Assembly (NCBI GenBank): GCA_903868145.1
Contig: CAIPTY010000077.1
Location: 1-36,088, forward strand
DNA: 36,088 nt
Direction: 5' to 3'
From: an uncultured Desulfuromonadales bacterium
GTDB taxonomy: Bacteria > Desulfobacterota > Desulfuromonadia > Geobacterales > Pseudopelobacteraceae
Shown: positions 1 through 36,088 of the stretch, one piece after another
How positions within the stretch are numbered: position 1 is the stretch's first letter
Layout: each line of letters starts with the position of its first letter
The notes under the pieces: generated by a model
What the model saw: the letters and a program-made list of their open reading frames with translations, nothing else
The model's database searches: none
Told to the model about the DNA's origin: nothing
Program-made: the position numbers and the translations under genes

Positions 1-117
1 CCAGACTATCTCCAGATCCACCCCGAAATATTCGTGCGCCAGCAGATTACGAAAATCTTTCACATCCTGCCATGGGATCTCCGGGTATTCTTCCTTCAAC
101 TTCTCTGACAGCTTGCC
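1..117. repeat. Direct repeat, copy 1 (hepT 3' end)
   Basis: Positions 1-117 match 834-950 in the same orientation at 114 of 117 bases; the first 99 are identical and the differences are at 100, 107 and 113. The repeat is truncated by the window edge, so its full length is unknown. It brackets the ParE-type toxin-antitoxin pair together with copy 2. Confidence 0.95.
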
Positions 118-128
118 ACAGCAAATTC
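1..128 (-). pseudogene. 3' fragment of a HepT-type toxin gene, running off the left edge
   Basis: Read on the minus strand, positions about 117 to 1 encode KLSEKLKEEYPEIPW and then RNLLAHEYFG, the R-x4-H type RNase motif region of HepT (DUF86) toxins. The fragment has no 5' half: upstream of about position 128 homology to hepT stops. Within it one G is missing near 114-118 relative to the other copy, so the reading frame shifts (GTGGGC expected, GTGGC seen). The true 3' end lies outside the window. It is nearly identical to the 3' half of the complete but broken hepT at 765-1109, so it is a duplicated remnant and not an independent gene. Confidence 0.7.
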
Positions 129-129
129 C

Positions 130-170
130 GGGGACGCCTTATTTCATCACACTTGTGGGAATGTATCCCC
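130..170. repeat. Imperfect hairpin (REP-like?) between toxin gene and hepT fragment
   Basis: GGGGA (130-134) can pair with TCCCC (166-170), and a small inner hairpin CACA/TGTG lies between them. It sits exactly in the short non-coding stretch where hepT homology ends and before the toxin stop codon. Short GGGGAC/GTCCCC palindromes of this look are common as scattered REP elements, but with only 5 outer base pairs this is a weak call. Confidence 0.3.
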
Positions 171-199
171 AGGGGCTCCAGCGTAACCGGCGCAATGCG

Positions 200-493
200 T
201 CATTCAATTCGGTCTTTCCAATATTCAGGCATTCTGCTCAGATGCATGACCGCAACAATCAGTAGATGATCCGCTTTCAAAGTGAAATAGAGCCTGAATG
301 GAAATCTCTTTACCAGGCATCGCCTGATGTCATCCTCAATTACCGTGAATGCTTTGGGGTGCTTACGCATCTTACGGATAGACGCTTCGACCTCATCAAC
401 AAATCGCCTGGCAACAAGTGGACTAATCGACACATAGTACAGGGCTGATTCCTGGTATTCTTCAAGCGCAGTCGGATGAAACCTGAATTTCAC
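200..493 (-). CDS. ParE/RelE-superfamily toxin (type II TA)
   Basis: A 97-aa protein with the layout of ParE/RelE plasmid-stabilisation toxins: an N-terminal beta strand (MKFRFHPTALEE), a helical hairpin (residues about 9-45), then a beta sheet with conserved RRCLVKRFPFRLYF and HLLIVAVMHLSRMPEYW. Members of this family either cleave ribosome-bound mRNA (RelE) or poison DNA gyrase (ParE); the sequence alone does not settle which. The start overlaps the antitoxin stop by ATGA (490-493), so the two are translationally coupled. The frame looks intact and the length is normal. It lies between two copies of the hepT 3' end, which suggests it arrived with, or was trapped by, a local duplication. Confidence 0.85.
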   Translation of the reverse strand: MKFRFHPTALEEYQESALYYVSISPLVARRFVDEVEASIRKMRKHPKAFTVIEDDIRRCLVKRFPFRLYFTLKADHLLIVAVMHLSRMPEYWKDRIE

Positions 494-726
494 TGGATAA
501 CCACGGCATTTCGGACATGTTGCAACGCATCAACTCCGTCAATGGAGTACACTTTTCCGCTCGCAACCTCAGCCATTCTCTGTTTTGCGAGATCGAGATG
601 AACTCTTTCAAGAGCGGGATCAATATGAGTTTCCACATATCCGATTAACTTTTCTGCGAGTAGCGACTGCATATCCAGTGGCAGTTGGATGGCGGTATTG
701 AATAACTCCTGAACCGTGGGTGTCAT
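490..726 (-). CDS. Addiction-module antitoxin (small acidic component)
   Basis: A 78-aa protein resembling the 'putative addiction module component' family (TIGR02574 type): a helical N-terminus with QLPLDMQSLLAEKLI, a middle DPALERVHLDLAKQRM and a C-terminal SGKV-SIDGVDAL stretch. Such proteins sit directly upstream of ParE-like toxins and neutralise them by wrapping the C-terminus over the toxin. The ribosome site AAGGA lies about 7 nt before the ATG. It overlaps the toxin gene by 4 bases. It starts 38 bp after the hepT pseudogene, so it may share the mntA promoter or have one inside the hepT 3' end. No DNA-binding domain is recognisable by eye. Confidence 0.8.
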   Translation of the reverse strand: MTPTVQELFNTAIQLPLDMQSLLAEKLIGYVETHIDPALERVHLDLAKQRMAEVASGKVYSIDGVDALQHVRNAVVIQ

Positions 727-764
727 AACCGTTCCTTTCTTTTAGCGAGAGTTCCAGGGACACA

Positions 765-1109
765 TTACATAATCCCACTCGATATCTTCTGCACAGCATC
801 CAGCAACATCGGTAAATTGTCGCGAATAGTATTCCAGACTATCTCCAGATCCACCCCGAAATATTCGTGCGCCAGCAGATTACGAAAATCTTTCACATCC
901 TGCCATGGGATCTCCGGGTATTCTTCCTTCAATTTCTCTCACAGCCTGCCAACAGCATCACCGATAATTTAAAATTCGCGGATCACAGCCGAGTAACGCA
1001 TACGGTCCTGAACGAACGTATCACAGGTCAAGCCCTGAACATACGACTGGATGGCAGCGCCGGATTCCAGAATATCCTGACAATAGAGAAGCTGTGGACG
1101 CTCAGACAT
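765..1109 (-). pseudogene. hepT: HepT-type toxin gene inactivated by two in-frame stop codons
   Basis: Reading from the ATG at 1109-1107 to the stop at 767-765 gives one continuous 114-codon frame, the normal HepT (DUF86/HEPN-like) length, broken by TAA at 971-969 (after SAVIREF) and TGA at 941-939 (after IIGDAVGRL). Both are single-base changes: family logic expects Glu at the first, and the duplicate at 1-117 keeps TCA (Ser) at the second. The C-terminal RNLLAHEYFG block with the R-x4-H RNase motif is still readable. The start overlaps the mntA stop by 8 bases, the standard antitoxin-toxin pairing. HepT is the RNase toxin that MntA AMPylates; here only the antitoxin can be made intact. Confidence 0.85.
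834..950. repeat. Direct repeat, copy 2 (hepT 3' end)
   Basis: Same orientation as 1-117, offset 833, three mismatches. This copy lies inside the hepT pseudogene. The G-to-C difference at 940 is what makes the TGA stop here, while copy 1 retains a serine codon. Confidence 0.95.
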
Positions 1110-1401
1110 GGATAATCTCCCTGGCTACCATCTCCCGAACCAACGGTTTCAAGGTACTCTCAATTCCCAAATCTACCGTCTTGCCGAACTGCTGTTCGAG
1201 ATAGCGCCTGATGCCGAGGAAATTCCCCAGGGACTTCTTTTCGGACATGATCTCAATCGCAATGTCGATATCAGAATCTTCACGGGCCTCTCCCCTGGCA
1301 TAACTGCCGAAGAGACCGACACTCACCACACCGAACCGCTGTGCCATTTCATCCTTGTGTGTCTGCAAAAAAACGATGATATCGTTTTTGTTACTGACCA
1401 T
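1102..1401 (-). CDS. mntA: MntA-type minimal nucleotidyltransferase antitoxin
   Basis: A 99-aa protein with the nucleotidyltransferase signature GLFGSYARGEAREDSDIDI (GS-x10-D-x-D) near residues 28-45, then a helix and a beta strand (KTVDLGIES). In characterised MntA-HepT modules this enzyme transfers AMP groups onto a tyrosine of HepT and so silences the RNase. The start at 1401 is chosen because GGAG lies 7 nt upstream; the frame stays open to 1560, but those extra 53 codons show no conserved features and pass through a good promoter (1459-1487). It overlaps the hepT start by 8 bases. It is intact although its toxin partner is dead, so it is an orphan antitoxin in this locus. Confidence 0.85.
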   Translation of the reverse strand: MVSNKNDIIVFLQTHKDEMAQRFGVVSVGLFGSYARGEAREDSDIDIAIEIMSEKKSLGNFLGIRRYLEQQFGKTVDLGIESTLKPLVREMVAREIIHV

Positions 1402-1458
1402 ATCGCTGCTCCAGGGAGTGATAGGAATTTGCTTTTTGAGTGCTTTTTGACTGGACGG

Positions 1459-1487
1459 AAAATACAGCCGGCGCCGGGCAATGTCAA
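1459..1487 (-). promoter_or_regulatory. Sigma70-type promoter of the mntA-hepT operon with palindromic spacer
   Basis: On the minus strand TTGACA (1487-1482) is followed after exactly 17 nt by TATTTT (1464-1459). The -35 is a perfect consensus and the -10 matches 5 of 6 if read as TATAAT with one change plus a second weak position. The spacer contains the perfect palindrome CCGGCGCCGG (1468-1477), a plausible operator for autorepression. It lies 58 bp before the mntA ATG. Confidence 0.65.
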
Positions 1488-1611
1488 TGCAATTCCGGTT
1501 AATATGGCAGAAATTTAAGGAAACAGAGAACCAACCGAGGAGCTTTTGACCTGCCACCAACCTCGAATCTGATCTTCACAAACTACCAGTACGCTCCGAC
1601 TCGCAATAGCT

Positions 1612-2499
1612 TCAACCCCGGGGATGAATCTCCCGATGCAGGCGCTTCAGGCGTTCCCGCGTGACATGGGTATATATCTGTGTGGTTGAGAGGTCGGCGT
1701 GCCCAAGCATGACCTGCACACTGCGCAGGTCGGCGCCATTTTCCAGCAGATGCGTGGCAAACGAATGCCTGAGTGTGTGGGGTGAAATATTTTTGCTGAT
1801 GCCGGCCTGGTACGTCCGCTTTTTTATGATGTTCCAGAAGGCCTGGCGGCTCATGGCGTCCCCGAGCCGGGAGAGAAACAGGAAGCGGTTCTGCCCTGCG
1901 GGATCGAGCTTGCAGCGCACTCTCTCCAGGTAATCAGCAACCCGCTGGCAGGCCGTTTCCCCGATCGGTACCAGTCGTTCCTTATTTCCTTTACCCAGCG
2001 TCATCAGATACCCCGAAGCCAGATTGACCTCCCGCAGCTTGAGCTTCACCAGTTCAGAAACCCTCAGCCCGGTTGCATAGAGCAGTTCCAGCATGGCCAG
2101 ATCACGTATATTCTCGCCTGATAGGCCGGAACAGGCGGTCAACAGGGCATCCACCTCCTGTGCGGAGAGAAAATCCGGCAGCTTGTGCAGGGTTCGGGGG
2201 GCTTCGATGATTGAGGCGGGGTTTGTTTCGGCGTAGTTCTCGATCATCAGAAACTTGTGGAACATGCGGATGGCGGAGAGGCAGCGGGCACGACTTCGAG
2301 CCCCGAGCCCCCCGGTTTTTAGCAGTCCCAGAAAAGCAGCAACATCGCCCGATGTTACATCGGCAGGTGCGTTTCTATCTTGCCGTTCCAGATAATTGAG
2401 ATACCCCGCCAGATCACGGCTGTAGGCTTCCTGAGTGTTGGCGGCGAGGCCTTTTTCAACAGCCAGATAACTTATGAAGAGATCAAGGAAGTCGTTCAT
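1612..2499 (-). CDS. xerD: Tyrosine recombinase XerD
   Basis: A 295-aa site-specific recombinase. The N-terminal SAM-like DNA-binding domain (residues about 1-95) is followed by the catalytic domain with all active-site residues visible (numbered from a GTG one codon upstream): R147 in ATGLRVSEL, K171, H242 and R245 in HTLRHSF, H268 in LGHAD, and the nucleophile Y277 in TQIYTHV. XerC/XerD resolve chromosome dimers at dif during division. The ATG at 2499 is preferred over the GTG at 2502. It begins 11 bp after the glnD stop, so the two are probably co-transcribed. Length and motifs are normal for XerD; XerC is the only serious alternative. Confidence 0.93.
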   Translation of the reverse strand: MNDFLDLFISYLAVEKGLAANTQEAYSRDLAGYLNYLERQDRNAPADVTSGDVAAFLGLLKTGGLGARSRARCLSAIRMFHKFLMIENYAETNPASIIEAPRTLHKLPDFLSAQEVDALLTACSGLSGENIRDLAMLELLYATGLRVSELVKLKLREVNLASGYLMTLGKGNKERLVPIGETACQRVADYLERVRCKLDPAGQNRFLFLSRLGDAMSRQAFWNIIKKRTYQAGISKNISPHTLRHSFATHLLENGADLRSVQVMLGHADLSTTQIYTHVTRERLKRLHREIHPRG

Positions 2500-2510
2500 C
2501 ACGCATCAGC

Positions 2511-5222
2511 TCACACCCATTCATCAATGGCCGCTTTCAATTGTGCCGTTATATCTGTGAGCTTGTCGGCATCCGTAATCTTCTGTCCAAAAATATCACG
2601 CACATAGAATACATCGGCCACCTGATCGACCTTGGTGGAAATCTTTGAAACACCGATGTAGAGCCCCAGACGGGTCAGGGTGCTGGTGATCAGGTACAGC
2701 AGACCAACCTTGTCATGGGTGTAGATATCGATGACCGAGTAGTTGTCGGAAACCTCGTTGTCAATTTCGACACGGGTTGAAAAACGCGGGGCGGGGCGTG
2801 CGGTCAACAAGGTGGGGCGTTGGCGTTTTGCCACCATTTCAGTGACACTTGCCTCACCGTGGACAACCTGCCGCATTTCATCCTGAAGCTTCTGCCAGCG
2901 CTGCTCATCCGTGATCAGCATCCCCTGGGGCGAATTGACCTGAAGGATGTCCAGAACCTTGCCGTTGCGGCTGGTATTGATCTGTGCTCCCAGGATATTG
3001 ACCCCGTTGGCGGCCATGACACCGGTAATGCGGGCAAACAGTCCCGGCATGTCATGAGTGCAGATAGTGAACTCCGAATAACCGCTCTCAGGCTGATGAA
3101 CCAGCCGCATTAATACATGGTCATCGTGCAGGCCGATCAGCAGACGGGCATGATCGGTGATCAACGGCAGATTATTGGAGAGGAGCAGTCTGACCGGCAT
3201 CGCCTTGAGCTCGTCGCGGGCTTCTGCCACGGGAAATTCGTCACCAAGCAGTTCGATGACCTTTTTAATGACGGCCTTGACCCGATCGCTGCTGGCCTCA
3301 AGACGAAAATCTCCCCGCTCCAGAATATTGAAGGCCTTTTCGTACAGTTCCTGAAACAGGAGCGCTTTCCAGGTAGTCCAGACTTCCGACCCGACAGCTC
3401 TGACATCGGCTATCGTCAACAGGAACAGCATTTTAAGATTTTCGCTGGTCTCCATCTGGCGGGCAAACTGGAGGATCATCTTCTCATCTTGCAGATCGCG
3501 CCGCTGGGATATATGGGCAAAGACCAGATGTTGACGCACCAGAAACTCAAGCCGCTCGCTATCCTCTTTTGAAAGTCCCATCCTGCGGGCAATGGTCGGA
3601 ATCATGGCGGCGCCCTTCTCGGCATGCCCGCCACCTTCACCTTTTCCAATGTCGTGGAATAACACCGAAAGGATCAACAGCTCGGGCTTGCCGATCTGTC
3701 CGGCTATCTCGCAGGCAAAGGGAATCAGTTTCCTGGATTGGCCACTGAGCATCTTCTCGGCTTCTTCCACGGCAAACAGGGTGTGAATGTCAACGGTATA
3801 GATATGGTAAATGTCATGCTGAACCTTGCAGTAGATATGTTCCAGCTCAGGTATGAAACAGTTGAGAAACTCCAGATGGTGCATTAACCGCAGTGTCTCG
3901 GCCACATGATGGGGTGCCCTCAGGATGTTCATAAAAGATTGGTTCACATCACGATTGCGACGAAATTTGTCGTTGACCAGACCGAGATTTTTCCTGATCA
4001 ACCCCTTGACACGCACATTCAGTTGTGCCCGATGTTTCTGGGCCAGCTCGAAAATTCGCATCAGCACGGTGTGATTCGCCGCCACCACCGATTCATCCGG
4101 GACAATCAGTTCCCCCTTGAGCACGAAGCAGCCATCCCCCACCGGTCGCCGCACGAAATAACCCAGGATTTTGAGCGCCCCCTCGTCCCGCCAGATACAG
4201 CTGGAAACCAGGCTTGAGGCAAAATGTTCGACCCGGTTGGCATGGCGGTAATAATCCCGCATGAAGTCCTCAACCGCCAGAACCCTGCCGCGATCACTGT
4301 ATCCGAAGAAAGCCGCCAGATGAACCTGAGCGTCGAAGGTCAGTTGATCATTTTTACGGCCACTGAAATAATGCAGCTCGTTACGGATACGCCAGAGATA
4401 GTCAAGGGCATCGTTATAGCTATCCAGCTCTTCTTCACTCAAAATACCCTTTATAATAAGCTCCCTGGGTTCTGAAAACTTGTATTTTACCCGGGCAACC
4501 CACATGGCGGTCTGCAGGTCGCGCAGTCCCCCCTCCCCTTCTTTCAGATTAGGTTCCAGCAGATAGACGGTCGAGCCGTACTTCTCGCGGCGTACCTTCA
4601 TGTCAGATAGTTTTTCCTTGATGAACTTGTCACTGGACCTGGGCAGAATCTGGGAAAATATCACCTTGTGCAGATTATCGAACAGGGGCCTGCTGCCGGA
4701 CAGGTAGCGGGAATCCATCAGCGCCGTCTTAACAGTGCCGTCCGATGCGGCCATTTCAACGCAGTCGGCGATGACCCGCACCGAATAGCCCACATCCAGA
4801 CGCATGTCCCAGAGGAAATAAAGCAGCTTCTGGGCGATGTCCTCTATCCGTGGGGTCGGTATGGAGCCATCATGCAGGAACATGATATCCACATCGGAAT
4901 AGGGATTCAACTCGCCGCGACCATAGCCACCCACCGCCACCAGAGTGATATGATCCATCAGGGCACCGCTACCGTCGAGATCGAAGATGATGCTGTTGAG
5001 CAGTTTGTTGTTGAGCTCGTCCATCATGTCGCACAACAGGTGAGTCACATCAGCGCCGGATGCACCGCTGTTATGGTGCTGCCTGATATCATCGCGATAA
5101 CGGGCCAGGAAGCTCTTGCATCCGGAAAAGTAAAGCGGCCGTTTTTCTTCAAATCCCGCCATACCGGCGTCACCAACGGCGTTGATGTCATCGGGAAAAT
5201 ACTGATCAATATAGAACTGCAT
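2511..5222 (-). CDS. glnD: Bifunctional [protein-PII] uridylyltransferase / uridylyl-removing enzyme GlnD
   Basis: A 903-aa nitrogen-status sensor that uridylylates PII (GlnB/GlnK) when glutamine is low and removes UMP when it is high. Visible in order: the nucleotidyltransferase motif GGYGRGEL-x4-DVD (about 98-112), the central GlnD helical region with EGEGGLRDLQTA (about 229-240), an HD phosphohydrolase domain with FHDIGKG (about 522-528), and two C-terminal ACT domains (FTICTHDMPGLFARI and VIDIYTHDKVGLLYLI) that bind glutamine. The start at 5222 is chosen because GGAGG lies 4 nt upstream; a TTG seven codons earlier has no ribosome site. Full-length and apparently intact. Confidence 0.96.
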   Translation of the reverse strand: MQFYIDQYFPDDINAVGDAGMAGFEEKRPLYFSGCKSFLARYRDDIRQHHNSGASGADVTHLLCDMMDELNNKLLNSIIFDLDGSGALMDHITLVAVGGYGRGELNPYSDVDIMFLHDGSIPTPRIEDIAQKLLYFLWDMRLDVGYSVRVIADCVEMAASDGTVKTALMDSRYLSGSRPLFDNLHKVIFSQILPRSSDKFIKEKLSDMKVRREKYGSTVYLLEPNLKEGEGGLRDLQTAMWVARVKYKFSEPRELIIKGILSEEELDSYNDALDYLWRIRNELHYFSGRKNDQLTFDAQVHLAAFFGYSDRGRVLAVEDFMRDYYRHANRVEHFASSLVSSCIWRDEGALKILGYFVRRPVGDGCFVLKGELIVPDESVVAANHTVLMRIFELAQKHRAQLNVRVKGLIRKNLGLVNDKFRRNRDVNQSFMNILRAPHHVAETLRLMHHLEFLNCFIPELEHIYCKVQHDIYHIYTVDIHTLFAVEEAEKMLSGQSRKLIPFACEIAGQIGKPELLILSVLFHDIGKGEGGGHAEKGAAMIPTIARRMGLSKEDSERLEFLVRQHLVFAHISQRRDLQDEKMILQFARQMETSENLKMLFLLTIADVRAVGSEVWTTWKALLFQELYEKAFNILERGDFRLEASSDRVKAVIKKVIELLGDEFPVAEARDELKAMPVRLLLSNNLPLITDHARLLIGLHDDHVLMRLVHQPESGYSEFTICTHDMPGLFARITGVMAANGVNILGAQINTSRNGKVLDILQVNSPQGMLITDEQRWQKLQDEMRQVVHGEASVTEMVAKRQRPTLLTARPAPRFSTRVEIDNEVSDNYSVIDIYTHDKVGLLYLITSTLTRLGLYIGVSKISTKVDQVADVFYVRDIFGQKITDADKLTDITAQLKAAIDEWV

Positions 5223-5358
5223 GAAGCCTCCACTGTTATTCAATGATGATTCTTATGCTACGATTATGGTTGCAATGGCAACGATTTTTTCGTCTCACCC
5301 ATTCCGATTTGATGATATAGAATAGGTGAGCCTGCACCATTTCTGTGAGGAGAACTCC

Positions 5359-5409
5359 ATGCCGCACGATTTGATGGGAACTTTTACTGAAATGAATCTG
5401 TCCGATTAG
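5359..5409 (+). CDS. Possible 16-codon leader ORF before the ECF sigma gene
   Basis: ATG at 5359 has a strong ribosome site (GTGAGGAG, about 7 nt upstream) and reads MPHDLMGTFTEMNLSD before TAG at 5407. The stop is 2 nt before the sigma-factor ATG and in another frame, so if translated it could feed ribosomes onto the sigma gene, which has no ribosome site of its own. The competing reading is that this stretch is simply a sigma-factor promoter (5377-5405) and the ORF is fortuitous. Both could be used from different transcripts. Too short to judge by sequence alone. Confidence 0.3.
   Translation: MPHDLMGTFTEMNLSD
5377..5405 (+). promoter_or_regulatory. ECF-type promoter just upstream of the sigma gene (autoregulation)
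   Basis: GGAACTT (5377-5383), 16-nt spacer, GTCCGA (5400-5405). This matches the RpoE-family pattern (GGAACTT ... GTC) and shares TGGGAACTTTT plus TGTC, at identical spacing, with the element at 8263-8291. A start site 6-7 nt past the -10 would fall at or next to the A of the sigma ATG (5412), implying a leaderless mRNA. Confidence 0.7.
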
Positions 5410-5411
5410 TC

Positions 5412-6017
5412 ATGGGTACGGAGAGATTGGATACCCGCGATGACGCGACCCTTGCTGACGCCTGCCGTGCCGGTGATACAGCCGCCTTTGAGTATCTGGT
5501 AAGGCGGCATCAGCGCATGTTGCTTAATGTGGCATTCCGCATGACCGGCGTCTACGAGGATGCCTGCGATGTCGTCCAGGAGGCATTTATTATGGCCTGG
5601 CGCAAGATTGCCGATTTTCGCGGCGAGGCACGCTTCACGACCTGGATGACCGCAATCGTGCTCAATCTGTCCCGAAACCGCCTGAAACAGTTGCACGTTG
5701 CGGAACGCCGCACAGCCTACTCTCTGGATGCACCCATTCCGGGGAGTGCAGGCGAGATGATGCCCGATCCGCCCAGCGATGCGCCATCAGTGCTGCACCA
5801 GATGGAAGAGGCCGAAATCCGGCAGGCCGTGCAGCGCTGCATCGATGCACTCACCATGGAATTCCGGGAAGTGCTGGTGCTGAGAGACATGCAGGGCATG
5901 CCCTACGATCAGGTCGGCGCAGCGCTCAACTTACGGGAAGGCACCGTAAAATCGCGCCTGTTCCGGGCACGTGACGCGGTCAGGGATTGTGTCAGGAAAT
6001 CGGTGGGGACACCATGA
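5412..6017 (+). CDS. ECF-family RNA polymerase sigma factor (RpoE-like)
   Basis: A 201-aa sigma70-family factor with only regions 2 and 4. Region 2 spans about 22-98 (AFEYLVRRHQRMLLNVAFRM, then DVVQEAFIMAWRKI and TTWMTAIVLNLSRNRLK); region 4 spans about 135-192 with the helix-turn-helix MPYDQVGAALNLREGTVKSR. A Pro-rich linker (104-125) separates them. In frame upstream of 5412 there is a stop at 5388 and no other start codon, so the ATG at 5412 is forced; no ribosome site precedes it. It overlaps the next gene, a membrane anti-sigma factor, by ATGA, which strongly suggests a partner-switching pair that responds to an envelope signal. Confidence 0.93.
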   Translation: MGTERLDTRDDATLADACRAGDTAAFEYLVRRHQRMLLNVAFRMTGVYEDACDVVQEAFIMAWRKIADFRGEARFTTWMTAIVLNLSRNRLKQLHVAERRTAYSLDAPIPGSAGEMMPDPPSDAPSVLHQMEEAEIRQAVQRCIDALTMEFREVLVLRDMQGMPYDQVGAALNLREGTVKSRLFRARDAVRDCVRKSVGTP

Positions 6018-7036
6018 ACAGCCACTCTGACATTCGCACACTGTTGTCAGGCTACTGTGGGGATGACCTGCCAGCATCCGAACGCACTGCTGTTGAAGAG
6101 CACCTGAAGCTCTGCCCGGACTGCCGTGCTGAGCTGCTGGAACTCCAGACCACACTGCGGGTGATCCGAACGACTCCCGGAATTGAACCGCCCCCCTGGC
6201 TGACGACACGTATCATGGCCCATGTCAGGGAAGAGCAGGCAGAGAAGCAGGGGTGGCTGAAACGCCTCTTCTTCCCGCTGCGAATCAAGATTCCGCTGGA
6301 ACTTACGGCGCTTCTGGTGGTCTGTCTGTGTGGCTACTACCTGACGCGGACAGTAGAGACCGAACTGAGATCGCCGCAGATGCTTCAGGATGCTCCCGCT
6401 CCCGCATCGGCACCACGAGTCGAACGGAAGCCTGATATGCCCAAGGAAAAACCGATACTTCCTGAACCGTCACGCACAAAGACCGCTCCGATTGCGCCGC
6501 CGGTTCAATCTCCGCCTGCCAGCCGGGAGGAATCCGTTCAACACGCTGCCCCCCAGACCTTTGCACCGGCTCCACCAGCCTTGAAACGGGAGCAGCCTTC
6601 GCCGAGTGGGGGTTCCGACGCCGTCCGATCCGAAAGTATCCCGGCTGACAAAACAAACAACCGCGCCATGGAAGCAGCACCTGTTGCAAAGAAAAAGTCT
6701 GCACGGGGGGAGATGCGTTTTGAGCCCGGAAACGTGAACCCGGGCGCTGCCAGCAAAGCCACAGCAAGGGCTGTGAAGGATAAACTCCCCCAGATGACAC
6801 TCCGCCTGGACGTTTCAGATAAAAGCAGTGCAGCCCGCGCTATCCGCCTGGCCGCCTCGCGGAGTGGCGCCGGGGTGGTAGATGAATTCCGACACTCCTC
6901 CGGTCGATTAACGCTGAAGATCCCCGCCGCGCGTTTTGAAGAATTCTGCGACCGGTTGGCGCTCATAGGACACATCAGCGAACAGCCCGAGCCGCCCCTC
7001 AATGTTCAGATGCTGGAGGTAACCATCCTGTGGTGA
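6014..7036 (+). CDS. Membrane-anchored zinc-finger anti-sigma factor
   Basis: A 340-aa single-pass membrane protein. The cytoplasmic N-terminus carries the ZAS motif H30-x3-C34-x2-C37 (EEHLKLCPDC), with a further Cys15; this domain grips the cognate ECF sigma factor. A transmembrane helix spans about 93-112 (ELTALLVVCLCGYYL). Then comes a long Pro/Ala/Lys-rich linker (about 120-255) and a folded-looking C-terminal domain (about 260-340) ending EPPLNVQMLEVTILW, presumably in the periplasm; it may correspond to a DUF2275- or DUF4349-like domain, but this is uncertain. The start at 6014 is chosen for the 4-base overlap with the sigma stop and a GGTGGGG ribosome site. Release probably follows proteolysis, as for other membrane anti-sigmas (family knowledge). 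Confidence 0.88.
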   Translation: MNSHSDIRTLLSGYCGDDLPASERTAVEEHLKLCPDCRAELLELQTTLRVIRTTPGIEPPPWLTTRIMAHVREEQAEKQGWLKRLFFPLRIKIPLELTALLVVCLCGYYLTRTVETELRSPQMLQDAPAPASAPRVERKPDMPKEKPILPEPSRTKTAPIAPPVQSPPASREESVQHAAPQTFAPAPPALKREQPSPSGGSDAVRSESIPADKTNNRAMEAAPVAKKKSARGEMRFEPGNVNPGAASKATARAVKDKLPQMTLRLDVSDKSSAARAIRLAASRSGAGVVDEFRHSSGRLTLKIPAARFEEFCDRLALIGHISEQPEPPLNVQMLEVTILW

Positions 7037-8253
7037 TCCATCCCCGCAGCTTCCATTATGGCTGGGTCATCGCCGCCATCGGCTTCATGATTATCTTCGC
7101 CTGCATCGGTCTGGCGCGCTATGCCTACACCATGCTGCTTCCCGCCATGCAGTCAGGACTGAGTCTGGCGGATGACCGGATGGGCTTTATCGGCACGGGA
7201 AACTTCTGCGGCTATCTGCTGGCGGTTGTGCTGGCTCCCCGCATGATCCGGCGTTTCCGGCCCCGTGCGGTGATTGCCGGTGGGCTGACACTGATTACAC
7301 TGACCCTGTCCGGCATCGGAGTCAGTCATGGCTTCCTCCTCCCGCTGGCGCTTTATTTTCTAGTCGGGATGGGTACCGGTTTTGCCAACATCCCCACCAT
7401 GGCGTTGATCAGCCAGTGGTTTCGCAGCGACCAGCGCGGCAAGGCTGCCGGGCTCATGATCGGCGGCAACGGAGCCGCTATTGTTCTTGCAGGTATCCTG
7501 GTACCTCTGCTCAACCGGACTTTCGGTGCGGACGGCTGGCGGGCGGGCTGGTTCCTCCTGGGGGGCATTGCCCTTCTGGTAACCCTCCTGTCAACCTGGC
7601 TGGTACGCAACTCCCCGGCGGACATGGGGCTGGAGCCGCTCGGCAGAAAACTGACCCCAACCCCTGATCAACTGCTACCTCAAGAGCAGAGGGGGGACGG
7701 CGCCCTTCTGCTGCGCCTCGGATTGCTCTACCTGGCCTTTGGCGCCACCTTCATGGTCTATGGCACCTTCATCGTCACCACCATGGTGCGCGACTATGGC
7801 TTCAGCGAGGCCCGTGCGGGCATCTACTGGTCGTGGGCAGGCTTCTTCAGCCTCTTCTCCGGCATAGCCTTCGGAACCCTCTCGGATCGAATCGGCCGCA
7901 GACACGGTTTGGCACTGGTATTCATCGTCCAGACCGCTGCCTATCTGTTGGCAGGACTCAAACCCGGCAGCCTTGGGCTGATGGTCTCCATCGCCCTCTA
8001 TGGCTCGGCAGTCTTTGCAATTCCGGCCATCATGGCTGCTGCCGTGGGGGATTACCTGGGGATGTCACGTGCGGCCTCGGCCTTTGCCACCGTCACTATC
8101 TTCTTCGCGGCCGGTCAGACTGTGGGACCGGCCGCCGCCGGCATGATCGCCAGGGGCACCGGGTCCTTCACACACGCCTATATGGCAGCCTCCCTGATTA
8201 CCGCTACGGCAGCACTCTTCGCACTCTTTCTGCCGAAACCGCACCGCATCTGA
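7030..8253 (+). CDS. MFS transporter, 12 transmembrane helices
   Basis: A 407-aa major facilitator with roughly twelve hydrophobic helices. The N-terminus FHYGWVIAAIGF and GLARYAYTMLLPAM, plus the loop MALISQWFRSDQRGKAAGLM after helix 4, recall the YbfB/YjiJ and oxalate/formate-antiporter-like MFS groups. The second half repeats with GTLSDRIGRRHGLALV. The substrate cannot be read from sequence. It starts with GTG at 7030 (GGAGGT at 7015-7020) and overlaps the anti-sigma gene by 7 bases, so it is the third gene of the sigma operon; an export or uptake role in the same stress response is inferred from this coupling only. Confidence 0.88.
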   Translation: MVIHPRSFHYGWVIAAIGFMIIFACIGLARYAYTMLLPAMQSGLSLADDRMGFIGTGNFCGYLLAVVLAPRMIRRFRPRAVIAGGLTLITLTLSGIGVSHGFLLPLALYFLVGMGTGFANIPTMALISQWFRSDQRGKAAGLMIGGNGAAIVLAGILVPLLNRTFGADGWRAGWFLLGGIALLVTLLSTWLVRNSPADMGLEPLGRKLTPTPDQLLPQEQRGDGALLLRLGLLYLAFGATFMVYGTFIVTTMVRDYGFSEARAGIYWSWAGFFSLFSGIAFGTLSDRIGRRHGLALVFIVQTAAYLLAGLKPGSLGLMVSIALYGSAVFAIPAIMAAAVGDYLGMSRAASAFATVTIFFAAGQTVGPAAAGMIARGTGSFTHAYMAASLITATAALFALFLPKPHRI

Positions 8254-8262
8254 TTTTTTTTG

Positions 8263-8291
8263 GGAACTTTTTCAAACATCCTGCTGTCAAA
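8263..8291 (+). promoter_or_regulatory. ECF-type promoter upstream of the secreted-protein gene
   Basis: GGAACTT (8263-8269), 16-nt spacer, GTCAAA (8286-8291): a very close fit to the RpoE consensus. It shares TGGGAACTTTT and TGTC at identical spacing with 5377-5405. The likely start (about 8298) leaves a short leader that contains the GGAGG ribosome site of the gene at 8330. Confidence 0.75.
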
Positions 8292-8329
8292 GAAATCACA
8301 GAGACTTTATTCCCCGGGAGGAACAGATC

Positions 8330-9175
8330 ATGAAGACCATCGCAGCAGTAATTCTGGCAATTGCAGTAAGTGTGACACAGGCTTGGAACGCTAACGCGGG
8401 AGATGCCGTCGAGGTTCGCATCGTCAATGATGACGGGCGTGCCCTGCCAACTTATCCGGTTAAAACGAGGAGTGCGCTGAAAAAAGTGTATGCCGAGGCG
8501 GTCAAGGGCGACCACTATCGGATCGAGGTGCGCAACAGACTCGACCGGCGGGTGGGTGTCGTAATAGCGGTTGACGGCCGCAACATCATAAGCGGTGGTA
8601 AATCCTGGCTGAAAAACAGTGAGCGCATGTATATTCTGGAACCGTACGGATCGGGATCATACTCGGGATGGCGCGCTTCCAACGATCGCATCAACCGCTT
8701 CTACTTCACAGATGTGCCCGATTCCTACGCTGCGGCATTTGGCGACGAGAGCGCCATGGGAGTGATCTCGGTTGCAGCCTATGCTGAAGTGCGCCGCCAC
8801 CAGCCGCCGCCGGTGACGCTGTCGCAATCCAATCAACGCAGTTACGAAGGCAAGAGCGCTGCAGGAGCGGCCGACCGGTCTTCAAACGCCCCGGCAGCTC
8901 CTTCTCCGGCAGAAAGCAGCATGAGGAAAAAGGCCGCCAGACCTGAAAAATCTATGGAAAGTGCTGGAACCGGCTACGGGCGCGAGGAGTATTCACCCGT
9001 AAACGTTGTATCATTTACGGCGGAGAGCAGGGCTGTTGAGACGATTCATTTCAAGTATGAGTGGCACGCCACCCTGTGCAAACTGGGTGTAATCGGCTGC
9101 GATACGCCACCCCGACGCCCCGGCAATCGCCTGTGGGACAGCGGGGGATACGCCCCGCCGCCGCCAGGCAGGTAA
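8330..9175 (+). CDS. Secreted protein of unknown function, probable ECF-regulon member
   Basis: A 281-aa exported protein. Residues 1 to about 24 form a signal peptide ending at ANA (MKTIAAVILAIAVSVTQAW then NANAG). The core (about 25-155) is rich in beta-strand pattern and contains GVVIAVDGRNIISG and NRFYFTDVPDSYAAAFGD, blocks that look conserved, but I do not recognise a named family. The second half (about 165-230) is low-complexity Ser/Ala/Pro, followed by a Pro-rich tail. No lipobox, anchor or catalytic motif is visible. It has a strong ribosome site (GGAGG 8 nt before the ATG) and its own RpoE-like promoter at 8263-8291. It is a plausible effector of the sigma/anti-sigma pair, perhaps acting in the periplasm. 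Confidence 0.75.
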   Translation: MKTIAAVILAIAVSVTQAWNANAGDAVEVRIVNDDGRALPTYPVKTRSALKKVYAEAVKGDHYRIEVRNRLDRRVGVVIAVDGRNIISGGKSWLKNSERMYILEPYGSGSYSGWRASNDRINRFYFTDVPDSYAAAFGDESAMGVISVAAYAEVRRHQPPPVTLSQSNQRSYEGKSAAGAADRSSNAPAAPSPAESSMRKKAARPEKSMESAGTGYGREEYSPVNVVSFTAESRAVETIHFKYEWHATLCKLGVIGCDTPPRRPGNRLWDSGGYAPPPPGR

Positions 9176-9194
9176 CAGATATCCCGCATAAAAT

Positions 9195-9226
9195 AACGCC
9201 CCGATTCCAGAAGGAAAAGGGGCGTT
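9195..9226. terminator. Bidirectional terminator between converging genes
   Basis: Inverted repeat AACGCCCC (9195-9202) / GGGGCGTT (9219-9226), 8-bp stem and 16-nt loop, centred in the 76-bp gap between the secreted-protein gene and pyc, which converge here. T-tracts are short on both sides (ATTTTAT on the minus strand), so efficiency is uncertain. Confidence 0.65.
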
Positions 9227-9251
9227 GATCGTTTGTATCAATCAGGTTCCC

Positions 9252-12200
9252 TCAGGCTGTCACAACCAGCAGATCCTCTTTTTCCACCTTCTCTCCCTCT
9301 TTAAACTTCACCTCTGCAACAGCACCATCTGCCCTGGCCTTGATATTGGTCTCCATCTTCATAGCCTCGGTCACCATCAGGACATCGCCAGCCTTGAACT
9401 CGTCACCCGGTTTGACGTTGACCTTGAGCACCTTGCCCGGCATGGGTGCGCCGATGTGGCTGGGGTTGCCCTTGTCAGCCTTTTCACGCGCCTTTTCGTC
9501 GGTGACGATCGACTGGTCGCGAATGATGACCGAGCGATTATTGCCGTTCAGTTCAAAGTACACGGCACGGGTACCGTCCTTCTGAACCCGTCCTATGGCG
9601 TTCAGCTTGATTATCAGGGTCTTGCCCGGTTCGATGTCCAGTGAGGTTTCCTGCCCCGGCTCCAGTCCATAAAAGAAGATCGGGGTCGGAAACACCGAAA
9701 TATCCGAGTATTCCTGGCGGTGACGATCAAACTCGGGGTATACGTTCGGATAGAGAATCGCGGAGATCAACGCCTTGTCATCAAGCCGGTGCCCGAGTTT
9801 TTCCTCCAGCTTGAGTTTCTCCTCTTCAAAATCAACCGGCTCCAGCAACTCGCCCGGACGGCAGGTGATCGGCTGTTCACCCTTCAGAATGACTTTCTGC
9901 AGAGCCTGTGGCCATCCCTGGTAGGGCTGACCCAGCATCCCCTTGAACATGCCGACCACCGATTCGGGGAAGGCCAGCTCTTCCGTCGAGGTGAACACAT
10001 CCTCCGGCTGCAGGTTATTTTTCACCAGAAACATGGCCATGTCGCCGACAACCTTGGATGAGGGTGTCACTTTGACGATATCGCCGAAGAGCATGTTGAC
10101 CTTGTGGTACATCTCCTTGCACTCGTCCCAGCGCTCGATCAGCCCCAGACCGGCAACCTGCGGTTTGTAGTTGGAGTACTGGCCGCCGGGAATCTCATGA
10201 TGATAGACCTCGGCCGTGCCCGACTTGAGTCCGGATTCGAAGGGAGCGTAGTAGTCACGCACCGTCTCCCAGTAGTTGGCGAGCTTTTGCAGTCCGTGGG
10301 AATTGACCAGCGGATCGCGTTCGGTGCCTTCCAGAGCTGCCACCAGGGCATTCAGATTGGGTTGGGCGGTCAGACCCGAGAGCGAGGAGAGCGCCGCATC
10401 GACAATATCCACACCGGCCTCACTGGCCTTGAGCAGCATCGCCCCGGCGTTGCTGGAGGTGTCGTGGGTGTGCAGGTGGACCGGGATGCCGATATTCTCC
10501 TTGAGCGCCTTGACCAGCTTGTAGCCGGCAAAAGGCTTGAGGAGCCCCGCCATATCCTTGATGGCCAATATGTGGGCTCCCATTTTTTCAAGTTCCCTTG
10601 CCATGGAGACGTAGTATTCCAGGGGATACTTGTCGCGTTTGGGGTCGGTAATGTCGCCGGTATAACAGATGGCGGCCTCGCAGATCTTTCCTGATTTGCG
10701 CACCGCCTCCATGGCAACCTTCATGCCGGTGGTCCAGTTGAGTGAGTCGAAAATGCGGAAGATATCAACGCCGGAATTGGCAGCCTCTTCAACGAACATT
10801 TCGACCACGTTATCGGGATAGTTGGTATAGCCGACGGCGTTGGAGCCACGCAGCAGCATCTGGAACAGGATATTGGGAACCAGTTCGGAGAGCTTGTGCA
10901 GGCGCTGCCAGGGGTCTTCACGCAGAAATCGCATGGAAACGTCAAAGGTGGCTCCTCCCCAGCACTCCAGCGAGAAGAGATCAGCACCCAGATAGGATGT
11001 CGGCTCGGCAATCCTGAGGATGTCATAACTGCGGACACGGGTGGCCAGATTGGACTGATGGGCGTCACGCATGGTGGTGTCCGTAATCAGCAGCTTCTTC
11101 TGCTCCAGAATCCATTTGCTGAGACCTTCAGCACCCAACTGCATGAAGAGATCCTTGCTCCCAAGCGGGCGCGGCCGGTTGGTATCGACCTCCGGTACGC
11201 GGGCCTCGATCATCTCGGCCGACTTGAGCGGCTTGACGATGCCGGGTGAGCCGTTGACAATCACCTCACCCAGAAAGCCGAGCACCTTGCTGGCCCGGTC
11301 CTTCTTCTCGCGAAACATCAGCAGCTCGGGGTGCTTATCGATAAAGGATGTGTCACAGTGCCCCTTGAGAAAAACCGGATGAGTGACGACATTCTCCAGA
11401 AATCCTATGTTGGTTTTGACACCGCGCACCCGGAACTCCTGCAGCGAACGGTGCATGATATTGGCCGCCTCGTTGAAGGTGAGACCCCAGGAGCTTACCT
11501 TCACCAGGAGCGAGTCGTAATGCGGTGTAATCTTGGAGCCGGTGAAGGCGTTTCCCGCATCAAGCCGGACACCGCACCCCGCCGCGGAACGGTAGGTCGT
11601 CAGGGTTCCGAAGTCGGGGGCAAAATTATTGGCCGGATCCTCGGTTGTAATGCGGCACTGGATGGCATAACCGCGCATGTCGATTGCTTCCTGACCGGAA
11701 ATGTTGATCTCGGGGTCGGACAGCTTGTGGCCGCAGGCCACCAGGATCTGGTTCTGCACAAGATTACGGCCTGTAATCATTTCGGTGACGGTATGCTCCA
11801 CCTGGATACGGGGATTCATCTCGATAAAGTAGTGCTTGCCCTCTCCATCAACCAGAAACTCGATAGTTCCGGCGTTGCGGTACTTCACATGACCGGCAAT
11901 CTTGATGGCCGCGGCACAGAGTTCATCCCGCTGAGCCTGGGATAAGGAGAGGGACGGAGCAAACTCTACCACCTTCTGGTGGCGTCGCTGCACCGAACAG
12001 TCACGGTCAAAGAAATGCACCAGATTGCCGTAATTGTCGCCCAGCACCTGTACCTCGATATGCTTGGGGTTGGCCAGATAGCGTTCCAGAAAGACCTCGG
12101 CGTTCCCGAAGGAAGCCTTGGCCTCACTCCCTGCCGCGACCAGTCCTTCCAGAAGTTCTTTCCTGTTATGAGCCACCCGCATGCCGCGACCACCACCACC

Positions 12201-12698
12201 GGCCGAGGCCTTGATGATGATTGGATAGCCATGTTCCTTGGCGAATTTGAGAGCCTCCTCTTCCTTCTCAATCGGCTCTTCTGTGCCAGGTACCACGTTG
12301 ACGCCGGCCGCGATGGCGGCCTTTCGCCCGGCAACCTTGTCTCCCAGCGCACGCATCATCTCGGATGTCGGGCCGATAAAGGCGATACCGTTGACCCGGC
12401 ACTCTTCCGCAAACTCGGCGTTTTCAGCCAGAAAACCATAGCCGGGGTGGATGGCGTCAACATCGGCCTTGAGCGCCAGCGCGAGTATCTCATCAATTCC
12501 CAGGTACGCATCAATGGGAGCCTTGCCCTTGCCGATCAGGTATGCCTCGTCCGCTTTATAGCGATGCAGCGAAAGCTTGTCTTCCTCGGAATAGATGGCC
12601 ACCGTGCCGATACCAAGCTCGGTACAGGCCCGGAAAATACGGATGGCAATCTCGCCGCGATTTGCAGCCATAACCTTGCGGAATTTGTGTTTCTGCAT
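9252..12698 (-). CDS. pyc: Pyruvate carboxylase, single-chain
   Basis: A 1148-aa biotin enzyme that makes oxaloacetate from pyruvate, bicarbonate and ATP. Domains in order: biotin carboxylase (about 5-450; KVMAANRGEIAIRIFRA, KASAGGGGRGM, EMNPRIQVEHTVTE), carboxyltransferase (about 530-810; DTTMRDAHQSNLATRVR, HLHTHDTSSNAGA), the PYC-type tetramerisation region, and a C-terminal biotin carrier domain with EAMKM, biotinylated at Lys1114. The length equals that of alpha4-type PYCs, not the two-subunit form. A GGAG ribosome site lies 6 nt before the ATG. It stands alone with an AT-rich upstream region containing two palindromes (12732-12785). In acetate-oxidising relatives this is the anaplerotic route from pyruvate. 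Confidence 0.97.
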   Translation of the reverse strand: MQKHKFRKVMAANRGEIAIRIFRACTELGIGTVAIYSEEDKLSLHRYKADEAYLIGKGKAPIDAYLGIDEILALALKADVDAIHPGYGFLAENAEFAEECRVNGIAFIGPTSEMMRALGDKVAGRKAAIAAGVNVVPGTEEPIEKEEEALKFAKEHGYPIIIKASAGGGGRGMRVAHNRKELLEGLVAAGSEAKASFGNAEVFLERYLANPKHIEVQVLGDNYGNLVHFFDRDCSVQRRHQKVVEFAPSLSLSQAQRDELCAAAIKIAGHVKYRNAGTIEFLVDGEGKHYFIEMNPRIQVEHTVTEMITGRNLVQNQILVACGHKLSDPEINISGQEAIDMRGYAIQCRITTEDPANNFAPDFGTLTTYRSAAGCGVRLDAGNAFTGSKITPHYDSLLVKVSSWGLTFNEAANIMHRSLQEFRVRGVKTNIGFLENVVTHPVFLKGHCDTSFIDKHPELLMFREKKDRASKVLGFLGEVIVNGSPGIVKPLKSAEMIEARVPEVDTNRPRPLGSKDLFMQLGAEGLSKWILEQKKLLITDTTMRDAHQSNLATRVRSYDILRIAEPTSYLGADLFSLECWGGATFDVSMRFLREDPWQRLHKLSELVPNILFQMLLRGSNAVGYTNYPDNVVEMFVEEAANSGVDIFRIFDSLNWTTGMKVAMEAVRKSGKICEAAICYTGDITDPKRDKYPLEYYVSMARELEKMGAHILAIKDMAGLLKPFAGYKLVKALKENIGIPVHLHTHDTSSNAGAMLLKASEAGVDIVDAALSSLSGLTAQPNLNALVAALEGTERDPLVNSHGLQKLANYWETVRDYYAPFESGLKSGTAEVYHHEIPGGQYSNYKPQVAGLGLIERWDECKEMYHKVNMLFGDIVKVTPSSKVVGDMAMFLVKNNLQPEDVFTSTEELAFPESVVGMFKGMLGQPYQGWPQALQKVILKGEQPITCRPGELLEPVDFEEEKLKLEEKLGHRLDDKALISAILYPNVYPEFDRHRQEYSDISVFPTPIFFYGLEPGQETSLDIEPGKTLIIKLNAIGRVQKDGTRAVYFELNGNNRSVIIRDQSIVTDEKAREKADKGNPSHIGAPMPGKVLKVNVKPGDEFKAGDVLMVTEAMKMETNIKARADGAVAEVKFKEGEKVEKEDLLVVTA

Positions 12699-12731
12699 GG
12701 GAACTCCTTGTCAGGGGATTTTGTAAAATAA

Positions 12732-12785
12732 TTTAGTATTACTAAAATTATGCAGTTATTATAAATAGTTAGGTGAATATTATTC
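12732..12785 (-). promoter_or_regulatory. pyc upstream region: TATAAT box and two palindromes
   Basis: On the minus strand a perfect TATAAT lies at 12763-12758; no good -35 is seen 16-18 nt upstream. Instead the palindrome GAATA-T-TATTC (12775-12785) covers that position, and a second palindrome, TTTAGTA-T-TACTAAA (12732-12746), lies just past the expected start site. Their centres are 41 bp apart, close to four helical turns. This suggests a regulated promoter, but no regulator is identified. Confidence 0.5.
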
Positions 12786-12869
12786 GAGCACTTAAACAGA
12801 TTGGGGCAGTTTTGTCAATCCTGATTTTGCTGGCGCCCCCGCACCGGCTGTGAGATTATTCCGTGGCGT

Positions 12870-12898
12870 TTGCCTTTGTCTCTGAAAGCATGTATAAA
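12870..12898 (+). promoter_or_regulatory. Sigma70-type promoter of trpC
   Basis: TTGCCT (12870-12875), 17-nt spacer, TATAAA (12893-12898). A start near 12905 puts the trpC ATG about 40 nt downstream and supports the 12944 start over an upstream in-frame ATG at 12863. A small inverted repeat GCCC-N5-GGGC (12903-12915) sits at the expected start site. Confidence 0.6.
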
Positions 12899-12943
12899 GA
12901 CTGCCCATATAGGGCCTTACTCACTCATAGGAAAAAATTACGC

Positions 12944-13750
12944 ATGCCCATCGACACACCCGACATCCTGAAAAAAATCATCGCCCATAAGCGGGAGGAA
13001 GTTGCAACGGCGAAATCTTCCACTTCGTCTGGCGAGCTTAAGTCCCACATTGCCGACCTGGAGGATGTACCGCGCGGTTTTGAGAGGCATCTGCGAGAAG
13101 CAGCCTCCTCAGGCTGGACTGCCATCATTGCCGAGATCAAGAAAGGCTCCCCCAGCAAAGGTGTCATCCGACCTGACTTTGATCCGTTGGAGATCGCCGA
13201 GATCTATCAGAATAACGGCGCAACATGCCTGTCGGTTCTGACCGATGAGAAGTTTTTTCTGGGGCACCTGCGCTTTCTTGGCCTGATCCGCGAAACGGTC
13301 TCATTGCCGCTCCTGCGCAAGGATTTCATCATTGATCCCTTCCAGATCTACGAGGCGCGCGCAGCCGGAGCCGATGCGATCCTGCTTATTGCCGCCTGTC
13401 TGGAACTATCGCAGCTGCGGGATTTCCATGCACTTGCCAGAGAACTTCACCTGGATGTGCTGCTGGAAGTGCATGATGAAGCAGAGATGGAAACTGCGCT
13501 GAATACCACCTGCACACTGCTGGGTGTCAATAACCGCAATCTGCACACCTTTGAGATCAATCCTGACACCACGTCCAGACTGGCTCGCATGATCTCTCCG
13601 GAACGCCTGCTGGTTGCAGAGAGCGGCATCGAAAACAGGGCCGATATCGTCAAGTTGAAGGCGGACGGAGCGTCAGCCTTCCTTATCGGCGAATCACTGA
13701 TGCGCCACGAGGATATGGGCGCCAAGCTTCAGGAGCTGCTGAATGACTGA
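12944..13750 (+). CDS. trpC: Indole-3-glycerol phosphate synthase
   Basis: A 268-aa TIM-barrel enzyme of tryptophan biosynthesis that converts CdRP to indole-3-glycerol phosphate. Active-site residues are in place: E64 and K66 in IIAEIKKGSPSKG, K126 in LLRKDFIID, E175 in LLEVHDEAE, N197 region in GVNNRNL, and E226 in LVAESGI, aligning with E51, K53, K110, E159 and E210 of the well-studied archaeal enzyme. The ATG at 12944 is preferred: the frame is open to 12863 but the promoter at 12870-12898 lies inside that extension. No other trp genes are in the window, so it is separated from the rest of the pathway here. It overlaps the next gene by 8 bases. Confidence 0.95.
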   Translation: MPIDTPDILKKIIAHKREEVATAKSSTSSGELKSHIADLEDVPRGFERHLREAASSGWTAIIAEIKKGSPSKGVIRPDFDPLEIAEIYQNNGATCLSVLTDEKFFLGHLRFLGLIRETVSLPLLRKDFIIDPFQIYEARAAGADAILLIAACLELSQLRDFHALARELHLDVLLEVHDEAEMETALNTTCTLLGVNNRNLHTFEINPDTTSRLARMISPERLLVAESGIENRADIVKLKADGASAFLIGESLMRHEDMGAKLQELLND

Positions 13751-13991
13751 TGCGGATAAAAGGCTGAAGAAACAGGGCATCGGGCTGGCTGTTTTTGCTT
13801 TTGCAGCCTATGCCATCGGTGGTGTTGGCACGTTTGGCGGCATCGCCATGATACTGCTGATGAAAGGACATGATTTTATGGGGTGGGGAGAGGGGCGCAC
13901 CATCGGATACCTGTTTCTCTGCGTGGGGCTCTGTCTCTCCATTCTGGGTGTCCTGCTGATGCGCCTGTTCCGCAACCGTGGTATGGTGTAA
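13743..13991 (+). CDS. Small two-helix inner-membrane protein, unknown function
   Basis: An 82-aa protein with a short basic N-terminus (MTDADKRLKKQ), two hydrophobic helices (about 12-38 and 53-75) and a basic C-terminus (MRLFRNRG), predicting both ends in the cytoplasm. A Gly/Asp-rich loop (KGHDFMGWGEGR) joins the helices. I do not recognise the family. The start overlaps the trpC stop by 8 bases, so it is translationally coupled to trpC, although nothing ties it to tryptophan synthesis. It ends 8 bp from the converging S41 peptidase gene, with no terminator visible between them. Confidence 0.7.
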   Translation: MTDADKRLKKQGIGLAVFAFAAYAIGGVGTFGGIAMILLMKGHDFMGWGEGRTIGYLFLCVGLCLSILGVLLMRLFRNRGMV

Positions 13992-13999
13992 AAGTCCGG

Positions 14000-15352
14000 T
14001 CAGCGGCTCATCAGACCCTGTTCTTTAACCAGAGTCAGCGACCGTAGCAGTTCCAAAGCCCGCTGGAGCTGATAATCCTTTTCCAGATCTGCATCCCCCC
14101 TGCCAACAGAGGGAGGTGGAGATGGTGGAACAGCCGGGACTGCCGGTTTGCTGGTTTCCTTTCCCTCCACCGGCGCAAGCCGATTTTCCAGATCCTTTTC
14201 CTTTAAACCCATCTCCCGACCTTTTTGAGACACAGGCCTGACGGCATCTACCACAATGTCCGGAACGATCCCCCTGGCCTGAATAGAGCGACCGCCCGGC
14301 GTGTAGTACCGTGCTGTAGTCAGCTTGAGCGCCGCATTGCCCTGCAGGGGAAAAATGCTCTGCACCGAACCCTTGCCAAAACTCTGCGTACCCATGACAA
14401 CTGCCCGCTTGTGATCCTGCAAGGCACCGGCAACAATCTCGGAGGCGCTGGCACTGCCGCCATTGACCAAAACCACCATCGGATAGCGCGGCTCCTTTTC
14501 ACCCACCGTTGCATTGAAAGAACGGCTGGCGCCCGCCATCCTGCCTTTGGTCGACACGATCAGGGATCGAGAGAGATCATCCCCGATAAAGCAGTTGGCA
14601 ACCTCGACGGACGAGTTGATCAGGCCACCCGGATTATAGCGCAGATCCAGCACCAACCCCTTCAGTTCACCTCCCGATGCCGCCTTAAGATCCTGCAGAG
14701 CTTGCCTGAACTCGCTGCCGGTGCGCTCCTGAAACTGTCCGATTCTTATGAAACCATACCCCGGAGCCAGAATTCGAGACTTGAGGCTCCTTATTTTGAT
14801 GATATCGCGTATCAGATTGAAAATAAGTGGCTTGGGGGAATCTCCCCGCAGGATGGTCAGCGAGACCGCCGTCCCCCGCTCACCCCGCATGAGCTTCACG
14901 GCTGCGGAGATATTCATGCTGCGGGTCAACGTGTCGTTGATCTTCGCGATATGGTCATTTGACTGGATTCCTGCACGCAGCGCCGGTGTGTCATCAATCG
15001 GGGCAATTACCGTCAACCGCCCGTCCCTGGTTCCCAGCTCGATACCAACCCCGCCAAAAGTGCCGGACATCTGGACTTCCATCTCCTTGTAAGGCTCGGG
15101 TGGCAGATAGGCACTGTGGGGATCAAGCGAGGTCAACATTCCATTGACCATGCTCTCGACAATTTTCTGTGAATCCGGCTTCTCAACATAACTCCTTGCA
15201 ACAGCTCGATACGCCTCGCGCAGGAGCGACAGATATGCTGCATCAGGCTGCCTGTCTCCGGGATGCCAGCGATTGAAAAGGACAAGGGCCAGACAGATAA
15301 TTATCCCTGCTGGAACAGCAATCCTCATGTATTTTAAAATTGTTCTCTGCAT
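14000..15352 (-). CDS. C-terminal processing peptidase (S41 family, PDZ domain)
   Basis: A 450-aa exported serine protease. Residues about 10-27 form a signal anchor (IAVPAGIIICLALVLF). A PDZ domain spans about 90-172 (GTFGGVGIELGTRDGRL) and the S41 catalytic core about 180-360, with the Ser-Lys dyad S302 in GGSASASEI and K327 in GTQSFGKGSVQ, spaced 25 residues apart as in Tsp/CtpA. The C-terminal 80 residues are a Pro-rich linker and a short helix. Such proteases trim periplasmic proteins and lipoproteins. It begins 6 bp after the NtrX-like gene (ribosome site AGGA), so it belongs to the same operon. Confidence 0.93.
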   Translation of the reverse strand: MQRTILKYMRIAVPAGIIICLALVLFNRWHPGDRQPDAAYLSLLREAYRAVARSYVEKPDSQKIVESMVNGMLTSLDPHSAYLPPEPYKEMEVQMSGTFGGVGIELGTRDGRLTVIAPIDDTPALRAGIQSNDHIAKINDTLTRSMNISAAVKLMRGERGTAVSLTILRGDSPKPLIFNLIRDIIKIRSLKSRILAPGYGFIRIGQFQERTGSEFRQALQDLKAASGGELKGLVLDLRYNPGGLINSSVEVANCFIGDDLSRSLIVSTKGRMAGASRSFNATVGEKEPRYPMVVLVNGGSASASEIVAGALQDHKRAVVMGTQSFGKGSVQSIFPLQGNAALKLTTARYYTPGGRSIQARGIVPDIVVDAVRPVSQKGREMGLKEKDLENRLAPVEGKETSKPAVPAVPPSPPPSVGRGDADLEKDYQLQRALELLRSLTLVKEQGLMSR

Positions 15353-15358
15353 GCGTTC

Positions 15359-16732
15359 CTACTTTTTCACATCAATGCCGTAACTCTTTATCTTGCGATG
15401 AAGATTGCTGCGTTCCAGTTCAATAATTTCGGCAGTGCGCGAGATGTTCCAGTCGTTTTCCTCGAGCTTCTGAATGATGAATTCCCGCTCAAAACCTTCA
15501 CGGGCGACCCGCAGGGTTGGCCGGGCACGCGAATCATCCGGCGGGAGGCCGCCAAAGTCAGCCTCATGGTTCGTGCCATCCAGATCAGGTACATCGGCGG
15601 GAGTTACCGTTGTGCCGGAGGTCATAATCAGGATGCGCTCAATGATATTTTTGAGTTCCCGTACGTTTCCCGGCCACTGGTATCGACACAGGATACTCAT
15701 TGTCTCAGGGATAAACTCTTTTGACTCCCGTCCCTCAGTGCGATAGAATTGATGGACGAAATGTTCGGCCAGCAGTGGGATGTCTTCAGAGCGCTCCCGC
15801 AACGGTGGCACCTTGAATGGCACGACATTAAGGTGATAGTACAGCTCTTCGCTAAACCTGCCCTGGCGGATTTCTTCATCCAGCTCCTTGGTAGTGGCCG
15901 CAATGATGCGTACATCGACGGAAATCAGCCTGGTACCGCCAACCCTCTCAAAACAGTTCTCCCGGAGGACACGCAGAATTTTTGCCTGGGCCTTAAGCGG
16001 CATATCCCCGATTTCATCAAGAAAGATCGTGCCCCCGTCAGCCTGATCGAATCTGCCTTTCTTCTGACCTGTTGCTGCGGCAAAAGCTCCCTTTTCATAT
16101 CCGAAGAGTTCACTCTCAAGGAACTCTTCAGGTATGGCAGCGCAATTGACGGCTACAAAAGGATTGTCACGACGCTGGCTGTAATGGTGGGCTGATCGCG
16201 CAAGAAGTTCTTTGCCGGTTCCGTGAGCGCCTGTCACCAATACGGGTGCGCTCGTGGGAGCGACACGCATGATCTGTTCGCGCAGGGCAATAATCACAGC
16301 CGAAGAACCGATCAACTCATGTTCGTTGCCTGCCGCCATTTTAAGTTCGGCATTCTCAGCGCTCAACTGTTTCAGCTTCAGCGCATTAACCACCGTGATC
16401 AATACCTTGTCAAGCGACAGTGGTTTTTCGATAAAATCGAAGGCGCCGAGTTTTGTGGCGCGAACAGCTGTTTCAATAGTGCCATGACCGGAAATCATTA
16501 TGACCGTAAGCTGTGGAAAAAGTAATTTCAGTTTCTCCAGTGCCTCCAGTCCATCCATGCCCGGCATCCAGATATCCAGCAGCACCAGATCAGGCAGTTC
16601 ATCGCGGACAGTGTCCAGGGCCTCGACAGCACTTGAAGCGGTAACTACCTGATACCCCTCATCCTCAAGAATGCCGCTCAGTGAAATCCTGATATCCTTC
16701 TCATCATCAACCACTAGAATTGTTGCTGACAT
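15359..16732 (-). CDS. ntrX: NtrX-like response regulator with degenerate sigma54-contact motif
   Basis: A 457-aa regulator: a receiver domain (1-120; phosphoacceptor D53, K103), an AAA+ domain (about 138-370; Walker A GAHGTGKE at 168-175, Walker B IFLDE at 236-240, arginine-finger region LRERSEDIPLL), and a Fis-type helix-turn-helix at the C-terminus (ISRTAEIIELERSNLHRKI). The loop that normally reads GAFTGA and touches sigma54 reads GAFAAA at 215-220, so sigma54 activation is doubtful; it may act as a sigma70-type repressor or activator. Its gene lies between the NtrY-like kinase and the S41 peptidase. GAGGTG precedes the ATG. Confidence 0.9.
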   Translation of the reverse strand: MSATILVVDDEKDIRISLSGILEDEGYQVVTASSAVEALDTVRDELPDLVLLDIWMPGMDGLEALEKLKLLFPQLTVIMISGHGTIETAVRATKLGAFDFIEKPLSLDKVLITVVNALKLKQLSAENAELKMAAGNEHELIGSSAVIIALREQIMRVAPTSAPVLVTGAHGTGKELLARSAHHYSQRRDNPFVAVNCAAIPEEFLESELFGYEKGAFAAATGQKKGRFDQADGGTIFLDEIGDMPLKAQAKILRVLRENCFERVGGTRLISVDVRIIAATTKELDEEIRQGRFSEELYYHLNVVPFKVPPLRERSEDIPLLAEHFVHQFYRTEGRESKEFIPETMSILCRYQWPGNVRELKNIIERILIMTSGTTVTPADVPDLDGTNHEADFGGLPPDDSRARPTLRVAREGFEREFIIQKLEENDWNISRTAEIIELERSNLHRKIKSYGIDVKK

Positions 16733-16795
16733 TTTTCACCTCACCAGCACGAGAAACCGCACCGTCAGTACGTCCGTTTTTCGGGAGCAGCAGTT

Positions 16796-19018
16796 TTAAA
16801 CCGTGCCCGTTGGTAGTTCTACTACAAAACATGCACCCCGCGGTACATTGTCCCTGACCCTTACAAAACCGTTGTGGTCGGAAATAATGCTGTTGACGAT
16901 TGCCAGGCCAAGGCCGGTTCCCGTTTTTCTGGTCGAGAAATACGGTTCGAAGAGACGCGGCTTATCAGACGCTGATATCCCGGGGCCGTTGTCAGATACA
17001 CGGAAATCAGCCATTTTGAGTTCCGGATCATAATGGCTGCTGATCTCTACCGCACCGGTTTCCTGCATGGCCGCCACGGCATTTTCCAGGAGGTTTATCA
17101 CAACTCGCTTGATCTGATTACGGTCAATTGTCAGAAGCGGCAACAGCACATCGGGGGTAAATGTGAAGACGACCCCCCGGTGTGCCTCCTGATAGAGCGT
17201 AAGAGTCTCTCGAATGATATCGTTAAGATCATTCGGTTCGGGCTGTATGGCTGGCATCCGGGCAAAATTTGAAAACTCGTTGACCAGGTTTTTCAACTCG
17301 TCAACAGAGGTTATGATCATTGCCGTACATTCGTCAAAAACCTTCTCATCATCAGCAAAGCGCGTTAGATAGCGCTTTCTCAGGCGCTGTGCCGAAAGCT
17401 GGATGGGGGTAAGCGGATTCTTGATCTCGTGGGCTATCCGCCTGGCAACCTCTCGCCAGGCTGCCATCCGTTGGACCTTCATGACCTGGGTCAGATCATC
17501 CAGCACGAGGACGGTACCCACGAACTCGCCCGCTTCATCGCGCAACAGGGTCAGATGCAGATGCAGCGTCAACCGTGTGCCCCTGATATCCAGCGTTACC
17601 TGCCGATTGATAGTATCATGCCTGGCGAGCAGTAGCTCCTTCATGCTTTCCTTGACTATGTCCAGGTGAGCTTCGCGCAAAATTTCACGGAAATTTTTTC
17701 CCAGTACGGATCCGGTATTGATATTGAGGAGTTTCTCCGCCGACGTATTGATAGTCGTGATGAGCCCTTCCCTATCCACTGATATGACACCAGCCGCAAC
17801 ATTGCGCAGAACAATTTCCATGTAACGCTGGCGTTGCTCGATATCCTGGTTGATGCGTGACAACTCAGCATGCGACACGTTGAGTGCCTGCTGCTTGGAG
17901 CGCAGATCATCGGTCATACGGTTGAATGACTGCACAAGCATGCCGATTTCATCGGTAGAATACGACTCAATTTGGACATCGAGATTACCATCAGCAACAG
18001 CGCGGGTTGCCTCAACCAGCTCCTGAACAGGCCTTGTCATGCTATTGGCCAGATAGATGCCCATCCAGTAGGCAAAGAATACAATCACGACCGTGATCAG
18101 AAACAGGGTAATAATGTAGCCGGCCCTGATCGGATTTTTCAAGATTTTGAGCTGACGGAATTCGTGGTACGACTCCGTTATCTCTTTCATCTTATTGACC
18201 AGTGAATAAGGAACGTAATAATTCACCACCACAACCCCGACCACATCCTTCTCGTTCCAGGTTGAATAGACCGGAACTATACCGCGTATCAGATCAGCCT
18301 TGCCAGCCTGATTGATACGGATCAGCTCATTTCCGGAGAGCCCTTTTTGTATATCCTCAGAGTCCGGACTCGTAAACTCACCCTTGGGAACGTCAGGGTT
18401 TGATGCCTGAACAAGTTCCTCACGCTGGGCAGAATAGACTTCCACAACACCCAGATTATATTCCTTCTGCTTCTGTCGGATCAACTCCTTCAACTGAGGA
18501 AGGCTCTCCTGATTCAAGAGTTTCTTAGCCTTGATAAAACCGCTGATCTGTCGCCCGTAATAGAGTGAGTTGGATGCATAATTTTTATAATAGGTCTGTG
18601 CAACTTCAAGCGACTCGCTCAGCGATGTTTCAACCTGGGTATTGAACCAGTTATGAATGGTATTGTTTATGAAACCGGCTGCGGCAAAGAAGAGAAGCAT
18701 GGTTGGAACCAGCGAAAGACCGACAAAAGATAGTACCAGCTTGGTGCGAAGTCTTGTTGCAAGGGGGTTTGAACGACTTTCCATGAAGAGCTTTACAACA
18801 TTACGGCAGACCAGATATACCAGCAGAATTACCAGTAGAATTACGAGATTTATCACGCCGAAAATGGCAATATTGTTCCCCATCGGAGCAATTGCACTCA
18901 GCTGGGTCAGGCGGAATTCGGCGCGTGTCAGCAGAATTATCAGTGCCACCGCAAGGATGATAATCGCGGCCTCACGGATTCTTTTTTTCCGCTCATATAC
19001 CGGGAGTTTGAATTCCAT
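16796..19018 (-). CDS. ntrY: NtrY-like membrane sensor histidine kinase
   Basis: A 740-aa kinase. Helices at about 15-31, 47-72 and 97-117 are followed by a long extracytoplasmic sensor (about 120-298), a fourth helix (299-322), HAMP (322-375), PAS (about 395-505), HisKA with H530 in AHEIKNPLTP, and HATPase (N646, DNGPG at 676-680, G-box GTGLGLA at 700-706). This order is that of NtrY, which phosphorylates NtrX. The start at 19018 (MEFKLPVYERKK) is chosen over in-frame starts up to 19069 because the extra 17 residues look non-conserved; no ribosome site is clear for either. The signal is unknown; nitrogen or redox sensing is known for the family only. Confidence 0.9.
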   Translation of the reverse strand: MEFKLPVYERKKRIREAAIIILAVALIILLTRAEFRLTQLSAIAPMGNNIAIFGVINLVILLVILLVYLVCRNVVKLFMESRSNPLATRLRTKLVLSFVGLSLVPTMLLFFAAAGFINNTIHNWFNTQVETSLSESLEVAQTYYKNYASNSLYYGRQISGFIKAKKLLNQESLPQLKELIRQKQKEYNLGVVEVYSAQREELVQASNPDVPKGEFTSPDSEDIQKGLSGNELIRINQAGKADLIRGIVPVYSTWNEKDVVGVVVVNYYVPYSLVNKMKEITESYHEFRQLKILKNPIRAGYIITLFLITVVIVFFAYWMGIYLANSMTRPVQELVEATRAVADGNLDVQIESYSTDEIGMLVQSFNRMTDDLRSKQQALNVSHAELSRINQDIEQRQRYMEIVLRNVAAGVISVDREGLITTINTSAEKLLNINTGSVLGKNFREILREAHLDIVKESMKELLLARHDTINRQVTLDIRGTRLTLHLHLTLLRDEAGEFVGTVLVLDDLTQVMKVQRMAAWREVARRIAHEIKNPLTPIQLSAQRLRKRYLTRFADDEKVFDECTAMIITSVDELKNLVNEFSNFARMPAIQPEPNDLNDIIRETLTLYQEAHRGVVFTFTPDVLLPLLTIDRNQIKRVVINLLENAVAAMQETGAVEISSHYDPELKMADFRVSDNGPGISASDKPRLFEPYFSTRKTGTGLGLAIVNSIISDHNGFVRVRDNVPRGACFVVELPTGTV

Positions 19019-19080
19019 GGGCGGGGATACTATCACAAACATGCCATGAATCAAACAGCATTGTTGCAAAAATGCATCAA

Positions 19081-19109
19081 TTGCCAGCCATCGTTGAATG
19101 TGGTATGGT
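19081..19109 (+). promoter_or_regulatory. Sigma70-type promoter of the YaaR-like gene
   Basis: TTGCCA (19081-19086), 17-nt spacer, TATGGT (19104-19109), 33 bp before the ATG at 19142. The ribosome site AGGTAGG follows it. It lies in the divergent gap shared with the NtrY-like kinase gene. Confidence 0.55.
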
Positions 19110-19141
19110 TACGCTCGAAACTCAACAGGTAGGTTACGACA

Positions 19142-19594
19142 ATGCAGATTAAGGATGCAGTCTCTCTTCGAGATGCCACAGCACAAAAAAAAAGGACAAA
19201 TGCCAGTAATGGTCCTTCATCACTATTGAACCTCTTTTCTGTTCACATCAATCAGCAGGAAAGCGAGGTTACTTCGTATGAGGAGGATATTCTCGAACTG
19301 AGGCGAGAGATAGAAAAAGCGGGTGACAAACTGGTGCAGGAACCGACGCTGACGAGTTTCAAAAACTTCAGAGATGTTTTGAGCCGACTTGCCAAAAGGA
19401 TCAGCAACGAAGCCTACCGGCTTGATAAATTCGGGGGGACTCCTCAAAACCCCCGGTATTTCGAAATAATAACCATAATAAATGGTGAGGCCGACCGGTT
19501 ATATAATCTGATAGTTCAGCAACAGAAGGATAATATGGCAATTACAGCAAAGGTCATCGGCATAAAGGGACTTGTAGTAGACCTTATCACGTGA
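19142..19594 (+). CDS. YaaR-family (DUF327) protein
   Basis: A 150-aa, mostly helical, charged protein. The block QESEVTSYEEDILELRREIEKAGDKL, then PTLTSFKNFRDVLSRLAKRI and a C-terminal IITIINGEADRLYNLIV match the YaaR/DUF327 family, whose function is unknown; in several Gram-positive bacteria it sits near DNA-replication genes. Residues 1-40 are a basic, low-complexity lead. It is a single-gene unit with its own promoter and a strong terminator at 19621-19651, divergent from the sensor kinase. Nothing in the neighbourhood points to a role. Confidence 0.8.
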   Translation: MQIKDAVSLRDATAQKKRTNASNGPSSLLNLFSVHINQQESEVTSYEEDILELRREIEKAGDKLVQEPTLTSFKNFRDVLSRLAKRISNEAYRLDKFGGTPQNPRYFEIITIINGEADRLYNLIVQQQKDNMAITAKVIGIKGLVVDLIT

Positions 19595-19620
19595 ACATCC
19601 GTAAACGAACTACCAAAGGA

Positions 19621-19651
19621 AAAGGCAAGAGAACGGCTCTTGCCTTTTTTT
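19621..19651. terminator. Rho-independent terminator between YaaR-like gene and rplQ
   Basis: GGCAAGAG (19624-19631), loop AACGG, CTCTTGCC (19637-19644), then seven Ts on the plus strand. On the minus strand the same hairpin is followed by TTTTCCTTT, so it may also end the ribosomal transcript after rplQ. Confidence 0.9.
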
Positions 19652-19676
19652 ATCCACAATTATACGCCCACCCCCG

Positions 19677-20162
19677 TCAATCAATCGGAGCTTGTACAAC
19701 CTGCCCATCTCCGGCAATCGGGGCTTCAACTTCAACCTGAGGGATTGATACTTTGGAGGTGGCTACAGGCCGAAGGGGCTTCTGCCGCACCTTCTTCTGT
19801 TTCATCTCTTCCTCAACCAACTCAACCAGAGAAACCGGCGCTGTATCTCCCTGTCGAATGCCAAGCTTGATAATACGGGTATAACCGCCAGGGCGATCTT
19901 TGTAGCGAGGAGCAATTGTCGAGAATAGCTTTGTAACAACCGATTTTTCCCGTATATACGATGCAGCCTGGCGCAATGCGTGGAGGTCTCCCCGCTTGCC
20001 AAGCGTAATCATTTTTTCGGCAACAATCCTGATTTCCTTGGCCTTGCCATCTGTTGTAGTGATCTTCTCGTGATTAAGAAAAGAAGTGACAAGATTCCTG
20101 AACATCGCTTCACGATGACTGGTTTTCCTGCCCAACCTTCTGCCTGTTTTCGCATGACGCAT
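19677..20162 (-). CDS. rplQ: 50S ribosomal protein L17, with C-terminal extension
   Basis: Large-subunit protein near the exit tunnel. The N-terminus [20 protein letters not shown] and the block [18 protein letters not shown] are diagnostic. The conserved core ends near residue 118 (LVEEE); the remaining 43 residues are a Val/Pro/Ala-rich tail absent from the E. coli-type protein, which is about 127 aa. It is the last gene of the alpha operon, 38 bp after rpoA, and is followed by a hairpin at 19621-19651. Confidence 0.97.
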
Positions 20163-20200
20163 GACACAATCCTTTCTGGTGCAATTAACTGTTCAGGCTA

Positions 20201-21223
20201 CTACTCTTCTTCCTGCTGATCACCACGAAGGCGTCGCAGGAATTCAAGATCAGGAAAACCATCAATTTTCATACCAAAAGTAAGCCCCATATCATTGAGG
20301 ATGTCCTTAATCTCGTTAAGTGATTTGCGACCAAAGTTTTGCGTTTTGAGCATCTCTGCTTCCGTTTTGGTAACAAGCTCACCAATAAGTTTGATTCCCG
20401 CATTCTTGAGACAGTTTGCAGATCGAACTGAGAGTTCAAGCTCCTCTACCGTGCGGTAGAGATTCTCGTTGATCTTATCCTTGTCTTCCTGCGACTCTTC
20501 AAACATTTGAGGCTCAGCGTCATCATCAAAATTAATAAAAATCGTAAGTTGTTCCTTCAAGATTTTTGCGGCATATGCCACAGCATCCTCGGGTTTAGCA
20601 CTCCCGTCGGTCCAGACTTCAAGGGTCAGTTTATCGTAGTCCGTCATTTGCCCAACACGTGCATTGGATACGGTAAAATTGACCTTCTTGATGGGGGTGA
20701 ATATGGCATCAATCGGTATCGTGCCGACTGGAGCCTTCTCATCTCTGTTACGGTCTGCGGAAACATACCCCTTACCCATACGCACTGACAGCTCAACATC
20801 CAGATTTGCATCTTTTCCACAGGTTGCAACGTGGTGATTCGGATTCATGATTTCAACATTGTGATTAACAAGAATATCGCCGGCAGTAACAATACCGTCA
20901 CCCTTATGTTTTATGTGGATAGTGGCAAAATCCGCCGAATGAAGTTTAAGACGAACACCCTTCAGGTTGAGAATTATGTCGGTAACGTCCTCAGTAACAC
21001 CTTGAATCGTTGAAAACTCGTGAAGAACCCCTTTTATGCGAACAGACGTAATGGCAGCACCCTGCAACGAGGAAAGCAGAATTCTCCTGAGCGAATTACC
21101 TATTGTCGTACCAAACCCTCGCTCGAAAGGCTCCGCAAAAAATTTACCATATGTCACAGAAAGAGAATCTTTCTCTACCTGGAGCTGCTTTGGTTTTATA
21201 AGATCCCGCCAGTTTTTATACAT
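20201..21223 (-). CDS. rpoA: DNA-directed RNA polymerase alpha subunit
   Basis: A 340-aa subunit that nucleates RNA polymerase assembly. The N-terminal domain (about 1-235) has [19 protein letters not shown], the dimer interface; the C-terminal domain (about 255-325; [28 protein letters not shown]) contacts UP-element DNA and activators. A flexible acidic linker with [12 protein letters not shown] lies between them. The ribosome site GGAGGAGG is visible ahead of the ATG. The 69-bp gap to rpsD is the widest in the run and could hold an internal control site, though none was identified. Confidence 0.98.
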
Positions 21224-21292
21224 TAAAACCTCCTCCGGAGAGCAGTATCCGGTTGTCGACGATACGGGCAGAAAATACTGATGTCCCGGGAA

Positions 21293-21919
21293 TTACTTGG
21301 AGTAGAGCTCGACGATCAATTGTTCCTGAATCGGAGTGGTAATATCTTCACGAACAGGCAGTCCCTTAAGAACTCCCTTGAACGTATCCCGATCCAATTC
21401 GAGCCACTGAGGGATTCCGCGACGAACAACCGCTTCCAGAGAATCATTAACAGAGACAATTTTTCTGCTTTTCTCACGCAATTCTATGACATCACCCATC
21501 TTCAACTGAATAGACGGGATATTCACTTTTTTCCCATTAACCACGAAATGACCGTGCCTGACCAATTGACGTGACTCGGTGCGCGAAGAAGCAAATCCCA
21601 GACGATACACTGTGTTATCAAGGCGCCGCTCAAGCAGTGACAGAAGGTTTTCACCGGTAACACCCTTCATGCGATCAGCAGATTCAAAGTAACCGCGAAA
21701 CTGCTTCTCAAGCAAACCATAGATGCGACGCACTTTCTGCTTCTCACGTAATTGAACACCATAATCCGAGGTTTTAGATCTCCCCTGTCCATGTTGTCCC
21801 GGGGGGTAATTGCGACGCTTGATACCGCATTTATCGGTATAACAGCGCTCACCTTTCAAAAACAATTCCATGTTTTCTCTTCTGCACTGACGGCATGAAG
21901 GTCCTGTATAACGAGCCAA
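21293..21919 (-). CDS. rpsD: 30S ribosomal protein S4, zinc-cysteine type
   Basis: A 208-aa primary 16S-binding protein that starts 30S assembly. The N-terminus carries four cysteines (C9-x2-C12-x13-C26-x4-C31), the zinc-binding variant of S4, followed by [11 protein letters not shown]. The S4 RNA-binding domain covers about 98-160 ([33 protein letters not shown]). It lies between rpsK and rpoA in the standard alpha order. In many bacteria S4 represses this operon; no S4-binding pseudoknot was identified here. Confidence 0.98.
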
Positions 21920-21949
21920 TGAAAACCTCCTTGTATGTTTAAAGCTGAA

Positions 21950-22345
21950 TCAAACTCTTCTTCGTTTAGGAGGACGACAACCATTGTGAGGAATCGGCGT
22001 CACATCCTTTATAAAACTGATATTGAGACCAGCTGCCTGCAATGCGCGAAGCGCCGATTCACGTCCGGAACCCGGACCCTTCACGTATACCTCGACGCTT
22101 CTCAGACCATGTTCCTGGGCTTTTTTCACACAATCTTCAGCTGCGATCTGGGCGGCAAACGGTGTACTTTTCCGTGAACCCTTGAACCCCTTGGCTCCAG
22201 CGGTAGACCATGAAATTACATTGCCGACCGGATCGGTTATTGTGATAATGGTATTGTTAAAGGTTGCCTGGATATGGGCAACACCACTACTGATATTTTT
22301 GCGTTCCTTCTTTTTGCGAACAACCTTCTTAGCTGGACTTGCCAT
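21950..22345 (-). CDS. rpsK: 30S ribosomal protein S11
   Basis: A 131-aa platform protein that helps select the correct tRNA at the P site. The motifs [14 protein letters not shown]-like [30 protein letters not shown] and the C-terminal [13 protein letters not shown] are diagnostic. It sits 27 bp after rpsM and 30 bp before rpsD. The length is normal and no anomaly is seen. Confidence 0.98.
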
Positions 22346-22372
22346 TCGTGATCTCCAGAAAACTAGGTAGAA

Positions 22373-22741
22373 TTATTTCTTCTTGCCGGCAACTGTGCGA
22401 GCAGGCCCCTTACGCGTCCGGGCATTTGTCTTTGTGCGTTGTCCTCTGACCGGAAGACCCTTCCTGTGGCGAAGTCCCCTGTAACAGCCAAGATCCATGA
22501 GCCTTTTGATATTCATTGATATTTCGCGCCGCAAATCACCTTCAACTTTGCAGTTTCGGTCAATTTCATCACGAAGCCTTGAAACCTCAGCCTCGGTTAA
22601 TTTGTCCGTACGCGTTCCGGGATCAATTTTAGCGGCTGCAATGATCGTCTCTGCCGTGGATTTGCCGATGCCATAGATATAGGTAAGGGCTATCACAATA
22701 TGCTTGTTTTTGGGTAAATCAATACCTGCGATGCGTGCCAA
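22373..22741 (-). CDS. rpsM: 30S ribosomal protein S13
   Basis: A 122-aa head protein that bridges to the large subunit and touches P-site t[15 protein letters not shown] at the start, [13 protein letters not shown] (helix-two-turn-helix) and [20 protein letters not shown] are diagnostic, with the usual basic tail ending VAGKKK. An AGGAGG-type site precedes the ATG. It is the first large gene of the alpha cluster, after rpmJ. Confidence 0.98.
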
Positions 22742-22763
22742 TGGAAAATCCTCCTTTAATTGC

Positions 22764-22877
22764 TCATCCCTGACGTTGGGAATGCTTGGGGATGTCGCAG
22801 ATCACACGCACCACACCCTTACGCTTGATTATTTTACATTTGTCACAAATCTTTTTAACTGATGCTCGTACTTTCAT
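22764..22877 (-). CDS. rpmJ: 50S ribosomal protein L36, zinc-ribbon type
   Basis: A 37-aa protein found by translating the gap between map and rps[21 protein letters not shown] and on to HSQRQG. It has the zinc ligands C11-x2-C14, C27 and H32-like pattern (CDKC ... VICDIPKH), so this is the metal-binding form. GGAG lies 6 nt before the ATG. infA, which often sits between map and rpmJ, is absent: only 11 bp separate the two. Confidence 0.96.
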
Positions 22878-22888
22878 GTTTTGCTCCT

Positions 22889-23644
22889 TCACGCATTTCC
22901 GATACGCGTCAAAATTTCAGGCCCGCTGTGCGTTATGGCCACAGTATGTTCAAAATGGGCCGAAAGGCCACCATCACACGTTACAACAGTCCACCCATCT
23001 TCCAGAACCTTAACATCAAAAGACTTCTGATTTATCATCGGCTCAATGGCAAGAACCATACCGGGCTTCAATCTGACACCGGAACCGGGGCGGCCATAGT
23101 TCGGTATCTGCGGATCCTCATGCAGTTTTTTTCCAATACCGTGACCAACAAAATCACGAACGACCGAAAAACCACTGTTCTCAACGTGCGACTGTATTGC
23201 GTGGGATATGTCGCCGAGTCGAGCACCAGGTAAGGCCTGCGCTATACCGAGCTGAAGAGACTCTTCCGTAACCCTTACAAGTTCCCGTCCAGCAATTGAA
23301 ACATCACCCACTGGAATAGTAATTGCGGCATCACCATAGAAATCATCAAACAGAATCCCGAAATCAAGGCTAATAATGTCACCAGACTTTAGCGGAACTT
23401 TAGTCGGCATCCCGTGCACTACCTGTTCGTTCAGTGAACAACAGAGCGAGCTTGGATAATTATTATAACCTTTAAATGCCGCCTTGGCCTTGCGTTTGCC
23501 TGTCTCTGCGACAGCTAGTGACTCTAAATCGGAAGTGGTGACCCCTGGTTCAACAAGTCGGGACAAGAGACTCAGTATTTCAGCCGCCATTCCACACGAT
23601 ACTTTCATCCTTTCAATCTCACGGGGAGACTTAAGGATTATCAC
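22889..23644 (-). CDS. map: Methionine aminopeptidase, type I
   Basis: A 251-aa enzyme that removes the N-terminal methionine from nascent chains. All five metal ligands are visible: D94 and D105 (SLDFG, FYGDAA), H168 ([12 protein letters not shown]), E201 (LAIEPM) and E232 (EHTVAIT). The GTG at 23644 is chosen as start because GAGGGG lies 7 nt upstream; a TTG at 23659 lacks a site. It overlaps the adk stop by 14 bases, which implies coupled translation. No N-terminal extension is present. Confidence 0.96.
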
Positions 23645-24293
23645 CAGACTGCCCCTCAAGTATATCTCTTATCCGGGCCTGTATGACCTGAATAGGTGCG
23701 CTTCCATCAATGTGTCGCAACAGTCCGGCTTCATCGTAATATGCTTTTAATGGAGACGTCTGTAAATCGTATACTGCCAAGCGATTTTTAACGGTTTCCT
23801 CCTGATCATCTTCTCTCTGAACAAGCTTAGTGCCGCACGAGTCGCAGACATCAGAAATCCGCGGTGGGTCATTGAGAAGATGGTAACCCTTTCCACAGGA
23901 AGGACATGTGCGCCGGCCTGATATTCGCTGAATTATATCAGTATTATTCACATCAAGCGACACTACGTGGTTTATTTTTTTGCCGCTGGCACTCAGTATC
24001 ACAGCAAGTTCGTTAGCCTGGGGCAAAGTCCGCGGAAACCCGTCCAGTATGAAACCAGAATTACAATCAGGGAGACTGAGACGCTCCCTGACCAGTCCCA
24101 GTACTACTTCATCCGGTACAAGACCTCCAGACTCCATAATTTTCTGGGCAACCATTCCAAGCGGAGTTTGTTCCTTCACTGCCGCACGAAGCATATCACC
24201 AGTGGAAATCTGCGGGATGTGGAAGGTTGTGACAATAAACTTAGCCTGCGTTCCTTTACCTGCTCCAGGTGGTCCAAGTAGAATCAGATTCAT
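23631..24293 (-). CDS. adk: Adenylate kinase, zinc-lid type
   Basis: A 220-aa nucleotide kinase (ATP + AMP to 2 ADP). The P-loop GPPGAGKGT is at 7-15, followed by the AMP-binding ISTGDMLR (29-36) and DGFPRT (84-89). The LID domain carries four cysteines, C130, C133, C150 and C153, that would bind structural zinc, as in Gram-positive and many delta-proteobacterial enzymes but not E. coli. It lies 3 bp after secY and overlaps map by 14 bases. Confidence 0.97.
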   Translation of the reverse strand: MNLILLGPPGAGKGTQAKFIVTTFHIPQISTGDMLRAAVKEQTPLGMVAQKIMESGGLVPDEVVLGLVRERLSLPDCNSGFILDGFPRTLPQANELAVILSASGKKINHVVSLDVNNTDIIQRISGRRTCPSCGKGYHLLNDPPRISDVCDSCGTKLVQREDDQEETVKNRLAVYDLQTSPLKAYYDEAGLLRHIDGSAPIQVIQARIRDILEGQSGDNP

Positions 24294-24296
24294 TTT

Positions 24297-25604
24297 CTAC
24301 CTTCTCCCCCTGATCCTGATTCCTTTTAAAAACCCCTCATAGTTACGAGTTATCAAATGGGATTCAATCTGAGCCACAGTGTCCATCCCTACCCCAACAG
24401 CAATAAGGAGTGCTGTGCCGCCGAAATAGAAGGGAAGATTAAACTTGCCGATCAAGACCGAAGGAAGTACACACACAACCGAAATATAAATCGCACCTGC
24501 AAAAGTCAGACGAGTAAGAACACTATCCATAAAATCGGAGGTTTCTTTCCCTGGTCTGATGCCCGGGATGTATCCACCATGTTTTTTTATGTTCTCTGCA
24601 ACATCAATCGGATTGAATGTTACAGCCGTGTAGAAATAACAGAAGAATATTATGAACGCAACAAAAAAGACATTATATACCCAATTACCGGGAGAAAGCA
24701 TCTTTGATGCCTGCTGAACCCAAGGAACATCAATGAAATTTGCAATCGTCGCAGGAAACATGATGATAGATGACGCAAAAATAGGCGGAATTACACCCGC
24801 CATATTGACTTTGAGTGGAAGGTGAGATGACTGTGCATTAAAGGTCTTGAGGCCAACCACCCTTTTTGCGTAGTGTATAGGAAGTCGGCGCTGACCACGT
24901 TCCACAAAAATAATACCAGCGATTACAGCAAACATAAGAGCAAGAACAATAATGATGGCGAACAGAGAAATCTGACCTGCATTCAGCAATTTTATCGTAT
25001 TCCCGATTGCAGTAGGAATACGGCAGACGATCCCGGCAAAAATAATCAGCGAGATGCCATTGCCTATTCCCTTTTCAGACATCTGCTCACCGAGCCACAT
25101 GATGAAAGCGGTGCCTGCAGTAAGGGTAATTACTGTCATCACACGGAAAGACCACCCAGGCACAGGAACCACCAGCTCGCCAGCCGGGCCGCGCATACTC
25201 TCCAGTCCTATGGCAATTCCTAGACCTTGGACAACGCTCAACGCTACTGTTCCATAACGTGTATACTGTATAATTTTCTTCCGGCCTGATTCACCCTCTT
25301 TCGAGAGTTTCTCAATTGCAGGAACCACAACAGTAAGAAGCTGGAAAATAATTGAAGAAGAGATATACGGCATAATTCCGAGGGCAAATACCGTCAAACG
25401 CTCCAACGCCCCTCCAGAAAACATGTCAAAAAGGCCAAGTAATGTTCCCTGTGCCTGCTTGAAAAAGGTTGCCAGAGCGATACGGTCAATACCCGGAGTC
25501 GGGATATGACAGCCAATGCGATACACGGCAAGCATCCCCAATGAAAAGAGCACTCGCCTCTTCAATTCTGGGATCTTGAATATGTTCTGAAACGCATCAA
25601 ACAC
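24297..25604 (-). CDS. secY: Protein translocase channel subunit SecY
   Basis: A 435-aa inner-membrane protein with about ten helices that forms the SecYEG channel. Diagnostic blocks include IPTPGID in the first periplasmic loop, the plug-region GGALERLTVFALGIMPYIS, the cytoplasmic loop FVERGQRRLPIHYAKR and VAENIKKHGGYIPGIRPGK. The start is GTG, immediately after the rplO stop with no spacer; the ribosome site GAGGAG lies inside rplO, so translation is coupled. Length is normal. Confidence 0.98.
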   Translation of the reverse strand: MFDAFQNIFKIPELKRRVLFSLGMLAVYRIGCHIPTPGIDRIALATFFKQAQGTLLGLFDMFSGGALERLTVFALGIMPYISSSIIFQLLTVVVPAIEKLSKEGESGRKKIIQYTRYGTVALSVVQGLGIAIGLESMRGPAGELVVPVPGWSFRVMTVITLTAGTAFIMWLGEQMSEKGIGNGISLIIFAGIVCRIPTAIGNTIKLLNAGQISLFAIIIVLALMFAVIAGIIFVERGQRRLPIHYAKRVVGLKTFNAQSSHLPLKVNMAGVIPPIFASSIIMFPATIANFIDVPWVQQASKMLSPGNWVYNVFFVAFIIFFCYFYTAVTFNPIDVAENIKKHGGYIPGIRPGKETSDFMDSVLTRLTFAGAIYISVVCVLPSVLIGKFNLPFYFGGTALLIAVGVGMDTVAQIESHLITRNYEGFLKGIRIRGRR

Positions 25605-26048
25605 TTAAAGAATCTCCTCAGCCGTTCCGCCTGCAGCAACGATCTTCTCTTTAGCAGACTTGCTAAATTTCGAGACAGTTACGCTCAGAGACTTTGAAAT
25701 CTCGCCATTAGCCAAAATCTTGACGGAATCGGCCATACTTTTAACCAACCCCTTAGACACCAGAGCCTGGGTGTCAACTTTCGAGCCAGCTTCAAAAACA
25801 TCAAGTTGCCCCAGATTGATTAATGAGTAGACGGTACGAGTCAGCGGAGTAAAGCCACGTTTGGGTAAACGCCGCTGAAGAGGCATTTGACCGCCTTCAA
25901 ATCCAGCTTTGATACTTCCACCCGAGCGTGCCTTTTGACCCTTATGACCCTTTGTAGCAGTCTTTCCATGTCCAGATCCTGGCCCGCGACCAATGCGCTT
26001 TCTTTTTTTGGTGGAACCCAGTGCTGGTTTAAGAGTGTTTAAATCCAT
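25605..26048 (-). CDS. rplO: 50S ribosomal protein L15
   Basis: A 147-aa late-assembly protein. The Gly/Lys-rich N-terminus (GSTKKRKRIGRGPGSGHGK, KGQKARSGG) winds into 23S rRNA; the compact C-terminal domain ends VAAGGTAEEIL. It starts 15 bp after rpmD and abuts secY directly. Length and motifs are normal. Confidence 0.98.
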   Translation of the reverse strand: MDLNTLKPALGSTKKRKRIGRGPGSGHGKTATKGHKGQKARSGGSIKAGFEGGQMPLQRRLPKRGFTPLTRTVYSLINLGQLDVFEAGSKVDTQALVSKGLVKSMADSVKILANGEISKSLSVTVSKFSKSAKEKIVAAGGTAEEIL

Positions 26049-26063
26049 TATATCTGCCCCTTT

Positions 26064-26243
26064 TTACTCTGCTACACTCAGCATATGACTGATTTTAGAA
26101 ATCATTCCTCTTACCTCGGGTGTGTCAGGCAACTCAACCGAGTGATTCAGTTTTTTCAGCCCAAGACCCGTCACTATTCCCCGGTGTTTTTTAGGCTTAC
26201 CAATTGTACTTTTAACGAGCGTTACCTGTAGCTTGTTGCTCAT
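26064..26243 (-). CDS. rpmD: 50S ribosomal protein L30
   Basis: A 59-aa protein: MSNKLQVTLVKSTIGKPKKH then GLGLKKLNHSVELPDTPEVRGMI. The start at 26243 is chosen because GAGGTGG lies 5 nt upstream and the family begins here; the frame is open for 28 more codons that only overlap the rpsE 3' end. It sits 19 bp after rpsE. Confidence 0.97.
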   Translation of the reverse strand: MSNKLQVTLVKSTIGKPKKHRGIVTGLGLKKLNHSVELPDTPEVRGMISKISHMLSVAE

Positions 26244-26262
26244 GTGACCACCTCGAAAATAT

Positions 26263-26754
26263 TTACTCTGTAATGCCGCGTCGTGCAGCGATCTCTTCAG
26301 GCGTTTTAAGTCTCCTGAGACCGGCAAAAGCCGCTTTTATAACATTATGTGGATTATTGGAACCAAGACATTTCGAGAGGATGTTATTAATACCCGCCGC
26401 CTCAAAGATCGCACGGGCAGCGCCTCCAGCGATGACTCCAGTTCCGGCAGAAGCCGGGATCATCAATAGTTTGCCAGCACCAAATTTGCCTTCAATTTCA
26501 AAAGGTATCGTCTGGTTCTGATTTACCGGGACTTTTATAAGGTTTTTCTTGGCCTGCTCTACACCTTTTCGAATGGCTTCCGGCACTTCATTCGCCTTCC
26601 CCAGACCATAACCAACGTGACCGTTACCGTCACCAACAACAATCAGGGCAGAAAAGCTAAATCGACGACCACCTTTTACAACTTTGGCAACACGACCGAT
26701 ATGGACAACACGATCTGTAAGATTTAGTTCAGCTGGATTTATAATTCTACTCAA
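26263..26754 (-). CDS. rpsE: 30S ribosomal protein S5
   Basis: A 163-aa protein near the mRNA entry channel, important for decoding accuracy. The N-terminal dsRNA-binding fold ([19 protein letters not shown]) is followed by [19 protein letters not shown] and the C-terminal [17 protein letters not shown]. It lies 20 bp after rplR and ends 19 bp before rpmD. Nothing unusual is seen. Confidence 0.98.
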
Positions 26755-26774
26755 TGAAAGCCTCCTCTGTTACT

Positions 26775-27140
26775 TTAAAAAAGAAGCCCACCCTCGCGGG
26801 CGGCGTCTGCAAGTGCTTTTATTCTGCCATGATAGAGAAAACCATTCCGGTCGAAAACAACAGTCAGTATACCCTTTTCTATTGCAAGTCTCGCAATCTC
26901 TTTACCAACAGACACGGCCGCAACAGTATTTCCCGTATACGCAAGCTCACTTGCGCCGGAAGATAGCGTCGAACATGCTACCAAGGTAACTCCCCTGGTA
27001 TCATCAATAATCTGGGCGTAGATATGACGAGCACTTTTGAACACATTGAGACGTGGTCGTATGAGCGAACCGCGAACTTTTTTCCGTACCCGCACCTGGC
27101 GCTTTCGCCTAGTAATCGTTTTTATAGCAGTCTTAGCCAC
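26775..27140 (-). CDS. rplR: 50S ribosomal protein L18
   Basis: A 121-aa 5S rRNA-binding protein. Diagnostic features are the basic N-terminus ([16 protein letters not shown]), [18 protein letters not shown] and the C-terminal [24 protein letters not shown]. With L5 it carries 5S rRNA into the central protuberance. It is flanked by rplF and rpsE at 19-20 bp. Confidence 0.98.
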
Positions 27141-27159
27141 ACATTTCTCCTTATAAAGA

Positions 27160-27699
27160 CTATTTCTTGCCTGTTTTACCGGCTTTTCTCAATATAGTCT
27201 CGTTAGCATACTTGACACCCTTACCTTTGTATGGTTCGGGAGAACGGAACGACCGTATTTTGGCGGCAGTCTGACCCACCAGTTCCTTGTCGAACCCTTT
27301 TACAGACAACTTTGTCATTTTATCTACATCTATGGCTATCCCTTCAGGAATGGCAAAATTAACCGGATGGGAGTAGCCGAGACTTAGTACAAGATCCCTC
27401 CCCTTAACTTCAGCACGATACCCAACTCCGTTGATTTCAAGGTCAGTTTTAAAACCTTTTGTTACTCCGGTAACCATATTATGTATCAATGTACGGGTTA
27501 GGCCATGAGCTGAACGAGTCGCAGCTGTCTCATCATTTCTGATCACCTCAAGCAGCGTATCGGATATGTTCAGAGTCACACACGCCATAATTGATCGGTT
27601 GAGGGTACCGTTGGGACCCTGTACCGTAAGCGCTGAATTTTCAAGCGTTATCTTGACACCTGTTGGAATCTCTATGGGAAGTTTCCCTATTCTTGACAT
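27160..27699 (-). CDS. rplF: 50S ribosomal protein L6
   Basis: A 179-aa protein near the sarcin-ricin loop and factor-binding site. [17 protein letters not shown] opens the first of two related domains; the second ends with the signature [14 protein letters not shown]. It lies between rpsH and rplR in standard spc order. The length is normal. Confidence 0.98.
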
Positions 27700-27726
27700 T
27701 TACACATGCTCCTTGATCTTTGTTAA

Positions 27727-28125
27727 TTACCAGATAGTGCAGATAAGTTCGCCACCTACACCGGCCTTACGTGCCGCAGAATCAGTTATGATCCCTTTTG
27801 AGGTGGACAGAACAGCAACCCCAAGACCACTCTTTATCACCGGTATGTCTTCCGACTTAACATACACTCGACCACCTGGTTTGCTGATCCGCTTAATTTC
27901 ATTGATGACAGAATCTTTTTCATCAATGTATTTAAGATAAACCCTGAGAATGCCCTGAAGGTTGTCGGATATAACCTTATAGTTTTTGATAAAGCCCTCT
28001 TGCTTGAGAACGTTTGCAATACTTACCTTCAGATTAGACGAAGGGATATCAACCTTCTGCAGCTTGACCATATTCGCGTTCCGTATCCTGGTCAGCATGT
28101 CAGCAACTGGATCTGTCATGGACAT
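27727..28125 (-). CDS. rpsH: 30S ribosomal protein S8
   Basis: A 132-aa central-domain 16S-binding protein. [17 protein letters not shown] at the start and [20 protein letters not shown] at the end are diagnostic. The start at 28125 is supported by AGGAG 10 nt upstream; an ATG two codons in is possible. In E. coli S8 represses the spc operon; no matching site was identified here. The 41-bp gap to rpsN is unremarkable. Confidence 0.98.
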
Positions 28126-28166
28126 CGTGCATGCACTCCTATCAATTTCTTCAATCTAAAGTTATA

Positions 28167-28352
28167 TTACCAACTGGACTTGATCACACCCGGTATCTGG
28201 CCAGCCGAGGCGTATTTTCGCAGACAAATCCTGCACATCTTAAACTTCCGGTAAAAGGCTTTGGGTCTTCCGCATATAAGACACCGACTGTGTTCCTGAA
28301 CCTTGAATTTAGGTTTACGTTGCGACTTTATAATCATTGAAACTTTTGCCAC
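28167..28352 (-). CDS. rpsN: 30S ribosomal protein S14, zinc-binding short form
   Basis: A 61-aa protein of the type-Z (short) class, with zinc ligands in C24-x2-C27 and C40-x2-C43 (RCLICGR, MCRICLR). The longer zinc-free paralogue used in zinc starvation is not in this window. [17 protein letters not shown] opens it and VIKSSW ends it, as expected for the family. Confidence 0.97.
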
Positions 28353-28372
28353 GGAATCCTCCCGGAGTTTTC

Positions 28373-28912
28373 TTAGTTCCTGAACGGCATGCCCATGTAC
28401 TTTAACAGAGCTTTGCTCTCTTCGTCTGTCTTGGCACTGGTCACTATCGTAATATTAAGCCCTTTAATCTTATCCACGGCATCATAACTGATCTCAGGAA
28501 ATATCAGCTGTTCCTTGATTCCCAGAGTGTAGTTTCCCTTACCGTCAAATGCCTTACCGGATACGCCCTTAAAATCACGCACCCTGGCCAGTGAAACATT
28601 CACCAGACGATCCAGAAACTCGTACATCTTTTCACGGCGAAGCGTAACCATGCAACCGATAGGCATTCCCTGACGAAGTTTAAAGGTTGCTATAGACTTC
28701 TTTGCCTTGGTTATTACGGATTTCTGACCGGTTATTGCATTGAGTTCCAAGGTTGCGGAATCGAGTATCTTGACATTCTGAATCGCCTCACCAAGCCCCA
28801 TATTCACAACAATCTTTTCAATGCGCGGCACTTCCATTATATTTTTATAGTTGAAATCAGAGCGCAACTTAGGAATAATTTCTGTGCTATATTTTTCTTT
28901 TAAACGCGCCAT
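28373..28912 (-). CDS. rplE: 50S ribosomal protein L5
   Basis: A 179-aa 5S rRNA-binding protein of the central protuberance. Diagnostic blocks are [39 protein letters not shown] and the C-terminal [17 protein letters not shown]. It lies 18 bp after rplX and 20 bp before rpsN. The length is normal. Confidence 0.98.
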
Positions 28913-28930
28913 AATAGTAATTTCTCCCGT

Positions 28931-29257
28931 CTATTTCTGAAGAGGACTTCCGCATTTGATGCAGATTCTCTGTTTTTCACCATTTTCCAGTTGCTGCCTG
29001 CGTGTCCTGACCGGTTTGGCACACTTTGCGCAGAACGGCATGACATTGGAGATATGAATAGGCGCCTCTTTCTCCTTGATCCCGCCCGGTTCATTTCCTT
29101 TTGCCTTCAGGTGGCGCTTGACCATATTAAGGCCGGAAACGACAACGCTGTCCTTTTTAGGCAAAAGTTGCAGTATCTGTCCGGTCTTGCTTTTCTCTTT
29201 ACCGGCAATAATCATCACCGTATCGCCTTTACTGACATGAGATTTCGTGGCTTGCAT
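28931..29257 (-). CDS. rplX: 50S ribosomal protein L24
   Basis: A 108-aa assembly-initiator protein with an N-terminal KOW motif (KSHVSKGDTVMIIAGKEKSK) and a C-terminal CAKC ... CIKCG pair of CxxC motifs, a putative zinc knuckle. The ATG at 29257 is preferred over a TTG one codon upstream because GGAG lies 6 nt before it. It sits 18 bp after rplN. Confidence 0.97.
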   Translation of the reverse strand: MQATKSHVSKGDTVMIIAGKEKSKTGQILQLLPKKDSVVVSGLNMVKRHLKAKGNEPGGIKEKEAPIHISNVMPFCAKCAKPVRTRRQQLENGEKQRICIKCGSPLQK

Positions 29258-29275
29258 CAATTTCTCCGATTCCGT

Positions 29276-29644
29276 TTAAAGTACTTCAGGCGCGAGGGAA
29301 ATGATTTTCATGAATTTCTTCGCACGCAACTCCCTGGCAACTGGACCAAAAATGCGCGTTCCCACAGGCTCCTTCTGGTTATTAATGACGACGCCCGAAT
29401 TATCATCAAAGCGTATATAAGAGCCATCAGGCCGACCGAGCTCCTTGGCTGTTCTCACAATAACCGCTTTGACAACATCACCCTTTTTGACCTTGGAGTT
29501 AGGGAGAGCCTCTCGAACCGAGGCTACGATAATATCACCTATGCCGGCATATTTGCGCTTGGAACCACCCAGAACTTTAATACAAAAAAGTTTCTTGGCA
29601 CCCGAATTGTCTGCAACATCTAATATTGACTGCATTTGTATCAT
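29276..29644 (-). CDS. rplN: 50S ribosomal protein L14
   Basis: A 122-aa beta-barrel protein at the subunit interface. [19 protein letters not shown] and [20 protein letters not shown], with the end [21 protein letters not shown], are diagnostic. It lies between rpsQ and rplX with 17-18 bp spacers. Nothing unusual is seen. Confidence 0.98.
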
Positions 29645-29661
29645 TACGTGATACCCCTGTC

Positions 29662-29919
29662 CTAAGAAATGCTTTCAATGATCTGTTTAAGATTCCATCG
29701 TTTATCTTTGCTGAGAGGGCGACATTCAATGATCTGAACCCGATCCCCTACCTTGCTTATATTCTGCTCATCGTGGACCTTGTATTTTACACTACGCTTA
29801 ATATACTTGTTATAGACCTGATGCTTAACAAGACGATCAACCTTGACGACAACGGTCTTCTGCATCTTGTTGCTTACAACAACACCAACCTGGGTTTTCC
29901 TGTGACCACGCTCACTCAT
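29662..29919 (-). CDS. rpsQ: 30S ribosomal protein S17
   Basis: An 85-aa OB-fold protein that binds 16S rRNA early. [19 protein letters not shown] and [19 protein letters not shown] are diagnostic. It lies 10 bp after rpmC and 17 bp before rplN. The length is normal. Confidence 0.98.
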
Positions 29920-29929
29920 CTGTTGCTCC

Positions 29930-30118
29930 CTATGCCTTGTTCTCAGTAATTATTGTACTGACCCGAGCAATATCCCTGCGGATACCTTTCAGCCTGGATG
30001 TATTCTCCAACCTGCCCGTGTGAAGCTGGAACTTGAGATTAAAAAGCTCCTTTGTAAGATCACCCTGCTTCATCGAAAGTTCTTCGGCAGATAGTCCACG
30101 CAACTCATTCGGCTTCAT
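29930..30118 (-). CDS. rpmC: 50S ribosomal protein L29
   Basis: A 62-aa two-helix protein at the tunnel exit, part of the docking site for SRP and trigger factor. [18 protein letters not shown] and the end [13 protein letters not shown] are diagnostic. The start at 30118 has GGGGGGATC just upstream; the frame is open for 34 more codons that merely overlap rplP. The true overlap with rplP is 14 bases. Confidence 0.97.
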
Positions 30119-30530
30119 GCAGATCCCCCCTGGCAATGAACTTGGTGGCAAGGGGTAGTTTATGGGCTGCAAGCCGGAGCGCTTCACGAGCAATCTCCTC
30201 ACTAACTCCTTCCATTTCATACAATATCGTTCCTGGTTTCACAACTGCAACCCATGAATCAGGAGAACCCTTGCCTTTGCCCATCCTTGTTTCGGCAGGT
30301 TTGGCAGTGAGGGGTTTATCCGGAAAAACGCGTATCCAGATTTTACCGCCCCTTTTGATATAACGGGTCATGGCGATACGAGCCGCTTCGATTTGACGCG
30401 AGTCTAGCCAACCACACTCTGTTGACTGAAGACCATATTCTCCGAATGAAAGCGCTATTCCACGGCAAGGCTTGCCAGACATGCGACCTTTCATCTGCTT
30501 CCTATGTTTGACCCTTTTAGGCATTAACAT
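30105..30530 (-). CDS. rplP: 50S ribosomal protein L16
   Basis: A 141-aa protein that organises the A-site region of 23S rRNA and contacts t[22 protein letters not shown], the conserved [10 protein letters not shown]-like [20 protein letters not shown] and [20 protein letters not shown] are diagnostic. It overlaps rpmC by 14 bases, so the two are translationally coupled. Confidence 0.98.
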
Positions 30531-30562
30531 TGATACATGCTCCTGTTTACTGATTAAAAGTC

Positions 30563-31195
30563 TTACTGACCGGGAAGAATCTCACCTTTGAAAATAAGAA
30601 CCTTGATTCCTATGAGTCCATATGTTGTTTTTGCTTCTGCAAATCCATAATCAATATCAGCGCGCAAGGTATGAAGAGGAACACGACCCTCACGATACCA
30701 CTCTGTGCGAGCAATTTCAGCGCCACCGAGCCGTCCTGAGCAGGTAATTCGGATTCCCTTTGCACCGAACTTGAGAGCCGATGTAACGCTCTTTTTCATG
30801 GCACGACGGAAAGTAATTCTGCGTTCCAGTTGCAAGGCAACATTTTCTGCAACAAGTTGCGCATCGAGTTCTGGTTTGCGTACCTCATGGATATTTATGA
30901 ATATTTCTTTTGAGGTGAGCGCGGAGAGCTCTTTTTTTATCGTCTCCACCTCAGAACCTTTTTTCCCTATGATAAGACCTGGTCGCGCAGTATGGATATT
31001 TATTTTTGTCTTATTTGCAGCACGTTCGATATCTATTTTAGATACACCTGAATTAAAAAGACGCTTTTTCAGGAACTTCCTGATGGCAATATCTTCGTGC
31101 AAAAGCTTCGCGTAATCGGCTTCCGCATACCACTTGGAGTCCCATGTCTTTATAACGCCAAGCCTGAAACCTATTGGATGTACTTTCTGTCCCAA
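30563..31195 (-). CDS. rpsC: 30S ribosomal protein S3
   Basis: A 210-aa head protein at the mRNA entry. [20 protein letters not shown] opens it; a type-II KH domain lies at about 40-105 ([20 protein letters not shown]); the C-terminal domain has [20 protein letters not shown]. It lies 24 bp after rplV and 32 bp before rplP. The length is normal. Confidence 0.98.
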
Positions 31196-31219
31196 ACTTC
31201 ACCTCCAGGAGAATAAAAA

Positions 31220-31555
31220 CTACTTCGTATCGGAAAGCGTAACAGCAATGTGACTTGTCGGCTTACGAATCTTACTGGCACGCCCCATAGCCCGAGGGAC
31301 AAAACGTTTCAGCACTGCCCCACCATCAACGCAGACCGACTTGACAAACAGGCGATCAACATCAGAGACACCCTTCTGCTCTGCATTTGAAACTGCAGAT
31401 TGGAGAAGTGACACGATAACTTTGGCCGAAGGATTCGGCATAAATTTCAGTGTATTAAGTGCATCCTGTATTTTTTTCCCTCTGACGAGATCTACAACCA
31501 AACGGGTTTTCCGTGGAGAGAGACGAACAGATGTAAGCTTGGCGCTGGATTCCAT
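31220..31555 (-). CDS. rplV: 50S ribosomal protein L22
   Basis: A 111-aa protein with a long hairpin that lines the exit tunnel; changes in that hairpin give macrolide resistance in other bacteria. VRLSPRKTRLVVDLVRGK and the hairpin VDGGAVLKRFVPRAMGRA are diagnostic. It lies between rpsS and rpsC at 13 and 24 bp. Confidence 0.98.
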   Translation of the reverse strand: MESSAKLTSVRLSPRKTRLVVDLVRGKKIQDALNTLKFMPNPSAKVIVSLLQSAVSNAEQKGVSDVDRLFVKSVCVDGGAVLKRFVPRAMGRASKIRKPTSHIAVTLSDTK

Positions 31556-31568
31556 GTATTTCCCCTTA

Positions 31569-31847
31569 CTACTTCTTTACTTTGCTTTTCTTGTCAGCAG
31601 CGTGTCCGTGAAATGTCCGGGTGGGAGAGAATTCGCCCAATTTGTGACCAACCATATTTTCTGTAACAAAAACGGGAATGAACTTTCTACCATTATGCAC
31701 AGCCAGACTCAAACCGATAAAGTCGGGTGTAATCGTAGAACGTCGCGACCACGTTTTTATGATTTTTTTTGAGTTCGGACCCTCGGTCTGAACTTTCTTG
31801 ATCAAGTGGCCATCTACAAACGGACCCTTTTTAATTGAACGTGCCAT
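31569..31847 (-). CDS. rpsS: 30S ribosomal protein S19
   Basis: A 92-aa head protein that pairs with S13 and reaches the A site. [30 protein letters not shown] and [16 protein letters not shown] are diagnostic. It lies 19 bp after rplB and 13 bp before rplV. Nothing unusual is seen. Confidence 0.98.
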
Positions 31848-31866
31848 AAATATCAGCCTCTCGATA

Positions 31867-32691
31867 TTATTTACTGCGCTTCTTCACAATGAAGCGGTCA
31901 GAAGACTTGTTTGTTCTGGTTTTATAACCCTTGGTGGGAATGCCCCATGGTGTTACAGGGTGGCGACCTCCCGAGGTACGACCCTCACCGCCACCATGCG
32001 GATGATCAACCGGATTCATTGCAACACCGCGAACTTTAGGACGTTTTCCAAGCCAGCGAGAACGCCCAGCTTTACCAATACTCACGTTCTCATAATCAAT
32101 ATTGCCAACCTGACCAATCGTAGCGTAGCAGTCCTGCAATATCAGACGGACTTCACCCGATGGAAGCTTAATCTGCGAATATTTGCCCTCTTTGGACATA
32201 AGTTGGGCGAAGGTGCCGGCACTCCTGGCCAACTGGGCGCCTTTACCAATTTTGAGCTCAATATTATGAATAATGGTACCAAGCGGAATTGCGCGCAACG
32301 GAAGTGCATTGCCCGGTTTGATATCAGCTTCAGGACCACTGATCACCGTGTCGCCGACCTTCAGGTCGAGTGGTGCGAGTATATACCGTTTTTCACCGTC
32401 AATGTAATGAAGAAGGGCAATTCGTGCGCTTCTATTCGGATCGTACTCTATACTTGCCACTTTCGCAGGAATACTCGTTTTGTCACGCCGGAAATCGATA
32501 ATTCGATACTTTTGTTTGTGACCGCCACCTATATGGCGAGCGGTTATCCGACCCAAAGAGTTTCTTCCACCACTTTTAGTCTGAGAAACCAGAAGCGATT
32601 TTTCAGGTTTATCCGTTGTAATCTCTTCAAATGTCGAGCAGGTCTGGTGCCTACGTCCCGCCGATGTTGGTTTATAACTTTTGATTGCCAT
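31867..32691 (-). CDS. rplB: 50S ribosomal protein L2
   Basis: A 274-aa protein needed for subunit joining and peptidyl transfer. An N-terminal OB fold ([17 protein letters not shown]) and an SH3-like domain precede the C-terminal signature [16 protein letters not shown], which includes the conserved histidine near the catalytic centre. It lies 21 bp after rplW. The length is normal. Confidence 0.98.
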
Positions 32692-32712
32692 TGTGAACCC
32701 CGAACGTGTTAA

Positions 32713-32997
32713 TTAGACTTCAAAGAAATCTATGGACTGCCCCTCTTGGAGGGTCACGTACGCCTTCTTCCAATTTGAGCGTTTAGCACTGTTTTTTCCA
32801 AAACGTTTTACCTTGCCCGCAACATTAACTGTTCTGACATCGGAAACCTGCACCTTAAAAAGTGCTTCAACCGCTTGCCTGATCTCGATCTTGTTGGCAT
32901 CCCTATCAACGACAAGAGAAACCGTATTCGTCGAATCGCTGCCAAGAGACGTTTTTTCAGTCACATGCGGCTTCTTAATAACGGAATAGATATTCAT
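32713..32997 (-). CDS. rplW: 50S ribosomal protein L23
   Basis: A 94-aa tunnel-exit protein that docks trigger factor and [39 protein letters not shown] and [15 protein letters not shown] are diagnostic. It overlaps rplD by 4 bases and lies 21 bp before rplB. Confidence 0.97.
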
Positions 32998-33617
32998 TTC
33001 TGCAACACTCCTTCAACCGTCTGAACTGAACCCTGGGTAAAGATGATATTTTTGTACTTGAGCATATCATGTATATTCAAGGCGTCATATTTCAGCAACT
33101 TTACATGAGGAACATTACGTGCGGAGAGCATGAAGTTATTATCAAGCTCATCCGTGACAATCAGAGAACGTTCAAGTTCAAAACACTTCATAAAAGCAAC
33201 GAACTCTTTGGTTGAAATTGTATTAAGCGCCAGTTTATCAACTACCGTAATGCGGTCGTTCTTGAACTGCAACGATAATGCGGAACGTAGCGCAGCATTT
33301 CGGGCTTTTTTATTCATACTCAGATCATATGTTTTCGGTTGAGGGCCGAACGCAACACCACCACCCGGATACTGAGGTGCCCTGCTGCAGCCTTGACGAG
33401 CATTGCCCGTACCCTTCTGCTTGAATGGTTTTTTTCCGCCGCCAGATACCGAAGCACGATTTTTAACGGCTACTGTTCCAGCACGTCTGTTTGCAAGCTG
33501 AATACGGAGAGCCTGGTGCATGAGGTGCTCTTTTACCTCGGCAGCGAACACCTCTTCAGACAAAAGCAGTTCCCCGACTTTCTGTCTGGTCATATCAAAT
33601 AATGCTATCGAAGGCAT
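32994..33617 (-). CDS. rplD: 50S ribosomal protein L4
   Basis: A 207-aa protein whose extended loop lines the exit tunnel. The loop is visible as [15 protein letters not shown] then [18 protein letters not shown]. In E. coli L4 represses its own S10 operon through the mRNA leader; no such leader can be recognised here, since rpsJ follows tuf by only 18 bp. It overlaps rplW by 4 bases. Confidence 0.98.
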
Positions 33618-33636
33618 ACTCGTAACTCCCGAACTA

Positions 33637-34263
33637 TTACTTTATACTCTGTTTGATAATGACAATATTGTTTTTATGGCCGGGGATTGCTCCCTTGATC
33701 AACATCAGATTTTCAGCCGTGTCAACCCTCACCACCTGAAGTCGCTGGATGGTAACTCGTTCATTTCCCATTTGACCGGGCATTTTCTTGTTTTTAAAGA
33801 CACGTGAGGGAGTCGCAGATGCGCCGATTGAACCAGGGGCTCTATGAAACCGGGATCCGTGTGATGCACGCCCACCCTTAAAGTTCCAACGCTTTATGAC
33901 ACCCTGAAAACCCTTGCCTATACTCGTCCCAGTCACGTCTACAAAATCACCGGCGGCAAACTGTTCCACCGTTAACAGATCTCCAAGATTCAAATCAGAC
34001 GAGTTTTCAAGCTTCAGTTCCTTGAGATACCTGAAAACGCCCTGTCCAGCTTTTGTGCAATGGCCAAGAAGAGGTTTGGAGGCAGTCGCAGCAGTTATCG
34101 ACTCAAAACCAACCTGAACGGCTGAATAACCATCTGTATCCTGAAGTTTTTTCTGAGTGACCACACAGGGGCCAGCCAGTATGACCGTAACCGGTAGTCT
34201 GGTTCCGTCCTCAGTAAATATCTGGGTCATTCCCAGTTTTTTTCCGATGATACCTTTCTTCAT
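33637..34263 (-). CDS. rplC: 50S ribosomal protein L3
   Basis: A 208-aa assembly-initiator protein whose loop reaches the peptidyl-transferase centre. [20 protein letters not shown] and [20 protein letters not shown] are diagnostic. The start at 34263 is the family start with GGGAAGAG just upstream; an in-frame ATG four codons earlier (34275) is possible. It lies 29 bp after rpsJ. Confidence 0.97.
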
Positions 34264-34292
34264 AGCTCTTCCCATCCAGTAGTGATAATTAT

Positions 34293-34601
34293 TTAGAGTT
34301 TGATCTCGACATCCACACCGGCTGAAAGATCAAGCTTCATGAGTGCATCCACTGTCTGCTGCGTGGGGTCAAGGATGTCAATCAAGCGCTTATGGGTTCT
34401 GATCTCAAATTGATCGCGAGACTTCTTATCCACATGCGGACCACGGAGAACACAGTACTTGTTAATTACAGTTGGAAGGGGTATGGGCCCCGCAACGCGT
34501 GCACCGGTTCTCTTTGCGGTTTCGACAATCTCGCCAACCGAAACGTCCAGCAGTTTGTGGTCATATGCCTTAAGGCGAATTCTGATCTTCTGGTTCTGCA
34601 T
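34293..34601 (-). CDS. rpsJ: 30S ribosomal protein S10
   Basis: A 102-aa protein that also acts as NusE in antitermination. [23 protein letters not shown] and [20 protein letters not shown] are diagnostic. It heads the S10 cluster but starts only 18 bp after tuf, so it is probably co-transcribed with it. Confidence 0.98.
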
Positions 34602-34619
34602 TGATATCCTCGTTAACTT

Positions 34620-35810
34620 TTATTCAATAATCGAGCTGACGACGCCGGCGCCAACGGTACGGCCACCTTCACGGATGGCGAAGCGAAGACCTTCGTCCAT
34701 GGCGATCGGGGTGATCAGGTTGATGGTCATGGCTATGTTGTCCCCGGGCATTACCATTTCAGTGCCGGCGGGAAGTTCGGCTATGCCGGTTACGTCGGTG
34801 GTACGGAAGTAGAACTGAGGACGATAGCCGTTGAAGAACGGGGTGTGACGGCCGCCTTCTTCTTTGGTGAGAACGTAGGCTTCGGCTTTGAATTTGGTGT
34901 GCGGCGTGATGCTGCCAGGTTTGGAAAGTACCTGACCTCGTTCGATGTCTTCACGCTTGACGCCGCGAAGAAGGGCGCCGATGTTGTCGCCGGCACGGCC
35001 TTCGTCGAGAAGTTTGCGGAACATTTCTACGCCGGTTACGGTGGTTTTGGCGGTGGCTTTCATGCCGACGATTTCTACTTCTTCGCCAACTTTGACTATG
35101 CCGCGCTCGACACGACCAGTGGCGACGGTGCCGCGACCGGAGATGGAGAATACGTCTTCGACGGGCATGAGGAAAGGTTTGTCGATGGCGCGCTCGGGCT
35201 GCGGGATGTAGCTGTCTACAGCGTCCATGAGCTTCTCGATGGCCGGTTGGGCCAATTCACCTGTTTCACCGTTGAGTGCCTGCAGGGCGGAACCCATGAT
35301 GATTGGAATTTCGTCGCCGGGGAAGTCGTAGCTGGAGAGCAGTTCGCGTATCTCAAGCTCAACGAGTTCGAGCAGTTCGGCGTCGTCTACCATGTCGGCT
35401 TTGTTCAGGAATACTACTATGTACGGTACGCCTACCTGACGGGCAAGCAAAATGTGCTCACGGGTCTGGGGCATGGGGCCGTCGGCGGCGGAGACGACGA
35501 GGATGGCTCCGTCCATCTGGGCAGCACCGGTGATCATGTTTTTGACGTAGTCAGCATGGCCGGGGCAGTCGACGTGGGCGTAGTGGCGCTTGTCGGTTTC
35601 GTATTCGACGTGGGCGGTGGCGATGGTGATGCCGCGCTCACGCTCTTCAGGGGCGTTGTCGATCTGGTCGAATGCCTTGAATTCGGCTTGACCCTTGCCG
35701 GCAAGTACCTTCGTGATGGCGGCCGTCAAGGTGGTCTTGCCGTGGTCTACGTGACCAATCGTGCCGATGTTGCAATGCGGTTTGTTACGCTCAAATTTCG
35801 CCTTCGCCAT
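34620..35810 (-). CDS. tuf: Elongation factor Tu
   Basis: A 396-aa GTPase that delivers aminoacyl-tRNA to the ribosome. The P-loop GHVDHGKT is at 19-26, then RERGITI, the DCPGH G3 motif and NKADM G4 motif; domains 2 and 3 follow ([13 protein letters not shown], ending [10 protein letters not shown]). GAGGAGGG lies about 9 nt before the ATG. Its wobble positions are more G/C- and codon-optimised than most of the window, normal for tuf. It lies between tRNA-Thr and rpsJ: the upstream side looks like a tufB-type locus, the downstream side like a tufA-type locus. Confidence 0.98.
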
Positions 35811-35906
35811 GGGTAAGGCCCTCCTCGATAACGTGGTGATGTGTTGTTGTGTACGTGCCCTGTCTTAGTTGATTTACTTACATTCAAACATTAAATTGAA
35901 ATGTTA

Positions 35907-35982
<76 letters not shown>

Positions 35983-35987
35983 TTTAC

Positions 35988-36064
35988 TGGAGCGGGAAAC
36001 GGGACTCGAACCCGCGACCCTCAGCTTGGAAGGCTGACGCTCTAGCCAACTGAGCTACTCCCGC
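35988..36064 (-). tRNA. tRNA-Gly (anticodon TCC)
   Basis: On the minus strand a 77-nt cloverleaf: acceptor GCGGGAG/TTCCCGC, anticodon stem TCAGC/GCTGA with loop CTTCCAA (TCC), T arm CGCGGGTTCGAGTCCCG, and encoded CCA. Only 24 bp remain to the window edge, so further tRNAs (a Tyr gene is common here) would lie outside. Confidence 0.97.
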
Positions 36065-36088
36065 GCTACCAGACGAAGATATGTGGAA

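Follow-up and report, generated by a model that had tools for sequence, protein, structure and literature searches.

Autoregulated ECF sigma/anti-sigma modules are a known kind of regulatory unit, and the locus described here is of that kind. RpoE-type promoters follow the consensus GGAACTT/GTC, and the two predicted promoters reported below, P1 and P2, are of that type. Like the E. coli sigma-E (RpoE)/RseA and P. aeruginosa AlgU/MucA systems, the locus features an ECF sigma factor, nearest to sigma-E among solved chains (1or7, E 1.6e-25; 6in7, E 2.1e-25), a membrane anti-sigma factor with a MucA-like N-terminal domain and autoregulation, which is here predicted. In contrast to both systems, the anti-sigma factor carries a zinc motif and differs in its C-terminal domain, the four genes of the locus show no RseB/MucB family match, and the predicted regulon is very small. 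The sigma factor is of the ECF type with regions 2 and 4 only (Pfam Sigma70_r2 and r4_2, both over cut-off; TIGR02937 sigma70-ECF, 97.9 bits against 42.9). An earlier sequence-only reading had called the promoter pattern that of RpoE-family sigma factors; the sigma factor is RpoE-like, but not an RpoE equivalog (TIGR02939, 113 bits; cut-off 236.15).

With the B. subtilis SigW/RsiW pair the locus shares a zinc anti-sigma domain, similar in sequence to RsiW (E 4e-12), while the sigma factor falls under the SigW cut-offs (106.2 against 209 bits and 100.5 against 243.1 bits), the anti-sigma factor is extended by a long Pro-rich linker and an additional C-terminal domain, and the targets differ. 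In the part of PMC8999054 that describes them, some ECF36 members carry DUF2275 fused to sigma. By profile, DUF2275 (PF10039) also matches the anti-sigma factor of this locus (residues 58-175, 46.9 bits against a gathering cut-off of 24.6); compared with what that part of the paper describes, it is here found on a separate protein, not fused to sigma. No published account of this regulon was found in the literature searched.

The window, i.e. the whole stretch of 36,088 nucleotides analysed, contains the features collected in Table 1. Gene order is as claimed in the sequence-only reading, namely sigma, anti-sigma, MFS and secreted protein, with one box upstream of the sigma gene and the other upstream of the secreted-protein gene. 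Both 28-base blocks were confirmed at their coordinates with equal spacing: TGGGAACTTTT-N13-TGTC is present in two copies, starting at 5375 and 8261, and outside the boxes their spacers are unlike, as had also been claimed.

Table 1. Features of the locus, in window coordinates
Feature	Position	Strand	Basis
Short open frame, 16 codons, GAGGAG SD-like sequence, overlaps P1	5359..5409	+	sequence
P1, predicted ECF promoter of sigma/anti-sigma operon	5375..5402	+	pattern, conservation
P1 -35, GGAAC	5377-5381		
P1, TTTT after -35	5382-5385		
P1 -10, TGTC (GTC 5400-5402)	5399-5402		
ECF sigma factor, 201 aa (Sigma70_r2, Sigma70_r4_2)	5412..6017	+	Pfam/NCBIfam profiles
Anti-sigma factor, 340 aa, 4-nt overlap with sigma	6014..7036	+	domain profiles, sequence and structure comparison
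MFS transporter (MFS_4/YbfB-like), third gene of operon	7030..8253	+	profiles
P2, predicted ECF promoter of secreted-protein gene	8261..8288	+	pattern, conservation, profile
P2 -35, GGAAC	8263-8267		
P2 -10, TGTC (GTC 8286-8288)	8285-8288		
Predicted 5' leader of secreted gene, SD GGGAGG 8316-8321	8297..8329	+	SD leader in orthologues; RNA start inferred
Secreted protein, 281 aa, signal peptide by inspection	8330..9175	+	profiles, orthologues, model
GC-rich inverted repeat AACGCCCC...GGGGCGTT, candidate terminator	9195..9226	+	read from sequence

The two boxes might be a chance likeness of two AT-rich stretches. GGAAC-N18-GTC is found four times in the window, at 5377 and 8263 and in two further copies at 8385 and 27246, against a mean of 1.16 expected; GGAAC/GTC by itself is not evidence, because about one such copy per window is expected by chance. 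The fuller motif TGGGAACTTTT-N13-TGTC, in contrast, never occurred in 300 first-order resamples of the window, and the conservation and co-occurrence reported below also speak against chance, to which we give practically no credence; as far as sequence goes, it is already refuted.

The genome scan suggested by the sequence-only reading, with GGAACTTTT-N13..16-GTC, returned only P1 and P2: across the 3.80-Mb genome, the pattern GGAACTTTTN{13,16}GTC matches exactly twice, each time at this locus. This bare count is not above chance, because the reversed control pattern has 16 matches; the notable point is the position of both matches beside the sigma gene, not their number. P1 and P2 are also the only strong sites in a search with a 36-site profile, built from the module sites themselves, P1 and P2 included. 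The regulon in this genome is predicted to consist of these two sites alone.

Loss of the boxes in relatives keeping the operon had been put forward as evidence against the promoters, and the boxes are kept: of 29 loci with the orthologous sigma gene, 28 have GGAAC-N17/18-GTC in front of it, and all 33 secreted-protein genes examined have it too, copies away from sigma included. These counts are not independent, the compared sequences being related. At L044, the sigma gene has no upstream GGAAC. The sigma gene lies behind a conserved bipartite promoter common to its putative targets. Exact GGAACTTTT-N13-TGTC sites were found in 30 of the 41 module genomes and in 10 of the 97 lacking the module; 37 of 38 module genomes matched the site profile at E of 1 or lower, many below 0.01, as did 9 of 22 other genomes, none below E 0.03. 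Secreted gene and sigma module are both present, with a patchy distribution, in 34 genomes of the order, and a broken secreted gene alone in one.

It is highly probable, in our judgement, that these features define a positive-feedback envelope-signalling module, in which sigma would drive its own operon from P1 and the secreted protein from P2. Box conservation supports what the sequence-only reading had proposed to this effect, except that the MFS gene, counted there as part of the operon, is not in the conserved module: among the loci examined, an MFS match outside the window's genome was found only in L028 (G055), along with a truncated frame in G002, and the gene is a lineage-specific passenger.

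P1 might be real and P2 weak, the secreted gene being expressed mainly by read-through of the operon, as just 7 bases separate the MFS stop codon from the P2 block and no terminator-like site is listed between them on the + strand. The pairing of boxes is, however, kept in many relatives even where the sigma and secreted genes are far apart. The secreted gene of G055, about 17 kb from sigma, keeps its box; in G036 the boxed gene is on contig C13 and the sigma operon on C2; in G002, despite other genes intervening between operon and secreted gene, the box stays adjoining the latter. Read-through as the main route is, with such cases, very improbable.

Another of the cell's ECF sigmas could also recognise the boxes, the adjoining one being a mere neighbour: several ECF sigmas are usual per genome, and GGAAC/GTC elements are common to several ECF groups. 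Consistent with this, the secreted gene is boxed in two genomes devoid of a clear sigma orthologue, G323 (best match 1.4e-31, without box; assembly 93% complete) and G464 (no sigma match at 1e-30; assembly 85% complete). However, sites track the presence of the module, and the box found before orthologous sigma genes recurs in 12 of 15 distant genomes at the best sigma match, while none of the 11 further ECF matches examined there carries it. Moreover, in family f51, where CGAAC-N18-GTC precedes the secreted gene in 4 of 5 loci, a GAACC variant is common to sigma and target boxes. We hold this alternative to be very improbable, and retain the adjoining sigma as the highly probable user of the boxes. 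Of 16 distant secreted-gene loci, 7 feature GGAAC-N17/18-GTC; the box was looked for and not found in L166, L168, L172 and L176. In G357, where the secreted gene is immediately followed by sigma in the same orientation, a GAAAC variant precedes the former, and the sigma match has no box. A genome-contig search with sigma yielded 6 loci of 26-38% identity, belonging to other groups by title and left out of the counts; no relative was found in the viral contigs searched.

The gene adjoining sigma encodes a class I anti-sigma domain. The protein is composed of an HX3CX2C zinc anti-sigma domain (zf-HC2, 36.1 bits against 22.2), one predicted membrane helix, a Pro-rich linker and a C-terminal domain at about 258-340. 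The HX3CX2C motif is found in all 29 anti-sigma loci scored (L052 was not scored), and structure comparison of the N-terminal domain retrieves MucA (Z 8.1 over 55 residues, rmsd 2.0) and RsiW (Z 7.5). The C-terminal domain is weakly DUF4349-like (PF14257, 26.3 bits, just under the gathering cut-off of 27.7); its fold comparisons gave middling matches alone (best PilO, Z 6.3), and kinship was not accepted.

The conserved N-terminal half of the secreted protein is predicted to form a beta sandwich (model mean pLDDT 65.9). Neither Pfam nor NCBIfam profiles match the family, Foldseek gave nothing under E 0.001, and there is no solved relative by sequence (best E 0.96); kinship to MSP domains was not accepted, the best VIA Z (6.8) being in the range of common sandwiches. 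Within the order, no other output of the module is as common as this protein, which occurs also beyond it, in other families of the phylum; this joint occurrence with the sigma module makes the family a good handle on the envelope stress sensed. The analysis places an orphan ECF sigma and a secreted family lacking annotation in a defined regulon, with a clear promoter portable into reporters. A YfbK-type VWA lipoprotein gene, found in eight relatives and boxed in 8/8, may be an added output there. A DUF4139 protein gene has a strong site in G101, but DUF4139 was not accepted into the regulon, as only one of the 22 DUF4139 loci found in 32 module genomes is boxed. Genes found behind sites once or twice, and not claimed as members, encode a serpin (G132), a VIT-VWA protein (G135) and a radical SAM protein (G133, G134).

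From the boxes, conservation, co-occurrence and domains observed we infer transcription, signal, mode of release and output function along these lines. The zinc-binding membrane anti-sigma factor would keep the ECF sigma inactive until an envelope signal, probably read by the anti-sigma C-terminal domain, releases it. Free sigma would bind GGAACTTTT/GTC promoters; P1 would raise its own operon (sigma, anti-sigma and, here, the MFS transporter) and P2 the secreted protein, independently of operon read-through.

The two transcripts may differ in their translation. Based on the GTC-to-start distance in Table 1 of PMC6180224, the P1 RNA start is expected at about 5411-5412, i.e. at the sigma start codon. 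In 28 of 29 loci, 4-9 nt separate the sigma box from the start codon, and where the distance is 7-9 nt a leaderless sigma mRNA is predicted. The P1 transcript would thus begin at the sigma AUG, a point absent from the sequence-only reading which bears on how the feedback is wired at translation, and the P2 transcript would have a normal SD leader. A search for literature on Geobacter transcription start sites or leaderless mRNAs gave no fitting paper by title.

The 13-nt spacer is richer in pyrimidines in secreted-gene promoters (mean fraction 0.83, 33 sites) than in sigma promoters (0.50, 25 sites). For 17 linked genes, predicted SD openness is 0.05 in the read-through RNA against 0.50 in the RNA from their own promoter, and the former rises to 0.14 with shuffled spacers (Wilcoxon p 0.007). 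Nearly the same effect is seen in 12 unlinked genes (0.09 against 0.17) and a weaker one in 7 YfbK-type genes (0.21 against 0.28), linked genes differing from all others at p 0.04 only; cognate pairings exceed swapped ones, an excess confounded by relatedness, and RNAalifold found a consensus helix in neither group. Sequestration of the SD by P2-type spacers was consequently rejected, and is retained as speculation alone. A joint reading, in which the feedback sigma is made from a leaderless mRNA and the targets from strong SD leaders, and in which the P2 spacer may in addition pair with the SD on read-through RNA, is doubtful. If true, translation would start differently in the two arms of the circuit, which could then be tuned separately when stress alters ribosomes or SD-dependent initiation; spacer-SD pairing would confine synthesis of the secreted protein to transcripts from its own promoter.

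The stop codon of the short open frame overlapping P1 is separated by 2 nt from the sigma start codon; a part played by this frame in coupling the translation of sigma, on transcripts that begin further upstream, is speculative. Same-stop frames occur in the relatives L032, L033 and L037; uORF coupling was rejected, only 4 of the 27 loci scored having such a frame (of 28 given, L036 went unscored), three of the four from close relatives. At the other end of the locus, the inverted repeat, absent from the program's terminator listing, separates the secreted gene from the pyruvate carboxylase gene that converges on it.

The sequence-only reading had proposed two matched ECF promoters, P1 before the sigma/anti-sigma operon and P2 before the secreted-protein gene, and TGGGAACTTTT-N13-TGTC is indeed present at both positions (see table). 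The whole genome, 3.80 Mb in 103 contigs, contains exactly two matches to GGAACTTTTN{13,16}GTC, both at this locus. Since the reversed control pattern gives 16 matches, two matches are as such no excess, and their telling point is location, not number. GGAAC-N18-GTC by itself, with four copies in the window against 1.16 expected, is weak evidence.

Predicted features of the sigma/secreted-protein locus
Feature	Position	Remarks
P1	5375-5402	predicted ECF promoter of the sigma/anti-sigma operon
sigma	5412-6017	ECF type; the closest solved structures are chains of E. coli sigma-E (1or7, 6in7)
anti-sigma	6014-7036	zf-HC2, DUF2275, near-threshold DUF4349
MFS	7030-8253	
P2	8261-8288	predicted ECF promoter of the secreted-protein gene
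secreted protein	8330-9175	

A promoter profile using sequence only was built from 36 sites, both window sites included; at E up to 1 it detects in this genome P2 (22.0 bits), P1 (13.1 bits) and nothing else. Because both belong to the building sites, their scores arise by construction, and the meaningful part of the result is the absence of a third site, in a search whose stricter filters left 120 of 1166 candidates to be scored, so that weak sites can be lost. Matches at E up to 1 were obtained in 37 of 38 genomes with the sigma/anti-sigma/secreted-protein module and, as a control, in 9 of 22 genomes without it (best 0.038). One match in a genome lacking the module (G028, contig C18, 103738-103767; L147), which no obvious secreted gene follows, is likely due to chance.

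The sigma scores below the cut-off of the RpoE equivalog model. Its frame overlaps that of the anti-sigma by 4 nt, and the latter overlaps the MFS frame by 7 nt. The anti-sigma resembles RsiW by sequence, and both MucA and RsiW in structure comparison; its model shows a single long helix, a linker that is disordered and a C-terminal domain that is well predicted. No Pfam or NCBIfam match was found for the secreted protein, and a Pfam scan of 28 members of its family, admitting E up to 1, gave 0.0054 as the best value. In genome G002 the MFS gene seems to be eroding: a short frame (L151, 2671-3012) retains its beginning and its end and nothing between, and two other genes separate this frame from the secreted gene.

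Of 277 genomes of the class, 35 gave a match to the secreted family, all inside the order; of 141 genomes of the order, 40 gave one to the anti-sigma. The two occur together in all secreted-family genomes except G064 (34 of 35), and six genomes have an anti-sigma match without a secreted gene. Relatives keep the box on both sides, as expected if the proposed promoters are real. The comparison took in loci from 30 of these 40 anti-sigma genomes; 29 include the sigma 5' end, and in 28 of the 29 GGAAC-N17/18-GTC directly precedes the start (N18 in 26, N17 in 2; L044 is without GGAAC). On the secreted side, GGAAC-N18-GTC lies upstream of all 33 genes, out of 36, whose 5' region was fetched; box and start codon are mostly 37-56 nt apart, with 121 nt in L010. 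The reversed pattern occurs in the same loci at 0.0025 per 100 nt. For twelve of the secreted genes compared, the flank retrieved (up to 1.5 kb) matched neither sigma nor anti-sigma; some of these genes lie on short contigs, which do not show the true distance.

The exact GGAACTTTT-N13-TGTC site occurs 58 times in 138 order genomes, against 30, by a count from a table, for the reversed control: 48 sites fall in 30 of the 41 genomes where the anti-sigma or the secreted gene was matched, and 10 in 10 of the 97 others (Fisher 5e-13, uncorrected for relatedness). In G064, where no anti-sigma match was found, the secreted gene (contig C19, about 145572-146130; L023, L025, L026) is broken, with a TGA and its middle part missing, and its promoter box is still present; this looks like decay after regulator loss.

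A profile search for the secreted family detected it in 21 of 395 sampled phylum genomes, 17 of them outside the order, 16 of which yielded a secreted-gene locus. GGAAC-N17/18-GTC was found in 7 of these 16 loci, CGAAC-N18-GTC in four of the five belonging to family f51, and a GAAAC variant in one; four, including L172 of f51, have no box. Sigma matches at E up to 1e-30 are present in 15 of the 17 genomes: GGAAC-N18-GTC lies upstream of the best match in 12 of 15 (not so in L207, L213 and L214), and of none of the 11 further ECF matches checked, out of 15. In f51, GAACC is common to sigma and target boxes. On one contig (G357, C253; L163/L207) the secreted gene, preceded by the GAAAC variant, lies just upstream of the sigma match on the same strand; in G305 (L162, L204) the two are divergent.

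These comparisons show the anatomy of the module, its conservation and its association with this sigma rather than with the paralogues of the sigma. Most likely, the anti-sigma would bind the sigma at the membrane and an outside signal, once read, would free it; P1 feedback would then amplify sigma and anti-sigma together, and P2 would make the secreted effector. The kind of system is already known, because ECF sigmas, according to an excerpt of PMC3817407, usually autoregulate their own gene and the anti-sigma gene. No paper on this sigma/secreted-protein regulon was found in the literature searched, most subscription journals lying outside it, which is no proof of absence.

P1-type and P2-type boxes differ: the former (25 sites) end in GTC-N-N-A-T, with T in 96%, the latter (33 sites) mostly in GTC-[T/A]-A-A. 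Most f4 genomes, G140 excepted, feature P1-type boxes with A after GGAAC (GGAACAAAT, GGAACATAA and the like) instead of GGAACTTTT. It therefore seems that feedback and output promoters are tuned in different ways.

The gap between GTC and the sigma start, in 29 loci, is 9 nt (8), 7 nt (11), 4 or 7 nt (2, with two ATGs), 4 nt (7, including L044) or 15 nt (1). In the text version of Table 1 of PMC6180224, where lower-case print marks start positions and bold type is lost, two S. meliloti ECF promoters (SMc01149, SMc04049) start 9 and 10 nt past the C of GTC. On this basis the P1 RNA start is put at 5411-5412, with the sigma ATG at 5412, and the sigma mRNA is predicted to be leaderless; leaderless S. 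meliloti transcripts beginning at AUG are known (excerpt of PMC3616915). Loci of the 7-nt class, three of which have a GTG start codon, need an RNA start 8 nt past the C. The 4-nt loci (L043, L044, L045, L047, L051, L054, L056), with a start codon upstream of the expected RNA start, do not fit the leaderless scheme; they may use a different start codon or a smaller GTC-to-RNA-start spacing. The arrangement is not general, because the distant genomes of f51 and f32 have a sigma box that sits further from the start of similarity. The secreted gene, in contrast to the sigma gene, has an SD leader.

Other candidate targets include YfbK-type VWA lipoprotein genes (PF12450, PF12034), found in 8 of 38 module genomes and not in that of the window; GGAAC-N18-GTC precedes all eight. 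No paper linking yfbK to a sigma factor was found, as judged by title or abstract start. In G129, where the secreted-family match is only fragment-sized, the anti-sigma gene has a gene for a DUF4139 protein nearby (contig C24, 36362-38680). Single promoter-like sites precede genes for a VIT-VWA protein (G135, L136) and a serpin (G132, L143) and radical SAM genes (G134, L142; G133, L137), and the serpin and inter-alpha-trypsin-type domains give an unproven hint of a protease theme.
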